Shown: in pieces, positions 1 to 64,000 of the stretch
Layout: every line of letters starts with the position of its first letter
Numbering within the stretch: position 1 is the stretch's first letter
Program-made: the position numbers and the translations under genes
From: Bdellovibrio bacteriovorus
Lineage (GTDB): Bacteria > Bdellovibrionota > Bdellovibrionia > Bdellovibrionales > Bdellovibrionaceae
Length of the DNA: 64,000 nucleotides
Direction: 5' to 3'
Assembly: GCF_001592755.1 (NCBI RefSeq)
Contig: NZ_LUKF01000014.1
Location: 124,841-188,840 of the forward strand
The notes under the pieces: model-generated
Told to the model about the DNA's origin: nothing
Databases searched by the model: none
Seen by the model: only the letters and a program-made list of their open reading frames with translations

Positions 1-65
1 AATACGGCCTGGTGAGCCACCCAGCAGAGCAGAATTATGAACGAGATAGAAACTTCGTAGGGCAT
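1..65 (-). CDS. Partial N-terminus of a hydrophobic (membrane or secreted) protein
   Basis: An ATG at 65-63 is preceded by a strong GGAGG (70-74 on the complement) with a 4-nt spacer. The reading frame stays open to the window edge and gives about 21 residues: MPYEVSISF, then a hydrophobic run IILLCWVA. That pattern fits a first transmembrane segment or a signal anchor. Only the start is present, so no family can be assigned. It is read away from map, which lies just upstream on the same strand. The 5-base SD and clean frame support a real start, but the protein identity is unknown. Confidence 0.5.
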   Translation of the reverse strand, partial: MPYEVSISFIILLCWVAHQAV

Positions 66-143
66 AAAACCTCCGTGGAAAGCAGTCCTACAGAGGATTT
101 TAGGCTTTAAAGGCATGGGGAATCAAAGAGACCGAATTTGTAT

Positions 144-902
144 TTAGACAGGATCAGGAATGGTCACAATCAAGGCGCGGTCTTTCAAAACCACCATCGT
201 GTGTTCAAATTGAGCTGTGCGATATTCGCGCCCTGCAACCAGCGTCCAGTGATCTGGCTCTTCATCAACGACACGGGCCCCGGTAGAAACAAACGGCTCA
301 ATCGTGATGACGTGGCCTTCCTTCAATTTTCTTTTGTCGCGCTTGTCATAATAAGCCGCGATGAATTTCGGTTCCTCGTGCAGACCGCGACCCACACCGT
401 GACTTCCCAGATTCTCAATCACCGTGTAGCCGTTTTCAGTCGCCACTTTTTCGATTTGATAGCCGATCATGTTGATATAAGCGTCGGCTTTCACAATGCT
501 GATCGCCGCTTCCAAGGCTTGTTTTGTAACATCCAACAAACGTTGATCTGCGGATTTACCGGGAGGAATAATAAAAGAGCCGCCGTTATCAGCGTAGTAA
601 CCATCCAACTCAGCGGAAACGTCGATGTTAATTAAATCGCCTCGTTGAATTTGCTTTTGAGATGACGGAACGCCATGCGCGACCTCGTGATTTAAGCTGA
701 TGCAATTGTAACCGGGAAAATTGTAAGTCAGCATAGGGCCCGAGCGTGCGCCATGCTTTTCTAGGAATTTTCCACCTAGCTCATCAAGCTCTTTGGTCGT
801 CATGCCAGGCTCGATAGAGCGCGCCATGTAATGCAGACAATTTGCGACGACCTTGCCAATTTTTTTTAGACCTTCGAGATCTGCTTCCGTCTTTACGATC
901 AT
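144..902 (-). CDS. map: Methionine aminopeptidase, type I
   Basis: This cytosolic metalloenzyme removes the initiator methionine from nascent proteins. The 252-residue length is normal for the short type I family. All five expected metal ligands are seen: D94 in the IDV motif, D105 in YYADN, H168 in GSHGVGRG, E202 in TIEPF and E233 in QFEHT. H76 in NHEVAHG matches the substrate-contact histidine. There is no N-terminal zinc-finger or SH3-binding extension. It stands divergent from the NAD(P)H-hydrate dehydratase gene, with 26 nt between starts, so the two promoters must overlap. The identification is secure. Confidence 0.96.
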   Translation of the reverse strand: MIVKTEADLEGLKKIGKVVANCLHYMARSIEPGMTTKELDELGGKFLEKHGARSGPMLTYNFPGYNCISLNHEVAHGVPSSQKQIQRGDLINIDVSAELDGYYADNGGSFIIPPGKSADQRLLDVTKQALEAAISIVKADAYINMIGYQIEKVATENGYTVIENLGSHGVGRGLHEEPKFIAAYYDKRDKRKLKEGHVITIEPFVSTGARVVDEEPDHWTLVAGREYRTAQFEHTMVVLKDRALIVTIPDPV

Positions 903-928
903 GCAAGGCTAGTTATACACTGATCCGG

Positions 929-1774
929 ATGAAAAAAGCCACTGCGCAAAGATATTTCCTGAAGAAACACGGGGCTAAGAAACTTTTACCTAAGGTTTCC
1001 ACCTCGGATAATAAATCTTCGCGCGGTCGCAGCCTGATCTTAGCGGGAAGTAGCGAGTATCCCGGTGCGGGTGTCTTAGCGGCGAAGGCGGCGCTTCGTA
1101 CGGGAAGCGGTTACGTCACGTTAGCGCAAAAAAACATCGCCGTCTCTTCGTTAGAAAACCCAGATTTTTTGCTTTGTGATCTTAATAAAAAATCGTGGCA
1201 GGAAATAAATTTCGATGTGGTTTTAGTAGGACCGGGTTTTGGAGTAAATAGCTTCACGGCCCAGATCATTCGCGAACTCAAAAATAAACAAATAGAGAAA
1301 GTCATTCTAGATGCCGACGCTCTTACGGTGTGTGCAAATGAAAATCTATTTCCTTTGCCGTCTTCGTGGATCGTCACTCCACATACGGGAGAACTTGCGC
1401 GCTGTTTGAAAATCAGTGTCGAAGAAATCAATGCCGATCGCTATAAAGCGGCTCGCCGAGCTCAGGATCTTTTTCAGTGTGTGGTGATTTTAAAGGGACA
1501 TGAAACTTTGATCGCGAATCGCCAAAGAATCTATACCAATAAAACCGGGAACGCGGCCTTGGCAAAGTCAGGGACGGGGGATGTGCTGGCGGGAATATTA
1601 ACCGCTTTACGCGGGCAGGGACTGACTGCCACTCAGGCGGCCGTTTTAGGGGTTTACATCCATGGGGCGACGGCCAATCTTTGGGCTTCGCGCAAGAAGG
1701 ACCTTCTCTCGATGATGGCCTCGGATGTAATCGAATATATCCCATCTGTACTGCGTATTCTTCGAGGTAATTGA
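929..1774 (+). CDS. nnrD: ADP/ATP-dependent NAD(P)H-hydrate dehydratase (YjeF C-terminal domain type)
   Basis: This enzyme repairs hydrated NADH and NADPH using ADP or ATP. The 281-residue protein is a single ribokinase-like (carbohydrate kinase) domain without the N-terminal epimerase domain found in fused NnrE-NnrD proteins. Visible motifs are an N-terminal ILAGSSEYPGAG segment, LVGPGFG, LDADALT, TPHTGE and the catalytic GTGD at about residues 215-218. The ATG at 929 is preferred over an upstream in-frame start at 842, because the upstream stretch overlaps map and is not conserved-looking. No partner epimerase gene is in the window. Confidence 0.85.
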   Translation: MKKATAQRYFLKKHGAKKLLPKVSTSDNKSSRGRSLILAGSSEYPGAGVLAAKAALRTGSGYVTLAQKNIAVSSLENPDFLLCDLNKKSWQEINFDVVLVGPGFGVNSFTAQIIRELKNKQIEKVILDADALTVCANENLFPLPSSWIVTPHTGELARCLKISVEEINADRYKAARRAQDLFQCVVILKGHETLIANRQRIYTNKTGNAALAKSGTGDVLAGILTALRGQGLTATQAAVLGVYIHGATANLWASRKKDLLSMMASDVIEYIPSVLRILRGN

Positions 1775-1863
1775 AAAAAGTTCTCACTAGCGGGACTGAC
1801 ACAACCTTGTCTTTCCTTTTTGCGGGCTCCTAGGTAAAAACGGCCGCAAACAGGGAGAATTTC

Positions 1864-2814
1864 ATGAATAAAGGGCTTTTGCTCGCAGCTCTTGTGACTT
1901 GGTCTTTCGCGGCCCAAGCACAAACTTCTACCACGACACTTTCAACGACTTCTTCAGCTTCCAGCTCTGAAGTAGTGAACCAAGAATCCACGATGAAAGT
2001 GGACAGCGTTCTAAAAAATAAAAAATTCGAAGACGATAAAGACATCACAGATTCTCGTTTGAAAGCGGACTCTGGATCTCTTTCTAGATACTCTCTGAAA
2101 TTTTCTTTGTCTTACTACGGTCCTCCGATCGGTGACCTTTCTAACAAAAAACAACCGAATCCAGATGGATCTATCGGCAACAACGACACATCATTAAGCG
2201 GTTCTATCAGCGGTCGTTACCGTCTTGATAGCAAAAGCGCGATCAGCATGGGAACAGGTGTAAGTGCTTTAACTCCGTTCCACGGTTCTGAGCGTACAGA
2301 TGTTAAAACGCCTTTCGTGAACTACGATCGCAACACACGTCTTGGTAACGTACAAATGAGAAACTCTTACGGAGTTTCTGTAACGACAGTTCAAGAGTAC
2401 ATCGATGTTGGTCAGTATGCGACTTTGAGCTACGACAACTCCTTGGTTTACAACTTGGGCGCTTCTGGTTTTGCGGTAGGTATGGATGCGAGCTTAAGCT
2501 ACTTCCTTTACAACCGTGATTACCAAGCCAAAGACCGCACCGCGGGCCGCTACTACCTTGGCTGGTACCCACAAGTGAAATACAACGTCACAGACAAATT
2601 CAACATGTACACGTCCGTTGCTGTTGGTTTCACAAACCCACGTGCTCGTGAAGACCAATTCGCGATGCTCAACAGAACAACAAGCCAACGCTTGGGCGCT
2701 GGTTACGCTTTCACACGCGACATCTATCTTTCAACATTCTTGAACTTCTACCCGAAAGATCTAAGAACTGAATCCACAACAGTCAGCTTCTCAACAGTCT
2801 TCTCGATCCTATAG
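1864..2814 (+). CDS. Predicted outer-membrane beta-barrel protein
   Basis: This is a 316-residue exported protein of unknown function. It begins with a clear signal peptide (MNKGLLLAALVTWSFAAQAQ). A Ser/Thr-rich linker follows, and from about residue 75 on the sequence alternates polar and aromatic residues in amphipathic strands with Tyr-rich turns, typical of an outer-membrane barrel. It ends FSIL rather than the usual terminal Phe. An SD-like GGGAG lies 6-10 nt before the ATG, and a strong intrinsic terminator follows, so it is probably monocistronic. It could be a porin-like channel or a structural OMP. The fold is inferred from pattern only. Confidence 0.7.
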   Translation: MNKGLLLAALVTWSFAAQAQTSTTTLSTTSSASSSEVVNQESTMKVDSVLKNKKFEDDKDITDSRLKADSGSLSRYSLKFSLSYYGPPIGDLSNKKQPNPDGSIGNNDTSLSGSISGRYRLDSKSAISMGTGVSALTPFHGSERTDVKTPFVNYDRNTRLGNVQMRNSYGVSVTTVQEYIDVGQYATLSYDNSLVYNLGASGFAVGMDASLSYFLYNRDYQAKDRTAGRYYLGWYPQVKYNVTDKFNMYTSVAVGFTNPRAREDQFAMLNRTTSQRLGAGYAFTRDIYLSTFLNFYPKDLRTESTTVSFSTVFSIL

Positions 2815-2854
2815 GTGCCTGCTTCTTTTTTGGGTCTACACCGCGTAAAAGTTA

Positions 2855-2883
2855 AAAAGGGAACTCACTGAGTTCCCTTTTTT
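2855..2883. terminator. Intrinsic terminator, possibly bidirectional
   Basis: A perfect 10-bp stem AAAGGGAACT/AGTTCCCTTT with a short loop is followed by T6. It ends the outer-membrane barrel transcript. Read on the minus strand it also has a T5 tract and falls directly after the stop of the possible broken gene at 2882-2996. Confidence 0.85.
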
Positions 2884-2996
2884 ATTTCTTAACAGTCACC
2901 AACGACGCTTCTATAGCGGCTTTCGCTGTATCAAAAATAAATTTTCGCTAAAATCCCTGACGATCTTCTAAACACTGCTCGAAGTTTGATCAGCAT
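2882..2996 (-). pseudogene. Possible small gene broken by one extra base in a T5 run
   Basis: On the minus strand an ATG at 2996 opens a frame (MLIKLRAVFRRSSGILAKIYF) that stops at TGA right after the homopolymer 2933-2937. Removing one base from that run joins it to DTAKAAIEASLVTVKK and a TAA at 2882, giving 37 residues. The stop is immediately followed by the hairpin terminator at 2855-2883, as expected of a real gene end. No convincing SD precedes the ATG; the frame is open upstream to about 3030 (KIAAILGLKQE). It may be a remnant, a +1 indel or chance. No family is recognised. Confidence 0.25.
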
Positions 2997-3108
2997 TTCT
3001 TGTTTCAATCCAAGAATCGCCGCGATTTTTTAAAATTTTGAAAAATTCCCCTCAACTCTACAAAGGTCCAGCCGATAAGTTTACTACCTTGAATGAAAGG
3101 AGCCTTGA

Positions 3109-3198
3109 ATGGCGAAATCCAAAGTAGTACGTCACGAATATATTCTTAGTCAGGAGATTCGTGAATTGGCTCTACACAGGGAGACAGGTCCACCTTGA
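3109..3198 (+). CDS. Small 29-residue protein, unknown
   Basis: The ATG at 3109 has an excellent SD (GAAAGGAG, 6-nt spacer) and opens a 29-residue frame, MAKSKVVRHEY to LHRETGPP, ending TGA at 3198. An intrinsic terminator follows within 30 nt, so the unit from SD to terminator is complete. The peptide is basic and charged at the N-terminus, with no signal peptide or membrane segment. It sits between an outer-membrane barrel gene and a convergent NUDIX gene. The function is unknown. The case rests on SD quality and the terminator, since the length alone proves nothing. Confidence 0.5.
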   Translation: MAKSKVVRHEYILSQEIRELALHRETGPP

Positions 3199-3226
3199 AA
3201 GAATAATTAATAGGTGAAATTGGTGA

Positions 3227-3258
3227 AACCAGAATCGCAAGGGATTCTGGTTTTTTTA
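3227..3258 (+). terminator. Intrinsic terminator after the 29-residue gene
   Basis: A 10-bp stem AACCAGAATC/GATTCTGGTT with a 6-nt loop is followed by TTTTTATTTTT. It is directional for the plus strand because no T tract appears on the other strand. Confidence 0.85.
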
Positions 3259-3261
3259 TTT

Positions 3262-3885
3262 TTAATTCTGTGGTCCCAAGCTGCGCAAACGATTCAGCAG
3301 ATCAATCACCATCATATAAGTGAGTCCCCACAACGGTGGGTCCCGATCCAAATAAATCGCCGGCAAGTGATGATCATGGCCGTTGTCGCGCTTGATCTTG
3401 TAGTGAGTCTGCCGTTGAGGATTCTGGATTTCTTTTAAGGGAATCCAAAAGAAATCGGCGACTTCGGAAGCGTCCAAGGTCAGCGCGAAATCACGATTCG
3501 TATAAAAGACAAACGGACGAATATAGAAATCCAGCATAGAGCCCGATTTGCGCGCCTGCACATCGTCCAAGCGGCCTAATAAATCATCGGCGGTCAGATC
3601 GACACCGACTTCCTCTTTGGTTTCGCGAAGCGCGGCATCCAAATCCGTCTTATCGTAAGTTTCACGAATACCACCGGGAAATGCCAGATGTCCCGCCCAA
3701 CGATCTTCGGGGTGAAAAGCTCTTTGAATAAACGCGATCTCCAACTGCTCGTACGAGGTGCCGCGCAAGATCGCCGCGACACAAGCGTGACGTGTCAATT
3801 TGGATGCAAGATCCACGGGAGGTTGAGACTGAAAAAGAGAATGAAGTATGTCTTTCAAGGTAAAATCCTTCGCAAGTTCTAGCAT
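3262..3885 (-). CDS. NUDIX hydrolase, CoA pyrophosphatase (NudL-like)
   Basis: This predicted cytosolic hydrolase splits coenzyme A or acyl-CoA into phosphopantetheine and 3',5'-ADP. It has 207 residues with one NUDIX domain. The box runs from GGIRETYDKTD through AALRETKEEVGV, with the REXXEE core intact. The preceding RWAGHLAFPGG and the C-terminal PLWGLTYMMV are typical of the CoA-specific subgroup, where the WGLT element occurs in the same place. The SD is weak. It is convergent with the small gene at 3109. Substrate assignment is by motif similarity, so another nucleotide diphosphate is possible. Confidence 0.8.
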   Translation of the reverse strand: MLELAKDFTLKDILHSLFQSQPPVDLASKLTRHACVAAILRGTSYEQLEIAFIQRAFHPEDRWAGHLAFPGGIRETYDKTDLDAALRETKEEVGVDLTADDLLGRLDDVQARKSGSMLDFYIRPFVFYTNRDFALTLDASEVADFFWIPLKEIQNPQRQTHYKIKRDNGHDHHLPAIYLDRDPPLWGLTYMMVIDLLNRLRSLGPQN

Positions 3886-4012
3886 AGCACGAGGCGAAGC
3901 AGAATCTTAGATTTTCATCTTGTTTTCAGTGAGGTCGAAGGACACTCTAGACTCTGGACAAGGTCCCCGGATTTCAGCAAAACAAAGGACCACTTATTAG
4001 GAGGACTTAAAG

Positions 4013-4273
4013 ATGAAAACTCTACTAGCTATCGCGGTACTTTTCGCAGGTTCGATTTCTTTCGCGGCACCGGATTGCACAAAAGAAGCAAAAGACAAAT
4101 GGATGCCAGAAGCCAAAATGAAAGAGATGATTTTGTCTCAAGGCTATAAAATCAAAAAATTTAAAATTGATGGCAACTGCTATGAAATCTACGGCTGGGA
4201 TAAAGCGGGCGCGAAAGTAGAAATCTACTTCAACCCGGTAGATGGCTCTATCGTAAAAGAATACAAAAAGTAA
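4013..4273 (+). CDS. Periplasmic PepSY-domain protein
   Basis: This 86-residue exported protein has a signal peptide cleaved around SFA-APD. The mature part is one PepSY-like unit: WMPEAKMKEMILSQGY, then KIKKFKIDGNCYEIYGWDKAG, then VEIYFNPVDGSIVKEYKK. This matches the common small periplasmic PepSY_2 form. Two cysteines (CTKE and GNCYE) may pair. The SD AGGAGG is strong. The cytochrome b561 gene follows after 26 nt, so the two are likely co-transcribed, as PepSY/cytochrome b pairs often are. A role in modulating a b-type cytochrome is an inference from neighbourhood. Confidence 0.85.
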   Translation: MKTLLAIAVLFAGSISFAAPDCTKEAKDKWMPEAKMKEMILSQGYKIKKFKIDGNCYEIYGWDKAGAKVEIYFNPVDGSIVKEYKK

Positions 4274-4299
4274 TTTTGCTTTTGATCAAGGGACCAGGA

Positions 4300-4827
4300 A
4301 TGAATGCCGTCGAAAAAAGAATCTACGTTTGGGATCCTTTTATCCGCGTATTTCATTGGACGCTGGTCCTTTGCATTTTTCTAAATTATTTCATCACCGA
4401 AGAAGGGGACACGGTGCACGAGGTGATTGGTTACATCGCCGCCGGCTTCGTTGTCGCTCGTATCATTTGGGGATTTATCGGTGGTCCTAACGCCCAATTT
4501 CGTAACTGGTTTGCAAGCCCGGTGACGGTTTTCAAATATCTGCGCCATTATAAAAATCGTAAAGCCTATGTGACCCACAATCCTATCGCCGGTTGGATGA
4601 TGGTTTTTTTGTTAGCGTGTGTGATTGGATTAGGCGTGACGGGTTACATGATGGGAACTGACACTTACTTCGGCGAAGAATGGGTGGAAGAACTTCATCA
4701 CAATATCGGCAATGTGATGATGGGCGGGGTGGCCATTCACGTTCTTGGTGTACTTCTAGCCAGCTACCACGAGAAACAGAATCTCGTGGCAGGCATGATT
4801 CACGGTTATAAAAATCAAAAAGATTAA
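4300..4827 (+). CDS. Cytochrome b561-type membrane protein
   Basis: This is a 175-residue integral membrane di-heme cytochrome of the Ni-Fe hydrogenase/b561 type, expected to move electrons across the inner membrane. Four transmembrane helices are visible. Candidate heme histidines are in VFHWTLVL, TVHEVIGY, LHHNIGNV and VAIHVLGV. The ATG at 4300 is chosen over a TTG at 4276 because GGGA lies 6-8 nt before it and WDPFIRVFHW is the usual N-terminus of the family. Its 3' end overlaps the convergent Cys-rich gene by 4 nt (TTAA). The electron partner is not known; the upstream PepSY protein is a candidate regulator. Confidence 0.85.
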   Translation: MNAVEKRIYVWDPFIRVFHWTLVLCIFLNYFITEEGDTVHEVIGYIAAGFVVARIIWGFIGGPNAQFRNWFASPVTVFKYLRHYKNRKAYVTHNPIAGWMMVFLLACVIGLGVTGYMMGTDTYFGEEWVEELHHNIGNVMMGGVAIHVLGVLLASYHEKQNLVAGMIHGYKNQKD

Positions 4828-5249
4828 CGGCAGTCGCGACGAGACACAGTCTCAGAAGTTTCGCTGCAGCTGACGATACGGCAGTTGTTGTAGCGATATT
4901 GACATTGATAGATAGCGTCTCTTTCAGAGCTATAGCGATCAGGTCCACGGCCTTGCATTGTCATGCGGTAGCCACGGTAATCCGTTCCTTCCGCCGTGCA
5001 TGAATAGAAACTTGATTTACATGTCTCTACGCAGTTGCCATGCTTCGCTAAACACTCTCGACAGCTTCCGTGTCCACCCCAGTGTTCTTCCCAGCCATCG
5101 TCAGTGGCAGAACATGTGACGTTCGGGCGATGTGGTTCATAAGGGCCTGGACGACCTGGGCGATCTGGTTTGATCCAACCAAAGATGCCAGCAGCAAAGG
5201 CATTTGCTGTGAATAGTGTGATCATTAAAACGGTGGTTAGTGCTTTCAT
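4824..5249 (-). CDS. Secreted cysteine-rich protein, unknown
   Basis: The 141-residue protein has a signal peptide (MKALTTVLMITLFTANAFA). A Pro/Gly/Arg-rich stretch (KPDRPGRPGPYEPHRP) follows, then a domain with ten cysteines, including GSCRECLAKHGNCVETC and a C-terminal cluster YQCQYRYNNC, VSC and DC. Ten cysteines in about 95 residues suggest up to five disulfides and a compact periplasmic or extracellular fold. No family is recognised. A GGGAAAACC element precedes the start, with no clear SD. The stop codon shares TTAA with the cytochrome b561 stop. Confidence 0.7.
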   Translation of the reverse strand: MKALTTVLMITLFTANAFAAGIFGWIKPDRPGRPGPYEPHRPNVTCSATDDGWEEHWGGHGSCRECLAKHGNCVETCKSSFYSCTAEGTDYRGYRMTMQGRGPDRYSSERDAIYQCQYRYNNCRIVSCSETSETVSRRDCR

Positions 5250-5325
5250 GGTTTTCCCTCCAAGTTGGTTAACAAAGAGGGATATTTCAAAGAGGATGCC
5301 AAAGAATTCAGAGTCACTCTGACAC

Positions 5326-5943
5326 TTAAATTAGATAAAGCAGAATGCAGAAGTACTGACACGCGCTGCCAGCAAGAACGAAAAGATGCCAGATGCCATG
5401 AAAGTGTCGGACCTTTTCATCAAAAAGAAAAAAGATAATACCCACCGTGTACAGGATTCCGCCCAGAGTCAGCCACACCATCGCCGCCGTCGATAAAGCC
5501 GCAGTCAAAGGTTTAAGAGCGACGACAATCAACCATCCCATCACAACATAGATAATCATGGAGGGAGTGCGCGTGCGATGAGCCAAGGTCAGCTCGTAGA
5601 TGATTCCCAAAGCAGCGAGTGTCCAGTTGATCCCAAAAATCCACCAACCCCAAGGACCGCGCAAAGTGATCAAGGTAAAAGGAGTGTAAGTTCCTGCGAT
5701 CAGAAGATAGATCGCGATGTGATCCAGCTTTTGCAAAACCTTTTTCGCGCGACCTTGCATGCTGTGATAAAGAGTCGAGATCGTATAAAGAAAAACAAGC
5801 ATGCCACCATAAACACTGGTGCCAACGATCTTCCACACGTCACCATGCATACTTGCTAAAGTCACAAGTACGGAAGTGCCGGCCACAGACAATGCGGCAC
5901 CGACAAGATGTGTGATACTGTTAAAGCGTTCACCGTGGTAGAT
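5326..5943 (-). CDS. Hemolysin III family membrane protein (YqfA/TrhA type), non-canonical start
   Basis: This seven-helix inner-membrane protein belongs to the HlyIII/PAQR-like family, whose bacterial members affect membrane homeostasis. Family hallmarks are the N-terminal GERFNSITHLVGA, STLYHSM, DHIAIYLLIAGTYTPF, and the C-terminal HFHGIWHLFVLAGSACQYF with conserved histidines. The conserved N-terminal segment lies upstream of the first usual start (TTG at 5892). In that frame no ATG, GTG or TTG exists before a stop, yet a perfect GGAGG (5948-5952) lies 4 nt before an ATC at 5943. Start at ATC, or a mutated ATG, is inferred; this gives 205 residues, normal for the family. Confidence 0.75.
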   Translation of the reverse strand: MYHGERFNSITHLVGAALSVAGTSVLVTLASMHGDVWKIVGTSVYGGMLVFLYTISTLYHSMQGRAKKVLQKLDHIAIYLLIAGTYTPFTLITLRGPWGWWIFGINWTLAALGIIYELTLAHRTRTPSMIIYVVMGWLIVVALKPLTAALSTAAMVWLTLGGILYTVGIIFFLFDEKVRHFHGIWHLFVLAGSACQYFCILLYLI

Positions 5944-6021
5944 AGGGCCTCCAGTGAATTAAGAATATCACAAATTTCGATTTAGAGATGAGTTACAAAA
6001 AATTACGCTAAAAATTAGGAC

Positions 6022-6055
6022 AGATGAAAGCTCTTTAAGAACAGAGCTTTCATCT
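6022..6055 (-). terminator. Intrinsic terminator after the MFS gene
   Basis: A perfect 13-bp inverted repeat, AGATGAAAGCTCT/AGAGCTTTCATCT, has an 8-nt loop and lies 5 nt past the MFS stop. The minus-strand downstream sequence is only moderately T-rich (CCTAATTTTT). Confidence 0.75.
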
Positions 6056-6059
6056 AATT

Positions 6060-7262
6060 TTAAGCCGCATGTTTGTCTTTGATAAGGACGATCCAAGCGG
6101 CAAAACAAACGACGGCCGCAAAGAAATAAGGTGCGCCTGGAATATAAACTCCAGTTTTGTCAGCCGTGAAGATCGCAAATAGTTTCGTAGTTACAAGGGG
6201 ATTGATGATCGCGGCAAGACTCGTCAAACTGACCAAAGTTCCTTGAAGCTCTCCCTGCTCCTGCGGTGGAGTATTATGAGTCACTAAAGACTGAAGTGCA
6301 GGACCACAAACCCAGAATACTGATGACGCCGTTAAAATCGCATACATCATCCAGCCTTGATTCGCTAAGCCATAAAAAATGCAAGCAACGCCAAAACCTA
6401 CTGTTCCCCACACAACTGTTCGGCGTTCTCCCAATTTGGGAATTAAAAGACGTGTGAGCCAACCTTGAGAAATCGCAGAAAGAACTCCGACCAAGGCCAA
6501 TGACAACCCGACCTCGGAAGTCGTCCAACCAAAGCGTGTTTCTGTATACAACGTCCAAATAGACGGATGAGTTTGCCCGGCAAGTTGAAAGCAGAAGTAA
6601 ACAATCAATAACGCCAACAAATGCTTGGCTTGAAAGATTTTAGAAAGCGAGCTGAAGGGATTTGTTTTTTGCAAAACCACTTTGCGTCGCATTTCTTGCG
6701 GTAAAGATTCTGGCAGAATGAAAAAACCAAAAAGGAAGTTCAGTAAATTCATTCCCGCTGCCACCAAGAATGGATAGTGCGCGCCGTAGTGACCCAAAAG
6801 TCCGCCGATTGCTGGGCCGATAATAAAACCCAGACCAAAAGCAGCGCCGATCATACCGAAGTTTGCAGAGCGATTGCTATCATCGCTAACATCCGCGATA
6901 TAGGCCATAGCAACCGTGATGTTCGCGCCTGTTAGGCCCGCCAAGATACGTCCAATAAATAAAATTTCAATCGTTGGTGCATAGGCCATCAGAATGTAAT
7001 CGATGCCGGCGACAAACAAAGAAACCAAAAGCACGGAACGTCGGCCGAAGCGATCTGAGAGCGCTCCCAATAATGGTGAAGCTACGAACTGCATGAGCGC
7101 ATAGATAGAAATAAAATAACCGAAGTATTCAGACACCGAAGTTTCGCTGGATACAAAACGTCTCATGATATCGGGAAGGGACGGGATCACTAGACCCACG
7201 CCGATCATGTCCAAAGTCACTGTAATAAAAATGAAGAGCAGTCCTGCTTTTGATTTTGTCAT
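6060..7262 (-). CDS. MFS transporter, TetA-like drug:H+ antiporter (DHA1)
   Basis: This is a 400-residue, 12-helix inner-membrane exporter. The N-terminal FITVTLDMIGVGLVIPSLP and the motif A loop GALSDRFGRRSVLL are typical of the TetA/DHA1-12TMS group. GRILAGLTGANITVAMAYIADV matches motif B and the following conserved stretch. The ATG at 7262 gives the usual short N-terminus; an in-frame TTG at 7301 would add 13 residues but fits the family less well. No obvious SD is seen. There is no adjacent TetR gene on this side, so a role in tetracycline export is not established; a general drug or metabolite exporter is as likely. Confidence 0.85.
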   Translation of the reverse strand: MTKSKAGLLFIFITVTLDMIGVGLVIPSLPDIMRRFVSSETSVSEYFGYFISIYALMQFVASPLLGALSDRFGRRSVLLVSLFVAGIDYILMAYAPTIEILFIGRILAGLTGANITVAMAYIADVSDDSNRSANFGMIGAAFGLGFIIGPAIGGLLGHYGAHYPFLVAAGMNLLNFLFGFFILPESLPQEMRRKVVLQKTNPFSSLSKIFQAKHLLALLIVYFCFQLAGQTHPSIWTLYTETRFGWTTSEVGLSLALVGVLSAISQGWLTRLLIPKLGERRTVVWGTVGFGVACIFYGLANQGWMMYAILTASSVFWVCGPALQSLVTHNTPPQEQGELQGTLVSLTSLAAIINPLVTTKLFAIFTADKTGVYIPGAPYFFAAVVCFAAWIVLIKDKHAA

Positions 7263-7381
7263 AAAAATGAGGCTACGAAAGTGCCTTAATTTTGTCAGCA
7301 ATAAGATTTGGGGGCCAAGCGATTTTCTTTAACCGGAAGGGCGGACTGCCGCATCTTACTTATAAGAACGGGAGGGCAAGG

Positions 7382-7621
7382 ATGCGCTTCTTAATAGCTT
7401 TAATAACTTTGACGGGATCGATCTCTTTTGCGGAAGTTAAAAACTTTAACGGTTTGGTGGCAGAGGCCACTCAACAAGAAAAGAGGATGCATAGAAAGCT
7501 ACTTCAATCGATACAGAATGTTCAGGTGTCTATTGCGTATAACGATAAAATAGAACAGATTCGATCGGCCCGGGAGCCCGCTTCAGAAGCGATCAAGGTT
7601 CGACTGGTGTCGGCAGAATAA
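7382..7621 (+). CDS. Small secreted protein, unknown
   Basis: The 79-residue protein has a signal peptide (MRFLIALITLTGSISFA) and a charged, helix-prone mature part (NGLVAEATQQEKRMHRKLLQSIQNVQVSIAYNDK). SD GGGAGG precedes the ATG by 6 nt. A terminator begins at the stop codon, so the gene is a short single unit. It lies divergent from the MFS exporter with 119 nt between starts. No family is recognised; a periplasmic location is inferred. Confidence 0.65.
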   Translation: MRFLIALITLTGSISFAEVKNFNGLVAEATQQEKRMHRKLLQSIQNVQVSIAYNDKIEQIRSAREPASEAIKVRLVSAE

Positions 7622-7652
7622 AAAAAGGGGATCGTAAGATCCCCTTTTTGTT
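7622..7652. terminator. Bidirectional intrinsic terminator
   Basis: The stem AAAAAGGGGATC/GATCCCCTTTTT with loop GTAA (12 bp) is flanked by A6 and T runs. It serves both the small secreted gene and the convergent RRM gene. Confidence 0.9.
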
Positions 7653-7673
7653 TTTTCTTATTTAGAAGAAAAA

Positions 7674-8018
7674 TTAGTAACGAGAACGACCACCGCGATC
7701 GCCGCCGCCGAAGCCGCCGCGAGAGTTACCGCGACCGCCACCGAAACCGCCACCGCGATTTTCACGAGGAGCCATTGGTTTAGCTTCGCTTACGTTCATG
7801 TTACGGCCACCTTGTTCAGAGCCGTTCAATTTTTCGATAGCTGTTTGAGCTTCTTCGTCAGAAGCCATTTCAACGAAACCGAAACCTTTGCTACGACCTG
7901 TTTCGCGATCAGTGATGATGCGAGCAGATTCAACTGTGCCGAATTGTGCAAAGATGTCGCCCAAAGATTGATCATCTAGTGAATAAGAAAGATTTCCAAC
8001 GTACAATTTTTTGCCCAT
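7674..8018 (-). CDS. RNA-binding protein with one RRM and a Gly/Arg-rich tail
   Basis: This 114-residue protein has a single RNA recognition motif: RNP2 is LYVGNL near residue 5, and RNP1 is KGFGFVEM near residue 44. An RGG-like tail follows (repeats of GGGFGGGRG and RGGFGGG). It resembles the cyanobacterial and proteobacterial Rbp proteins induced by cold or stress, which bind single-stranded RNA. The ATG at 8018 is set by GGAGG with a 5-nt spacer; an in-frame upstream ATG at 8072 lacks such support. About 200 bp separate it from the TetR gene upstream, leaving room for a leader. Cold induction is inference. Confidence 0.92.
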   Translation of the reverse strand: MGKKLYVGNLSYSLDDQSLGDIFAQFGTVESARIITDRETGRSKGFGFVEMASDEEAQTAIEKLNGSEQGGRNMNVSEAKPMAPRENRGGGFGGGRGNSRGGFGGGDRGGRSRY

Positions 8019-8223
8019 TATTTCCTCCGTAGGATGGGGGACTCTTAAGGGAATGAGCACTATGCTTTTCACACTAAAGAAGACCGATAATTGCTGAAAC
8101 TGTTTGTAGCCTGCCTGTCTTTAAATTGAAAGAGGAAAGAAAGAGAAAATAAAAAATGATTGGGTAATCGATAATAATCGCCCTCAAATCGTTTATATTT
8201 GAGCCTAGACCTTTTGGTAGGTC

Positions 8224-8760
8224 CTATGCGGTCTTATTTTCAAGGCGTTTTAGGTAACTTTTCAGGTTCAAAAGGGCCCTATCGGGGTTGCCCCCACCCA
8301 AAACATACAGGTCCAAACCCAATGCATAGATAAATACATCCTCCGCGAACTTCTTCATGCGGGAGGGGAGAAGTTCGCGGAGGGAGCCGATCACCTGTTC
8401 ATTTTCATGCAGACGCGAGGTCTTTCGCGGGTTCTGCAACGTCGAAATCAAACTCAAACGCCGATCGTCTTTGTTTGAGCTTTGCAAAGAAGAGTGCCAC
8501 GCCTGACACACAAGAGCTTTCCAGTTTTTTTGGGGAGGGGCGCTGGAAAGATCCTTATGCAGCCGTGGCTCAAGAAGCTTTTGACATTCGTTAATCAAAT
8601 TTTCTTTCGTGCCGAAGTGATGCACCAGCATGCGTGTGGTGGTGTGAAGCTGTCTGGCCACTTCGTTCAAGGACAAGTCCCAGGCGCCGTGTTTGCGAAA
8701 CACTTTGAGAGTTGCTTTTAGAATTTCTTCGCGTCGTGCGAAATCCTTAGGTCTTGCCAT
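8224..8760 (-). CDS. TetR-family transcriptional regulator
   Basis: This 178-residue repressor has an N-terminal helix-turn-helix, ARREEILKATLKVFRKHG then LSLNEVARQLHTTTRMLVHHFGTKENL, with the typical YxHFxxKxxL element written as VHHFGTKENL. The C-terminal half is ligand-binding and divergent. SD GGAG lies 4 nt before the ATG. It is divergent from the APH(6)-like kinase gene, with a palindrome at 8773-8790 between them, so it probably represses itself and the kinase. The effector is unknown. Confidence 0.9.
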   Translation of the reverse strand: MARPKDFARREEILKATLKVFRKHGAWDLSLNEVARQLHTTTRMLVHHFGTKENLINECQKLLEPRLHKDLSSAPPQKNWKALVCQAWHSSLQSSNKDDRRLSLISTLQNPRKTSRLHENEQVIGSLRELLPSRMKKFAEDVFIYALGLDLYVLGGGNPDRALLNLKSYLKRLENKTA

Positions 8761-8772
8761 GAATCTCCATTC

Positions 8773-8790
8773 ATGTACTAATTAGTTCAT
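8773..8790. promoter_or_regulatory. Palindromic operator, probably for the adjacent TetR protein
   Basis: An 18-bp near-perfect palindrome, ATGTACTAATTAGTTCAT, has 8 of 9 symmetric pairs, with a central TAATTA. It lies 12 nt upstream of the TetR gene and 48 nt upstream of the divergent kinase gene, where TetR operators usually sit. Confidence 0.6.
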
Positions 8791-8838
8791 AAATGATTTT
8801 AGATAGCAACAGAATTTTAATTTTTCGAAAGAAAAGTG

Positions 8839-9726
8839 ATGAAATTACCAGAAGAGTTTCAAAAAAATATCTGTGAAGTTTATGGCGACATCGGAAGACA
8901 ATGGCTTGTAAATCTTCCACTGCATTTGCAGGCTCTGTCGCGTAAGTATGATTTGCGTTCGATGATTCCAGTCGCGAACTTAAGCTACAATTACGTCGCG
9001 ATTGTCGAGAATGCGAAAAATGAAAAGTGGGTTTTGAAAACATCCCCTCAGGGAGCGGATTATCGTAAAGAAACTCTTTGGTTGAAAATGCATTCGGAGG
9101 TCGCGCCGCAGGTGCAGATGTTTGATGAGGGATACAATGCCTTCTTCATGGAGTTCATCCCGTCGTCGCACACGCTTCAGGAAACTGTTTATCAAGGCGA
9201 CGACGATAAAGCCACCGAGGTTTTGGCCGGGCTGATTCATAAGATGTACAGCAAGCCAGCGCCCATTCCCGAAGACATTCCACATTTATCCACATTGATT
9301 TCCTCTTTTCAGTTCCTGAAGGGAAAGCTGAGCGACGCTTTTGTGGATAAAGCCCGCACTCTTTGGAAGGATTTGACAGTGGCCCAAACGAGCGATGTCT
9401 TTTTGCACGGAGATCTTCATCACGATAACGTCCTCGTGACAGATCGTGGGCCAAAGGTGATCGATCCGCATGGATATCTTGGCGACCCATGCAGTGAAGT
9501 GGGCGCTATGATTTACAATCCTCTGGGTTGGGAGGCTTTACATGATGAAAAGCGTTTACGTCGGCGCTTAGAAATCTTGGGTGAAGTTTTGCCATTTGAT
9601 AAAAAGAAAATCCGCGCCTGGGCTTTTGCAAAGACGATGCTTTCGATGGCTTGGACCGTCGAAGGATCAGGCCGTGTGCCGCCTCACGAATTAAGAATTG
9701 CAGAAATTTTAGAAAATGAACTCTGA
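8839..9726 (+). CDS. Aminoglycoside 6-phosphotransferase-like kinase (APH(6)/hydroxyurea kinase family)
   Basis: This is a predicted 295-residue ATP-dependent small-molecule kinase. The catalytic loop HGDLHHDN is at about residues 190-197, followed by VIDPHGYLGDP with the Mg-binding Asp, which is the pattern of the APH_6_hur family (streptomycin 6-kinases). An N-terminal lobe with VLKTSPQ supplies the nucleotide-binding Lys. GTG at 8836 and ATG at 8839 are adjacent; the ATG is taken. It is divergent from the TetR gene and probably under its control. The natural substrate is unknown and resistance should not be assumed. The HutD-like gene follows after 77 nt. Confidence 0.82.
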   Translation: MKLPEEFQKNICEVYGDIGRQWLVNLPLHLQALSRKYDLRSMIPVANLSYNYVAIVENAKNEKWVLKTSPQGADYRKETLWLKMHSEVAPQVQMFDEGYNAFFMEFIPSSHTLQETVYQGDDDKATEVLAGLIHKMYSKPAPIPEDIPHLSTLISSFQFLKGKLSDAFVDKARTLWKDLTVAQTSDVFLHGDLHHDNVLVTDRGPKVIDPHGYLGDPCSEVGAMIYNPLGWEALHDEKRLRRRLEILGEVLPFDKKKIRAWAFAKTMLSMAWTVEGSGRVPPHELRIAEILENEL

Positions 9727-9803
9727 CAATATGCCAAAGGTTCCGGGCGGGTTTCTTGCCTGAGAATTGGGGTCGTGTTCGAATGAAGAAAAAGGATGAA
9801 GTC

Positions 9804-10358
9804 ATGAAAATGTTAAGAAAAGCTGATTACGAAATCATGCCTTGGAAAAATGGAATAGGAGTGACTTCTCAGATCGACATTTACCCTGATTCGGCACAAT
9901 TCCCAGACGGGGACTTTCTGTGGAGACTCAGTTCAGCGACGGTGTCAGCATCGGCGCCTTTTTCAAAGTTTGATAACTGCGATCGCCTGCTCGCGGTGTG
10001 GAAGGGAAAAGGCATGAAGTTGAATGATCATGATTTGCCTCCGCTCACGCCTTACAAATTTTCCGGGGACTCGGCGATGGAAGGTGTATTGAAAGATGGC
10101 GAGGTGATGGATTTGGGGATTATCTATCGCCGCGGAAAAGTGTCTGTCGATATGACTTCAGAAGAGTTTACCAAAGAGGTTGTGGCGATGACGTTAGCGC
10201 CAGGATTCCACTACTTTTTCTGTGTTTCCGGCAGCATGGCCGTGGGACAAAATCTTTTAGAAGAAGGCGATACCGTGCGGGTGGATGGTGCTCAGGCCGT
10301 GAAACTATCCGGCAAATTAGGCACGAAGTATTTCCACATTGCAGCAATGCCACGCTGA
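9804..10358 (+). CDS. HutD/Ves family cupin-like protein
   Basis: This 184-residue protein is of the HutD/Ves family (double cupin fold), often linked to histidine utilisation or environmental response. Visible hallmarks are MPWKNGIGVT near the start, GDFLWRLSSATV and SKFDNCDRLLAVWKGKG. The ATG at 9804 has AAGGA 7 nt upstream and yields the usual family start; ATGs at 9783 and 9756 are less likely. No hut genes are nearby, so no pathway can be assigned. It sits between the kinase and the PLP enzyme and may be in the same operon as the kinase. Confidence 0.8.
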   Translation: MKMLRKADYEIMPWKNGIGVTSQIDIYPDSAQFPDGDFLWRLSSATVSASAPFSKFDNCDRLLAVWKGKGMKLNDHDLPPLTPYKFSGDSAMEGVLKDGEVMDLGIIYRRGKVSVDMTSEEFTKEVVAMTLAPGFHYFFCVSGSMAVGQNLLEEGDTVRVDGAQAVKLSGKLGTKYFHIAAMPR

Positions 10359-10431
10359 TGCGGCAGCTCCTCGCTTCCCAAGGACTAGATCATGTGCTCT
10401 AGTACGGTCTATTTAAAGCAAGTGAGGACTC

Positions 10432-11709
10432 ATGAAAAAGGCCAGCAAAAAGGCGATGTCGCCACGGACTCAAGCAATTCACGGTGAATTCCAATCCAGC
10501 TCGTGGGAGTTTTCTCATCACTTAATTCCACCGATGACGGCATCAACAACATTCCGTCTGGAATCTTTATCTCGCGGAGCTGAAGGCTTTAGCACCTTCG
10601 GAGCACAAACTGAATCAGGAAAACCGATTTGGATCTATGACCGTTTAGAAGAACCCACGACGAAAATGTTGGAAGACCAACTGGCGATTCTTGAAAAAGG
10701 GGAGTGCGCCATCACTTTTGGAAGTGGCATGGGTGCGATCGCCTCCACTTTCATGTCGTTGCTTAAAACGGGCGAACGCATCGTCGCTCATAAAACTTTA
10801 TACGGTTGCACCTACAGTCTTATCACCAACTGGCTTCCGCGCTTGGGGGTTCAGAACTCTTTGATTGATGTTAATGACTCGGCTTCTTTGGCAAAGTTAT
10901 TGGCGGATGAAAGCACGCGAGTTGTTTATTTTGAAACTGTATCAAACCCTATTTTAGAAATAGCCGATTTAGAAAAGATCGTCAGCCTGGTCAAGGCCGC
11001 GAATAAGAAAAGAAAAAAGGATCAACAGATTTATACGGTGGTCGACAATACCTTTGCGACTCCTTGGGCCTTAAGACCTCTTGAATGGGGTATTGATTTT
11101 GTTATTCAAAGTCTGACGAAAAATATTTCGGGCTTTGGCACCGAGATGGGCGGGGCGGTGATTGCTCCTAAATCTTTTGAAAGCATGTTGCGTGTGGCGC
11201 GTAAGGATTTTGGCGCCATCATTCACCCTTATTCTGCTTGGCATATTTTAGTTTATGGTATTTCAACTCAAGCGATTCGTTTTGAACAGCAACAGGCAAC
11301 GGCTTTAAAAATTGCACAGTTCTTAGAAAAGCATCCTAAAGTGCAAAGTGTGACGTATCCGGGACTGAAAAGTCATCCGCAGTACAAGCTTGCGAAAAAA
11401 TATTTAAAATCGCCCGAGTCTCAATTTGCTCCAGGCACGATGATTTCCTTCCAGCTTAAAGGCGACATGAAAAAGTGCCAGAAGTTTGTGGATGATATCG
11501 CTAAGAACTCCTACGCAATCACTTTAGCCGTCAGCTTGGGTTTAACGAAGACTTTGATCGAAGTTCCGGGCTTTATGACCCACTCGGCGATTCCCAATGA
11601 AAAGCGTGGTGAAAGCGGTATTGACCCGCGCGCGATCCGTTTGAGTATTGGTTTAGAGAGTGCGCAAGATATTATTGATGACCTTGCCGAGGCACTTAAA
11701 AAGGTTTAG
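10432..11709 (+). CDS. PLP-dependent Cys/Met metabolism enzyme (O-acylhomoserine sulfhydrylase/methionine gamma-lyase group)
   Basis: This 425-residue fold-type I PLP enzyme belongs to the cystathionine gamma-synthase superfamily. Seen are IYDRLEEPTTKMLEDQLAILE (equivalent of the YxRxxxPT motif), the PLP-phosphate contact FGSGMGAI, ETVSNP, VVDNTFATP, and the Schiff-base Lys230 in SLTKNISGFGTE. It ends IRLSIGLE, the usual C-terminal element. SD GTGAGGA lies 5 nt before ATG. The choice among O-acetylhomoserine sulfhydrylase, cystathionine gamma-synthase and methionine gamma-lyase cannot be made by eye. A typical MGL cysteine could be Cys at YGCTY (residues 124-128). Confidence 0.85.
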   Translation: MKKASKKAMSPRTQAIHGEFQSSSWEFSHHLIPPMTASTTFRLESLSRGAEGFSTFGAQTESGKPIWIYDRLEEPTTKMLEDQLAILEKGECAITFGSGMGAIASTFMSLLKTGERIVAHKTLYGCTYSLITNWLPRLGVQNSLIDVNDSASLAKLLADESTRVVYFETVSNPILEIADLEKIVSLVKAANKKRKKDQQIYTVVDNTFATPWALRPLEWGIDFVIQSLTKNISGFGTEMGGAVIAPKSFESMLRVARKDFGAIIHPYSAWHILVYGISTQAIRFEQQQATALKIAQFLEKHPKVQSVTYPGLKSHPQYKLAKKYLKSPESQFAPGTMISFQLKGDMKKCQKFVDDIAKNSYAITLAVSLGLTKTLIEVPGFMTHSAIPNEKRGESGIDPRAIRLSIGLESAQDIIDDLAEALKKV

Positions 11710-11844
11710 CCGGAACACTGTCTCAAACTAAGAAGTTTCATTCTGAGAAAGTGTTGAAACTGACAGACACTGTAAAAAGCGCTGACGATCAACTGCCATA
11801 AACTGGCACTCGCGTTGGTCTCAACATTGCTTTGTAGTGTTTGC

Positions 11845-12597
11845 ATGAGAAATCAAAATGGTCGCGAAAAAAATAAAAGAAGTGCGCTAAAGACAACGGT
11901 TCAAGTGTTTGCCGTGGGTGCGATGATGATCGCCGCTAATGCCAGCAATGCGCAGTTGTGCCCTAAAAATATTGCGACGACGACGACGTATTTCGTGCCT
12001 CATATTAAGGATTATTGCTCATCGCCGACTCCATGCGCAGCTTTCAAAAAAGAAGTTCGCATGCAGGGTTCGGGCACCTTATCAGGAGGCCGTGTCCTGA
12101 CTTACACCGGTAAAATCTTGAAAATGGATAATTGCGATACGGCGATTGGAGCGAGCGGAAAGTGCTTGATCCCATTTATTTCCGTAGCGGCGGATCCACG
12201 CCATCACAGTATGGGTGATATTATTCAAATGCCTTCTTTAAAAGGAAAGATCATCACTTTGCCTAACGGTAAAAGAATGACTCATCCGGGATATCTAATT
12301 GTGCACGATACAGGTGGTGCGATTAAAGGAGCCAACCGCTTTGATATTTTCACTGGCGGCTTCAATATGAATAATGACTTTAATGCCTTTGGAACTTTGG
12401 GAAGTCCGGATATGCAAATGGTCGATAAGTCTGATTGCGCTAGCCGTAAGCAGTTCACGGTGATTCGTCGAAGTGCTCCGAATTATGAAAATGCTTTGAT
12501 TGCCATTGAAGACTCTGTCAGTGAATCTATTGAAGAGAAAAAAGTTATGTATGCTTCAGTTATGGAGTCGGCTCCAGCTCGCGCGGGAATTCAGTAA
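11845..12597 (+). CDS. Secreted 3D-domain protein (MltA C-terminal-like)
   Basis: The 250-residue exported protein has a signal peptide ending ANASNA-QLCP. It has the 3D (three-Asp) domain near its middle: SVAADPRHHSMGDII, then HPGYLIVHDTGGAIKGANRFDIFTGG, with the conserved aspartates of the MltA/RlpA double-psi barrel. Such domains bind or cleave peptidoglycan. About six cysteines are in the mature N-terminal half. The ATG at 11845 is preferred to a TTG at 11815 because it gives a compact signal peptide. It overlaps the next gene (TAATG), so the two are translationally coupled. Whether it is a glycosylhydrolase or only binds glycan is not clear. Confidence 0.8.
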   Translation: MRNQNGREKNKRSALKTTVQVFAVGAMMIAANASNAQLCPKNIATTTTYFVPHIKDYCSSPTPCAAFKKEVRMQGSGTLSGGRVLTYTGKILKMDNCDTAIGASGKCLIPFISVAADPRHHSMGDIIQMPSLKGKIITLPNGKRMTHPGYLIVHDTGGAIKGANRFDIFTGGFNMNNDFNAFGTLGSPDMQMVDKSDCASRKQFTVIRRSAPNYENALIAIEDSVSESIEEKKVMYASVMESAPARAGIQ

Positions 12598-13049
12598 TGA
12601 GTAAGACAGTTTTCATATTGGTTTTGTTTTTAAGTATGATGTCCATGGGTGTTGCCAAAGCGGCAGAGAGTTCTGAGATCGATATGTCAGCGCCTCCCTT
12701 CTGGATGTCATCCTATGAGGAATTTAAGGACCTTCGTGAAGAGCAGAAAAAATTCTATCTTGAAAAACTGGTTCAAGAGTTCAAGAAGGTGGATGTTTTA
12801 GACAAAGTCACTTTGCATGAACTCAAAGAGGCGGCAGAGTGGACACCTTCCTGGAATACCATTCGTCGTAAGCTTTATGTGGCTTGCCAAGATAAAGAAA
12901 TGGAAAAAACCTGTGAAGAAATTGCGGACCTTCGCATCGCGGCCCTAGAAATGGGATCCCCGCGAGCGCCACAAATAGAGTCCAAATCGAGCGAAAAGCC
13001 TCCATCAGACTTAGACGCTAAAAAGAAACCAGAGCCGGCTAAAAACTAA
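12597..13049 (+). CDS. Secreted protein coupled to the 3D-domain gene, unknown
   Basis: The 150-residue protein has a signal peptide (MSKTVFILVLFLSMMSMGVAKAA), then a helical charged domain with SAPPFWMSSYEEFKDLREEQKKFYLEKLVQ and two cysteines in LYVACQDKEMEKTCEEI. A low-complexity Lys/Pro/Ser C-terminal tail follows. Its ATG overlaps the stop of the 3D gene by 1 nt (TAATG), which argues for a shared transcript and possible joint function at the cell wall. No family is recognised. Confidence 0.65.
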   Translation: MSKTVFILVLFLSMMSMGVAKAAESSEIDMSAPPFWMSSYEEFKDLREEQKKFYLEKLVQEFKKVDVLDKVTLHELKEAAEWTPSWNTIRRKLYVACQDKEMEKTCEEIADLRIAALEMGSPRAPQIESKSSEKPPSDLDAKKKPEPAKN

Positions 13050-13142
13050 ACCTGTCTGCTAAATTACAAACTGCTCATCTAAAAAGCCCGATCTTTGCCT
13101 GTCTTTGCATTTGCATATAGACTTAAAGAGTTGGGAGGTCCC

Positions 13143-13421
13143 ATGAGCCGAGCCGTGCGTTTTCAACCAGATCCTTTGGATCATGCCCTTATCGATTATT
13201 TGGATGAAGATACCTTTGATCCCACTGCGGTTGGCATCATCCTGAATGAGTCTTTCACTGGCTGTGCCTTGGTGGTGAAGGCCAGTCCCAACCTCGTTCC
13301 GAATCAAACTATCAAAGTGAAAGTGGGCCGTTTAGATCCCATGTCAGCACGCGTGGTTTGGATGGAGCCTTTAGACACCACGCTTGTAAAAATCGGTATC
13401 GAGTTTTTAGAGAATATTTAA
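13143..13421 (+). CDS. PilZ-like domain protein (degenerate)
   Basis: The 92-residue cytosolic protein has an overall PilZ-like pattern: ILNESFTGCALVV stands where PilZ has DxSxxG, then IKVKVGRLDPMSARVVWMEPLD and VKIGIEFLE. The N-terminal RxxxR c-di-GMP contact is not evident, so nucleotide binding is doubtful. SD GGGAGG with a suitable spacer sets the ATG at 13143. The 3' end overlaps the convergent DUF2914 gene by 4 nt. Assignment is based on pattern only and could be wrong. Confidence 0.5.
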   Translation: MSRAVRFQPDPLDHALIDYLDEDTFDPTAVGIILNESFTGCALVVKASPNLVPNQTIKVKVGRLDPMSARVVWMEPLDTTLVKIGIEFLENI

Positions 13422-14512
13422 AAGACGTCTTTATAGAACATGCGGTTCGGATTGGCTTCCGTCACTTTGCTGACTTTGAAGTAGATCCGACCGATCTCTC
13501 GGCCATCCGTTGTTTCTACACTCACGCGCCATCGACCTTCCGAATAATTCTGCTTTGAAGAAAATCCACGATATCCTGTTTTGCGACCGCCAGCGATACT
13601 CATCGGAATTTTATCGGTGGTCTGCCATCCTGCGCGCGGATCCAAATAGTACCAATGCAAAATCACGGAATCACTAAAGCGAGCAGGAGAAAAGATTTGG
13701 GCAAAGATGTAAATCGTGTCGCCGGGCTCAGCAGTAAAATCTTGGTCTCCGTGATGCCAGAATTTCCATTGGGGAGTTTCATACGAAAGAATGTATTGTC
13801 CTTCGGATTTTTCGACACCATGATATACGCCGATGCTTTGAATCGAAAGTGGCACTGGTGGGATCCAGCCCAAGAAATAAAAAATCAAGAAGAGTGCGAC
13901 GATGGCTCCACTCGGTGCCAACAATCTTTTTTTAAGATAGTTCAAATCTGTGGTGCGAGACTTTAGCAGAAGAAAAATGCCGTACATCACAAGAACCGTC
14001 AGAAGAATGGATAGAAGGAAAGGGACGACACCCACGAAGCCTAAAAGCACAGGAACCGTCATCGAAAAAAACGAAAAAATACAGATCACAAAGAGCGCGA
14101 TTTTGATTGAGATATCACCCTTACGGATCCTTTGTAATTCGTTAGCAACCATCACCGCCAGCAATAGCACAATAAAAATGATCGAAGAAAACATCGAGGC
14201 ACTTTTAATAAAGAAAAGCGAATAGATGCTAAGAAGGCTTCCGAAAAGAAAGTGCACCAAAAGCTGGCGATAATCCCAGGCCTTTTCAAAGCGCTTTGGA
14301 ATTTGGACTAGGCCTTGCGTTGCCAAGAAATCCCAGTAAAGAACCGTCCCTAGAATCAGCAGATAGGCAACCTGTTGACCAATCCCGAAAAGGTTGTCGA
14401 TATCCGACAGAGTAAAAAGATCAAAAAAGAAACCACCTAAGAAAAAGGCGATATCCACTTTCACTTCGTTTTCTTGATACAGCTTATACAGGCGTTCTTT
14501 CAGTGCAGTCAT
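13418..14512 (-). CDS. Membrane protein with C-terminal DUF2914 domain
   Basis: The 364-residue protein has about seven N-terminal transmembrane helices (residues roughly 20-220) and a periplasmic C-terminal DUF2914 domain. The domain shows VILHWYYLDPRAGWQTTDKIPMSI, GGRKTGYRGFSSKQNY and GRWRVSVETTDGREIGRIYFKV, which is the usual order. Function is unknown; the domain is often fused to signalling or envelope proteins. It lies 9 nt after the lipoprotein gene and is probably co-transcribed with it. Confidence 0.8.
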   Translation of the reverse strand: MTALKERLYKLYQENEVKVDIAFFLGGFFFDLFTLSDIDNLFGIGQQVAYLLILGTVLYWDFLATQGLVQIPKRFEKAWDYRQLLVHFLFGSLLSIYSLFFIKSASMFSSIIFIVLLLAVMVANELQRIRKGDISIKIALFVICIFSFFSMTVPVLLGFVGVVPFLLSILLTVLVMYGIFLLLKSRTTDLNYLKKRLLAPSGAIVALFLIFYFLGWIPPVPLSIQSIGVYHGVEKSEGQYILSYETPQWKFWHHGDQDFTAEPGDTIYIFAQIFSPARFSDSVILHWYYLDPRAGWQTTDKIPMSIAGGRKTGYRGFSSKQNYSEGRWRVSVETTDGREIGRIYFKVSKVTEANPNRMFYKDVF

Positions 14513-14521
14513 AACCCCACA

Positions 14522-15652
14522 TTAGCGCGAGAGGGCTCGAAGGACCATGTTTTCTTTATCTTGTGAGCTGAGGCATTCTTTATTTTCGCCGCTAGATTCG
14601 TCGACGATGTAAAAGGCATTAGGTAAGTTTTCCCAATGTCGCAGGTCCGGACCCAAAGTGTATTCAACGAGATCTCCCGAGGCCATAATAATACCGCCTC
14701 CGCCGTGAATAGCGGCTCGGCACAGTTCATCAGCGCGAATTTGACTGGCCAAAATACACCCGGAGAACCCGACCGCAACGCCTGCACTCACTCCAAGGAT
14801 TCCGTAGGTCACTCCGAAGGGAACTCGTAAAAGACTTTTAGTGTAAAGAATCGGGTGATAATCCACTTCGTAACGGCGAGAAAGTTTATCAATCCACGAA
14901 GACGTTGGAACTATTAAATCACCGTCTGAAGAGCAAGTCTTAGGAAAACCACCCGTAGCAGAAATTCTGTAAGGACCTTTTTCCCGTTTAATAAAATCGG
15001 CTTCCCAAGTAAGTCCAGGTAAGGTGCCAATCCCATAAACTTTCCAGTTCCGTTTTGCTGAGGACCCGCTGCGATCTATTTCCGAAAGTCTTGCTTGTGC
15101 AAACTTCACCACAGCCTTCGAGGATTTTTTATCCTCACTCAATCTTTTCCAGTAGGGTCGCGCCACTTGGGGATCGAAACGAGTCCAGAGTGTTGCGTGC
15201 AGGACCGTGATAACCGGGTCATTTCCATGGTTGTAAAGCTGAGCTTGTTCGTCCGTCATGCTTTGACGAAGCTCAACTTGGGCCGCGTTTTCATCGTTCA
15301 GATTCAGGTAGCTAAGTGAAATAAGAAGACTCAGATAAGATCGCTCGTAAGATTCTAAAATATACTCTGTTAGTGTTCCTTCGGGAGTCGCAAGTTCGCC
15401 GATTTCAGAGGTAATGCTGTAAAACTTATCGCGATGGTGTGAACGAATATAAGAGCCTAAAACAATGACTTCATTAAAACAGCCCATTTCAAATAACGTA
15501 CTTACGCGATTGAGCTGACGATCTGAAGGCTCAAAAACTCCATCGGAAAAGCTCTGTTGACAGGGGATAGAGGTAAACTTCTTTGGTTTCGTTATCTGAG
15601 GTTTGCTGGCGCAAGCACTCAATACTAAAAACAATAAACAAAGTTTTTTCAT
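14522..15652 (-). CDS. Lipoprotein, unknown, with a glycine-rich hydrophobic segment
   Basis: The 376-residue protein has a type II signal peptide with lipobox LVLSAC (MKKLCLLFLVLSAC). Residues roughly 30-200 are helical and TPR-like (LSRVSTLFEMGCFNEVIVLGSY, YLSLLISLSYLNLNDENAAQ). A later region has a hydrophobic segment (GVTYGILGVSAGVAVGFSGC) that could enter a membrane, unusual in a lipoprotein. The ATG at 15652 is chosen because it begins the signal peptide; a longer start at 15706 would bury it. No SD is visible. The DUF2914 gene is immediately downstream. No family is recognised. Confidence 0.65.
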   Translation of the reverse strand: MKKLCLLFLVLSACASKPQITKPKKFTSIPCQQSFSDGVFEPSDRQLNRVSTLFEMGCFNEVIVLGSYIRSHHRDKFYSITSEIGELATPEGTLTEYILESYERSYLSLLISLSYLNLNDENAAQVELRQSMTDEQAQLYNHGNDPVITVLHATLWTRFDPQVARPYWKRLSEDKKSSKAVVKFAQARLSEIDRSGSSAKRNWKVYGIGTLPGLTWEADFIKREKGPYRISATGGFPKTCSSDGDLIVPTSSWIDKLSRRYEVDYHPILYTKSLLRVPFGVTYGILGVSAGVAVGFSGCILASQIRADELCRAAIHGGGGIIMASGDLVEYTLGPDLRHWENLPNAFYIVDESSGENKECLSSQDKENMVLRALSR

Positions 15653-15726
15653 GAGTATGAGTTTATCAGCTTTTTCATGCGAGGGAGCAATTTCAATAGG
15701 AAACATGCGTCAGTATGACGCGAAAG

Positions 15727-16464
15727 CTATTCCAGAGCGTAAACGACGAAAAGTCCTTCTTGTATCTCGTACTTAACATCGTGTTCTAGAACGTCAAAGC
15801 CGTAGCGGCGGCCCCAGGTTTCTTTTTCTGAAACGGGGTGTTGGCGTTTTTGGAAGGCGGGACGGGGATCTAATTCAAGAATACTGATGATCAGGCTGCG
15901 CAGATTTTTTTCTCCGACGGGATCTTGCTTTTGAATATCTGCTTCTGCTTCGGGAGTAAAACGCACTTCAAAACGCGGAATGGGTTCGGAAGCCCATCCT
16001 GCATTCGCATCAGGAATAGAATCGGCGTAAGGGATGTAGGGCTTGATATCTAGCACGGGTGTTCCATCAATAAGATCCACGCTGCCCACATAAATTTCAG
16101 GACCCCCTTCAGCATCTAAATCAATTTTCTCGATGCTGACGGCAGAAAGACCAATAGGATTCGGGCGATGAGGAGAACGTGAAGCTAAAACTCCGACTTT
16201 GCGATTTCCACCCAAACGCGGAGGACGAATGCTGGGCTTCCAGTTTTTTCCGCCGTGTTCGTGGAAAACAAAGACGATCCAAAGATGGCTAAATTCTTCA
16301 AGGCTTTTAAGTGCGGTTTTTAAATCGGGATCAGGAAGAAGTTTGATAACACCTTTGGCTTCCGCCGCAAGACCTGGCTGACGTGGAACCCCGAACTTAT
16401 CTTTGAACGGGGTCCTTACGTGACCGATAGCTGCGAATTCGAAAGCCTCACCGTGTTTTTTCAT
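15727..16464 (-). CDS. trmO: tRNA (adenine(37)-N6)-methyltransferase TrmO (TsaA/YaeB family)
   Basis: This 245-residue SAM-dependent enzyme methylates N6 of t6A37 in tRNA-Thr(GGU). Hallmarks are IGHVRTPFKDKFGVPRQPGLA, SHLWIVFVFH, GVLASRSPHRPNPIGLS and IDGTPVLDIKPYIPYAD. The C-terminal domain (DPRPAFQK) is also present, as in the longer gammaproteobacterial proteins. Its ATG overlaps the ileS stop by 1 nt (TAATG), giving translational coupling of two tRNA-related genes. The identification is secure. Confidence 0.93.
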   Translation of the reverse strand: MKKHGEAFEFAAIGHVRTPFKDKFGVPRQPGLAAEAKGVIKLLPDPDLKTALKSLEEFSHLWIVFVFHEHGGKNWKPSIRPPRLGGNRKVGVLASRSPHRPNPIGLSAVSIEKIDLDAEGGPEIYVGSVDLIDGTPVLDIKPYIPYADSIPDANAGWASEPIPRFEVRFTPEAEADIQKQDPVGEKNLRSLIISILELDPRPAFQKRQHPVSEKETWGRRYGFDVLEHDVKYEIQEGLFVVYALE

Positions 16465-19400
16465 TATGAGCGAGGCAGAGCTGTAACGCCGATTTTGATC
16501 ACTTCGCCGTCAATGTCCGAAGTTTCAGTGTGCACACCTTTTGGATCTGCATTCAAATCTAAAACATTCAAATTCTTCGTCAAAGTTTCAGAAACGATCA
16601 TATCTTTGTGAGCATTCAAAGCTTCAAGCAAAGCTCCTGCACAAGCGATATCCAAGGTGATTTTGTCATCCATTTGGAAGTCCGCTGTTTTACGAGCGAC
16701 TTGGATCTTACGCATGATCTCGCGAGCTAAACCTTCACGTTCTTGCTCTGGAGTCACCGTTGGATCCACTTCGATCGAAACCACTTGATGCACAGACAGG
16801 TTTGCATTGTCGCCTTTAGGTGCGCGGCGGATTTCAACATCAGAAAGCTGAATTTCTTCACCTTCCACCGTGATGGTTTCGCCGTTTTCAAGCTTCAACA
16901 AATCCTGCAATTGCAATTTTTGAATTGCGGCACCCACGGCCTTCATCTTAGGTCCCAGGCGTTTACCAAGAACCGGGAAGTTGGCTTTCGCTGTGATTTG
17001 TACGAATTGGTCTTCGTTCGCATCGTAATTTACTTTGCGGAAGTTCAATTCGTCGATGAAGTAAGGTTCAAAGCGTTTCAATGTCTCAAGAACTTTAGCG
17101 CTTCTATGGATGATGCGAATTTCGCGAAGTGGGATTTTCGCTTTCACCTGGATTTTTTCGCGGTGATTACGCCCCAAAGTCACTAACACATCCATAGCCT
17201 TCACGGCTTCTTCCAATTCAGGACGAAGCAATGAAAGATCGGCTTCCGGGAAGCTTTCCAAGTGCACAGAGTCTTTTTTATTCGGAAGAACTTGTGCCAA
17301 GTTTTTGTAAGTCGTCTCGGACATGAAGGGAGCAAATGGCGCCATCAAGCGAGCTAGAGTTACAAGAACCTCATGCAAAGTTTCGTAAGCAAAACGCTTT
17401 TCTTCCGGCATACCGTCTTGCCAGAAGTGGCTGCGGTTAAAGCGGATGTAGGTGTTCGTCAAATCCTCGATAAACTGAAGGAGATGAGGAACCACGTTGT
17501 ACAAACGATAAGCGTCCATCTCTCTATGTGTATTTGCGATCAGACCGTTTAAGCGAGAAAGAACCCACTGATCCAGAATGTTCGGAGATTTTTTCGCGTC
17601 ACCTTTTGGTACGAAGCCGTCGATGTTCGCGTAGTTCGCAAAGAACGAATACGAGTTCCACCATCTCAAAAGGATTTTACGAACCACATCGTAAACGCCT
17701 TTTTCAGAGAACTTCAATTCTTGCGCTTTCACGACCGGAGAATCAATCAAGTACAGACGAAGCGCATCGGCACCATGCTGATTCAATACTTCCATTGGAT
17801 CAGGATAGTTACGAAGACTCTTCGACATTTTGCGACCGTCTTCTGCAAGGACAAGCCCGTTCACTACGACATTTTGGAACGGAGCTTGGTTGAACAACGC
17901 CGTTCCGATGACGGACAAGGTGTAGAACCAACCACGAGTTTGATCTAAACCTTCCGCGATGAACTGCGCAGGGAAGGCTTTTTTGAACTCTTCCACATTC
18001 GCGTTCGGGAAGCCCCACTGAGCGTAAGGCATAGAACCAGATTCAAACCAGCAATCCAAAACGCCATCGACACGCTTTAGCGGAGATTTACCCGTTGGAG
18101 ACGGAATTTCGATTTCGTCGACAAACTCGATATGCAGATCAGTTACTTTTTTGCCGGATAATTTTTCAAGCTGCTCACAGGAACCGATACAGATGACTTC
18201 GCCTTCTTTGTTTCTCCAAAGCGGCAAAGGAGTTCCCCAGAAACGGTTGCGCGAAATCGCCCAGTCACGAGCGTTTTCTAACCAGTTTCCAAAACGACCA
18301 TCACGAAGGTGATCAGGCACCCAGGACGTGTTTTTATTGTTCGCAACAAGGTTCTCTTTGATCTTTTCAACGGCAACAAACCAAGAAGACACCGCACGAT
18401 AGATCAGTGGAGTGTCCGAACGATAGCAGTAAGGATAACTATGTTGAATCGTGTCCTGTTTGAAAAGATTCCCGCGTTTTTTTAGATCCGCGATGATGTC
18501 TTTATCCGCGTCTTTCACGCGTTTGCCAGCGTAATCGGGAACCTCGCTTGTGAACATACCGTCATCATCGACGGGATTTACTAAGGGAATGCCCGCTTTC
18601 GAACACGCATAGTAGTCCTCTTCACCAAACGCCGGAGCCATATGCACCACACCCGTACCGCTGTCAGTCGTGACGTGATCTGAAGAGATGATACGGAAAG
18701 CCCCTTTATCGGCGCGATCGCCGAAGTAAGGGAATAAAGGTTCATAGGTCAAATCAACAAGGTCTTTGCCCTTCATCATTTGCAAAACTTCAACTTCTTC
18801 ATCCGGTTTTTTGAAAACAGATGGAAGAAGAGCTTGCGCCAAAATCAATTTGCGACCGGAAGACTTCTCTTGAACTTTAACGTAGTCGATATCCAGACCC
18901 ACTGCCAAAGCTAAGTTCGAAGGCAACGTCCAAGGAGTCGTCGTCCAAGCCATGACTGCGGTGTCTGGTTGGTTGATGAGTTTAAACATCACCGTGATCG
19001 CCGGGTCTTGAACCATTTTATAGTTTTGGTTGGCTTCGAAGTTTGAAAGCGAAGTCGAGATTCCTACAGAGTAAGGAACAACTTTGTAGCCTTCATAGAT
19101 CAAACCTTTTTCGAAAAGCTGTTGGAACACCCACCAAACGCTCTCCATGAAGGAAACATCCATCGTGAAGTAAGGGTTTTCCATGTCGACCCAACGACCT
19201 ACGCGGCGAACTGTGGTTTTCCACTCTTCAGAATATCTTTTTACGATACCGCGACAAGCATCGTTGTAATTAGCAACGCCCATTTTGAAAACGTCTTTAC
19301 GGCTTTCGATTTTATGAGCTTTGTTGATTTCGTACTCCACCGGAAGGCCGTGACAGTCCCAACCAAAACGACGAGGAACAGTGTAACCTTTCATCGTCCA

Positions 19401-19640
19401 GTAACGAGGAACCACGTCTTTCAATACCCCCGCAAGCAAGTGTCCGTAGTGAGGAAGACCTGTCGCAAACGGAGGACCGTCATAAAAGCTGTAAGTCTTT
19501 TTTCCTTTTGGATCTAAAGACTTCGCGAAAATTTTTTCCTGATCCCAAAAATCTAAAATGGATTCTTCCTGCTTCGAAAGATTCACATCGGGTTTTACAG
19601 AATTATAAGGGGCTGTACGAGTGGTGTTTGCGTTTGTCAT
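16464..19640 (-). CDS. ileS: Isoleucyl-tRNA synthetase, type 2 (IleRS2-like)
   Basis: This 1058-residue class I aaRS charges tRNA-Ile. The HIGH motif is HYGH at 64-67, within PFATGLPHYGHLLAG, and KMSKS is at 604-608, within GRKMSKSLRNYPDP. These contexts, the length and the C-terminal extension match the eukaryote-like type 2 enzymes rather than the E. coli-like type 1. An editing CP1 domain is present, with GTGVVHMAPAFGEEDY near residue 330. Type 2 enzymes are known to be less sensitive to mupirocin. The HXGH motif is in standard order, so the swapped hyper-resistant form is not seen. trmO follows by TAATG overlap. A second, type 1 copy could exist elsewhere. Confidence 0.95.
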   Translation of the reverse strand: MTNANTTRTAPYNSVKPDVNLSKQEESILDFWDQEKIFAKSLDPKGKKTYSFYDGPPFATGLPHYGHLLAGVLKDVVPRYWTMKGYTVPRRFGWDCHGLPVEYEINKAHKIESRKDVFKMGVANYNDACRGIVKRYSEEWKTTVRRVGRWVDMENPYFTMDVSFMESVWWVFQQLFEKGLIYEGYKVVPYSVGISTSLSNFEANQNYKMVQDPAITVMFKLINQPDTAVMAWTTTPWTLPSNLALAVGLDIDYVKVQEKSSGRKLILAQALLPSVFKKPDEEVEVLQMMKGKDLVDLTYEPLFPYFGDRADKGAFRIISSDHVTTDSGTGVVHMAPAFGEEDYYACSKAGIPLVNPVDDDGMFTSEVPDYAGKRVKDADKDIIADLKKRGNLFKQDTIQHSYPYCYRSDTPLIYRAVSSWFVAVEKIKENLVANNKNTSWVPDHLRDGRFGNWLENARDWAISRNRFWGTPLPLWRNKEGEVICIGSCEQLEKLSGKKVTDLHIEFVDEIEIPSPTGKSPLKRVDGVLDCWFESGSMPYAQWGFPNANVEEFKKAFPAQFIAEGLDQTRGWFYTLSVIGTALFNQAPFQNVVVNGLVLAEDGRKMSKSLRNYPDPMEVLNQHGADALRLYLIDSPVVKAQELKFSEKGVYDVVRKILLRWWNSYSFFANYANIDGFVPKGDAKKSPNILDQWVLSRLNGLIANTHREMDAYRLYNVVPHLLQFIEDLTNTYIRFNRSHFWQDGMPEEKRFAYETLHEVLVTLARLMAPFAPFMSETTYKNLAQVLPNKKDSVHLESFPEADLSLLRPELEEAVKAMDVLVTLGRNHREKIQVKAKIPLREIRIIHRSAKVLETLKRFEPYFIDELNFRKVNYDANEDQFVQITAKANFPVLGKRLGPKMKAVGAAIQKLQLQDLLKLENGETITVEGEEIQLSDVEIRRAPKGDNANLSVHQVVSIEVDPTVTPEQEREGLAREIMRKIQVARKTADFQMDDKITLDIACAGALLEALNAHKDMIVSETLTKNLNVLDLNADPKGVHTETSDIDGEVIKIGVTALPRS

Positions 19641-19839
19641 AGGTCCTCAATATCTATCAGGTTTCGCTCTGAGATGCATCTTTTTCAGGCCCTCAGGAGA
19701 GGCCATTTTTTCGGGGTTAATGCGATGCAATAGGGGCGGGGACGCCAAAGCCCTCAAGTTTCAGCGTTATAAACACTCAGTTTCAATCTTTCAGAGACGT
19801 TTGGACAGGCTGCTTGTAAGGAGCAGCCTCGTTGGGGAA

Positions 19840-20436
19840 TTAGTATTTCACACTGCAACCATAAGGTTTGCTGGTTTCTTTCGCGATCTTTTCGCCTTTT
19901 TCGGCACTCGCTACCGCACGAACAATGTAGTTTTCGGAAGTTGCAATCGTCTTAGGATCCGCAGAATCGTTGCTGTCGATAGCACCGTTATAACGAAGGA
20001 CACCTTGAGGGTCGATCAGGTACATGTGCGGAGTGGTTTTAGCTCCGTAAGCTTTTCCCATCGCGCCTTTTTCATCAAGAAGGATAGCTGAAGCTTTGGA
20101 GCCTTCTTTCTGTGCATTCTTCACGGCATCAGCCGCGGCCAAATGACCTTGTTTGCCAGGAGCTGAAGAAATCACCGACAGCCACACGATGTTTTTCGCG
20201 GTCATGTCACCTTGGATCTTTTGCATGTTTTTGCTGTCGTAATGTTTGCGAACGTAAGGACAATCCTTGTTGTACCACTCAAGCACAACATACTTTCCTT
20301 TGTAGTCAGCAAGTTTATGTGTTTTTCCTGTGGCATCGACGACAGAAAAATCAGGAGCAGGGCTTCCTATTTTTGCTTCGGCCATCGCCAAAGAGCTTGC
20401 ACATGTGATCAATAACATTGCGAAGATTTTTTTCAT
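19840..20436 (-). CDS. Periplasmic thioredoxin-fold redoxin (AhpC/TSA-like)
   Basis: The 198-residue exported protein has a signal peptide (MKKIFAMLLITCASSLAMA) and one redoxin domain. The likely active cysteine is C59 in WYNKDCPYVRKHY, a CPxxxKH pattern seen in small periplasmic redoxins related to ResA/TlpA. TTPHMYLIDPQG gives the cis-Pro and following strand. The start overlaps the dsbD-like stop by 4 nt (ATGA), so it is coupled to the electron transporter that would reduce it. A peroxidase or thiol reductase role is inferred from context. A second cysteine near the end (PYGCSVKY) might be resolving. An inverted repeat at 19807-19829 follows the gene without a T tract. Confidence 0.82.
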   Translation of the reverse strand: MKKIFAMLLITCASSLAMAEAKIGSPAPDFSVVDATGKTHKLADYKGKYVVLEWYNKDCPYVRKHYDSKNMQKIQGDMTAKNIVWLSVISSAPGKQGHLAAADAVKNAQKEGSKASAILLDEKGAMGKAYGAKTTPHMYLIDPQGVLRYNGAIDSNDSADPKTIATSENYIVRAVASAEKGEKIAKETSKPYGCSVKY

Positions 20437-22442
20437 TGTTCTTTCTCCTTGTTAAAAAGTTCTAAGATAATTCCTTTGGTTAAAATCTCGGGCAAAATCT
20501 GCGGTTTCTGAGAACCGGCAGCATAATAAACATAAAGAGGCAGGGAATTCCGACCATATCCCGCTAATGCGTCGGTGATAGCGGGATTCTTATCGGTCCA
20601 ATCTGCTTTATAAAGTTGCACTGCATTCGCAGTAAAAGCGCTTTGAATCTCAGAGGTGTGAAGAACGAGTTTCTTATTCACCTGACAAGTGATGCACCAA
20701 GCGGCGGTGAAGTCGATAAAGACGGCTTTTCCTTGGGCGATATCTTCTGCGATGGATTCTTTACTGAAAGTTTTCCAAGCCTCGTCTTGAGAGGCTTTCA
20801 TACTTGTGACAGATTCTTGTGGCATTAAGACTAAGACGGCGAATGAAAATAGAAATCCCAGAAGCAAAAGAATTTGTTTCCATCTTTCATTGCGAACCTG
20901 GCGCGAAGTCCAAATCCACAAGGCGATGAACAAATAAATTCCTAATAAGAAAAGTAAACTCGCGATGGTCACTTGATGTGACAAGACCCATAGCAGCCAA
21001 AGCACCGTTGCAAAAAGTGGGAAGGCTAAAAACTCTTTAAGTTTTTCCATCCAGGCGCCAGGCTTCGGAAGGTACTGAATTGTTTTTGGAAAGTAAGCCA
21101 GAATAAAGAATGGCAAAGCCATTCCCAAACCCAGTCCTGCAAAGACAAGCAATGTGCTTGCGGCTGGCATTGCCAGTGAAGCTCCAAGGGCCGCGCCCAT
21201 GAACGGTGCCGTGCAGGGAGTAGCGACCACAGTGGCAAGCACTCCTGTTAGGAAGGAACCCGCGCGATCTGAAGAGGTTTTCTTTGCGCCAAGATAAGTT
21301 AACGACTGTCCAATCTCAAATGTGCCTAAAAAATTAAGACCTAACCAGAAAAACAAAATAGAAATGCCCGCAGCGATAACGGGAGATTGCAATTGGAAAC
21401 CCCAACCAATCTGCTCACCACCGGCGCGTAAAAGCATCAATGCTCCGCCGAGAATTAAAAAAGACATCATGACGCCTAAAGTGTAAAACAGACCCGAAGT
21501 TCGCAGACTTTGTGCATTTTTATCCGGACCTAAGAAGCTTAAAACTTTGATGGATAAAACGGGAAACACACAAGGCATAAAGTTTAAAATAAATCCACCC
21601 AGCAAAGCCCACAGCACGACAAATCCCAATGAAGCGGGAGCGGTTTTTTGCAAAGAGATTTCGTAGCCCTGCTTTTTTCCGTCCGCGTTTTCAGTGACAA
21701 GAAGAAAGCGTGCACCTTCAAAATCGGTTTTGGAAGTATCTTGCAAAGCTAGGTTGATTTCGAAGTTGTTGCCCTCTGGGATTAACTCTGGTGCGGAGGC
21801 TTTAAAGCTTTCGCCATCTTCAGGAAAGATTTCTAAATTTTTCGGTGTTGCTTGCGAGGAAAGATTCAGAACAGTTTTTAAAGTCGAGCCCTCTAATTTT
21901 TGAGGGACCCAGGAAAAAGACGAGGGAGCTGACGCAGGGTAAACGAACTTCGAGAAAACCTCTGACGGAGGCCCTCGCTGAGCAGAATAGGGAATTTCGG
22001 TCTTCAGTTCCGTGAAATAGGGAACGCATTCGATTTTGCAAATAAGAAACTCTACATGGACCGAAGCTTGAACAGAATTCTGCTTTGCCTCAGGTTCTAG
22101 ATCGAAGACAAAAAGAGATTCGTTGGAGTAACCAAAGTTGATCAGACCTTCGACGGGAATACGTTCCGGAAGAGGCCAATGCTCTTTCGTAATCTTCGCG
22201 TTTGTTAAACTCCAGTTCCATTTCGGAGCCGCACCGGAATCACCCGAATTTTTCCAGTATATATGCCAGTGATCTTTAATTCTAAAATGAATACCTAAAG
22301 ACGGTTTCAGATTTTCATTCCAAGAGGTCCGGGACGAAATAAGTTTTACTTCCCCTTGGGGGAAATGAAAAGTATCGGCCGCAAAGGACGTGCAAGAGTA
22401 AGTCATGATGAGAGCGGTAAAAAGTCGGGCAAGAAAAAGCAT
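20433..22442 (-). CDS. DsbD/ScsB-type thiol:disulfide interchange protein
   Basis: This 669-residue inner-membrane electron transporter moves reducing power from cytosolic thioredoxin to the periplasm. It has a signal peptide, an N-terminal DsbC-corrector-like domain (residues about 25-260, with LICKIECVPYF), and eight transmembrane helices with the key cysteines in NFMPCVFPVLSIK and VATPCTAPFMGAALG. A C-terminal thioredoxin-like domain follows, with WCITC at C583-C586. Together these match ScsB/DipZ better than E. coli DsbD. It overlaps the redoxin gene by 4 nt, so the pair probably works as donor and acceptor. The start at 22442 fits the signal peptide; upstream is a 125-bp gap to the small gene. 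Confidence 0.88.
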   Translation of the reverse strand: MLFLARLFTALIMTYSCTSFAADTFHFPQGEVKLISSRTSWNENLKPSLGIHFRIKDHWHIYWKNSGDSGAAPKWNWSLTNAKITKEHWPLPERIPVEGLINFGYSNESLFVFDLEPEAKQNSVQASVHVEFLICKIECVPYFTELKTEIPYSAQRGPPSEVFSKFVYPASAPSSFSWVPQKLEGSTLKTVLNLSSQATPKNLEIFPEDGESFKASAPELIPEGNNFEINLALQDTSKTDFEGARFLLVTENADGKKQGYEISLQKTAPASLGFVVLWALLGGFILNFMPCVFPVLSIKVLSFLGPDKNAQSLRTSGLFYTLGVMMSFLILGGALMLLRAGGEQIGWGFQLQSPVIAAGISILFFWLGLNFLGTFEIGQSLTYLGAKKTSSDRAGSFLTGVLATVVATPCTAPFMGAALGASLAMPAASTLLVFAGLGLGMALPFFILAYFPKTIQYLPKPGAWMEKLKEFLAFPLFATVLWLLWVLSHQVTIASLLFLLGIYLFIALWIWTSRQVRNERWKQILLLLGFLFSFAVLVLMPQESVTSMKASQDEAWKTFSKESIAEDIAQGKAVFIDFTAAWCITCQVNKKLVLHTSEIQSAFTANAVQLYKADWTDKNPAITDALAGYGRNSLPLYVYYAAGSQKPQILPEILTKGIILELFNKEKEQ

Positions 22443-22566
22443 TCTTTAGTTATAGAAAAATTTCTGCTCGACGCCAACATTACTGCGTTTAGCTGGCCGT
22501 ATTAAATGCAATGCGGGGTTAGATTGTTTAAAATCAACTGAGAATTGGAAGAAAGCCTGCGTCCTT

Positions 22567-22734
22567 ATGTCTGCAACGGCAATGGTTGTAAATTCGGCAC
22601 TCGCCGATGACACGGCAGAAATGGTTGCCGATTTTTCGGCAGGGCTCGTGCCAGCTCTGGATAAATCGAATTTGAAACAATATTTCTTTGGGTCCCTGCT
22701 TGCATTCAGAGATGTGCTGAGGAGACGCAGATGA
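22567..22734 (+). CDS. Possible small exported protein upstream of the propeller lipoprotein
   Basis: A 55-residue frame starts at ATG 22567 and ends at TGA 22734, overlapping the ATG of the lipoprotein at 22731 by 4 nt (ATGA), the usual coupling signal. The N-terminus VNSALADDTAEM has a signal-peptide-like cleavage region, and the tail is basic (FRDVLRRRR). If an upstream start were used, the preceding residues (KKACVLMSATAMVV) would complete a signal peptide, but no ATG, GTG or TTG is there. The SD is weak. Coding sense is suggested by the overlap, not by homology. Confidence 0.35.
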   Translation: MSATAMVVNSALADDTAEMVADFSAGLVPALDKSNLKQYFFGSLLAFRDVLRRRR

Positions 22735-23795
22735 AGCACATTATTTTAAAAATAGGGATGGGACTGACAATTCTTGGTTTGGTGGCCTGCAGTGGCGGTG
22801 GAAGTGGAAAGAAGATTATCGGTCAAGATCAGTTTGTCTATGTATTAACCCGCGATGACAGCAAGATTCATGAATATCATCTTTCTAAAGAAGGTGTGCT
22901 GACAGCATTGACGACTCCTACAGTCGCCACGGGAACCATGCCGTCATTCATGGTCATGGATCAAGCCCAGCAGTTTTTATACGTAGCGAACGAATACGAC
23001 GGAACCGTTTCGCAGTTTAAAGTGGGTGCTGATGGAGTGTTAAGCGAATTAGCCGCCGCGATTTCCACGGAAGATATGCCGGTGCATCTTGCGATAAGTC
23101 CTGACGGAAAATTTCTCTATGCTTCCAGTATGACTGAGCCCAATATCACGCGTTTTGCGATAGCTGCTGACGGGACTTTGAGTCTTAGTGGCTTGATTCC
23201 TTACGCAGATGCCTCTTTAGGAGTTCACTTCTCACCTTCGGGCGAGTTTGCATACGTCATTAGTCATTACACGGATTCGATCTCTCAGTTTCGTTTGCAG
23301 TCTGACGGAAGTTTTCAAGCTTTGACGCCGGCATCGGTTCAAGCTGAAAGCTGTCCTTCGGGTCCTGTAGGTATCACTCAACTTACGCAAGGATCTTTTT
23401 TATATGCGGCAAGTTGCTGGACAGACTTAGTGGAATCTTTTGCGATTGGAAGTGATGGCACTTTGAACAAAAAAGCAACCATTGCAACGGGAGCGGCTCC
23501 GCAAGGTTTGCTCATTTCAGGAAGTCAGATGTTTGTAGCAAACGCAGGGAGCAGTGATATTTCTTTGTACTCTATCCAGCAGGATGGATCTTTGATTCAT
23601 CAGTCGCCGACTTCGGTGTCTGCGGGTGTTGCTCCCGTGGGTATGGCAGTGAATGCAACAAGCACCTTTGCCTATGTTGTTGATTCTGGTGCTGATCAAA
23701 TCCTCCGCTTTAAAATTTCTAGCCAAGGCTTGATTAAGGACGACACTTTTTCAGTCGGGACGGGTGGGTATCCCGTGCAAATATTGATGAAGTGA
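22731..23795 (+). CDS. Lipoprotein with beta-propeller (lactonase-like) repeats
   Basis: The 354-residue protein has lipobox LVAC (MKHIILKIGMGLTILGLVAC), then repeated blades of the form FVYVLTRDDSKIHEYHLSKEG, FLYVANEYDGTVSQFKVGADG, FLYASSMTEPNITRFAIAADG and FAYVISHYTDSISQFRLQSDG. These match the 7-bladed 6-phosphogluconolactonase/YVTN-like family. The catalytic role is not assured, since lipoprotein propellers often bind ligands or surface partners. A Ser/Gly-rich linker follows the lipid Cys. No conserved operon partner downstream is seen. Confidence 0.82.
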   Translation: MKHIILKIGMGLTILGLVACSGGGSGKKIIGQDQFVYVLTRDDSKIHEYHLSKEGVLTALTTPTVATGTMPSFMVMDQAQQFLYVANEYDGTVSQFKVGADGVLSELAAAISTEDMPVHLAISPDGKFLYASSMTEPNITRFAIAADGTLSLSGLIPYADASLGVHFSPSGEFAYVISHYTDSISQFRLQSDGSFQALTPASVQAESCPSGPVGITQLTQGSFLYAASCWTDLVESFAIGSDGTLNKKATIATGAAPQGLLISGSQMFVANAGSSDISLYSIQQDGSLIHQSPTSVSAGVAPVGMAVNATSTFAYVVDSGADQILRFKISSQGLIKDDTFSVGTGGYPVQILMK

Positions 23796-23898
23796 CTCGG
23801 TATCGATCACTCATGGAACGGCGAGGAACAATTCTTCTGCAGAGTCGAATGCGTTGCTCGCTATGATTGATTTTCGGTCGTTCAGATCAGAAAAAATA

Positions 23899-23968
23899 TG
23901 AGTGAAAACTCACTCTGAAAAATCGAGGAGACCCTCGAGTTTCCGAGGGAAGATTTAATGTTTATAAT
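23899..23968. promoter_or_regulatory. Hairpin-rich intergenic segment with a TATAAT box
   Basis: In the 344-bp gap 23796-24139 no gene is seen. It holds TGAGT-GAAA-ACTCA (23899-23912, GNRA-type loop). Next are two mutually exclusive hairpins: TCGAGG/CCTCGA (23923-23938) and CCTCG/CGAGG (23933-23948). A perfect TATAAT follows at 23963-23968. The second palindrome covers the expected -35 place, so it may be an operator. This would put a start site about 165 nt before the RCC1 lipoprotein ATG. A weaker CTCAG/CTGAG hairpin lies near 24050-24066. No riboswitch is recognised. Confidence 0.3.
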
Positions 23969-24139
23969 AATCTTACACGAGCGTTTGTTTACGGACCTGG
24001 CGAAATCAAACAGAAGTGCGTGAGAGCAATTTCTCATATTGTCGCCGTCTCAGAATAGGAACTGAGCGATATTCGCAGAACATAATACCCCTAACAGGAC
24101 TTAAACACTTCGCGAGGATTTCCCGATAAATATAGAGTC

Positions 24140-27100
24140 ATGTTCTGGGTTTACTTGCAGGAAGTCCTGCTTCCATCATTTCTGGTACGTTGCCGCTCGG
24201 TCGGAAACTTTCTTGTTGCAGTCATCGCTGCGACAAGCCTCGCGTCTTGTACACTTGATACTCAATTGATAAACGGTAAATCTCTCGAATTTTTCTCGGT
24301 AACGAGTGACAGCGAAGGCCGTATCAATGGCAGCAATATGACGGCTGCACCCTTCAAAGGAAGTTGTGTTCCTGGTTCAAAAGTTAAAATCACAGAGGCG
24401 ACAGCAACGCTGAATCAAGAGTTCACGTGCGACAACTCAGGTTCCTGGTCACGAGCTTTGGATCTTTCCGTGTTGCCAGCAAACTATATTGGCGAGTTGG
24501 TTTTCACGATGACGGTACCAACGGGTCAAACTTTTGAGCAGAAATATCCTGTTGAAAAAGACGTAGTGCCTCCGACGGTAGTGATTAATGCTCCTGTTGC
24601 TGTCACTCCTTTGAATGAAGCCGCTTATCCGATCTCGGGCAGTTGTTCTGAAGATGGCAAGACCGTGACCCTGATTGCGGAAACAGTTTCTACGACGGCC
24701 CTATGTACGGCGGGAGCCTTCACTGCAAACGTAGATCTTTCTTCTGTGACAAGTTCGCCGATTTCTATTTCTGCATCGCTAGCGGATACTGCGGGTAACA
24801 CGGGTAGTGACTCTGTTTCAGCAACTCGCGGTGGTGCACCTCCTGTGATTAGTTCTTTTGCACTTAATAACGGAAACTCTGTTACGACAAATAACGTCGT
24901 GACCGTTGATATGTCCATCACTGACGTTACTGAGATGTATCTGACCGAAGTAGCTGGTTGTGCTTCAGGTGGAAGTTGGGTTTCGTATTCTGCGACGGCA
25001 TCCTGGACTTTGCCAGCTCTGAATGCGACGAATACGTTGTATGCGAAATTTAGAAATGCGGGCGGAGAGACTCTTTGCGTTTCAGATAGCATCATCCATG
25101 ACTCGACATCTCCGACGATCACGATTGATTCTCCGGCAGCAAATAGTTATGTGAATATGGCCAATGTTTCGGCCTTCACTATAAGCGGAAGCTGTTCTGA
25201 ATTAAATCGTTCGATCACAATTGCGGGTCCAAGTGGATACACGGCGACCACGACGTGTTTGGGAACTTCGTATTCTGCGATTTTAGATTTAACGGCTCTT
25301 CCTCAGGGGAATTTCATTCTTTCGGCTTCCTTGTCAGATGAAGCTGGAAATTCGGGTTCCGCGAATTCTGCCAACTACATTAAAGACACGGTCGCGCCTG
25401 CCGCAGGAACTATCTCAATCAACAGCGGTCAAGCGGGTACAACCAGCTTAAATGTGACTTTAACAATCTCTGGCGTAGCTGGGACCGCTCAGTACTATCT
25501 CACCAACGATGTCGACTGTAGTTCTGGTGGTGTGTGGGAAAACTACGCTGCTTCTAAGGCCTGGGTTTTGCCAACTGCAAATGCGACGAATACTGTTCGC
25601 ATGAAACGCCGTGATGCTGCTGGAAATGAATCGAGCTGTGTTTCGGATTCGATTGTTCATACGAGCTCCGTTCCTAGTCTATCACTGGCTTCACCGGCGG
25701 CGGGTTCCTATATCGGTTTGATGAATGCAGCGGCATTCACTGTTTCGGGCGCGTGTTCTGAAGAAGGGATGCAGGTTACGTTAACCGCCAATGGAATTAC
25801 GCAAACTTCGCCGCCGACTTGTTCGGGTGGAACTTGGACAAAAACTTTGAACCTTGCTTCAAATGCCACCTATGGACAAGGTAACGTGACTATCGTTGCT
25901 AACCACTCTCGCATGACGGGGGTCGCGGCTCCCTCGGTGACGGTTGTTTTTGTTAAAGACACGGTAGCGCCGACAGCAACGATGGCCATCAATAACGGTG
26001 ATGCCTACACAAATAACTTAGCTGCGACACTGAACCTTTCAATGGCGGGCGGCGCGACAGAAATGTACATCACCAACAACGCGCTTTGCCTCACTGGAGG
26101 CACTTGGGAGCCGTTTGCTGTTACGAAATCTTGGACACTTCCTACGGCAAACGATAACAACTGGATTTACTATAAAGCTCGCGATGCGGCCGGCAACGAG
26201 ACGAATTGTTTGTCGGACACGATTATTCACGACACTGTCATTCCTTCACTCGAAGTGACTATGGCAGTAGGTACGTACATCAACGGTGTGAATCAGAATG
26301 CGTTTGAAATCACCGGAACCTGTTCCGAGTATGGTCGACCTATCACTCTTTCTTTAGCTGGGGAACCAAGCATTACTGGCACAACGACTTGTGCAGGTGG
26401 CTTTTGGTCGATGACGGTCAACGCTAGTGGCATTGCTGATAATAGTAGCTCGACATATGCGTTCAGTTTTGTTCACACTCGTCCGAGCGGTAATACCATA
26501 ACGGCGTTTGGTCACTTCTATAAGGACACAGTTCCTCCGGGTAATGCTGTTTTGACCAATGCTCCTTCAGGTGCGAACAACAACAGTGTTCTGAACGTGA
26601 CGGTGGGTGGAACGGGTGTCACTAGATTTAAATACTTTGTGATCCGTCCCGGAGAAGTGAACTCATGTGATGCGACTACGAACTACATGGGAAGCGAAAA
26701 TCCCATCGTTTCACAGATCTCAGACAGAATTCTTGTGAACGGAAACTACAAACTTTGTGTTTGGGGTAAAGATAGTGCAGGTAACTGGTCGCCGGCGCAC
26801 ACCGAGACCTCATGGACTCGTGATGCTTTGACGGCAGTCATCACGGGAGCGCCAACAGGCGTATCATCAGCGACTTCTGTCAACATCACGGTTTCTGGAA
26901 CAAGCGTTACACAATATAAAAAAGCATTTATCACCTCAGGCACTTGTGCGACAGCGACTTACAGTGGGCAAATTCCCGTGGGGTCTGCGATCACTGACAA
27001 TATAAGCGCCATTCCGAATGGTCCGGTCACTTTATGTGTGATCGGTTCAGATACTTTTGGCACTTGGCAGTCAGAAACAGCGGCGACAGAAGTTACTTGG

Positions 27101-29695
27101 ATTAAAGATGCCATTTCAACAGTGCAGATTACTTCGGCCTCGCAAAATAGAGTGAACGAAGGGGATAGCGGCCAAAATATCACGTTCACCATCAATCCAG
27201 TTAAAAACTACGACGTGATCGTCTATTACAAGGTGACTGGAGATGCGTTGAATCCAACTCATCATAATTTAAGTTCTGGTTCTGTGACGATTCCTGCTAA
27301 TACGGCTTCGGCTTCGATCACGGCGAACTTCCCTGATAATGCGCTCACGGAAGGTGAAAAAGTACTGAATGTGCACATCACTCATACGTCGACAATTGCG
27401 GCGATTCTTGGAATTAACTATCAGTCGCAGTACTTCATTGCTGATGATGAAAAGAATTTGAAAGTGACGGCGGTTGCGCTCAACCAAAAACACTCTTGCG
27501 CGATTTTATCGGATGGATTTATTCGTTGCTGGGGACACAACTCCTCTCAAGCCCTAGGGACGGGTGATAACAATTTCCGAGACAGAGCCACTCTTGTCAC
27601 TGTTGCTGGGAATCCTACATTCGCCAGTGTATCTGCAGGACTCGACCACACTTGTGCTATTACTACTGCGGGTGTGCTGTATTGCTGGGGTACTAACTCG
27701 ATCAAACAGCTTGGCGACGGCACTAATACGAATCGTTCAAGTCCCGTCATAGCAGACTCTCCCAATCTGTATTTGATGATAAGCACCGGCAATCGACATA
27801 CGTGTGGTATTACTACCAACAACAAACTTCGTTGCTGGGGCTCGAATAGCTTCGGCGAAATCGGAAAAGGCACGACGAGCCCTACCCCTTCAGACCCTGT
27901 CGAAGTTGACGGAGCTACAGACTATAAATATGTATCCGCGGGTGCAGATGGTTCCTGCGCAGTGACTTCCACTCATAAGTTGCGTTGCTGGGGAAATAAC
28001 GGAAATGGCGCATTACCAACCGGTGGCAGCTACAATACCCCGCAAGATGTCGACTCCACCACGGATTATTCCATGGTGGCTGTCGGATCGTCACACTCGT
28101 GTGCAGTGACTATGACGGGCCAATTGAAATGTTGGGGTGGCGCTAATTCATGGGGTCAGATTGGCGACGGTACAAATATAGCAAAATCTAGTCCTACCAA
28201 CGTGGATTCTTCTGAAACTTTCGTCTCCGTCGCGGTGAATACGGATACAAATGCGGGCGTGCCTCGGGGGACAACGTGTGCGCTCACCACAGGAAAAGTC
28301 CTATATTGCTTCGGATTTAATGATGCTGGTCAGGTCGCTGATGGAACTTCAGGGAATTCTCGGAGGTCACCGACTCTTAGTGACGGCGGAATGTTGTATG
28401 ATAAAATTGCTTTGGGCGCGGGGCGTGTCTGCGGAATTCCAACGTCAGGCTATTTACGCTGCTGGGGAAATTTTGGTTTCGATGGCGGTGCCAATCCGCA
28501 ATACAACTCCTTCGGTGCGGGTCATAACATCAGCTTCTTCTCTCGCTGGGGAGAGTTTTTCAAAGATTTTAGCTTTGATACCGTCTCCTTCGGAGGAGGC
28601 GGGCATCATGATACGGTTGCCTGCGGTATCAACAATAAAAAACTTTATTGTTGGGGCACTACCGAGGTGATGGGTGATGGAACAACGGCCACGGTACGTC
28701 GACCGGCGCCAGTTTTAATTGATGCAGATACAAATTACGTTCAGGTGGCTTCTCGTCATAGCTCTGACCATTGTGCCATTACGGAAAGTGGCGATTTGAA
28801 ATGTTGGGGCCGAAATCATTATGGTGAACTTGGCTCGTCTTCGGTGCCATCTACTGGTTCCGCTCCGCGAGTGAACGTCCCAACACTGGTAGATCCTGGC
28901 TACAAATATGTTCATGTCAGTATGGAAAACCATGGAACTTGCGGAGTTACGACAACCGGAGATTTACGTTGCGCTGGTTTCAACGGCTCGGGCCAGCTAG
29001 GTGATGGAACGACTACACCAGTAGCGGCATTCAAAACGATCGATGCGCCTACGAAATATAAAACAGTGGAACGCGGCTTTAATCATACTTGCGGCATCAC
29101 CACAACGGGCATGTTGAAATGCTGGGGTACTAACACCAACGGACACTTAGGAATTGGCAATACAACAAACAATCCTAATCCGACGGAAGTAGATCCGGGA
29201 GTCACTTATAAATCAATTTCATTGGGTTCTACCTACACTTGCGGTGTAACGACGGCTGGCAAGCTGAAGTGTTGGGGCGGTAGTGGAGATGTCGGGAATG
29301 GAAGTTCTGGAAACGTAGTGAATCCTTATCTGATTGATGGAACCAATGACTATTTATCAGTTTATTCAGGCGCGGATTTCGCGTGCGGAATCTTAACTAG
29401 CAACGTAGTAAAATGCTGGTCTGTGCATATGCCCACCGTCGGTTTAGCGCAGCCTCCTTTTGGGAATGCCGTGCTTAATCAATTTAATGCTACGATTATT
29501 GATTCTGGATTGGGATATTCAAAAATTCTGAGTGCCGGGGATATGTTCTGCGGATTGACCCTTGGAAAACAATACCGCTGTCACGGATTCGTCGAAGGAG
29601 CCGTAGGCGGTGAAGTTGATACAGCTGTTTCAGTCTCTAACGTAAATTCAAACTTCGTTTATCAACCGATTTATTTACACAAAATGTTCTACTAA
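24140..29695 (+). CDS. Giant surface lipoprotein: Ig-like repeats, Calx-beta domain and RCC1 propeller
   Basis: This 1851-residue exported protein has a lipobox-like SLASC near residue 33. From about residue 130 to 990 it has repeated Ig-like units ending in D-T-x-x-P or K-D-T-V-x-P, each with paired Cys (for example CSEDGKTVTL and CSELNRSITI). A Calx-beta-like unit (VNEGDSGQNITFTI) lies near 1000. From about 1105 to 1840 it has more than ten RCC1-type repeats of the pattern SCAI...G...CWG.N..GQLGDGT. Repeats of this kind bind proteins or ligands, and in predators such lipoproteins may face prey. A terminator follows. The start ATG at 24140 has no strong SD. The function is unknown. Confidence 0.8.
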   Translation: MFWVYLQEVLLPSFLVRCRSVGNFLVAVIAATSLASCTLDTQLINGKSLEFFSVTSDSEGRINGSNMTAAPFKGSCVPGSKVKITEATATLNQEFTCDNSGSWSRALDLSVLPANYIGELVFTMTVPTGQTFEQKYPVEKDVVPPTVVINAPVAVTPLNEAAYPISGSCSEDGKTVTLIAETVSTTALCTAGAFTANVDLSSVTSSPISISASLADTAGNTGSDSVSATRGGAPPVISSFALNNGNSVTTNNVVTVDMSITDVTEMYLTEVAGCASGGSWVSYSATASWTLPALNATNTLYAKFRNAGGETLCVSDSIIHDSTSPTITIDSPAANSYVNMANVSAFTISGSCSELNRSITIAGPSGYTATTTCLGTSYSAILDLTALPQGNFILSASLSDEAGNSGSANSANYIKDTVAPAAGTISINSGQAGTTSLNVTLTISGVAGTAQYYLTNDVDCSSGGVWENYAASKAWVLPTANATNTVRMKRRDAAGNESSCVSDSIVHTSSVPSLSLASPAAGSYIGLMNAAAFTVSGACSEEGMQVTLTANGITQTSPPTCSGGTWTKTLNLASNATYGQGNVTIVANHSRMTGVAAPSVTVVFVKDTVAPTATMAINNGDAYTNNLAATLNLSMAGGATEMYITNNALCLTGGTWEPFAVTKSWTLPTANDNNWIYYKARDAAGNETNCLSDTIIHDTVIPSLEVTMAVGTYINGVNQNAFEITGTCSEYGRPITLSLAGEPSITGTTTCAGGFWSMTVNASGIADNSSSTYAFSFVHTRPSGNTITAFGHFYKDTVPPGNAVLTNAPSGANNNSVLNVTVGGTGVTRFKYFVIRPGEVNSCDATTNYMGSENPIVSQISDRILVNGNYKLCVWGKDSAGNWSPAHTETSWTRDALTAVITGAPTGVSSATSVNITVSGTSVTQYKKAFITSGTCATATYSGQIPVGSAITDNISAIPNGPVTLCVIGSDTFGTWQSETAATEVTWIKDAISTVQITSASQNRVNEGDSGQNITFTINPVKNYDVIVYYKVTGDALNPTHHNLSSGSVTIPANTASASITANFPDNALTEGEKVLNVHITHTSTIAAILGINYQSQYFIADDEKNLKVTAVALNQKHSCAILSDGFIRCWGHNSSQALGTGDNNFRDRATLVTVAGNPTFASVSAGLDHTCAITTAGVLYCWGTNSIKQLGDGTNTNRSSPVIADSPNLYLMISTGNRHTCGITTNNKLRCWGSNSFGEIGKGTTSPTPSDPVEVDGATDYKYVSAGADGSCAVTSTHKLRCWGNNGNGALPTGGSYNTPQDVDSTTDYSMVAVGSSHSCAVTMTGQLKCWGGANSWGQIGDGTNIAKSSPTNVDSSETFVSVAVNTDTNAGVPRGTTCALTTGKVLYCFGFNDAGQVADGTSGNSRRSPTLSDGGMLYDKIALGAGRVCGIPTSGYLRCWGNFGFDGGANPQYNSFGAGHNISFFSRWGEFFKDFSFDTVSFGGGGHHDTVACGINNKKLYCWGTTEVMGDGTTATVRRPAPVLIDADTNYVQVASRHSSDHCAITESGDLKCWGRNHYGELGSSSVPSTGSAPRVNVPTLVDPGYKYVHVSMENHGTCGVTTTGDLRCAGFNGSGQLGDGTTTPVAAFKTIDAPTKYKTVERGFNHTCGITTTGMLKCWGTNTNGHLGIGNTTNNPNPTEVDPGVTYKSISLGSTYTCGVTTAGKLKCWGGSGDVGNGSSGNVVNPYLIDGTNDYLSVYSGADFACGILTSNVVKCWSVHMPTVGLAQPPFGNAVLNQFNATIIDSGLGYSKILSAGDMFCGLTLGKQYRCHGFVEGAVGGEVDTAVSVSNVNSNFVYQPIYLHKMFY

Positions 29696-29698
29696 AAT

Positions 29699-29728
29699 AA
29701 TAAGAGCGACCTCTCAGTCGCTCTTATT
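29699..29728. terminator. Bidirectional intrinsic terminator
   Basis: A perfect 12-bp stem, AATAAGAGCGAC/GTCGCTCTTATT, with loop CTCTCA lies between the RCC1 lipoprotein gene and the convergent small secreted gene. Only short T runs follow on each side. Confidence 0.85.
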
Positions 29729-29735
29729 TCAATGA

Positions 29736-30071
29736 CTACTTGCAGTCGATCGCACCTTTGTAAATTTCAGGTTTAGCTGCACCCACAGTTTGAGATACAT
29801 GGGCTTTACCCATAGCCAAAGTCACGATGTACTTGCTGTCACCAGGAATTCTTTCCAAGCACTCTGTCACCGGAATGTCCGCCGCATAAGTCATGCAATC
29901 CATGTCGATAACAAACTCACGAGAATCAAAAGCCAAAGTTGCCGGGCCTGTCACAGGCATTTCGAATTCAACGTAAGTTCCAGAATTTAAAGTACCAGCA
30001 CAAATAACTGCTTCAGAAGCAAATGCCGAAGTTGAAGAAAAAAGAGCCGCGAAGATAACAAGACTTTTCAT
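29736..30071 (-). CDS. Small secreted protein, unknown
   Basis: The 111-residue protein has a signal peptide (MKSLVIFAALFSSTSAFA) and a beta-rich mature part with four cysteines (VICAG, MDCMTY, TECLER, IDCK), possibly two disulfides. It ends at the bidirectional terminator shared with the giant lipoprotein gene. GGAATC precedes the ATG, with no clean SD. No family is recognised; a periplasmic location is inferred. Confidence 0.65.
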   Translation of the reverse strand: MKSLVIFAALFSSTSAFASEAVICAGTLNSGTYVEFEMPVTGPATLAFDSREFVIDMDCMTYAADIPVTECLERIPGDSKYIVTLAMGKAHVSQTVGAAKPEIYKGAIDCK

Positions 30072-30120
30072 TGTGATTCCTTTGAAAGAAGTTCGGATGA
30101 AGCCTTGTATCGCAAAAGAA

Positions 30121-30350
30121 TTAGAAGATGTGTTTGGGTTCCGTTAAGGACATAAAACCCGTTACACCACCATCCACAAGCGACCCCGAAGGGGAGCGTC
30201 TAAAAATCAAAGTCGATCGGAGGATGGCCCCGCGAGGTTGTGCCCGCGGTAAAACGATCCCGTGGATCGTTTTATTGCGGAGCATGGAGGAAGGTGAACC
30301 GCGAAGGCGGTTCGCCGACCGAGAGGCCCGAAGCGGCGGCCCCAAAAATA
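30121..30350 (-). other. Hairpin-rich segment downstream of tRNA-Leu; no convincing gene
   Basis: This GC-rich 230-bp stretch follows the tRNA terminator on the minus strand and holds four stable hairpins with UUCG-type loops: GGGCC...GGCCT (about 30322-30338), GAACCGC-CUUC-GCGGTTC (30296-30313), AAAACGATCC-ACG-GGATCGTTTT (30251-30273) and CCCC-UUCG-GGGG (30183-30194). Open frames exist on both strands, but their sequences look like the low-complexity frames that commonly overlay tRNA-adjacent DNA. It could be a structured noncoding RNA, a repeat element or a tRNA 3' trailer. The remaining bases 30072-30120 show nothing. Confidence 0.4.
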
Positions 30351-30352
30351 AA

Positions 30353-30377
30353 AAAACCAACCCTCTGGGTTGGTTTT
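30353..30377 (-). terminator. Intrinsic terminator after tRNA-Leu
   Basis: The stem AAAACCAACCC/GGGTTGGTTTT has loop TCT. On the minus strand it is followed by a long T-rich tract (TTTTTTATTTTTGG). It lies just downstream of the tRNA 3' end. Confidence 0.88.
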
Positions 30378-30385
30378 CTTATTTT

Positions 30386-30468
30386 TGGTGCCCCGCGAGG
30401 GACTTGAACCCCCACGCTTGCGCACTAGATCCTAAGTCTAGCGTGTCTGCCAATTTCACCAGCGGGGC
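30386..30468 (-). tRNA. tRNA-Leu (anticodon UAG)
   Basis: The 83-nt class II tRNA includes an encoded CCA (30386-30388). The acceptor stem is GCCCCGC/GCGGGGC. The anticodon stem CTAGA/TCTAG encloses the loop CTTAGGA, with UAG at 30432-30434 reading CUA codons. The extra arm TGCGCAAGCGT is of Leu type, and the T-arm is GGGGG-TTCAAGT-CCCTC. The discriminator base is A. A T-rich terminator follows. Confidence 0.96.
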
Positions 30469-30522
30469 AACACCGTAATTTGAAACAAAGAGATAGCGCA
30501 TTTCCGCGCTATCTTGCAAGAA

Positions 30523-30912
30523 CTATTTCTCGCTGATCAATTTTTTGTAGTCAGGAGCTCTCATAAGGTTTGCTAGTTCTTTTTCAGTATCCATTTCGAT
30601 GCGAACCAACCAGCCTTCATTTACTGGATCGTCGTTCAAAACTGACGGATCATCAGATAAAGCCGTGTTAACTTCGATTACAGTGCCTGAAACAGGGGCA
30701 TAAAGGTCGCTGACCGCTTTAACTGATTCGATAACGCCGAAAGTTTGACCTTGAGTGATTTTTTGACCTTCTTCTGGAAGTTCAACGTAAACCACTTCAC
30801 CCAATTGGTCTTGAGCGAACTCAGTGATACCGACAGTTACGATGTTCTCGTCAACTTGAGCCCATTCGTGTTCTTTTGTGTAATAGTAGTCTTCAGGGAT
30901 GTGAAATGCCAT
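30523..30912 (-). CDS. gcvH: Glycine cleavage system H protein
   Basis: This 129-residue lipoyl carrier protein of the glycine cleavage complex passes the aminomethyl group from GcvP to GcvT. Lys65 in ESVKAVSD is the lipoylation site. The N-terminal MAFHIPEDYYYTKEHEWAQV and the GWLVRIEM element near the C-terminus are usual. The ATG at 30912 has AAGGAG 6 nt upstream; a start at 30936 would overlap gcvT. It lies directly downstream of gcvT, with a 10-nt gap, so the two are co-transcribed. gcvP is separate, at 39.8-42.7 kb. Confidence 0.96.
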   Translation of the reverse strand: MAFHIPEDYYYTKEHEWAQVDENIVTVGITEFAQDQLGEVVYVELPEEGQKITQGQTFGVIESVKAVSDLYAPVSGTVIEVNTALSDDPSVLNDDPVNEGWLVRIEMDTEKELANLMRAPDYKKLISEK

Positions 30913-30922
30913 TTTCGGCTCC

Positions 30923-32005
30923 TTATTTCTGAACAAAAGGTGTCTTACAAACCACCGCTTTAGTTTTACGGCCGCGAATATCTAGAAGAAACTCAGTTCC
31001 TTCTTTCGCAAAAGCTACGTCGATGTAGGCAATACCGATAGGTTCATCCAAAGTCGGAGAATGTGTACCACTAGTTACCTTGCCGATTTCTTTGTTGTCA
31101 AAAGAAAACAGGCTGTAGCCTTGGCGAGGAATACCCTTCTCAAGCATCTTAAATCCCACAAGATTTCTTTGAAGGCCGGCCTCTTTTTTACCTACGATAA
31201 TCGCTTTACCGATAAAGTCTTTTTTAGCTGGCTTAATAACCCAGCCCAAGCCCGCTTCGTATGGATTCGTCGTGTCATCAATTTCGTGACCGTATAATGA
31301 ATACTTCATTTCTGTACGAAGAGTGTCACGAGCGCCCAAACCGATAGGCTGAGTTCCCAAGTCCTTACCTTCGTTTAAAAGATGATTCCAAAGAGCACCA
31401 GTGCCCGCCGCTTCAACGAAAACCTCACAGCCTTTTTCGCCTGTGTAGCCCGTTGTTGCGACCATGATTTTGAAATTTTGGAATTGGCCGGATTTCAAAG
31501 TGAAAGGTTTCATTTCGCTGACTTTGAATCCGAAAACGCGATCGCAAAGTTCCAAAGCTTTCGGGCCTTGAATCGCGATCTGACCCCACATATCACTTTC
31601 ATCAGTGATATCAGCGCCTTTATTATTCTTCGTCATCCAAGCGAAGTCTTTGTCTTTATTCGAAGCGTTTACGCAGACCAAGTAGTCTTCATTTTTCTTC
31701 AAGCAATAAACGATGATGTCGTCAACCAAGCCGCCTTGGTCATTCGGAAGAAGCGAGTATTGCGCTTCTCCGTCATTCAATTTCGCAACATCATTCGTTG
31801 TCAGCCACTCTAAAGTTTCTAGAGCTTTGGGTCCCTTCACACGAACTTCACCCATGTGAGACACATCGAAAAGACCGACGTTCTTGCGAACATTGTCGTG
31901 CTCTTCACGAAGGCCAGAATATTGAACAGGCATGTACCAGCCTGCGAAGTCGACCATACGGCCGCCCGAATTTACGTGGATATCTGCTAATGGAGTCTTT
32001 TTCAT
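30923..32005 (-). CDS. gcvT: Glycine cleavage system T protein (aminomethyltransferase)
   Basis: This 360-residue tetrahydrofolate-dependent enzyme releases ammonia and forms 5,10-methylene-THF from the H-protein-bound aminomethyl group. Seen are FAGWYMPVQYSG, NVGLFDVSHMGEVRVKGP, TGYTGEKGCEVFV with the catalytic Asp region, LGARDTLRTEMKYSLYGHE and the C-terminal GTHSPTLDEPIGIAYID. GcvH follows. The gene is divergent from a TrmK-like methyltransferase with only 36 nt between starts, so its promoter must overlap the neighbour or be very short. An AAGGAAA lies 11 nt before the ATG. Confidence 0.96.
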   Translation of the reverse strand: MKKTPLADIHVNSGGRMVDFAGWYMPVQYSGLREEHDNVRKNVGLFDVSHMGEVRVKGPKALETLEWLTTNDVAKLNDGEAQYSLLPNDQGGLVDDIIVYCLKKNEDYLVCVNASNKDKDFAWMTKNNKGADITDESDMWGQIAIQGPKALELCDRVFGFKVSEMKPFTLKSGQFQNFKIMVATTGYTGEKGCEVFVEAAGTGALWNHLLNEGKDLGTQPIGLGARDTLRTEMKYSLYGHEIDDTTNPYEAGLGWVIKPAKKDFIGKAIIVGKKEAGLQRNLVGFKMLEKGIPRQGYSLFSFDNKEIGKVTSGTHSPTLDEPIGIAYIDVAFAKEGTEFLLDIRGRKTKAVVCKTPFVQK

Positions 32006-32041
32006 AGCCCGGGAGTTTCCTTTTCCCTTGGCAGACAGTCA

Positions 32042-32581
32042 ATGATATCTAGAGCGTCGATGTACAAATTGCCTCTCCGCATGCAGCTTATTTTTGATCA
32101 ACTTCTTCCCGGACAGCCTGTCTGGGACTTTTGCTGCGACCATGGCATTTTGGGAATCAGCGCGTATCGCAGCGGATTGTTTCCTGAGGTCTACTTTGTC
32201 GATCAAGTCGCACATATCATGGATCGATTGCGCGCGCGTTTTAGTGAAAAGCATTTTGACGAGCTGTCTACGAGCCGGGCGGAGTTCTTTACTTCCGCAG
32301 GTGAGGATTTAGACACGGTGCTCAAGGGGACTGTGGTCATTGCGGGAGTGGGCACGCACACTATTTTTAAAATCTTGAACTCACTTCATCAAAAAGAGCT
32401 TTTACAAGCGCAGCGAGTGATTCTGTGTCCGCAAAATTACGAGGATAAATTAGTGGGTTTTCTCTCCGAAATCCCTCATTTTCAGTACGAATTCTGTAAT
32501 GAACATTACGAATTTGTCGAACGCGGACGCGCCCGTAAACTGTTGATTTTACATAAAAAACCAGTAATGGAGTCCGTGTAA
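32042..32581 (+). CDS. TrmK-like tRNA (adenine22-N1)-methyltransferase
   Basis: This 179-residue Rossmann-fold SAM methyltransferase is of the TrmK/COG2384 family, which makes m1A22 in some tRNAs. The motif WDFCCDHGILG takes the place of the family's DIGTDHGYLP, followed by VYFVDQV and VVIAGVGTHTIF. The C-terminal VILCPQNYEDKLVGFLSE and HYEFVERGRARKLLIL match the family. Starts at 32042, 32060 and 32081 are all possible, and none has a strong SD. Gene order with gcvT is divergent. The motif I is altered (CC in place of GT), so activity is likely but not certain. Confidence 0.78.
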   Translation: MISRASMYKLPLRMQLIFDQLLPGQPVWDFCCDHGILGISAYRSGLFPEVYFVDQVAHIMDRLRARFSEKHFDELSTSRAEFFTSAGEDLDTVLKGTVVIAGVGTHTIFKILNSLHQKELLQAQRVILCPQNYEDKLVGFLSEIPHFQYEFCNEHYEFVERGRARKLLILHKKPVMESV

Positions 32582-32634
32582 TTGACGCAGCCGGAATGGC
32601 TTTATTAAATGTCTGTAAGGCTGTGAACAACTTA

Positions 32635-32679
32635 TTGATTATTAGGAGTCCTGCACATAATTGTGTCCTCATGCAGGAC
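32635..32679 (+). promoter_or_regulatory. Promoter and 8-bp inverted repeat at the TIGR02147 gene start
   Basis: TTGATT (32635-32640) and CATAAT (32656-32661) are 15 nt apart, which predicts transcription starting at about the ATG (32671). A perfect inverted repeat, GTCCTGCA (32648-32655) and TGCAGGAC (32672-32679), flanks the -10 and the start codon. It could be an operator for autorepression or an RNA hairpin hiding the AUG. There is no SD. Confidence 0.45.
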
Positions 32680-33147
32680 GTAAATAAAAACTCGGATTTC
32701 CGACAATTCCTAGAAGATGAACTGGCTCGCCGTAGCCAAAACTATCCTCGTTACTCTCTACGCGCGTTCGCGCGCCATTTGGAAGTGGACTCGTCATTCT
32801 TGTCCAAAATTCTAAATGGAAAAAGAACAGTAACTATCAGAACAATTCGTATGTTCGGGGAGCGTTTGAACCTCACTCCAGACGAACTTCAACGTTTTGG
32901 TGAAGTTTCTCGTGAAAAGAAGATGAAGCGCAAGCTTGAGCGTCTTCTGGAGAAAATGCCCACTGAAGAGCGTGAGCAATCAACAATCTCTATCACTGTT
33001 GATGAAAACCGCTTGCCAGAAGCAAAAGAGAAAATCAAAAACTTCCGCAAAGAACTTGCTCAGTTTCTTGATGCCGGCGTAGCGCAAGGAAAGACATATC
33101 AAATTTCCGTATCGCTATTTCCTGTTTCAGGATTCAGCAACGACTAA
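32671..33147 (+). CDS. TIGR02147-family regulator, short form
   Basis: The 158-residue protein has an N-terminal HTH (YSLRAFARHLEVDSSFLSKILNGKR, then VTIRTIRMFGERLNLTPDEL) and the family's C-terminal end (STISITVDENRLPEAKEKIKNFRKELAQFLD, then YQISVSLFPVS). The middle region of about 100 residues present in full-length members is missing. TIGR02147 proteins are abundant in Bdellovibrio and Fibrobacter. The ATG at 32671 is likely because it precedes the HTH, but it has no SD; with the promoter at 32635 the mRNA may be leaderless. It is probably a DNA-binding regulator whose targets are unknown. Confidence 0.85.
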   Translation: MQDVNKNSDFRQFLEDELARRSQNYPRYSLRAFARHLEVDSSFLSKILNGKRTVTIRTIRMFGERLNLTPDELQRFGEVSREKKMKRKLERLLEKMPTEEREQSTISITVDENRLPEAKEKIKNFRKELAQFLDAGVAQGKTYQISVSLFPVSGFSND

Positions 33148-33192
33148 TTGCTTTCATCTTCAACCCTTAACAATTTAAAACACGACTTTAAA

Positions 33193-33225
33193 AAAACACC
33201 GGCTCACGACACCGGTGTTTTTTTA
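33193..33225 (+). terminator. Intrinsic terminator after the TIGR02147 gene
   Basis: The 10-bp stem AAAACACCGG/CCGGTGTTTT with a 9-nt loop is followed by TTTTTATTTT. Confidence 0.9.
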
Positions 33226-33281
33226 TTTTGACCTCTGTCTAAAAATTCTCAACGCTTAGATATACTTTAAGGTGGTCGGCA

Positions 33282-34223
33282 TTGAGCAATCGCTTCTTAA
33301 TCTCTCTTCTAATTTTTCTTATTGTTCTAGGCGCCTATTTATTTTCAAAGCGCGACGATGCCATTCGCGAACAAAATGCACCGCCTTCGGAACAGCAAGT
33401 TTTGAACAAAGAAGAAAATCTTCAGTCTTTAGTGAATGACCCGTCAGGCCCTGCAGTTTCGGCGCAGAATCCGAATGAAAATATTCCAGGAAGTGAAAGA
33501 CAAGTCGAAGCTTTGCCCGTAACTCCGTCGCAAAAAACTCCGGCGGAACTGGGTGCAGTTCGCTATCGTCTTGAAGAGGGTATGGCTGTCGCTGACGGTG
33601 ACATCATTTTAGGTCAGGTGGAGGCGGGCGCCCCAACGACGGGATTGACGAAGCCGCTCGAGTTGCAACTTTGGGATTCGGCGGAAATTCCTATTTACAT
33701 TCAGCCTGACTTAGAAAATCCGCAGCGTGTGCGCGAAGCTTTGCTATTTTTTGCAAACACACCGATTCGTTTTGTGGACTACACAGATCAAGAAGATGTT
33801 TTGGTTTTCCAAACGGGCTCTAAAGACTGCAAAAGCTATTTGGGAAAAATCGGTGGAAAACAACCGGTGTGGCTGGCTCCGAATTGCGCGCCAGCAGAAA
33901 TTGCTCACGAGATCATGCATGCCTTGGGATTCATTCACGAGCAGAACCGCACGGACCGCGAGTCCTTTGTGCAAGTGCTTAAAGAAAATGTCGAGGACGG
34001 GTATCTAATAAATTTTGAAATTTTTCCGTCCAGCCTTATGAAGGTGTCAGGCCTAGCGGCATTTGATTATAACTCGTTGATGCTTTATCCGAGCGACACT
34101 TTTGCAAAGCCAGGCACATCGCAGACGCTAGTATCGAAAGATCCGGGACGTCAGATTGCACCTTTAAGAAATCTTTCTCAGTCAGATATTCAAAGACTTT
34201 ATCAGGCGTACGGAAACCGTTAG
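33282..34223 (+). CDS. Astacin-like zinc metalloprotease (M12A), membrane-anchored or secreted
   Basis: This 313-residue protease has an N-terminal hydrophobic segment (FLISLLIFLIVLGAYLF) and an acidic linker. Its catalytic domain has the full zinc motif HEIMHALGFIHEQNR: His209, Glu210, His213 and His219. The Met-turn equivalent FDYNSLMLYPSDTF lies about 50 residues on. The two half-domains, including a Cys pair (DCKSYLG/PNCAPAE), are present. Start is TTG at 33282, set by AAGGTGG with a 6-nt spacer; no ATG fits. Astacins cut proteins, and in this organism an extracellular role at the prey interface is plausible but unproven. Confidence 0.88.
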   Translation: MSNRFLISLLIFLIVLGAYLFSKRDDAIREQNAPPSEQQVLNKEENLQSLVNDPSGPAVSAQNPNENIPGSERQVEALPVTPSQKTPAELGAVRYRLEEGMAVADGDIILGQVEAGAPTTGLTKPLELQLWDSAEIPIYIQPDLENPQRVREALLFFANTPIRFVDYTDQEDVLVFQTGSKDCKSYLGKIGGKQPVWLAPNCAPAEIAHEIMHALGFIHEQNRTDRESFVQVLKENVEDGYLINFEIFPSSLMKVSGLAAFDYNSLMLYPSDTFAKPGTSQTLVSKDPGRQIAPLRNLSQSDIQRLYQAYGNR

Positions 34224-34483
34224 GATTTTTGCAGCTTTTGCCAGTCGCGTGTGTTCATCAGTCCCACTGTTTCGGTGTTGGGATCAAAAACGATCTTCAC
34301 ATCACCTTTGTCGATCTGTTTTTTGATCTGATTGAACTTAGTTTCAAGTGCGACTTCTTCGCGACCATAATCAGTGCCTTCACGTTGAATGAAGTTTTCA
34401 ATGATTCCACGTAAAGCCTCTTCACTTAAGGCTTCTTTGGGAATTTCTAAAGGCGGGCGTGATTCGTTTTCTTCATAAGACAT
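34220..34483 (-). CDS. YheU (UPF0270) family protein
   Basis: This 87-residue cytosolic protein matches UPF0270/YheU: LSEEALRGIIENFIQREGTDYG, then KIVFDPNTETVGLMN. Function is unknown. The ATG at 34483 is 7 nt after the stop of the giant Ig-like lipoprotein gene; no good SD is present, so translation may be coupled to that gene. Its stop overlaps the convergent astacin stop by 4 nt. Confidence 0.82.
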   Translation of the reverse strand: MSYEENESRPPLEIPKEALSEEALRGIIENFIQREGTDYGREEVALETKFNQIKKQIDKGDVKIVFDPNTETVGLMNTRDWQKLQKS

Positions 34484-34490
34484 GCAAACA

Positions 34491-37400
34491 CTATTGCACA
34501 TCAAAGATTGGATTTGGAACCATTAATTTGGGATAAGGGACGACACTGTTAAGGCGAGTGTCGTATCTGAAAACTAGATTTCCCACCGCAAATAGGGCGT
34601 AAGGGGATATGACAGAGCCACGGAACTCTCCATAGTAACGACTGTGGACGTTGTGCGCGTTCACACGAAGATGGTCAAAAACCGTCGAGACGCGGAATGA
34701 ATTAATGGTAGGTGCACCAATTTTGGAAGGTTGTTCGCCCCAATAGCCGGCCCATGTCCAACTGTAGTTTGCGAAGTTCGTCATTTGATAGGCGCCATTC
34801 ACGCGGCACATGCTCTCATAGGCGCGTACAATATCTATTAACGTGTTCGTTGCGGGACGATAGACGTTGCGAACATTGGGAACGTAGTTATAGTTCGTAA
34901 CCACACCTGTCCAATTATTGAAAATTTCTTTCGCCATAGCGCACTTCCAAGGATCGACAGAAGCGTCGCAGGCCGTGTAATTCCCGTTAGATACATAATG
35001 CGTGTCGAGGTAAATAGCGTGCTCGGGACGAAGAGGGCAGGTCATATATTCCCATGCTCCCGCATCCTCATTGCTCTTTACTGAAGCCACGGTGCCGCCG
35101 GCGTCACGTAGACCCGACGGGTTGGCGTCATTCACAATTTTTCGAGCATCATTAGCGGCGTTGTTGGAATTTCGAATGTGCGCAAGATCGTAAAGTCCTA
35201 TTCCCATATGCAAGTTGCGTGAGGACGTGATTTGCAACGTGGGAGATGCCGCTCCGCCAATGTAATTGATCGCCGTGCCACGATTTGTTTCGATAAAGAC
35301 GTTCCCTGCGACATAAATAGAACAGCCGACGTCGTCGGTTTGAATATCAGGGTTCTTTAGGTACAAAGTTCCGCTGATGATAATACTGCCGTAACAAACA
35401 ATAGTTCCGTTGTTTCGGACGAAGTCTCCGTATCCATAGTCATGAATTTCTAAACCGCTCAAGCCAGGTTTTGAATTCGGACCTTTATAGACAAATTCAG
35501 TGTCACTTGCAGAAAGCGATGAATCCAACGCCAATATTTCTGCATCAGAAGGAGCACGAATTTTTACGGAGTTCTTTAGAGTAATTCCACCATTTATAGG
35601 AGGCATCGCCGCCATCGTCGTCGGAGCTGCGGCGACTTTCACAAAGCCATCGGTATCCGTTAATAAAGTTCCTTGTGCATCGGCTTCAGGTTCATAATAG
35701 TTCCAAGGGTTCAAAAGAAAACTGCGAAGATTGACGGCAGGTCCGTTGGGCGTTCCGCTCACTTGTTTGATAAAATTTTTATCAGTGACCGTAATGTCAG
35801 GCATGTACAAAGAGCCTGTCACCGTGAAGCCAATGACATTGTTGTCGGCATGATACATGTGCGACGAATTAATCCGTGCAAATCCCAAGATGTTATTGGC
35901 GTTAGTGTAGTTGGCTTGCGAGATACCGAAGTCCATCACAATATCCGCCTGAATATTCGCGTGACACAAAATACAAGAAAGTGGTCTTGAGACTGCGAGC
36001 GCCGGATACATGCTCATCACATAGTTATCGACATGCACTCCAAAAGATTTTGAAACTGTTGTTACTCCGTCACCGACGGTTAAGGTGATCAACGTCGTAT
36101 CTGTCGAGGAAGCATGAGCCGATCCCATCTGCAGAGAAAGTGTTCCCGTAGTCCCACTCACAGAACAGCTGGCCACCGATACATAGTAACCATCTGCCGT
36201 CGTCGCTGAACAAGTCAGAGTTTGAGGATCTGGAAATCCTGCGCCACCTGGATTGGCTGTAAAATTTAAATCAAATATCGCGTTTGCAAAACATTTGTTC
36301 CCGCACTTTTCAGCGGCCGTGCCATTTGTACCCGGCCATGCTGTGATTTGCGGAAGTTCGTCGATAAAGTTCACGGTGACCGCGACGTCGGCCTCAACGA
36401 GATGTCCTGTTGGCAGAACCTGATCCGTGAATTGCACTTTGATATTGCAAGGGCCGCCGTTGTAGTCGGTGGCTCCATCTTTATTGTAGTAATAAGCCGT
36501 CGGAGTATAAGTCAAAGCCCCGGTTGAAGAATCAATAGAAACGCTGCCATAGTCAGAACAACGGGGCGCAGAAGCTGTTCCCAAAGAATAAACACCCGCA
36601 CCTTCTTCATCTGAACTCACAGCCGAATCGTCGAAGAGAACAGTAGCTGAGCTATTTCTATCTAAAGAGGCCGTCGCGGGAACGGTCAAACTTGGAGTGA
36701 TCGTATCGAGTGTGAAACTCACAGTATTACTTTGATTGATATTTCCGGCTTCATCGCGAACCCACATCGTCAAAGTGTGCGTGCCTTCAGCGCCCGTGAC
36801 TGGAACATAATTATTCCCGGCGGCGCAGTTAATCCAAAGTGCATCCGAAAAATCAGGAACATCCGCACCATCTTGAGTGAAGGCCACTTGAAAATAACTG
36901 TCGGGCACCTGGTTTGTGTCATCGCAAGAGGCTACGTCCACGATCACCGGACTGTCTTGAATCGCGTAAGGTAAACTGATTGATGGAGTCGACGGCTCGG
37001 TTTCATCAAAGACATAAGGCAAAGGATACGGATAGCAATAGGTGTTTCCCGCAGCGTCTTCGCTAAGAACGCTCCAAGCGTAAGCACCTTCAACGGTCAG
37101 CGCGTTTCCAAGAGGAAAGTGAAAAGCCCCGGTCACACTGTCGGCTTGGGTATCTGCAAGCTTATCACCCGAACATGTAATAGAATTATAAAGAGTCACA
37201 ATGGCTTTAGGTTCGGTTTGGCCATCAATAATAGGACGAGGATTGGGACTGACGGCCGCAGGAAGAATTGTTGCCGTTCCCGTTACGGGAATCGAGTTGT
37301 CATAATAGACTTCGAAGTTTTCTGATTCGAAAGACTTCTTACCTCTTTCATCTAAGGCTGCGCCTTCGGGAAGATTTAAAATCACACGTCCTTCCGCAAT

Positions 37401-37676
37401 CGGGGTCATCTCGACAAGGTATGAAAAATTATCTAGCTGAGTGATGCTGACGATAGTGGCGTTTTCAGTTTTAAATTCCGTATCCACGATTTTTGTCGGC
37501 GGACGATTGAACTGCACTTTCACTTTTATCGATGCGTTGTTTGTGTAATAAGAGGGAGTCGTCGACTTCAAAGTCGGAACTAAATCGGGATGATTGATGT
37601 CCGCCTTGATACAACCTGAAAGGGTCGCACTAAGCCCGAGTATTATGAATGTTACCGTTACGTTCCATGTATTCAT
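34491..37676 (-). CDS. Giant Ig-like lipoprotein with a single CxxCH motif
   Basis: This 1061-residue exported protein has lipobox LSGC (near residue 22), tandem Ig/cadherin-like domains (roughly 30-560), and a second half of unknown fold rich in Asn, Tyr and Trp (for example NYSWTWAGYWG). Between them is one CILCH (C568-H572), the motif for covalent c-type heme; whether heme is attached is unknown. The C-terminal region has SCRVNGAY and many beta-like stretches, suggesting a surface-displayed beta-rich module. YheU follows. A role in adhesion or electron transfer is inferred only from layout. Confidence 0.78.
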   Translation of the reverse strand: MNTWNVTVTFIILGLSATLSGCIKADINHPDLVPTLKSTTPSYYTNNASIKVKVQFNRPPTKIVDTEFKTENATIVSITQLDNFSYLVEMTPIAEGRVILNLPEGAALDERGKKSFESENFEVYYDNSIPVTGTATILPAAVSPNPRPIIDGQTEPKAIVTLYNSITCSGDKLADTQADSVTGAFHFPLGNALTVEGAYAWSVLSEDAAGNTYCYPYPLPYVFDETEPSTPSISLPYAIQDSPVIVDVASCDDTNQVPDSYFQVAFTQDGADVPDFSDALWINCAAGNNYVPVTGAEGTHTLTMWVRDEAGNINQSNTVSFTLDTITPSLTVPATASLDRNSSATVLFDDSAVSSDEEGAGVYSLGTASAPRCSDYGSVSIDSSTGALTYTPTAYYYNKDGATDYNGGPCNIKVQFTDQVLPTGHLVEADVAVTVNFIDELPQITAWPGTNGTAAEKCGNKCFANAIFDLNFTANPGGAGFPDPQTLTCSATTADGYYVSVASCSVSGTTGTLSLQMGSAHASSTDTTLITLTVGDGVTTVSKSFGVHVDNYVMSMYPALAVSRPLSCILCHANIQADIVMDFGISQANYTNANNILGFARINSSHMYHADNNVIGFTVTGSLYMPDITVTDKNFIKQVSGTPNGPAVNLRSFLLNPWNYYEPEADAQGTLLTDTDGFVKVAAAPTTMAAMPPINGGITLKNSVKIRAPSDAEILALDSSLSASDTEFVYKGPNSKPGLSGLEIHDYGYGDFVRNNGTIVCYGSIIISGTLYLKNPDIQTDDVGCSIYVAGNVFIETNRGTAINYIGGAASPTLQITSSRNLHMGIGLYDLAHIRNSNNAANDARKIVNDANPSGLRDAGGTVASVKSNEDAGAWEYMTCPLRPEHAIYLDTHYVSNGNYTACDASVDPWKCAMAKEIFNNWTGVVTNYNYVPNVRNVYRPATNTLIDIVRAYESMCRVNGAYQMTNFANYSWTWAGYWGEQPSKIGAPTINSFRVSTVFDHLRVNAHNVHSRYYGEFRGSVISPYALFAVGNLVFRYDTRLNSVVPYPKLMVPNPIFDVQ

Positions 37677-37810
37677 AAATTTTCCGAATATGAATACTTA
37701 TCGGCGTTTTCAGAGGGAGGTCTTAATTAAATTCCGGTGAAGAAAGGGCTAGCGTATCACTTTGAGACATTTTCTGTGAAAGCTTACTTCAGAATGAAGA
37801 GACTCGATTT

Positions 37811-38830
37811 TCAGTCGAGAACTTCCACTTCCTTTGAAACGCGAAGCTCATTTGAGACTTTCTGAACCTCGGTTGGATTTTTGATAAGAACGCCGCGAGG
37901 GATCTCTTGCTGAATTTTAAGCTTATGCATCCAAGCTAAGAATTCACGCTCAGGACCTCGGCAAATCATCTGACGATCTTTGCCTTTTTCCTCTAAACGA
38001 TCACCCACTACGCGGGCCGCGGTTATGACTTCAGGACGCGTTTTTCTCATCAACAAATAGCTCATTGTCAGGGTGCGGTTTTTCATCGGAAGCTGCTCTT
38101 CCATTTTTAAAAACCATTCCGGTGCTTGAAAGTGAACGCGGTCATGACACCAGTCATGCTTTGATTGAGTCAAGAGCGGACAAGGTCCCTCATGCGTGCA
38201 AGGCGCCCAGACATGATAGCCGTTTTCTAAAAGCTTCTGACGGAGTTGTAAAAGCTTTCGACCATCTTGTTGCGTTGAAGGTTCTACCAACATCAAGGCT
38301 TCGCACTGATAAGCCCAATCCGGAATATCTGAAAGCTCGGTCAAAGAATAAGAAAAGACCGCCAAAGTTTTTTTAGGATCTTTTAAGCGGGGAGCACTGA
38401 AGGTGCGCTGCCATTCTTCGGCTTTGAATTGAGGAAAGTAAGTTTCGATAATTTTTTGAGGTTCACTCGCTCGCTCAACAAGGTGAAATTGCAGAGCATG
38501 CTTTTGTGAAATGCTTAAAGAAGCTGTCGCTAGGCCCGCGCCGAAATCAACAACACGCTCAAGACCGGCGAAGAAATTTCTTTTGTCGGCTTCTTCGATA
38601 ATGCCTGCAAGACGAGTGGAGTTTAGCGGCAAGTAATAACAAAGATAGGCCACTTGTGCCCAGGATTCATGCCAAGGGGTTACGTCCTCAGGTTTATGAA
38701 TGAAATAGTCAGATAAAGCCAGAACACATTTTGCGAGGGCTTTAGAGTCCTGCAAAGACAATTTATAGCTCGCTAAAGCTTTGGTAATAGATTCTTGAAA
38801 TGAAGCTGGAAAAGTAAACTGTCTTTGCAT
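37811..38830 (-). CDS. Rsm22-like small-ribosomal-subunit methyltransferase family protein
   Basis: The 339-residue protein has a Rossmann SAM domain, VVDFGAGLATASLSI near residue 85-100, and the Rsm22 hallmark APCTHEGPCPLL then HDWCHDRVHF. The cysteines of the latter are thought to bind an Fe-S cluster in relatives. Mitochondrial Rsm22/METTL17 acts in small-subunit assembly; bacterial homologues are presumed to be similar. It lies 9 nt after the GT9 gene on the same strand and may be in the gcvP operon. The hairpin at 37802-37820 lacks a T tract. Confidence 0.85.
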   Translation of the reverse strand: MQRQFTFPASFQESITKALASYKLSLQDSKALAKCVLALSDYFIHKPEDVTPWHESWAQVAYLCYYLPLNSTRLAGIIEEADKRNFFAGLERVVDFGAGLATASLSISQKHALQFHLVERASEPQKIIETYFPQFKAEEWQRTFSAPRLKDPKKTLAVFSYSLTELSDIPDWAYQCEALMLVEPSTQQDGRKLLQLRQKLLENGYHVWAPCTHEGPCPLLTQSKHDWCHDRVHFQAPEWFLKMEEQLPMKNRTLTMSYLLMRKTRPEVITAARVVGDRLEEKGKDRQMICRGPEREFLAWMHKLKIQQEIPRGVLIKNPTEVQKVSNELRVSKEVEVLD

Positions 38831-38839
38831 GCTGATATT

Positions 38840-39826
38840 TTAAAGCGAAGACAAAGCTTTTAGCAAATCTTCGACAGAAATCTCGTCCATGCAGCGAGGA
38901 TCGACGTTATCCTGATCCTGACTGTGAGGCATAAAGATGCGAACGTGAGGGCCTCTAGCAGCCCAACGGCGAGGATGTTGAACGCGAACTGGACTGTAAA
39001 TACCTAAAACGTTAGCGCCTAAAGAGGCTGCCATGTGCGCTACACCCGTACTAGGAACCACGACGGCCTTTGAATTTTTTAAAACCGTAAAAAGCTCTGT
39101 TGCTTTCAATTGATTCTGTAAGGATAAAACTTGCGAGTCGCCAGCGAAGCGTTCTTTGATTTCTTTCAACCAAGGTTCATCGGCTGCGGTGCCCGTCAGA
39201 ACGATTTGATAGTTCTTCTTTGCTTCGACAATGAACTCGATGTACTTCGCAATCGGCCAATTTAAAGCCGAACCGGCCATGCCCGGATGAACTACAACGT
39301 ATTTCCCAGAGATCAATCCATGTTTGGCTAACAGCTCTGGATTCATGGGTGCAACAAGCTTTAATTCGGGAGTTTTTTCTTGCGTGATTTCTTCATTCAC
39401 ACGAAAGGCGTGCAGAAGCAGGTCCAAGTTGTAATCGGATTCGTGTTGTACAGCTTGGCTGCGGCGTTGGCGCAGACCACGATTTAAAAATAAGAAACTA
39501 TGCCATTGAGATTTAACACCCGCACGCACCGGAACATTTTCCGCCCAAAGCGCATAGCTGACCCACCAGGGGGCTTGAAAACTCACGGCCACATCGGGTT
39601 TAAAGTCTTTTAAAAATGAACGTAAAGACTGGAGGGACGTCTTCCAATCTTCTTTGGAAAGCTCAAGGTACTTTCTTTTGGGGTCTGCATTGTCGGGAAC
39701 AAATCCCAAACCTTTAGAGATCACCCAATGAACATCGCGGTCTTTTAAAAAAGAAACCTGATCAACACACATGGTGCAGATCAGGTCGCCAATTTTATCA
39801 AGTCGGATAAGAAGAACCTTTTTCAC
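38840..39826 (-). CDS. Glycosyltransferase family 9 (heptosyltransferase-like)
   Basis: The 328-residue GT-B enzyme shows VLLIRLDKIGDLICTM at its N-terminus (the RxDxxGD motif of heptosyltransferases), AVSFQAP and the C-terminal VVPSTGVAHMAASLGANVLGIYSP. It probably adds heptose or another sugar to the LPS core. It sits immediately downstream of gcvP (3-nt gap), and the Rsm22-like gene follows, suggesting one transcript of unrelated genes. The acceptor sugar is not identifiable from sequence. Confidence 0.88.
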   Translation of the reverse strand: MKKVLLIRLDKIGDLICTMCVDQVSFLKDRDVHWVISKGLGFVPDNADPKRKYLELSKEDWKTSLQSLRSFLKDFKPDVAVSFQAPWWVSYALWAENVPVRAGVKSQWHSFLFLNRGLRQRRSQAVQHESDYNLDLLLHAFRVNEEITQEKTPELKLVAPMNPELLAKHGLISGKYVVVHPGMAGSALNWPIAKYIEFIVEAKKNYQIVLTGTAADEPWLKEIKERFAGDSQVLSLQNQLKATELFTVLKNSKAVVVPSTGVAHMAASLGANVLGIYSPVRVQHPRRWAARGPHVRIFMPHSQDQDNVDPRCMDEISVEDLLKALSSL

Positions 39827-39829
39827 TTC

Positions 39830-42703
39830 TTAAGTGTATTCTTCCACAGAAGGGCAAGAGCAAATTAAGTTTCTGTCACCGTACGCATTATCCACGCGTC
39901 CAACAACAGGCCAGAACTTGTTCGTGCGCAACCACTCAACAGGGTAAACCGCTTCTTCGCGAGAGTACGGATGATTCCATTCAGGTTTCATCAACATCTG
40001 CGCCGTGTGCGGAGCATTTTTAAGAGCATTGTTTTCTTTATCGATCTTGCCCGTTTCAATCGCCGTGATCTCCTTACGGATAGTCACCATGGATTCAATG
40101 AAACGATCGAGTTCTTTTTTAGACTCAGACTCTGTCGGCTCGATCATCAAAGTTCCCGCAACCGGGAAGCTCATTGTCGGAGCATGGAAACCAAAGTCCA
40201 TCAAACGTTTTGCAACGTCTGTCACGTCAACGCCCGAAGTTTTCTTAATCTCGCGCACGTCCACGATACATTCGTGAGCCACAAGACCGTTTTTACCTTT
40301 GTAAAGAACAGGGAAGTGAGCTTCCAATTTCTTCGCGATGTAGTTTGCACTCAAGATACTTACTAAAGTGGCTTTGCGAAGACCTTCGGCTCCCATCATT
40401 GTGATGTAAGCCCAAGAAATCGGAAGAATGCTGGCGCTGCCCCAAGGAGCGGACGTCGTTGCACTGATGCCAGTTTTAGGACCCGCTTCAGGAACCAAAG
40501 AGTGTGTCGGCAAGAAATCTTTCAAGTGAGCCGCAACACCGATAGGACCTACACCCGGACCGCCACCACCGTGAGGGATTGAGAATGTTTTATGCAAGTT
40601 CATGTGAGAAACGTCAGGTCCAAACACACCGGGACGGCACATGCCCACAAGAGCATTCATGTTAGCGCCATCCATGTAAACTTGTCCGCCGTTGTCGTGA
40701 ACGATTTTACAAATCTCAACGATACCTTCTTCAAACACACCGTGAGTCGAAGGGTATGTGATCATAAGTGCTGCCAAGTTGTCGCGATGTTGTTCGGCTT
40801 TCGCTTTAAGATCGCTGACATCAACGTTCCCTTGATCGTCACACGCCACCACCACGACTTGCATATTCACAAGAGCCGCGGACGCTGGATTTGTTCCGTG
40901 TGCAGAAGATGGAATCAAGCAGATGTTACGGTGACCTTGACCACGAGATTGGTGGTACTTACGAATCACCAAAAGACCCGCGTATTCACCTTGAGAACCC
41001 GCATTCGGTTGCAAGCTCACAGCGGCAAAGCCGGTGATGTCGCAAAGTTTTTTCTCGAGGTCATGAATCATCTCGATTAAGCCCGCTGCTTGCGCTGTGG
41101 GCGCAAACGGGTGAAGCTTGCTGATTTCAGGCCATGAAACTGGTACAAGCTCTGTCGTCGCATTCAACTTCATCGTGCAAGATCCCAATGGAATCATCGA
41201 GTGAGTCAATGTGATGTCTTTGTTTTGCAAGTGATGGATGTAACGAAGCATCTCTGTTTCACTGTGATGAGAGTGGAACACTGGATGAGTCATGTAAGTT
41301 GAAGTGCGTGTCAGTTTCGCAGGCACTTCTACATCTTTCATCGCTTCATCGATAGATAGAGCCGAGAAAGGAGCGGCATTGCCACCATTGAAAGCGGCCC
41401 AGATCATCTCAACATCTTCTAAAGAAGTTGTTTCGTTCAAAGAAATACCCAGCTTGCCGTTACCGAAGTTACGGAAGTTCATCTGCATTTTTTCAGCTTG
41501 AGCAATGATCGCGGCTGCTTTGTCTGTCGTCACCGTCACAGTGTCGAAGAACGCATTCTTAGAAACATTCAAACCCAATTTGTTCAAACCTTCAGCCAAG
41601 ATGCCAGTCAAGCGCTGAACACGAAGAGCGATCTTTTTAAGACCTTCTGGTCCGTGGTAAACCGCATACATCGAAGCCATATTCGCTAGCAACACTTGCG
41701 CTGTACAAATATTCGAAGTCGCTTTTTCACGGCGGATGTGCTGTTCACGAGTTTGCAAAGCCAAACGCAAAGCCATTTTACCTTGAGAGTCTACACTGAC
41801 ACCCACAAGACGACCTGGCATCAAACGTTTGTAAGCATCTTTTGTTGCCAAGAACCCTGCGTGAGGGCCACCGAATCCAAGTGGTACACCAAAGCGTTGT
41901 GAGTTACCCACAACCATGTCAGCGCCCCACTCACCCGGAGGAGTTAACAAAGTCATCGCCAATAAATCAACCGATGCTGTGACGAGAGCGCCATGGTCTT
42001 TGTACTTTTTAGTAAGATCTGCGTAGTCTTCAACCACACCGCTTGTATTTGGATACTGGAAGAACACGCCGAAAACAGGTTTTGCAAAATCATATTTCGC
42101 TGGATCCATCACGATCATCTCAAAGCCCAGAGGCTCTGCGCGCGTGCCCATAACTTCGATCACATGAGGGTGCATCTCAGGTGATACGATGAAAGCATTT
42201 GCTTTGTTTTTGCAAAGAGAGTGCGCCATGAACATCGCTTCGGCGGCGGCTGTTCCTTCATCAAGCAAAGAGGCATTTGAAATTTCCATACCGGAAAGAT
42301 CGCTGATCATAGTTTGGAAATTCAAAAGAGCTTCCAAGCGACCTTGCGAGATTTCTGGTTGATAAGGAGTGTACGCCGTATACCAAACAGGGTTTTCAAA
42401 GATGTTTCTTTGAATCACTGTCGGTGTGATTGTGTCGTGATAGCCCATGCCGATGTAATTTTTGAAAACTTTGTTTTTTGAAACCATTTGTTTCAAATGA
42501 TTCAAAAGACCGTATTCAGAAATTCCCGGACCCACATCGGCGTAATTGTGCTGAGTGCGAATCTGTTGAGGAATAACTTTGTCAGCCATTTGATCCAAAG
42601 AATTAAAACCTAAAGTTTTAAGCATCTCGTGGATGTCTGAATCAGTGGGACCAATGTGACGGGGGATAAATTCGTTCTTAGAAGAAAGATCGGCAATTTT
42701 CAT
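39830..42703 (-). CDS. gcvP: Glycine dehydrogenase (decarboxylating), P protein, fused single-chain form
   Basis: This 957-residue PLP enzyme is the P protein of the glycine cleavage system. The N- and C-halves are fused as in E. coli. The PLP Lys is K705 in [29 protein letters not shown] is the usual N-terminus. The ATG at 42703 has GAGGTGC 3-9 nt upstream; an in-frame GTG at 42709 would add two residues. It is about 8 kb from gcvTH on the same strand. No glycine-type riboswitch is visible in the 95-nt gap upstream to the MFS gene. Confidence 0.96.
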
Positions 42704-42804
42704 GTGCACCTCTATAACGCCGTCGAGACTAGCACAGGCCCCCTTAGGAATGAACGATTTGTAAGGGGAGCACTGGGGCTAATGCAAGGCGAAATGGGTG
42801 TATT

Positions 42805-43989
42805 TTACGCTAGTTTTGTCGAAGCCGCTCGTCTTTTCTGACCTCTCTGAAAAAGCAGGGTCGCACCTAAGCAAAAACCCAGACCGCCCAAGGAAACGGC
42901 AGGCCATCGGCCTAAGCTCCATAGCAGAGAACCAATATATGAGCCTAGAGCGCCACCGACGAAATAGCTGAAGATGTAAATCGAGCTTAAACGTGAGCGA
43001 GCTTCAGCGGAGACTTCGAACATGCGAGTTTGGTTTGAAATATGGGCTACCTGAATGCCCAAATCCAGAATAAGAACTCCTAGGATTACGCCGACGACGG
43101 CCGTAGATGAAACCGCTAAAATCGCAAATGCCGCCATTGCGCAGTAAAGACCTAAGCGGATGGTCGCTGCGGGTCCTTTTTTATCGGCATAGCGTCCTGC
43201 TAAAGGCGCAGCAAAGGCACCAATCATTCCCAAAGCACCAAAAAGACCGATGGTTTGCGGCGTGTATCTGAAAGGCTCGCCTTCAAGCAAGAATGTCAAA
43301 GTGGTCCAAAAAGCTGAAAACGATCCAAAAAGAATCGCGCCCATCAAGGCCGCTTCGCGAACTGTCGCATGCGTTTTTACTAAATCCCAAGTGGAAGAAA
43401 GCAGTGCTTTGTAAGTGCCGTGGAAGTGAGACTCTGCTGCAGGTAAAGCCCATTGAGTGATGATGGCTAAGATCAGATTCACCGAACCTGCGAAAATGAA
43501 AACCATCTTCCAGCCAAAATTTTCTGCCACAAATCCCGCTAAAGTTCGCGCCATTAAGGAGCCAATCAGAATTCCTGACAGCACAATACCGACGATACGT
43601 CCTCGCTCTTCAGGCTTTGCTAAATTTGCTGAAAACGAAATCAACACTGTCGCTGAGACATTGAAGAATCCCATGATGAAGCTAAGAATACCCAAAGTTA
43701 AAATGTTGGGACTGACGGCTAAAGAGATCGCAAAAAGTCCCGCGACCATCATACTTGCTTGCATCAGACGACGTCGTTCGACCATGTCACCAAGCGGTAC
43801 AAGAAACAAAATTCCCAAAGCGTACCCGATCAGGGTGAAAGCCGGCACCATTGAGACAGACTTCTCACTCACCGCGAATTCACGCGCTAACATTCCTAGT
43901 AAAGGTTGATTGTAGTAGAGGTTGCTGACGACAAGAGCGCAAGCAACGAACATGAAGGATACTTGAAATCGAGAAAGACCTTGGCCCAT
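42805..43989 (-). CDS. MFS transporter (DHA1-like, YnfM/YygY-type)
   Basis: This is a 394-residue, 12-helix inner-membrane carrier. FACALVVSNLYYNQPLLGMLAREF is the typical first helix of a group of arabinose/inner-membrane efflux MFS proteins. Motif A appears as VPLGDMVERRRLM. A C-terminal basic tail (QRGQKRRAASTK) follows. The substrate is unknown. gcvP lies upstream of it in genome coordinates but downstream in transcription, with a 101-nt gap and no terminator between, so read-through to gcvP is possible. Confidence 0.85.
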   Translation of the reverse strand: MGQGLSRFQVSFMFVACALVVSNLYYNQPLLGMLAREFAVSEKSVSMVPAFTLIGYALGILFLVPLGDMVERRRLMQASMMVAGLFAISLAVSPNILTLGILSFIMGFFNVSATVLISFSANLAKPEERGRIVGIVLSGILIGSLMARTLAGFVAENFGWKMVFIFAGSVNLILAIITQWALPAAESHFHGTYKALLSSTWDLVKTHATVREAALMGAILFGSFSAFWTTLTFLLEGEPFRYTPQTIGLFGALGMIGAFAAPLAGRYADKKGPAATIRLGLYCAMAAFAILAVSSTAVVGVILGVLILDLGIQVAHISNQTRMFEVSAEARSRLSSIYIFSYFVGGALGSYIGSLLWSLGRWPAVSLGGLGFCLGATLLFQRGQKRRAASTKLA

Positions 43990-44025
43990 CTCTTGGTGTT
44001 AATCCATATTCAGAAGAAGAACAAG

Positions 44026-44772
44026 CTAGATTCCCAATTCAGAATGACATTCGGAAATGACTTGCTTACGAGATTTTAAACCTCGCTCGCAGGAGCGAGT
44101 AAGTTCACGCAGGATTTTCAGTTTCTCGTTATCTTGTTTCGCTGTTTCAATGCGATCTGAAAACGAAGTCGCCTCTTTAAGGACGGCAGTTTGAAGTTGC
44201 ACTGCCAACGCGAGTTTTTGTGTGGTTGTCTCTGCATTGGCCGCTTCAATTTGCGAAAGAACATTACGGAAAGAAACGGGAAAAAGAGCCGAAAGCAAGC
44301 CGACTTCTTCTAGCTTCACTCGGAAAATAGGATCGGTAAAGGCGCGGGCGCCTTCGTTTTTATAGTAATGTACTAAGTACTGTGTGCGCTCATTCGTTAA
44401 ACGCTCTCGATCCATGTAAGAAGGATTGCAAAGCACCGAGCAGATCTCAGGCATGTTTTTTTGTGCAATGGAAGAAGCTAGTTCGTCAAAAAGATTTAAC
44501 TCTGTCACATAGTTATGACCAATGTGAGTGAGTTCTCGAAGATTGGGATTCACATCGGTATTTTTGCCTTCGCCATCTAAAGGCAATGTCGGCATCATGG
44601 TCGCTTTGGCGACAGGCATTTTTTTAGAAGACTTCAACGGCTCGGGACGGGTGGCTTTACTCAGTTGATCGATGGCTAAGTAAGACAAAGCCGTGACGCT
44701 AAGAAGGGCGCAGGTGATCGCACCCAATACAAAGAACAAAACATATTTTAAAAGCCGTTTTACAAAGCGCAT
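44026..44772 (-). CDS. Membrane-anchored protein, unknown
   Basis: The 248-residue protein has one N-terminal transmembrane helix after a basic start (MRFVKRLLKY; then VLFFVLGAITCALLSVTALSYL). The remainder is helical and charged, with cysteines in EICSVLCNPS and SCERGLKSRKQVISECHS. It is likely a periplasmic domain tethered to the inner membrane. It lies next to the glutaminase-like gene in the same direction (66-nt gap). No family is recognised. Confidence 0.6.
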   Translation of the reverse strand: MRFVKRLLKYVLFFVLGAITCALLSVTALSYLAIDQLSKATRPEPLKSSKKMPVAKATMMPTLPLDGEGKNTDVNPNLRELTHIGHNYVTELNLFDELASSIAQKNMPEICSVLCNPSYMDRERLTNERTQYLVHYYKNEGARAFTDPIFRVKLEEVGLLSALFPVSFRNVLSQIEAANAETTTQKLALAVQLQTAVLKEATSFSDRIETAKQDNEKLKILRELTRSCERGLKSRKQVISECHSELGI

Positions 44773-44838
44773 GGCATCTTGAAACTAACAGAAGGGGACA
44801 GGGCTGTCAGCACAGACCACGACCTGCGTAGAGACTTT

Positions 44839-45618
44839 TTAGCTGGCAAAGACTTTCGAACAGCGCTGAAAGAATTTTTCCTCTGGCGAAAGGCGGTTCT
44901 TTTTAAAGTATTCAAACATGTCCTTGAAATAATCGTTGTAAAAAGGATCCATCAAACCACCGGGCTTTATGTTGTACTCCCAAGCACTAGGCCCGATTTT
45001 ATTCGCTTCCGTTACAAACATACGAAGTTTTCCGTCGGTCGAGTAGCCTTGAAATTTCTTAAACCATTCTTCCAGAGGAACGGGTCTGCCGATAAAGTTA
45101 TCGACTGCATACCATCCCGCATGATCATTAGCTTTTACGATAGTCGTGACGTGAAACTGCCAATCAATTGTTCCCGTACGCATAGGCCCGACAACGAACA
45201 CTTTTTTGATAGAATCTTTCGCAACACCATGACGAAGCAGTTCTAAGTGGGCATAGAGCGCGCGACCAAAACAAAAACCTACAATGCCTTTCGGATCATA
45301 TTTTCTGCCCGCGCTAAAACCAGTGACTTCGTTAAGATTGATTTTTTGAATGATACTCTGCGCTTGTTCAGAAGTGATCCCATCCACACGATGTTGGGTG
45401 GTGGGTTTAAAGTTATTGATTTCATCAATGAGACGGCGGTTGTTTTCAGCAATATCCTGACCATTGTTAAGTTCCTGACCGCGCATAGAATAAAGGTCCG
45501 CACGGATATTCATTTCATTCCAGCTAGCCGCTTGAACGCGGGCGGCATAAGCCAGAGCAAACGCAATAGCGCAAATATATAAGCCCTGTTTTTTAAGCTT
45601 CAACGCCGACCTTTTCAT
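44839..45618 (-). CDS. Secreted protein with a protein-glutaminase-like (papain-fold) domain
   Basis: The 259-residue exported protein has a signal peptide (ICAIAFALAYAARVQA-ASWN). A Cys-His-Asp arrangement is visible: C116 in VGFCFGRALYAH, H156 in WQFHVTTIV and D173 in YAVDNFIG. This is the pattern of protein-deamidating glutaminases (Gln_deamidase_2), which convert protein Gln to Glu. If real, the target could be a host or prey protein. The ATG at 45618 fits the signal peptide. Family membership is inferred from the triad; the activity is unproven. Confidence 0.65.
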   Translation of the reverse strand: MKRSALKLKKQGLYICAIAFALAYAARVQAASWNEMNIRADLYSMRGQELNNGQDIAENNRRLIDEINNFKPTTQHRVDGITSEQAQSIIQKINLNEVTGFSAGRKYDPKGIVGFCFGRALYAHLELLRHGVAKDSIKKVFVVGPMRTGTIDWQFHVTTIVKANDHAGWYAVDNFIGRPVPLEEWFKKFQGYSTDGKLRMFVTEANKIGPSAWEYNIKPGGLMDPFYNDYFKDMFEYFKKNRLSPEEKFFQRCSKVFAS

Positions 45619-45757
45619 AATACCCAGAACCAAAGCAATTCCTTCGCCGCCAGGAAGGGGGCAGAGCTGAAAATTGGGGGATTTAGAGGGAAAAAATAGG
45701 CTAAGCTTTAACCACAGAGACCATCTTTGGCGCCATTAAAGGGTTTGGGACCAATAA

Positions 45758-45787
45758 AAAAAAAGGAAGGCTTTCGGCCTTCCTTTT
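45758..45787 (-). terminator. Intrinsic terminator after the H1-like gene
   Basis: The stem AAAAAGGAAGGC/GGCCTTCCTTTTT encloses a 4-nt loop. On the minus strand it is followed by a T9 tract. It can also stop plus-strand transcription. Confidence 0.92.
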
Positions 45788-45813
45788 TCATCTTAGAATT
45801 CGCTAAAAAACGA

Positions 45814-46284
45814 TTAAGCTTTTTTAGTCGTTTTCTTTGTGGTCTTGCGAGCAGCTGGTTTGGAAGCGGCTTTTTTAGTTGTCGCTTTTGCAGCTTTCTT
45901 CGTCGTCGTTTTTTTCGAAGAAGATTTTTTCATCGTTTTGTTGAAAAGAGATTTTTCAAGCTTCGCCTTTTGAGCAACGGCTTTCTTTTTGTAAGCCGCG
46001 ATGTTTTTTTCCAAATCATCGGCAGACTTTTTCAATTTCGCGATTGTTGTGTTCACTTCTTTTTCGATTTTCGCTTCGGAAGTGCTCAATACTTTTACGA
46101 TCTCTTGATACTTTTTCCAAGCAAGTTCGATTTGCTCTTCTTTCTTTTGATCGAAAGTTTTTTTAAGCTCAGACTCTTTCTTTTTGATTTCGTCGTTCAG
46201 CTTTTGGAAGTTTTCAAGAAGGTTTTGAACGCCTTTGTTAGCAGAGATATTTTCCAAAATTTTTTGAAATGAAGCTGTAGCCAC
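45814..46284 (-). CDS. Lysine-rich histone-H1-like/phasin-like protein
   Basis: The 156-residue cytosolic protein has an N-terminal coiled coil (SFQKILENISANKGVQNLLENFQKL, then a run of KKKESELKKTFDQKKEEQ). It ends in a basic H1-type tail rich in KK, AAK and TTKK from about residue 118 on. Such tails bind DNA or RNA and occur in nucleoid-associated AlgP/Hc1-type proteins. The start is GTG at 46284 with AAAGGAG 6 nt upstream. A T9 terminator follows the gene. A nucleoid role is inferred; it may matter in the condensed attack phase. Confidence 0.75.
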   Translation of the reverse strand: MATASFQKILENISANKGVQNLLENFQKLNDEIKKKESELKKTFDQKKEEQIELAWKKYQEIVKVLSTSEAKIEKEVNTTIAKLKKSADDLEKNIAAYKKKAVAQKAKLEKSLFNKTMKKSSSKKTTTKKAAKATTKKAASKPAARKTTKKTTKKA

Positions 46285-46347
46285 CAGAGTCTCCTTTGTT
46301 AAGACCTAACATACACCTCGAAGGGGCGAATTAAAAGCCCCTTGGGA

Positions 46348-46671
46348 CTATTTTGACGTAAAATTAATAGTTTCTAACCAAACTTCGCGTTGAGCAGAAA
46401 ACTGCCCTGGGAATTTCTCAAGACCCTTTTCGCGGGCTTTCATGGCGTATTCGGTCATGTAAACCTTCATCGCTTCTTCGTCTTTCATCGAATAGATGAT
46501 CTTGATGTCTTTGCTGGAAGCTTCTAAATTTCCACCCTTGCGCAGACATAGTTCGGCCCCCAGAAAGCCCGGCAACGCCAGCATCTCTGGAATGTGTTCG
46601 TTTTTAAGCCAGTCTACGTACTCAGAATACACTTCGTGACGAACCATCACGTGAACAAGGTATTTAACCAT
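46348..46671 (-). CDS. DUF4286 family protein
   Basis: This 107-residue cytosolic protein resembles DUF4286: MVKYLVHVMVRHEVYSEYVDWLKNEHIPEMLALPGFLGAELC, then EYAMKAREKGLEKFPGQF. The fold is probably ferredoxin-like, related to monooxygenase/EthD dimers. Function is unknown. It sits 10 nt after the PmbA-like gene, likely in the same operon. Confidence 0.78.
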   Translation of the reverse strand: MVKYLVHVMVRHEVYSEYVDWLKNEHIPEMLALPGFLGAELCLRKGGNLEASSKDIKIIYSMKDEEAMKVYMTEYAMKAREKGLEKFPGQFSAQREVWLETINFTSK

Positions 46672-46681
46672 CGAATAACCC

Positions 46682-48019
46682 CTACAAGGTAAATTTGAAG
46701 TCCTTGATTAGCATACCGGGAACCTTTTTTCCACCGAAAGCACGGCTTTCATAGGTTGAAACCATCGGATCGACAGCCTGGAAGTCGGTTACGGCTAAAA
46801 GATTTTCCCCTAAGCAGTCATAAAGGCTTTCATCAAAACGCAAATCCGCGATCGGAGCCACGATTTCGCCGTTTTCCACCCAGAAACACGCATAGCGAGT
46901 CATACCCGTGATTCGAGCATTCATTCTATCCGACCAATTCAAGTAATGGAGGTTGGAAAGGTAAAGGCCCGTGCCTAGTTCTTTTAAGATGTCTTGTTCT
47001 TTCAAAGAGCCGGGCAAAATCTCCATTGCACGTGGATATTCCCCACCGTCAGCTCCATTGGCCTCCACCGAGTATTCTTTCGCCGAACGAGTGCTGGTCA
47101 TAAAGCTTTGCAATTGACCTTTTTGAATCACGTTCAAAGTTTCCGGAGCCAATTCTCCCAAACCGTTAAATCGGTGAGTCAAACCCATGGCGAAGTTTTC
47201 ACGGACAGAAAAGAGCGAAGACAAAGACTTCTCTTTATCCGCCAGTTTTTGCAAAGCACTGTTACCCTGTTTATAAGCCGAGAAGCTTAAAGCCCCCCAA
47301 GAAAACATCGAAGCCATTTCAGCCACGGCGCCTGGAGCAAGGTAAGTGCGATAAGCCCCTGGAGCTAAAGTCTTTTTGGGACGATCCATCAGGCTTAACT
47401 GATTTTTACTTTGCGCGAGGTTTGCTTCGAATTCCTTCTGATTCCAATGAGTGCCAGCGTAGACTGACTTCACGGCTTTTTCGCCCAGGTATAGCGAATA
47501 ATCCATAAAGAAGTTTTCCGTCGCAAACCAATGACTTTGGCCTTTGGAGTTTTTATTGGCCGAAATCAAAGGACCCGCGCAATAAAGACCCGCAAGGTCT
47601 ACTCCCGCGGCCGGTGCTGTGATAGCAGCAACAACGGATTCTTCAGAAAGCAAGGCGCCCTTGAAAGTACTGTCGCTGACGCCATTATTTTTCAAAGGCA
47701 CTTGATAAGGATCTTCAGGAAGAAGTGCGCACTCTTTGCGAGCTTCCGCCAACCATTGATCCGCGCGTTTTTTATCCTCGGTTTCATCACCAGTGATCGA
47801 GAAACTAAAAGAAGCCGTCTTGCCATCTTTTTGCAGAAGCAGACTTAAAGTTCTTTGTTCCACGGTTGTATTCTGGCGAACTTTGTTGCCGTTAAAGCGA
47901 ATGAACACCGATTCTTCGGCGTGAAGGTTGACGTTGGCTTCTTCGCCGGCTTGCAAGTTTCCAAGAATATAGTCAGCAACTGTATTGAAGGATTTTTTTG
48001 TAATTTCTGTAAAATTCAT
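46682..48019 (-). CDS. TldE/PmbA family protease subunit
   Basis: The 445-residue protein is the partner-type subunit of the TldD/TldE (PmbA) system, which in E. coli processes peptides such as microcin B17 and CcdA. It lacks the HExxxH zinc motif, as expected for the E subunit. It shows the family layout, with an N-terminal half and a C-terminal beta-rich half (YLSNLHYLNWSDRMNARITGMTRYACFWVENGEIVAPIADLRFDESLYDCLG). The ATG at 48019 is preceded by AGGAAGG. TldD lies directly upstream with an 11-nt gap. Confidence 0.85.
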   Translation of the reverse strand: MNFTEITKKSFNTVADYILGNLQAGEEANVNLHAEESVFIRFNGNKVRQNTTVEQRTLSLLLQKDGKTASFSFSITGDETEDKKRADQWLAEARKECALLPEDPYQVPLKNNGVSDSTFKGALLSEESVVAAITAPAAGVDLAGLYCAGPLISANKNSKGQSHWFATENFFMDYSLYLGEKAVKSVYAGTHWNQKEFEANLAQSKNQLSLMDRPKKTLAPGAYRTYLAPGAVAEMASMFSWGALSFSAYKQGNSALQKLADKEKSLSSLFSVRENFAMGLTHRFNGLGELAPETLNVIQKGQLQSFMTSTRSAKEYSVEANGADGGEYPRAMEILPGSLKEQDILKELGTGLYLSNLHYLNWSDRMNARITGMTRYACFWVENGEIVAPIADLRFDESLYDCLGENLLAVTDFQAVDPMVSTYESRAFGGKKVPGMLIKDFKFTL

Positions 48020-48030
48020 AATCAACCTTC

Positions 48031-49455
48031 CTAAGCGCCAAACACTTCAACGTTAGAGAATAAGCAATACGGAGTCGTGTGACCCACGCGAATCACTTGA
48101 TTGGGTTCACCTTTACCGCAGAACGGAGACCCGTAAGTTTCACGATTTTCACTGACGGCTTTCAAACCATTCCAGAACTTCACGGTCGTGCCGCGATAAT
48201 TTGGATTTTTCAAAGTCTTCGTGATCTTTCCATTTTCGATCAACTTTGCGTACTCGCAACCGAATTGGAATTTGTTGCGGTAATCATCAATCGACCAAGA
48301 TTTATTCGCCATCATGAAAACACCGCGTTCGATGGACGCGATCATATCTTGAAACTTGGTTGTTCCAGGTTCTAAGTTGATATTCGCCATACGATCAATC
48401 GGAGCACGATTCCAAGAAGAAGAACGGAAGTTCGCAACCCCTGGAAGATTCAAACGTGCTTGAGACTCCAAACCGCCCAATCCACGAACAAGCACTCCAT
48501 CTTTGATCAAAAATTCTTTCGTCGCTTTCAAGCCGGAATCATCGAAGGCATAAGAAGCCATCGCATCGGCAATCGTCGGATCGAAAGTCACGTTCATTAG
48601 TTTTGAACCGTACTGAAGGTTTCCGAAGTCTTCAGGCTTTACGAAGCTCCAGCCAGCATAGTTGCGCTCATCACCCAAGATGCGATCATACTCAAGTGGA
48701 TGACCGATGGACTCATGCACTTGCAACGTCATCTGATCTGGAGCTAGAAGCAAATCCATCGCTTCGTCAGGACAGTTGTCGGCAGAGAGAAGTTCTAAAG
48801 ACTCTTCCGCAATGCGTTTGCTGCGAGATAAAATATCGGCGCGATCGAACACTTCCGCACCCACTTGGAAACATCGAGCAAGACCGCCGTTATCAGAACG
48901 AGTTTGTGTTTCGCCAGGTCCGCCCGACGTTGCAGAAAAGTCCGTGCTAACGATGGAAAAATTTTGTTGGACTTCAGAACCTGAAGAGTTCACGACGTGG
49001 AAGGACGTTTCAACAATCATTGTGCCCGCAGAACGGCTGATGATTTTGTCAGACACTTTCATCGCCTTGGTCGCATCCACAAAAATATCGGTAATTTCTT
49101 TTGCCGATAAAGAATCGATCGGGCGAATCACCGGAGAAGAATAAATACCTTTGGCTTGAGGGCGTTGAGCTGTGGTGAAGTTATGAACCTTCTGAGAAGA
49201 TCCTGACCTGGCCATCGCAACGGCTTTTCCTAGAGCTCTTTTGATACCAGACTCTGTCAGATCACTTGTTCCCGCAAAACCGAAGTGACCATTCACCAAA
49301 ACTTCAACCATCACACCTTGATCAAAGTAGACAGAATTGCCGTCGATTTTTTCATCGCGGACACGACGGTGTGTGGTTTTTTCAGTGACCTGACGTAAAC
49401 TGACCCAGTCCGCATCGGACTTCACCTGGTTGAGGGTTCTTTGCAAATCGAGCAT
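48031..49455 (-). CDS. TldD family metalloprotease
   Basis: The 474-residue subunit carries the metal motif HESIGH at residues 247-252 (HExxxH), followed by PLEYDRILGDERNYAG. It pairs with the PmbA-like subunit encoded downstream to form a barrel-like proteolytic complex. GTTVKFWNGLKAVSENRETYGSPFCGKGEP is a conserved C-terminal stretch. SD GGAAAGGAG precedes the ATG by 6 nt. The natural substrates are unknown. The operon order is tldD-pmbA-DUF4286. Confidence 0.92.
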   Translation of the reverse strand: MLDLQRTLNQVKSDADWVSLRQVTEKTTHRRVRDEKIDGNSVYFDQGVMVEVLVNGHFGFAGTSDLTESGIKRALGKAVAMARSGSSQKVHNFTTAQRPQAKGIYSSPVIRPIDSLSAKEITDIFVDATKAMKVSDKIISRSAGTMIVETSFHVVNSSGSEVQQNFSIVSTDFSATSGGPGETQTRSDNGGLARCFQVGAEVFDRADILSRSKRIAEESLELLSADNCPDEAMDLLLAPDQMTLQVHESIGHPLEYDRILGDERNYAGWSFVKPEDFGNLQYGSKLMNVTFDPTIADAMASYAFDDSGLKATKEFLIKDGVLVRGLGGLESQARLNLPGVANFRSSSWNRAPIDRMANINLEPGTTKFQDMIASIERGVFMMANKSWSIDDYRNKFQFGCEYAKLIENGKITKTLKNPNYRGTTVKFWNGLKAVSENRETYGSPFCGKGEPNQVIRVGHTTPYCLFSNVEVFGA

Positions 49456-49673
49456 TATGAGCTCCTTTCCTCAATGTAATTCAACAGTTGAAATAATTGA
49501 TGCTACTTGAAAAAACAATCCTGAAACGTCCGATTGTTAAAAGTCGCACTGAGTAATACCGAGGGAAAGCCTCGCAGGACTCGGTAGCAAAATTTCCTGG
49601 CAAGCACTTTGCTTTATAGATCTGGCAGGAGGGAGCTGGTGTCATTAAGACCCAGCAGAAAAAGGCGAAGTTT

Positions 49674-49913
49674 ATGAGAATCGTACTAGCATTTCTATCC
49701 ACAATGATTATCGCGATGTTTACTTACCTTGTACCGGCTCACGCGGCAGTTTCTTCGGTTCCGTCATGCACAATGGCGAGCGAAGGGATCTTCCAGGGCT
49801 TGTGGGTGAAGCACCGGATTTATGTGAACGAAGATGTGGTTTATGGTGCGAACGATATGAATTCGATTCTAGCTCAACTTGAAAACTTGCGCAGCGAGGG
49901 CCTTTGCCGCTAA
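49674..49913 (+). CDS. Small secreted protein, unknown
   Basis: The 79-residue protein has a signal peptide (MRIVLAFLSTMIIAMFTYLVPAHA) and a short mature part with two cysteines (VPSCTMAS and GLCR) that may pair. A weak AAGG precedes the ATG. It lies 12 nt upstream of the EpmA-like gene and may be on the same transcript. No family is recognised. Confidence 0.6.
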   Translation: MRIVLAFLSTMIIAMFTYLVPAHAAVSSVPSCTMASEGIFQGLWVKHRIYVNEDVVYGANDMNSILAQLENLRSEGLCR

Positions 49914-49925
49914 AGTGGCAGGGCT

Positions 49926-51140
49926 TTGACAAGAAAAGACTATCTCAACCTTATTTGGAAATCTTATCCCGCGATGCCGTCTGGTGCTCAGGCGGCTGGG
50001 CGCATCTACAAGATCGAAAAAGACGGGGAGTCGCTCAAGCTGACTCTGTCCCGCGATAATAAAATCCATAAAATTGAATTTGCCAAAGCTCCAGAACATT
50101 CGGAATTTTTGCTTGAAGGGGATTTAGTCGCCGTCGTATCGGCCACACAAATCGTGCTCTTAGCGCCGCAAAAAGCACCTCTACCGAAGCGAATTTTCAA
50201 TAAGGACCTGCTGGCAAGTTGGTCTGAGTATCTGCAAGGGATTAAGGACTTTTTCACTCAGGAAGAGTTTTTAGAACTAAAAACGCCATCTTTAGTAGCC
50301 TGTCCCGGTACGGAACCCAGCCTGGATGTTTTTTCGACTGTTTTGCAAGTCGGATCCCGCAAAGAAAAGCTGTACCTTCCTACCAGTCCTGAGCTTCATT
50401 TGAAAAAAGCTTTAGCCTTAGGGGCTGAAAAGATTTTCGAAATCGCTCCTTGTTTTCGCAATGGTGAAATCACCGAAAGACACCAGCCCGAATTTTTAAT
50501 GCTGGAGTGGTATCGTGCTTATGACAATCTTTCCACGATTAAAATAGACGTGGAAAAGCTGGTGGTTTTTCTAGCAAAAAAATTAAAAGTCGAAGCTCCC
50601 AAAAAAGTGCGCAGCGTGAGCATCGCGGAGCTTTTTAAGCACTACTGTGACTTTGATTTGCAGCCAGACACGACGAAAGGAGCACTTAAATCTCTCGCGA
50701 CAAAGCTTGGCGTTGATGTGCGAAGTGCCGAAAGTATCGACGACTATTTCTTCCTTATCTTTATGGAAAAAATTGAGTCGGTGCTGCCAGCAAATGAGCT
50801 TATCTTCGTCGAAAAATATCCTCCTTATCAGGCGGCTCTAGCCCGCCTTACGGAAGACGGCTGGGGGGATCGCTTTGAGGTGTATTGGAAGGGTTTAGAA
50901 CTTGCCAATGCCTTTCATGAACTTAACGACCCAGGCATTCAGCGCCTGCGCTCGAACGAGGATCTTGAAAAAAAGAAGGACATGGGGAAAGAAGTCGTGA
51001 CTCTGGATGAAGAGTTCTTTCAGTGCTTAGAAGCGGGGATGCCGCCTTCGGGGGGAATCGCCTTAGGTCTAGAAAGACTTTTCATGGCATTGATCGGCCT
51101 CTCTGACATCACAAATGTTAGGGTCTTTTCAAAATCGTAA
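49926..51140 (+). CDS. EpmA-like (GenX) lysyl ligase with extra N-terminal region
   Basis: The 404-residue class II aaRS-fold enzyme is related to EF-P-(R)-beta-lysine ligase. Motif 2 is CFRNGEITERHQPEFLMLEWYR; motif 3 is GIALGLERLFM. It has about 85 residues ahead of the catalytic core, which E. coli EpmA lacks; VEGDLVAV-like strands there suggest a small beta-domain, but the fold is not certain. Start is TTG at 49926 with GGCAGGG upstream. EF-P modification is the known family role; no EF-P or EpmB gene is in the window. Confidence 0.82.
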   Translation: MTRKDYLNLIWKSYPAMPSGAQAAGRIYKIEKDGESLKLTLSRDNKIHKIEFAKAPEHSEFLLEGDLVAVVSATQIVLLAPQKAPLPKRIFNKDLLASWSEYLQGIKDFFTQEEFLELKTPSLVACPGTEPSLDVFSTVLQVGSRKEKLYLPTSPELHLKKALALGAEKIFEIAPCFRNGEITERHQPEFLMLEWYRAYDNLSTIKIDVEKLVVFLAKKLKVEAPKKVRSVSIAELFKHYCDFDLQPDTTKGALKSLATKLGVDVRSAESIDDYFFLIFMEKIESVLPANELIFVEKYPPYQAALARLTEDGWGDRFEVYWKGLELANAFHELNDPGIQRLRSNEDLEKKKDMGKEVVTLDEEFFQCLEAGMPPSGGIALGLERLFMALIGLSDITNVRVFSKS

Positions 51141-51277
51141 GATTCAAATCGGCTTTACGAGCTGCTTAACAAAGTCCGTTTCATCATGAGATTCACGCGG
51201 AACTTTGTGGAGTATTATCATATTATAGTTAAGAAAAAATCGTAAGGGGTGCTGAGGACTGTTCCGAAAAGTGTATC

Positions 51278-54200
51278 ATGGAACAGCAAACGGTACGTAA
51301 AGGATTGTTTTTCTTTGCGCTTTTGTTTTTATCAAAAGCGGTCGCGACGCCCACGACTTTGAATTATCAAGGTCGCATTCTTAAGTCTGACGGAACGCCG
51401 TTAGAATATAACAACGTGAGCTTTGCATTTGAAATCACGAATGTCTCTGGAACTTGTGTCTATTATCGTGAACAGCGTAATGCCGTGAATATGCAAGGTT
51501 CGAAGGGTGTCTTCGATGTTCCCATCGGTGAAGGTACTAAACTTTTTCCATCAACAGCCAGTTATTCTTTAAGAGACGCTTTCAACAATTCCGTCACACA
51601 TGATTGTGATGGCGGTACGACTTATACGCCTTCTTTAGATGAAGTGCGTGTCTTGCGCGTACAATTTCATGATGGCGCTGGCTGGAAGGCGATTACTCCC
51701 AACAACACGATTCGCTCTGTGCCTTTTGCGAACTATTCTTATTCCGCAGCGAAGCTCGGCGACAAGCTTCCTTCGGACTTCGTTTTAAAAACCAGTGTGA
51801 CCTCGTGTCTGCCGGGGCAGTACCTGACCTTTGATGGCGCCAGCTTCGCCTGTCAGAATGATGCCGGGGGAGCAGGCATGGTTTCTGACGTCAACGTCAC
51901 CGCTCCGCTCACAAAAGGCGGAACGGCTTCGGTTCCTGTGCTGGGTATTTCCGTGGGTACGACGGCGGGAACGGTGGCAGCCGGGAATGATGCACGCTTC
52001 ACAGATGCGCGTCCTCCAACAGGAACTGCAAGTGGAGATTTAAGCGGTTTGTATCCAAATCCTTCTGTTGCAAAACTTCAGGGTGTCGCTGTCTCTTCGA
52101 CGGCGCCGACCTCAGGACATTTTTTAAAATATGACGGTGCTCAGTGGTTGAGTTCGGCGATCGTTATCAGTGACGTGACGAATCTGTCAGCCACTTTAGG
52201 AACATATCTGACGACGTCGGCTTTCAATTCGGCGGTGGGAAGTGCCAACTGTGCGGCTCATCAAACTCCTTATTGGAATTCTGTTTCCGGGTCCTTCCAA
52301 TGTCAGTCGATCAACGTCTCCGTTGCGGGCGATGTGAGCGGAATGATTGGCGCTGTGACCGTTAACAAAATCAAAGGCGTGGACGTGGATACGACTGGTT
52401 TAACCACCGGTCAGGTTTTGAAATACGATGGGACGAAATGGGCGCCTGCGAGTGATTCGAACGCAGGGGGTACGGTTACGAATATCGCCACGGGCACGGG
52501 TTTAACCGGCGGCCCGATTACTTCGACGGGAACTATTTCGCTTGCGAACACGGCAGTGACTGCCGGATCTTACACGCGAGGGAATTTCACAGTCGATGCT
52601 CAAGGTCGGTTGACTGCCGCTTCTAACGGATCCGCCGTTAATCTTGCGACAGAAGTCACAGGAACTCTGCCGATTGCGAATGGCGGCACAGGACAAACGA
52701 CAGCGGTCGCAGCGTTTAATGCGCTTTCTCCTTTGGCAGCGAAAGGGGATGTCGTTGTTAACGATGGAACGAATGACATTCGTCTTGCCGTAGGTACGAA
52801 TGGACAAGTTCTTTCTGCGAATTCTGCGCAGCCTTCGGGACTTCAGTGGGTGACGCCGACAAATGGAACTGTGACGAATGTCACGGGAACGGCTCCGATC
52901 GTTGTTGCAACGGGATCGTCGACACCTGCGATTTCAATTACTGATGCATCGACCTCTGCAAAAGGCGCGGTGCAAATTGGGGCTGGTATCGCGGTTTCAT
53001 CTGGAACTATCAGCGCGGATCCTGCGAACTTTCCGGCCGCTGTTCCTGTGAGTAAAGGCGGTACGGGCGTAACATCGCTGACCGCAAATCGTCTTATCGC
53101 TTCGAACGGTACGGGCGCCGCTTTGACAACATTTAGCTGCGCGGTCGGACAGCTTGTCAGTTTCGATGCGACGGGATTGATGACCTGTTCGTCATTCACG
53201 ACCGGCTCGGTTTTCCTGAATGGAGGAAACAGTTTCGGAGCCGCAGCGACATTAGGAACGAACGATGCTTACAATCTCGCTTTTAAAACGAGCAATACTG
53301 AGCGTATGACAATCAAGAGTGATGGTAACGTCGGTATCGGCGTGACAAATCCCACGGCGAATTTACATGTTTCAGGGGCGAGCGCGGTGGCGCGTGTTTC
53401 GGCCAGTGGTTTAAATGAAGACGCAACTCTACAAATCAATAATGGCGCTGAAAATACGGGCTTTGCGCTGACTCGTTCAGACACGAATAATGCTTTACAA
53501 ATCAACTATGAATCACCGATTGGCACCGTTTCGAAACAAGCGATGTCCATTGCGAGTACGGGATATGTGGGTATTGGAACTTCGACGCCAACTTCGGGTC
53601 TGACCTTGGTGAACAATGCTGTGGGCGACGCGAATGATGATATCAATATTCAGACCTATTCCGACACGAATACGCCATCATTGATCTTAACAAGATACCG
53701 TGGCAACGCTACGACACCGACGCCCCTGGCTTTAGGAAATATCGGAAGTCTTTTGGTTCGCGGTTACAATGGTTCGACTCTTATGGAGGCGGGAAGTATT
53801 CGTTTCGCGGCAGAGGAAGCCTGGACGGCCACGACGACAACCAACAATGCCGCTTTGACTTTCCATAGTGCTACGGATGGAAGTTCGACGGAAAAAATGC
53901 GAATCGCTTCTAGTGGAAACGTGGGTATTGGTCTCACTGCGCCTTTAGCCACTTTGCATGTCGGCGGCAATATAAAGCTGGGCCCTGTAAATCCCGCAAA
54001 TACCGGGACACTGCCAAACTACGGAAACTTTCTGTATTTCCACGGCGGACCCGCGCCCGCAACTTCAGACAGTGACGTCACCGATCCTCTTTGGATGGCT
54101 CGTTATAATATTGCGGCCGATCAATCCGAGCTGCGTGTGAATTTCTCGGATAACAATCAAGTTCAGGATGCTTTCTCTGTCGGTTACACGAGTGCTGGCG

Positions 54201-54871
54201 TTTTCAATCAATTGCTGCGTGTGCAAGGTGATGGCAAGGTGGGAATTGGTGATGCGACTCCCTCATTCAAACTCGATGTTGCCGGGGAAATCGCCGCTCG
54301 TAATGGTCCGGGCACTGTGATTTACATGGGCGGTGACGCAAGTGCGGATCTTGAAATCGGAACGACAAGCACGGCGCAGAACTCGCTCGTATTTTACAAT
54401 CGTGGTGGTGGTTACGCGATGGACATTCAAGCGCGTAATATTACGTATGCGGGATCGCTCAATCCTTCGGATCGCCGTTTGAAGAAAGACATTCAGCCTT
54501 TGCATTTTTCCCTCGAAAAAATCTTGAAAGTCGAAGGGGTGAGTTACTACTGGAAAGAGCCGCTCCAGTATTCCGAAGGCTTGCAACGAGGAGTGATCGC
54601 TCAACAAGTGGAAGAGATTTATCCTGATCTTGTAAAGACGGACAAAAAGGGCCTAAAAAAAGTGAACTATTTGGGCTTTATTTCGCCGATGATTGAAGCG
54701 CTCAAAGAGTTTTATACTCTTTGGTACAACGACAGCCAAGAATTGCACAAAGAACTGGACGAACAAAAAAGAAAAATGGCTTCACTTGAAGAGACGAATA
54801 AAAAATTAGAAGAGCGGAATAAGGCCTTGGAAAAACGCCTGCAAATAATTGAATCCAAGCTCGGAAAGTAA
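51278..54871 (+). CDS. MAT-type chimeric fibre (tail-fibre-like adhesin) with S74 intramolecular chaperone
   Basis: This 1197-residue exported fibre begins with a signal peptide and a conserved head (TPTTLNYQGRILKSDGTPL, residues about 24-160). It continues as a phage-tail-fibre-like shaft of repeats (GTVTNVTGTAPIV, SDGNVGIGVTNPTANLHV, SSGNVGIGLTAPLATLHV). Before the end is a tip-like segment (WMARYNIAADQSELRVNFSD). The C-terminus has the endosialidase-type intramolecular chaperone S1064-D1065 in NPSDRRLKKDI and an Arg/Lys-rich coiled coil (1150-1197). Such chaperones self-cleave and aid trimer folding. In Bdellovibrio these mosaic adhesive trimers are known to bind prey; the specific ligand is unknown. 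Confidence 0.85.
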   Translation: MEQQTVRKGLFFFALLFLSKAVATPTTLNYQGRILKSDGTPLEYNNVSFAFEITNVSGTCVYYREQRNAVNMQGSKGVFDVPIGEGTKLFPSTASYSLRDAFNNSVTHDCDGGTTYTPSLDEVRVLRVQFHDGAGWKAITPNNTIRSVPFANYSYSAAKLGDKLPSDFVLKTSVTSCLPGQYLTFDGASFACQNDAGGAGMVSDVNVTAPLTKGGTASVPVLGISVGTTAGTVAAGNDARFTDARPPTGTASGDLSGLYPNPSVAKLQGVAVSSTAPTSGHFLKYDGAQWLSSAIVISDVTNLSATLGTYLTTSAFNSAVGSANCAAHQTPYWNSVSGSFQCQSINVSVAGDVSGMIGAVTVNKIKGVDVDTTGLTTGQVLKYDGTKWAPASDSNAGGTVTNIATGTGLTGGPITSTGTISLANTAVTAGSYTRGNFTVDAQGRLTAASNGSAVNLATEVTGTLPIANGGTGQTTAVAAFNALSPLAAKGDVVVNDGTNDIRLAVGTNGQVLSANSAQPSGLQWVTPTNGTVTNVTGTAPIVVATGSSTPAISITDASTSAKGAVQIGAGIAVSSGTISADPANFPAAVPVSKGGTGVTSLTANRLIASNGTGAALTTFSCAVGQLVSFDATGLMTCSSFTTGSVFLNGGNSFGAAATLGTNDAYNLAFKTSNTERMTIKSDGNVGIGVTNPTANLHVSGASAVARVSASGLNEDATLQINNGAENTGFALTRSDTNNALQINYESPIGTVSKQAMSIASTGYVGIGTSTPTSGLTLVNNAVGDANDDINIQTYSDTNTPSLILTRYRGNATTPTPLALGNIGSLLVRGYNGSTLMEAGSIRFAAEEAWTATTTTNNAALTFHSATDGSSTEKMRIASSGNVGIGLTAPLATLHVGGNIKLGPVNPANTGTLPNYGNFLYFHGGPAPATSDSDVTDPLWMARYNIAADQSELRVNFSDNNQVQDAFSVGYTSAGVFNQLLRVQGDGKVGIGDATPSFKLDVAGEIAARNGPGTVIYMGGDASADLEIGTTSTAQNSLVFYNRGGGYAMDIQARNITYAGSLNPSDRRLKKDIQPLHFSLEKILKVEGVSYYWKEPLQYSEGLQRGVIAQQVEEIYPDLVKTDKKGLKKVNYLGFISPMIEALKEFYTLWYNDSQELHKELDEQKRKMASLEETNKKLEERNKALEKRLQIIESKLGK

Positions 54872-54971
54872 AAAAGTACTGATTCTCTCCCCATTCGCGA
54901 GGTCCCTGAGACTTTTTCACAGCCGTTCTTGGAAATTCCACGGTTTAACCGGTAAAAATAACAAACAACGC

Positions 54972-55000
54972 AAACCTGACTTTGAAAGCCAGGTTTTCTT
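54972..55000 (+). terminator. Intrinsic terminator after the MAT-type fibre gene
   Basis: The stem AAACCTG..CTTT/AAAG..CAGGTTT has mismatched A and C positions and is followed by TTTCTTTTAT. Confidence 0.75.
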
Positions 55001-55049
55001 TTATAAAACCTCAGCATCTTTTTAAATAAACACCGCAAAGAGGTTTTCG

Positions 55050-55355
55050 ATGAAGAAGCTTGTTCTCGCTTTATTAGTTTTATCTGCAGCTCCTGCCCAT
55101 GCTGGAAAAATGAAAGCTATCTGGGAAATGACGAATGAAAGCGTCTTGTCTGAGTTGGGCTTTGATGAAGGCATCGTGGCTATCGAAGGTCACAAGTTTT
55201 TGCAAATTCCGAATGCGGATTTAGCCGTGCAAACTCAGGTGCGTGGTTACTATCGCACTCGTGGCGAAGTGCCTCTTTTTTCTTGTGTTACTTATTTTGT
55301 AAAGTTTGAAAGCTTCTATGAAGTGACTCACTCCGAGTGTGAAAAAGCGAAGTAA
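55050..55355 (+). CDS. Small secreted protein, unknown
   Basis: The 101-residue protein has a signal peptide (MKKLVLALLVLSAAPAHA) and a beta-rich mature part (GYYRTRGEVPLFSCVTYFVKFESFYEVTHSEC) with two cysteines near the end. SD AGAGG lies 6 nt before the ATG. A terminator follows. No family is recognised. Confidence 0.65.
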   Translation: MKKLVLALLVLSAAPAHAGKMKAIWEMTNESVLSELGFDEGIVAIEGHKFLQIPNADLAVQTQVRGYYRTRGEVPLFSCVTYFVKFESFYEVTHSECEKAK

Positions 55356-55365
55356 TCGGGAATAA

Positions 55366-55390
55366 AAAAAGGGGCTTCAAGCCCCTTTTT
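55366..55390. terminator. Bidirectional intrinsic terminator
   Basis: The stem AAAAAGGGGC/GCCCCTTTTT has loop TTCAA and A/T tracts on both sides. It lies between the small secreted gene and the convergent HU/IHF gene. Confidence 0.9.
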
Positions 55391-55392
55391 AT

Positions 55393-55683
55393 TTAGCCTT
55401 TTTTAGGCCCGTTGTTAATGTCCTCTTTAAGTTCTTTTCCGACTTTGAAGAATGGAAGTTTCTTTTCTTCCACATTGATGATTTCACCCGTGCGCGGATT
55501 GCGTCCTTTATAGGCGCCATATTGGCGATTCACAAATGAACCAAAACCACGGATTTCAATACGGTCATCACGCATCAATGCTTCAACCATAGAGTCAAAA
55601 ATGGTGTTCACAACCGTCTCGGCTTTAACACGGGTGATACCCGCTTTTTCAGAAATCAAATTAATCAAATCCGCTTTTGTCAT
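55393..55683 (-). CDS. HU/IHF family DNA-binding protein
   Basis: This 96-residue nucleoid-associated protein has TKADLINLISEKAGITRVKAETVV, then IEIRGFGSFVNRQYGAYKGRNPRTGEIINV with the conserved Pro-containing arm, ending FFKVGKELKEDIN. It bends DNA as a dimer. Whether it is an IHF subunit or HU cannot be told. It lies downstream of the glycosyltransferase operon on the same strand with a 95-nt gap. Confidence 0.93.
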   Translation of the reverse strand: MTKADLINLISEKAGITRVKAETVVNTIFDSMVEALMRDDRIEIRGFGSFVNRQYGAYKGRNPRTGEIINVEEKKLPFFKVGKELKEDINNGPKKG

Positions 55684-55778
55684 CGTCGGCTTTCCTAAAG
55701 GGCTCAGCTTAAAGTATTGATAACACTCTCGATTATACAGATATGAAGTGCTGTGACATCAAAATTCAAGCATTTAAC

Positions 55779-57038
55779 TCAATGCTTCTTATACAGACCC
55801 GTATTGATCAGGATTTTACGATAGGCATCAAGCGTCGCCTGGACCATTTTAGGCGTGTCAAAAAGGTCGACTACTTTTTGGCGTGCTCGATCGCCGATCT
55901 CGTCAGCAGGCATGGTTCCAGAGAAAATTTCGACCAAAAGATTACTCATGGAGTCCACATCGGCCGGGCGAAGCAAAAATCCATCGCGCCCATCTTCAAT
56001 AATGTTGGCAATCGGGGACACTTCCGAACCCAAAACCACCTTTTTTTGCGCCATGGCCTCTAAAGTCGTCGGTTCAAAGCCTGTCGTTCTAGACCCCATG
56101 TTGATGAAAACATCACCTAAAACAATATAGTCTTCGATCTCAGCGGCAGGAACAGCGCCAGGCATAACCACACGATTGCCTAAAGCGTGATTTAGAACCT
56201 GGTATTCAATGTCTTTAAATTTGGGACCATTTCCGATAACGATCAAATAGCTGTTGGGCTTTTTGATCGCAACCTTTTCAAAGGCCTTTAAAAGAGGTGT
56301 GAGCTCTTGGGCCTGAGTCATATCCGACAATGTCACGGCCACATGCGCGTTTTCAGGAATTCCCAATTTTTTACGAAGCTCGTAAGACTTTTCTTTCGGT
56401 GTCAGGTCACCCAGTTCAATTCCATAGGGAACCGTGTAGGTGTGGAAATCCGGGTAAAGATAATATCTTTCCAGAATGATTCTTTGCTCGGGATTGGTAA
56501 CAAAGATTCCATCGGCTGTGGAAAGCAAGCGTCGATCGCCGCCATAGTAAGTGGTCAGGAATTTATAAGTCGTCGCGATGGCCGTTGAAAGCATACTTCC
56601 CAAAGTGTCCTGCTTCATCGCACGAATCGCAAAGAGCTGCGACATCTGAGTCGCTTCCACGTCATAGGCCACGGCGACTTTTAAATCGTCTTTGCGACTG
56701 CCAATGCGGTAACCTGATTTATCAATGCTATGAACCAAGTGAAACGGATCTTCTTTATGAAGCTGCATGAAGCGTTGGCGAACCGCCATTTGAAAGCTCA
56801 TGTGCGAAAGATTTTTTGCACCTTCATGCAGGAAGAGCACGCGAACACCATCGCGCACGACTTCAGGCTTTTTCAGAGGAGAACTTGCCGCTAAAACTGT
56901 GACCTTATGACCTTCTTTTGCAAGGCCTCTTGCGATCGGCCACAAAAAACCATGATCTGTCGCGCGACTTAAAATCGGAAAGCGATGCGAAGTCAGGCAG
57001 ATATTTAAGGTTTCAGGCAAACGAGGTTTGTTGAGCAT
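55779..57038 (-). CDS. Glycosyltransferase family 4-type (GT-B)
   Basis: The 419-residue protein shows the GT-B layout. The N-domain has HRFPILSRATDHGFLWPIARGLAKEGHKVTVLA. The C-domain has HVAVTLSDMTQAQELTPLLKAFEKVAIKKPNSYLIVIGNGP and the nucleotide-sugar motif MGSRTTGFEPTTLEAMAQKKVVLGSEVSP, with the Glu of the E-x7-E pattern in FEPTTLEAMA. It probably assembles LPS or an exopolysaccharide. It is the last gene of the gdhA-pyrD-NUDIX-GT-GT run, 4 nt after the previous gene. Confidence 0.88.
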   Translation of the reverse strand: MLNKPRLPETLNICLTSHRFPILSRATDHGFLWPIARGLAKEGHKVTVLAASSPLKKPEVVRDGVRVLFLHEGAKNLSHMSFQMAVRQRFMQLHKEDPFHLVHSIDKSGYRIGSRKDDLKVAVAYDVEATQMSQLFAIRAMKQDTLGSMLSTAIATTYKFLTTYYGGDRRLLSTADGIFVTNPEQRIILERYYLYPDFHTYTVPYGIELGDLTPKEKSYELRKKLGIPENAHVAVTLSDMTQAQELTPLLKAFEKVAIKKPNSYLIVIGNGPKFKDIEYQVLNHALGNRVVMPGAVPAAEIEDYIVLGDVFINMGSRTTGFEPTTLEAMAQKKVVLGSEVSPIANIIEDGRDGFLLRPADVDSMSNLLVEIFSGTMPADEIGDRARQKVVDLFDTPKMVQATLDAYRKILINTGLYKKH

Positions 57039-57042
57039 AAGC

Positions 57043-58158
57043 TCATCTTAAATGATTTAAAGCCCGATTGTACAGACGATTGAGTTCATTCAATGATGAA
57101 TCAATCAGGTGACGGTCTTCTGCCAGCTGTTCAGACAGGCTTTCGGGGACACGCAAGTGAGGTTTTGCTAAGAGCTTCACCAGATCCGCATGAATATGGT
57201 CGTGATTTAAGATCCAGCAATTAACTGTGTTCTTCCAAAGATCCGAATGCACGCTAGATTGTTTAGAATCTAAAATCAAAACCGCATGAGAATGGATGGC
57301 TTTCATATAGAAATCCGTCATCTCAATCGGTGTGAATCCCTGGCCGGCCAGCATTACAGCCGTACTTTTTTCTAGAAGTTGGCGACCAGCTTGAGGGCTG
57401 AGGCTTCCTGTCACCGTCCAGTTGTGCCCGCACTGAAATTCATCCATCCACCCGGCGAACTTCTTACGATCACGAAGACTCCAGTGCGAATAGCTTCCCC
57501 AAAGAACGACTTTGTACTTTTGAGCCATCGTACGAATGCGCACGAAGTTTTCCGATTCTGGGTCAAAGTGAGTCTCGCGGAAGGGAATGACCACATAAGG
57601 TCGGGTTTCCAGCGCCTGGAAAAACTGCTCTTCGATATCTTCATGAAAGACATTCACGGCAAATTCAGATTTCAAATCCAAAACCGGAGGTAAAATCCCG
57701 CGTCCTTGACGAGGAGAACGCACATTCAATCCACGCAATTGCCCTAAGGCTTCCACCGTTGGACACGTGATAATGTCGCTTTCTTCCACTAAGTAACGAA
57801 CCGGATTGCGGCGATTTAAACCGCGACGAATATTCAATAAAGAAGTCGTAAGAACACAAGAAGGATGAGATTTCGCAAATGTCGAAAGAATCATCTGCGC
57901 TGGATTCATTTGATCTTCATCTAAAAGAACATGCAAGATTTGCGGGTGCAGTCCAAAAAGGCCCGGAATGATGCGAAAGCCTTCAAGCACGCTCCAGCTT
58001 TTGAAGTACCCCATGAATTCAATACCGGTTGTATCTTCCGGAGGAACTTCACCATAACTCGTAAGCAGAACCACTTCATGCTGCTGACTTTTTAAAGCTT
58101 GCGCCAGCTGCCACGAAGTTGCGTTCACATGTTTGCTTACGAGGATTATTTTCGCCAT
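57043..58158 (-). CDS. Glycosyltransferase-like protein (GT-B fold, divergent)
   Basis: The 371-residue protein has MAKIILVSKHVNATSWQLAQALKSQQHEVVLL, typical of a GT-B N-terminal Rossmann domain, then a C-terminal domain (VTGSLSPQAGRQLLEKSTAVMLAGQGFTPIEMTDFYMKAIHSHAVLILD) that fits the acceptor/donor cleft in outline. The donor-binding Glu pattern is not standard. It overlaps the NUDIX stop by 13 nt and precedes a clear GT4, so the two are probably part of one glycan pathway. It could be a non-catalytic partner. Confidence 0.65.
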   Translation of the reverse strand: MAKIILVSKHVNATSWQLAQALKSQQHEVVLLTSYGEVPPEDTTGIEFMGYFKSWSVLEGFRIIPGLFGLHPQILHVLLDEDQMNPAQMILSTFAKSHPSCVLTTSLLNIRRGLNRRNPVRYLVEESDIITCPTVEALGQLRGLNVRSPRQGRGILPPVLDLKSEFAVNVFHEDIEEQFFQALETRPYVVIPFRETHFDPESENFVRIRTMAQKYKVVLWGSYSHWSLRDRKKFAGWMDEFQCGHNWTVTGSLSPQAGRQLLEKSTAVMLAGQGFTPIEMTDFYMKAIHSHAVLILDSKQSSVHSDLWKNTVNCWILNHDHIHADLVKLLAKPHLRVPESLSEQLAEDRHLIDSSLNELNRLYNRALNHLR

Positions 58159-58607
58159 TCAAGTCCTAAAGCTTTGTAGATCTTGTGCAGGATCTTGCGA
58201 TTGGCCTCTGGGATATTGCGATGTTTGAGCTCTTCTGGATGGATCCACTCTAGCATCATATGGTGCTTAGCCCGAGGTTCGCCTTTCCAGTATAGGATTT
58301 CATAAAATAATATGAGAATCCCTACATCTCCATAAGAGTGTGTACAAGCAAGTTTCAGCTCGCCCACTTCGGCTTCAATACCCAACTCTTCATTAAGCTC
58401 GCGCGAAAGAGCGTCTTCAGGTGTCTCACCATTTTCGATTTTACCGCCAGGGAATTCCCATTGACCGGCAAGGGAGTTATTTTCAGGACGCTGACCGACT
58501 AAAATTTTGCCATCTTTGCGCAAAAAACCCGCGACAACTGGAATCCAGTGACCTTTGCGGATCTTGGATTTTTTGGGTTTAGTTTCAATAGCGCTATCGT
58601 CCGTCAT
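58146..58607 (-). CDS. MutT-like NUDIX hydrolase (8-oxo-dGTP type)
   Basis: The 153-residue NUDIX protein has the box GGKIENGETPEDALSRELNEELGI preceded by AGQWEFPGG, which is the MutT pattern (8-oxo-dGTP sanitation). It overlaps pyrD by 14 nt and the next glycosyltransferase by 13 nt, so the three are transcribed together. The substrate is inferred from motif similarity only. Confidence 0.85.
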   Translation of the reverse strand: MTDDSAIETKPKKSKIRKGHWIPVVAGFLRKDGKILVGQRPENNSLAGQWEFPGGKIENGETPEDALSRELNEELGIEAEVGELKLACTHSYGDVGILILFYEILYWKGEPRAKHHMMLEWIHPEELKHRNIPEANRKILHKIYKALGLEWRK

Positions 58608-59577
58608 TATACCTTCTAGCTACATCATGGAAAAAGTTCGGTCCATGAAACACAAGTGCACTATAAATTTGAACAAGATCTGCGCCCATTTGCAATCTTT
58701 CAAAGACATCTTCAGGAGTTAATATGCCCCCAACGCTGACCAAAAGCAGTCCTTCGCGTTTTTTGCCTAAACTTTCAACAGCCACTTTCAAGGCTCGTTG
58801 AGACAGATCTTTTAAAGGTGCACCTGAAAGACCCCCTTCTTCAGGGAAGTGACAGCCGGCAGGACGTGAAAGAGTCGTGTTTGTTAGCACAAAACCATCA
58901 ACGCCTAAGTCCTGACAATTCAAAACAGTTTCCGCTAAAGCCTCATCGCCCATGTCGGGTGAAAGTTTGACCAACACCGGAGTGGGCTCAAAGTGGGAAA
59001 CGCGATCGACAATAGGGCCGATTAAAGAGCGCAGATTTTCTTTGTTCTGAAGATCTCGAAGTCCCTTGGTGTTGGGGCTAGAGATATTCACAACAAAAGC
59101 ATCTGCAAACGGACGGAATTTATCGACCAAAAATAAATAATCTAAAACCGCTTGGTTGTTAGGAGTGTAGCGATTCTTTCCGATGTTCACAAAGATCGGT
59201 GTGCGATAGTTCGGAGCATAGTACGTCAGATTGTAGAAAGTCTCTTCGGCTCCTTCGCTCGGAAAACCCATCTTGTTCCACATCGCTCGAAGCTTTACAT
59301 CGCGATCTAAAATTTTACCGGGATTCGGTGTCTGCGGCAGGGGAGTGACCGTGCCCACCTCAACGAAACCACAGCCGAGCGACCACCATTCTTTCAGGTG
59401 TTCCGCGTTTTTATCAACGCCGCCAGCAATGCCTAGAGGATTTTTGAAATGAAGATCACGCCAAGTGAAGCTTTTCCATTCGGGCGTTTTTCTTCCATGA
59501 ATCAAAGAGTAGAGAGGTAAACCCCAAGAGCTCAGATCGTGAGCCCATTGGGGTGGTAAGAGCATCCAAGGCTTCAT
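58594..59577 (-). CDS. pyrD: Dihydroorotate dehydrogenase, class 2 (quinone type)
   Basis: This 327-residue FMN enzyme oxidises dihydroorotate to orotate in pyrimidine synthesis, passing electrons to quinone at the inner membrane. NPLGIAGGVDKNAE is the FMN loop, VEVGTVTPLPQTPNP follows, and VVNISSPNTKGLRDLQ carries the catalytic Ser region of class 2. SVGGILTPEDVFERLQMGADLVQIYSALVF is the FMN phosphate site. The ATG at 59577, preceded by GAGG, is preferred to one at 59619. It lies 52 nt after gdhA, in the same direction. Confidence 0.95.
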   Translation of the reverse strand: MKPWMLLPPQWAHDLSSWGLPLYSLIHGRKTPEWKSFTWRDLHFKNPLGIAGGVDKNAEHLKEWWSLGCGFVEVGTVTPLPQTPNPGKILDRDVKLRAMWNKMGFPSEGAEETFYNLTYYAPNYRTPIFVNIGKNRYTPNNQAVLDYLFLVDKFRPFADAFVVNISSPNTKGLRDLQNKENLRSLIGPIVDRVSHFEPTPVLVKLSPDMGDEALAETVLNCQDLGVDGFVLTNTTLSRPAGCHFPEEGGLSGAPLKDLSQRALKVAVESLGKKREGLLLVSVGGILTPEDVFERLQMGADLVQIYSALVFHGPNFFHDVARRYNDGR

Positions 59578-59629
59578 CGAGAGCCTCGCGCAGAAGGTGG
59601 AGCGGCCGCAGCCGCGCAACCGAACTTAA

Positions 59630-60904
59630 TCATCTAGGATATAGGCCTCTTAGAAGCATCGCTTTTTCAAGACGTTGAACAGAAACCGCCATGGCAGCAG
59701 ATCTCATGTCGACGTTTTTCTCTTTAGAAAGAGCATAACCTTTGTCGAAAGCTTTCGTGATGATACCTTTCAAACGACCGTTCACTTCATCTTCGTCCCA
59801 GAAGAACGACATGATGTCTTGAACCCATTCGAAGTAAGAAACGATCACACCGCCACCGTTCGCGATAACGTCTGGAGCGATGAAAACACCACGCTTATGA
59901 AGGATTTTTGTCGCTGCATTTGTTACAGGACCGTTGGCACCTTCGCAGATGATTTTCGCTTGGATTTTTTCTGCGTTGTGAGTGTCGATTTGATTTTCAA
60001 GAGCGCAAGGGAATAGAGCATCACACTTCACCTCAAGCAATTCTTCATTGCTGATCGGTTGAGCTTTTGGATAGCCCTTCAAGAATTTGTGAGCTTTTAC
60101 GTATTCCATCACTTCAGGGATATCAAGGCCATCGCCATTGTAGATACCGCCAGAAACGTCAGAAACTGCTACGATGCGAGCACCACGTTCGTGAGCGAAC
60201 TTCGCGGCGAAAGAACCTACGTTACCGAAACCTTGAATCGCGATAGATGAACCATTCATTTTCATGCCGCAAACTTCGAAAGCTTTTTCAGCGACATAAA
60301 CCACACCCAAACCTGTTGCGTGGTTACGGCCCAAAGATCCACCGATTTCTACCGGTTTACCAGTCACAACACCCGGTTGTGCAAAGCCACCTTGCTCTTG
60401 CGAGTAAGTGTCCATGAACCAAGCCATTGTTTGTGGATCCGTGCCCACGTCTGGAGCCGGAATGTCTTTAGTGGGTCCTACGAAAGGTCCAATTTCAGAA
60501 GCATAACGACGAGTCAGATTTTGTTTTTCAGTGCGAGAAAGTTTTGTGGGATCAACAGTGATACCACCTTTTGCACCACCCAAAGGAAGACCTAGTACCG
60601 AGTTTTTGAAAGTCATCAAAGCTGCAAGGCCGACAACTTCAGAAAGGTCTACGTTTTGGTGATAGCGAATGCCGCCCTTGTAGGGGCCCAAAGTTGGAGA
60701 GTACTGCACGCGATACCCAGTGAAAACTTTAACGCTGTAGTCATCCATACGAACGGGAACAGAAACTGTGATCGCGCGACGAGGACGTTTCAAGCGCTCA
60801 AGTACGTTCGGGTCACAGTTGATAATTTTTGCCGCTTCTTCGAGAGTTTGAATAGCGTTTCTGAAAAGAGGCCCGTCATAAAGGGGCTCTATCTTGTGTT
60901 CCAT
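59630..60904 (-). CDS. gdhA: Glutamate dehydrogenase (hexameric, NAD(P)-dependent)
   Basis: The 424-residue enzyme interconverts glutamate and 2-oxoglutarate plus ammonia. GPYKGGIRYH and KNSVLGLPLGGAKGGI carry the substrate lysines, PAPDVGTD follows, and IQGFGNVGSFAA is the NAD-binding turn. The length fits the small bacterial catabolic GDHs, often NAD-linked. SD AAGGAG lies 9 nt before ATG. It heads the operon gdhA-pyrD-NUDIX-GT-GT and is divergent from the secreted hydrolase gene. Coenzyme preference cannot be read from sequence. Confidence 0.95.
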   Translation of the reverse strand: MEHKIEPLYDGPLFRNAIQTLEEAAKIINCDPNVLERLKRPRRAITVSVPVRMDDYSVKVFTGYRVQYSPTLGPYKGGIRYHQNVDLSEVVGLAALMTFKNSVLGLPLGGAKGGITVDPTKLSRTEKQNLTRRYASEIGPFVGPTKDIPAPDVGTDPQTMAWFMDTYSQEQGGFAQPGVVTGKPVEIGGSLGRNHATGLGVVYVAEKAFEVCGMKMNGSSIAIQGFGNVGSFAAKFAHERGARIVAVSDVSGGIYNGDGLDIPEVMEYVKAHKFLKGYPKAQPISNEELLEVKCDALFPCALENQIDTHNAEKIQAKIICEGANGPVTNAATKILHKRGVFIAPDVIANGGGVIVSYFEWVQDIMSFFWDEDEVNGRLKGIITKAFDKGYALSKEKNVDMRSAAMAVSVQRLEKAMLLRGLYPR

Positions 60905-61015
60905 GATTTGTGTCTCCTTAAAAATACACTCGCCAGAGTCTAATGAAGCAAATACTCAAAGTCACTCCGGAAAAAGGAGATGACTCAGTGGTTCTTTTTG
61001 GCCACAATCAGGCCT

Positions 61016-62719
61016 ATGCTTCGGTCTTGTTTTAGCCTTCTTGGTTTCGTTGTTTTCGCCCTTCCGGTCTTCGCCAGTAGTCCGCAACGCACTTTCATGG
61101 AGCAGTTCAATAGCTCGCGTATTGAATTTCCAGCGGAAAACGCGCCCATTCTGACTGACGCATCAGGGCAGTATCCCGAACCTCTGAACTTCCTCTTCAC
61201 GAATATCGTGAGCTGGATCCCGCGCGGGGAACCAAAGCTTTTTAGTGCCATGTGCAACCCCGATGTTTGGGGTCAACGACTGAAGGATCCGCGTCTGAAA
61301 AACTCTTCGCAACTGCAAGGGGCTTTGATTCAGAAGTATTTCCAAGATTGCCGCGCCGAGCTTGAAACGGGTGACAATAGTTATTTCGCAAACATGAGCA
61401 TGCTGACGATGAAATACGACCCTTTCGGTCATCCGTTTCTTCGTCGTGTCGTTCTAAATTTCCCGGGCAACGTGAAGCTCAAAGGTCTTTTGGGGCTTAA
61501 AGGAGATTTCAAAAGGCGTCCTCTGGTCGTCATTCGCTTAGGGATTTTCGCCAACAGCGAAGATTTTAAGGCGGAGCGTGCATGGATGATGATGCTTTTT
61601 GAACAGTCTCCGTTCAACGTGCTTCTGCTGGAAAACATGTCCAGTGGCCAGTTTGTCGCCAATAACAATCAGTTTTCATTCGGCGGATATGATGAAGGCA
61701 TTCAGAATATTTTGCTCGCAAAACTTTTGAACGACAATAATGAACCGCTGTCTCAGCTTGTCGATTCCGTTCACTTCTTTGGTATCAGCTTGGGTGGACA
61801 CGGTGTTTTGTTTGCTTCGCTTTTGAATAAATTCAACTCTTCATCACGCCCCTTGATTCAAAGTTTTACAGCGCTTTGTCCGGTTGTTGATTTGAATGCC
61901 ACGATGTTAAGTTTAACGAACAGTGGAGTGAAGTCGGCCTTTGTCGACTTGTGGGGGCGTCAGCGTCTAAGCGCTTTGGGTACAAAGATGCCAGCGCTGG
62001 TTAGCTATGAAAGCTTTTCTTTTTTATCCACGGCTATTACGGAAGTTGCTCGGACTTACAAAGGCGGGCTGTCGTATATTTCAAGTGTGAAGCTGCCTCC
62101 CGGAATGAAAGATGGACCGGATTTTTGGGGTTTGAATAATTTTTGGAAGTTTTATAAAAACGTCGAGCAACCTGTGTTGATCTATGCGACCGAGCAAGAC
62201 CCGGCAGTTCCTTTCAATATCAATTCCCAGCGTATCCAGAATAAAGATATCAAGATTGAGAGCAAAAATATTCGTGTGGTGGATTTGCCTCAAGGCATTC
62301 ATTGTTCACTGCCGATCACTTATGACTGGGGGGCTTTGACGACACTTCTGCAGTCCCAGATTCTTTCGCATTCTCCGAACTTCAAGATGACAGAAAAATC
62401 TCTTTCTATCGAATTGACCGATGAAGAATGGAAGGGTTTTTTTGACAAAGGTTCTTCCGTGAAATTCACAGTGGAAGAGCCCGGTAAAAAATCAGGATTT
62501 GTAACTGTCGAGCTTGAACTTGAAAATGCCGCTGGTAAAGAAAAGACAATGAATTTAAGTCTGCCGCTCTCTCAATTTGATTTCCGCTTTTTGAATAAAG
62601 AACTGAGTGGTTCAGAACAAGAAATGATCGTGCGCTGGTTGAATCAAAATCTGCGCTTCACTTTGGATACAACGACAGGCAAAGCCATTCTTAAAGCTTC
62701 ATGGCCGGTGGCTCAATAA
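61016..62719 (+). CDS. Secreted alpha/beta-hydrolase-like protein, unknown
   Basis: The 567-residue exported protein has a signal peptide (SLLGFVVFALPVFA). Its core shows a nucleophile elbow GISLGGHG with S258, plus D395 in EQDPAVPF and H429 in QGIHCS, an order consistent with an alpha/beta hydrolase. The first 150 residues and the last 120 are extra and unassigned. A hydrophobic run before the elbow (SVHFF) fits the core strand. The ATG at 61016 is preferred because the one at 60980 sits directly on the SD. The substrate is unknown; an esterase or lipase role is inference. Confidence 0.72.
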   Translation: MLRSCFSLLGFVVFALPVFASSPQRTFMEQFNSSRIEFPAENAPILTDASGQYPEPLNFLFTNIVSWIPRGEPKLFSAMCNPDVWGQRLKDPRLKNSSQLQGALIQKYFQDCRAELETGDNSYFANMSMLTMKYDPFGHPFLRRVVLNFPGNVKLKGLLGLKGDFKRRPLVVIRLGIFANSEDFKAERAWMMMLFEQSPFNVLLLENMSSGQFVANNNQFSFGGYDEGIQNILLAKLLNDNNEPLSQLVDSVHFFGISLGGHGVLFASLLNKFNSSSRPLIQSFTALCPVVDLNATMLSLTNSGVKSAFVDLWGRQRLSALGTKMPALVSYESFSFLSTAITEVARTYKGGLSYISSVKLPPGMKDGPDFWGLNNFWKFYKNVEQPVLIYATEQDPAVPFNINSQRIQNKDIKIESKNIRVVDLPQGIHCSLPITYDWGALTTLLQSQILSHSPNFKMTEKSLSIELTDEEWKGFFDKGSSVKFTVEEPGKKSGFVTVELELENAAGKEKTMNLSLPLSQFDFRFLNKELSGSEQEMIVRWLNQNLRFTLDTTTGKAILKASWPVAQ

Positions 62720-62740
62720 TTTGAATTGAATGATTTTGAA

Positions 62741-62776
62741 AAAAAAGGCTTTGCAGTGAATGGCAAAGCCTTTTTT
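62741..62776. terminator. Bidirectional intrinsic terminator
   Basis: A 14-bp stem, AAAAAAGGCTTTGC/GCAAAGCCTTTTTT, serves the hydrolase gene and the convergent D-amino-acid dehydrogenase gene. Confidence 0.92.
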
Positions 62777-62782
62777 ATTTTC

Positions 62783-64000
62783 TTAGAAACGATTGGCGTC
62801 TAAAACTTTCATATCAACAAAAGGTGTTTTTCCTTCGATAAGATCTGAAACCAAAAGACCTGTGCCGGTGCCACTTTGCAGTCCCAACATCTGGTGACCT
62901 AAAGCCAACATCAGATTTGAAATCTTATCGTGATAGCCGACCAAAGGAACACCATCAGGAGTGCAAGGACGAAGACCCGCCCATAATTCTTGAACTTGAA
63001 GCTCTTCTGGTAAATGCAAGAATTCACGCGCGCCTTTTTTGATATTGTCGACGCGTTTTGGAGTGATGGAAAAATCCTGATCCACAAGTTCCAAAGTTCC
63101 GGCAATTCTCAATGAATTTTGACGAGGAGTGATCGCGATTTTTTTCTCAACCAACATCATGGGATATTGCGGTTGATTTTCCAAAGGCGGAACAATCATC
63201 GCATAACCTTTCCCACCTAAAACAGGGACGCGCAGGCGCATCATGCGCGCCATGGATTTAGACCAGCTGCCTGTCGCCATAACGACTTGTTTAGCTTTGA
63301 TTTCACCTAGCGAAGTAACGACTTTTTCAATCTTATTTCCACTGACCGGTAGATCTTGAAGCGTGCAGTTTTCTAAAATTTCTCCACCGTGCGCGCGAAT
63401 CTCTTTTGCTAGTGCTTGAACCACTTGATAGGGTTCCGCCATCGCTTCCTTTTCAAAATAAACGCCACCTAAAAGTGGTGACTTTAAAGCCGGCTCCATC
63501 TGACGAATGTCATCCGAGTTTAAAACTTTTCCGGGAACCCCTAAGTTCTTCACGTAGTTTAATTCTTCGACCGCGGCGGTAACGCCGGCTTCAGTCTTAG
63601 AAACCATCAAAAGACCTTTTTGTTGGAAAAAGATCTCGGGATATTTCTGTCCTAGTTTTTCGTATTCCGTCAGACTTTTTTGCGACAAAACGACCAAGGC
63701 ATCCACCGCGCGGCGAGCTTGTGTTTCGTTCATCGCTTTCATGAATTGGAAAAGCCAAGAGGCCAAATCCAAAGACAAAGAAGGTTTGATGTAAAGGGGA
63801 CTTGCTGGATCTAGCAACCACTTCATCGATTTTAAAAGCATTCCCGGCATCGGAAGTGGCATGGCAAAGCAAGGTGTCATCCAACCGGCATTCCCATAAG
63901 AACACCCGCGACCTACAGTGCCTTTATCGATCACTCCGACTTTGGCTCCACGACGAGATAGCTCTGCGCCGATAGAAGTTCCAATAATCCCTGCCCCTAC
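62783..64000 (-). CDS. D-amino-acid dehydrogenase, DadA-like (5' end cut by the window)
   Basis: This FAD-dependent oxidoreductase of the DAO family would deaminate D-amino acids (DadA-type). The last 406 codons are present. The frame continues to the window edge with VGAGIIGTSIGAELSRRGAKV, which is the FAD GxGxxG motif, so only a few N-terminal residues are missing. Also seen are GCSYGNAGWMTP, GVYFEKEAMAEPY and the C-terminal LALGHQMLGLQSGTGTG. The gene shares a terminator with the convergent hydrolase. Whether it acts on D-Ala cannot be stated. Confidence 0.88.
   Translation of the reverse strand, partial: VGAGIIGTSIGAELSRRGAKVGVIDKGTVGRGCSYGNAGWMTPCFAMPLPMPGMLLKSMKWLLDPASPLYIKPSLSLDLASWLFQFMKAMNETQARRAVDALVVLSQKSLTEYEKLGQKYPEIFFQQKGLLMVSKTEAGVTAAVEELNYVKNLGVPGKVLNSDDIRQMEPALKSPLLGGVYFEKEAMAEPYQVVQALAKEIRAHGGEILENCTLQDLPVSGNKIEKVVTSLGEIKAKQVVMATGSWSKSMARMMRLRVPVLGGKGYAMIVPPLENQPQYPMMLVEKKIAITPRQNSLRIAGTLELVDQDFSITPKRVDNIKKGAREFLHLPEELQVQELWAGLRPCTPDGVPLVGYHDKISNLMLALGHQMLGLQSGTGTGLLVSDLIEGKTPFVDMKVLDANRF

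What the first reader, a model, noticed from the sequence alone, without database searches (positions are those of the whole stretch)
44839..45618. Protein-glutaminase-like secreted effector candidate
A Cys116-His156-Asp173 pattern with the family contexts CFGRA, WQFHV and AVDNF sits in a signal-peptide protein next to a membrane-anchored unknown. Protein deamidases are used by pathogens and may serve a predator against prey proteins.
Basis: partly seen in the sequence, partly recalled or inferred. Interest (0 to 1): 0.55.

Follow-up and report, generated by a model that had tools for sequence, protein, structure and literature searches.

The report
Exported glutamine-deamidase-like enzyme, divergent subfamily
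A Bdellovibrio-like bacterium carries a gene for a probably exported enzyme that is a distant cousin of bacterial enzymes which convert glutamine to glutamate in proteins, and its near relatives form a separate branch that we found mostly in relatives of that predator.

Summary
Window 44839-45618 (-) encodes 259 aa with an N-terminus that reads as a Sec signal peptide. C116, H156 and D173 are invariant in 28 of 28 and 43 of 43 aligned homologues. Alone, the protein scores below the Pfam Gln_deamidase_2 cut-off (21.2 of 25 bits). The family is nevertheless clearly related to protein-glutaminase (PG): its profile finds PG structures with C/H/D on the published triad, it aligns with Bdellovibrio-type PGs at E 4.7e-14, and the AlphaFold2 model's five best-ranked rows are PGs (Z 9.0-10.7, then LapG 7.3). 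It does not group with classical PGs: 71 'CFGRA' rows and 31 PG rows are split by a branch with SH-aLRT 99. Most likely it is an exported papain-fold glutamine deamidase; deamidation, prey as target and triad distances are not shown. The membrane-anchored neighbour is not a partner: it persists without this gene. Two wider points: classical PG genes occur in 24 of 24 sampled genomes of the genus, and in 8 named loci, 5 of them Elusimicrobia, the CFGRA gene precedes an AMP-ligase-like gene, with LuxE and LuxC domains further on in L071.

The parts
44839..45618 (-). CDS of the CFGRA-type protein-glutaminase-like enzyme, 259 aa (P0001)
   Evidence: matches in 44 of 140 genomes of the order at E<=0.01, 37 of them at E<=1e-10 (some of the weak ones are classical PG genes)
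45529..45618 (-). Probable Sec signal peptide, residues 1-30, by inspection
   Evidence: sequence; hydrophobic N-termini in the near relatives L007-L010; no predictor run
44905..45390 (-). Papain-like catalytic core, about residues 77-238
   Evidence: AlphaFold2 model, ten-residue blocks at pLDDT 84-98 apart from 211-220 at 59; aligned with 2zk9 within 77-238
45271..45273 (-). Codon of C116, proposed nucleophile
   Evidence: 28 of 28 and 43 of 43; aligned with Cys42 of 2ksv/2zk9
45151..45153 (-). Codon of H156, proposed general base
   Evidence: 28 of 28 and 43 of 43; aligned with His83
45100..45102 (-). Codon of D173, third triad residue
   Evidence: 28 of 28 and 43 of 43; aligned with Asp103
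44920..44940 (-). C-terminal YNDYFKD motif (residues 227-233), a mark of the CFGRA subfamily
   Evidence: A1: Y227 28 of 28, F231 28 of 28, D233 26 of 28; A3: 38, 43 and 40 of 43, but a pattern over this motif was used to find the A3 loci. Not among the conserved columns of the PG set A4
44026..44772 (-). Membrane-anchored unknown downstream (P0002): a neighbour, not a partner
45759..45789 (-). Terminator-like hairpin of the upstream Lys-rich gene, which suggests that P0001 is transcribed on its own; no sigma-70-type promoter match lies between it and the gene
   Evidence: 13 pairs and T run; hairpin present in the two nearest relatives

Best explanation
The gene encodes an exported papain-fold amidohydrolase of the protein-glutaminase superfamily, in a subfamily of its own (CFGRA type). 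C116, activated by H156 and oriented by D173, attacks the side-chain amide of a glutamine in a protein or peptide; ammonia leaves, and water resolves the thioester to give glutamate. The protein most likely leaves the cytoplasm through Sec and acts in the periplasm or outside, including the invaded prey, on prey or extracellular proteins. Shown by computation: exported-type N-terminus (by eye), fold, triad alignment, homology and purifying selection. Inferred: glutamine deamidation, crossing of the outer membrane and the prey as target.
For: PF18626 matches 43 of 43 members of A3 at E<=1 (best 7.8e-7) and 26 of 28 of A1 at E<=10 (best 1.9e-8); of ten relatives rescored, six exceed the 25-bit cut-off. 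The A1 profile finds PG structures 8z3i (1.6e-7) and 2ksv, 2zk9, 3a54, 3a56 (0.009-0.016), placing C/H/D on Cys42/His83/Asp103, the triad named in PMC3498931 (passages). A3 finds 8z3i at 3.9e-9. hhalign of A3 with 23 PGs of Bdellovibrio-like genomes: probability 98.2, E 4.7e-14, 146 columns, triad in register. Conserved in both sets besides the triad: the counterparts of K139, W153 and W185. Model mean pLDDT 85.2, pTM 0.79; the five best-ranked rows are PGs, Z 9.0-10.7, next LapG 7.3. Sec-dependent release to the supernatant has been measured in B. bacteriovorus (PMC12622784, passages).
Against: The protein itself is below Pfam's cut-off (21.2 of 25 bits). Foldseek TM-scores are low (0.35-0.38), rmsd to the PGs is 4.1-4.5 A, the tool warns that Z of 7-8 is common without kinship, and papain-fold enzymes with other chemistry (LapG, NTAQ1) score Z 5.6-7.3. 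The PDB hits other than 8z3i are weak by sequence (E about 0.01). SseI, with the same kind of triad and fold, gave no deamidase activity on generic substrates (PMC3498931, passages). The subfamily also occurs on Elusimicrobia and Riflebacteria contigs, which argues against a function tied to predation. No substrate, expression or localisation data were found.
Confidence: 0.55

Rival explanations
1. An exported cysteine protease or transglutaminase of the same fold (LapG-like): C116-H156-D173 cleaves a main-chain bond or cross-links envelope or adhesin proteins.
For: LapG structures are the next best fold matches, Z 6.4-7.3; two of 43 members of A3 touch the transglutaminase-like DUF553 (best 0.0044) and one Transglut_core (0.14).
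Against: The PG rows listed all rank above LapG; sequence profiles find PG and no protease in PDB; Peptidase C93 is not among the 25 of 26 families shown for A3. The CxxRA, WxxHV and D pattern is also that of the PG set.
Confidence: 0.2
2. A deamidase with an ordinary role: digestion of prey or extracellular protein for nitrogen, or maturation of the predator's own envelope proteins, rather than an effector aimed at prey control. This shares the chemistry of the best explanation and differs only in purpose.
For: Patchy gene in a variable slot; relatives on Elusimicrobia and Riflebacteria contigs; in two relatives the gene lies directly before a trypsin-like gene.
Against: Nothing here separates nutrition from effector use; export and predator lineage fit both.
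Confidence: 0.35
3. The subfamily has moved to acyl or amide-forming chemistry, as hinted by the cluster with AMP-ligase-like, LuxE and LuxC genes in one clade, and P0001 shares that chemistry.
For: In 8 of the 41 named loci with a recognised centre the next gene belongs to one AMP-ligase-like family; LuxE and LuxC domains confirmed in L071.
Against: Seven of the eight lie in one clade of 15 rows, the eighth (L067) was not in the tree; Elusimicrobia loci L062, L063 and L073 lack the pair. P0001 and its near relatives have no such neighbours. The AMP-binding matches are mostly under Pfam's cut-off.
Confidence: 0.1

Closest known systems
Protein-glutaminase of Chryseobacterium proteolyticum (PDB 2zk9, 2ksv, 3a54, 3a56) and Flavobacterium FBPG (8z3i); Pfam PF18626
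   Same: Papain-like fold, Cys-His-Asp triad aligned residue by residue, CxxRA and WxxHV contexts
   Different: Below the Pfam cut-off for this protein; 16-19% identity in fold alignments; extra YNxYFxD motif; zymogen pro-region not established
Classical PG-type genes of Bdellovibrio-like genomes (three in this genome: C1, C2, C19)
   Same: Homologous core, hhalign E 4.7e-14
   Different: CYARA, CEERA or similar instead of CFGRA; split by a branch with SH-aLRT 99 and length 1.34
LapG (BTLCP, Peptidase C93)
   Same: Papain-like fold and triad; periplasmic
   Different: Lower Z (6.4-7.3) and no sequence match listed
NTAQ1, N-terminal glutamine amidohydrolase
   Same: Fold and Cys-His-Asp triad (PMC4214742 passages)
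   Different: Acts on N-terminal Gln inside cells; Z 5.6-6.4; one of 43 members touches its Pfam family at 0.11

Membership tests
Pfam PF18626 Gln_deamidase_2 | Score over the curated cut-off of 25 bits | tested here: not met
   21.2 bits, E 3.4e-4; 22.6 bits in the genome search. Six of ten relatives rescored are over it
Protein-glutaminase superfamily (fold and homology level) | Profile and fold similarity to solved PGs above other papain-fold families | tested here: met
Protein-glutaminase superfamily (fold and homology level) | Cys-His-Asp triad in register | tested here: met
   alignment with Cys42/His83/Asp103; invariant 28 of 28 and 43 of 43
Protein-glutaminase superfamily (fold and homology level) | Triad residues close in space | not testable with these tools
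Classical protein-glutaminase (EC 3.5.1.44) | Pro-region that blocks the active site and is cut off (recalled) | not testable with these tools
   residues 31-76 could be a short pro-region; not shown
Classical protein-glutaminase (EC 3.5.1.44) | Falls among the sampled classical PGs in a tree | tested here: not met
   71 CFGRA rows on one side, 31 PG rows of Bdellovibrio-like genomes on the other, SH-aLRT 99 (quick method, no bootstrap). Chryseobacterium and Flavobacterium PGs were not in the tree, and rows were picked by motif or similarity
Classical protein-glutaminase (EC 3.5.1.44) | Deamidates protein-bound glutamine | not testable with these tools
   no assay
LapG / Peptidase C93 | Match to its profile or best fold match | tested here: inconclusive
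   fold match Z 6.4-7.3, below PG; no sequence match listed

The most novel reading that the evidence does not exclude
Predatory Bdellovibrionota carry a so far undescribed battery of exported protein-glutamine deamidases, classical PG type plus the CFGRA subfamily, that rewrites prey envelope or cytoplasmic proteins during invasion; the CFGRA subfamily is a separate enzyme family with its own substrate class.
Probability: 0.25. Interest if true: 0.8.

Novelty: new variant of a known kind. Interest (0 to 1): 0.48.

Why it matters
Glutamine deamidation is a known way for pathogens to reprogram host proteins (examples in PMC10318531, passages). If predatory bacteria use it on other bacteria, it is an unstudied step of bacterial predation and a source of new protein deamidases, enzymes of interest to the food industry (PMC12791059, start of abstract). 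A 2020 review of Bdellovibrio secreted enzymes (PMC7174725, term search of its text) holds no word that begins with 'deamid' or 'glutamin'. The held open library has no paper with 'protein glutaminase' or 'protein deamidase' together with Bdellovibrio. Most subscription papers are not held, so this is no proof of absence.

Tried and rejected
Rejected: a chance motif (conservation); a decayed gene (dN/dS 0.05-0.06); P0002 as partner. Positive selection as a sign of an arms race was considered. P0001 differs from its G006 orthologue more than its eight neighbours do (91.5% identity against 96-100%), but its dS is also the highest (0.64 against 0.12-0.40) and dN/dS is low, which suggests local exchange or a higher mutation rate. 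Against G012 its dS (2.0) is within the neighbours' range (0.46-2.6, one saturated), so the effect is seen in one comparison of two.

Led nowhere: NCBIfam (8: nothing relevant for P0001; 51: five of 43 A3 members match a Chryseobacterium PG model, best 0.0017), PHROGs and PADLOC (81, 82: nothing for P0001; a weak PADLOC match of P0002 at 0.007 was not followed), phmmer of P0001 alone against PDB (9: chance-level hits), viral contigs (25: none), the first genome-contig scan with one protein (10: none), the viral fold library (47: best is a giant-virus N-terminal glutamine amidohydrolase, 5.7e-4). A rough count of hydrophobic N-termini is not used, as many start codons in that set were guessed.

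Rows dropped: one search gave 30 loci, the best of a longer list of matches; L001 is the window's own copy, and A1 uses P0001 and 27 of the other 29 (L011, with a stop inside, and L021, a near copy of L020, were left out). A3 uses P0001 and 42 of the 43 loci (L067 was dropped because the ORF from its first ATG lacks the motif). L039 in A3 and in the tree appears to be the same gene as L011; only the open stretch after its stop is used. The tree leaves out L011 and L067. Classical PG set: 31 of 32 loci (L113 gave no motif match); A4 uses 23 of those 31. Neighbour survey: 48 of 51 loci had a recognised centre; of the 43 named loci, 41.

Full report
OBSERVATION. The ORF lies at 44839-45618 on the minus strand and encodes 259 aa from an ATG. 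C116, H156 and D173 stand in GFCFGRA, WQFHV and AVDNF. The N-terminus reads as a Sec signal peptide ending near VQA at residue 30 (by eye). The upstream Lys-rich gene ends in a terminator-like hairpin at 45759-45789 that is present in the two nearest relatives, so the gene is probably transcribed on its own; no sigma-70-type promoter match was found between hairpin and gene.

FAMILY. A single-protein search of Pfam gives only PF18626 Gln_deamidase_2, at 21.2 bits against a cut-off of 25. A search of 140 genomes of the order finds matches in 44 at E<=0.01, 37 of them at E<=1e-10; some of the weak ones are classical PG genes. In A1 (28 rows from the best loci) the invariant residues include C116, R119, K139, G144, W153, H156, D173, Y227 and F231. 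A second search gave 43 loci: 26 with labels of Bdellovibrionota groups, 9 Elusimicrobia, 3 Riflebacteria, 5 Proteobacteria or Deltaproteobacteria. In A3 (43 rows) C116, H156 and D173 are again invariant; the two search patterns covered the Cys motif and the C-terminal motif, so conservation of those two is partly by construction. PF18626 is matched by 43 of 43 members, and six of ten rescored relatives pass the cut-off.

RELATION TO PROTEIN-GLUTAMINASE. Profiles of A1 and A3 find the PG structures in PDB (8z3i at 1.6e-7 and 3.9e-9; 2ksv, 2zk9, 3a54 and 3a56 at 0.009-0.016), and the alignment puts the three residues on Cys42, His83 and Asp103, the triad stated in PMC3498931. hhalign of A3 with 23 PGs from Bdellovibrio-like genomes gives probability 98.2 and E 4.7e-14. 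The AlphaFold2 model (mean pLDDT 85.2, pTM 0.79) has PGs as its three Foldseek matches under 0.001 and as its five best-ranked VIA-align rows, Z 9.0-10.7, followed by LapG at 7.3. TM-scores are low (0.35-0.38) and rmsd is 4.1-4.5 A over 143-152 residues, so the shared part is the core. Triad distances could not be measured.

A SUBFAMILY. In a tree of 102 rows, 71 CFGRA rows and 31 classical PG rows from genomes of the window's family are separated by a branch with SH-aLRT 99 and length 1.34 (quick method, no bootstrap). Rows were chosen by similarity or motif, and PGs of Bacteroidota were not included. The C-terminal YNxYFxD motif is a second mark of the subfamily (A1 counts; absent from the conserved columns of the PG set). 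Within the genus 10 of 24 genomes have a CFGRA gene, five in each of two separate clades of the tree.

GENETIC CONTEXT. In the two nearest relatives the whole neighbourhood is kept. In G022, G024 and G011 the neighbours are present without this gene (the MFS gene is also missing in G011), and in G007 other genes fill the slot, one with a PLD-like domain. P0002 is found in 25 of 66 genomes of the family and 23 of 24 of the genus, P0001-like genes in 10 of 24 of the genus. So P0001 is an accessory gene and P0002 is not its partner. In G007 and G009 the homologue lies elsewhere, directly before a trypsin-like gene with a lipoprotein-like N-terminus (by eye; domain checked in L084 only). A PG zymogen is activated by proteolysis (recalled), so the pairing is suggestive only.

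WIDER FINDINGS. Over-cut-off PF18626 genes occur in 49 of 66 genomes of the family; in three of them (G047, G048, G062) only by a CFGRA gene. In the genus all 24 of 24 have one to four, and each has at least one of the classical type; one of the three in G015 is a CFGRA gene and some in G020 and G021 are partial. None of 14 control genomes has one at E<=1e-6; two of 14 give a match under the cut-off at E<=1. This genome has three over the cut-off. In 8 of the 41 named loci with a recognised centre the CFGRA gene is followed by a gene of one AMP-ligase-like family (five of the eight labelled Elusimicrobia); six then have an unassigned gene, about 490 aa where complete, and L071 continues with LuxE and a LuxC-AMP-ligase fusion. 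Seven of the eight are in one clade of 15 rows; three Elusimicrobia loci, L062, L063 and L073, lack the pair.

MECHANISM AND LIMITS. The likely reaction is hydrolysis of the glutamine side-chain amide through a Cys thioester, as in PG. Export is supported by the N-terminus, and Sec-dependent release to the supernatant is established in B. bacteriovorus (PMC12622784, passages). Activity, substrate, expression and delivery to prey are inferred. A protease or transglutaminase with the same fold is not excluded: SseI, with the same kind of triad, showed no activity in generic assays (PMC3498931, passages). That the organism is predatory is inferred: a gene from a genome of the same family (G048, L018) is identical in the tree to one on a contig labelled Bdellovibrio sp. 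(L046).

LITERATURE. No held paper combines 'protein glutaminase' or 'protein deamidase' with Bdellovibrio. Four combine 'glutaminase', 'Bdellovibrio' and 'secreted', none with it as topic by title (listing only). A search for three of Bdellovibrio, secretome, prey and deamidation gave 34 papers, 12 listed; the two Bdellovibrio papers listed with 'deamidation' are on a tRNA synthetase and on histones (listing only). One held paper names Gln_deamidase_2: a classification of papain-like enzymes that places it in a cluster of mostly deamidases and transglutaminases and does not hold the word Bdellovibrio in its main text (PMC10318531, passages).

Noticed in passing
L071:7716-16393, and L066, L067, L068, L072, L075, L078, L081: Operon-like cluster in L071: CFGRA protein, AMP-ligase-like protein, unassigned protein of about 490 aa, LuxE, LuxC fused to an AMP-ligase, then a transporter-like protein (by eye). 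The first pair is seen in 8 of 41 named loci with a recognised centre, the unassigned protein in six of them.
   Followed up: partly
Own genome C1:481791, C2:160923, C19:183748 (L003-L005): Three PF18626 genes over the cut-off; such genes are present in 24 of 24 sampled genomes of the genus.
   Followed up: partly
L084:5736-7486 and L085:6325-8021: CFGRA gene directly upstream of a trypsin-like gene, same strand, gap about 70 bp (domain checked in L084 only); a possible activating protease.
   Followed up: no
window 45814-46284 (-): Small protein with a Lys/Ala-rich tail like that of histone H1 (by eye); found in seven of the seven relatives of the genus whose matching neighbourhood was read, G006, G012, G022, G024, G007 (partial match), G011 and the window itself.
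   Followed up: no
window 44839-45618: Synonymous divergence to G006 (dS 0.64) exceeds that of eight neighbours (0.12-0.40), which suggests local gene exchange; not seen against G012.
   Followed up: partly
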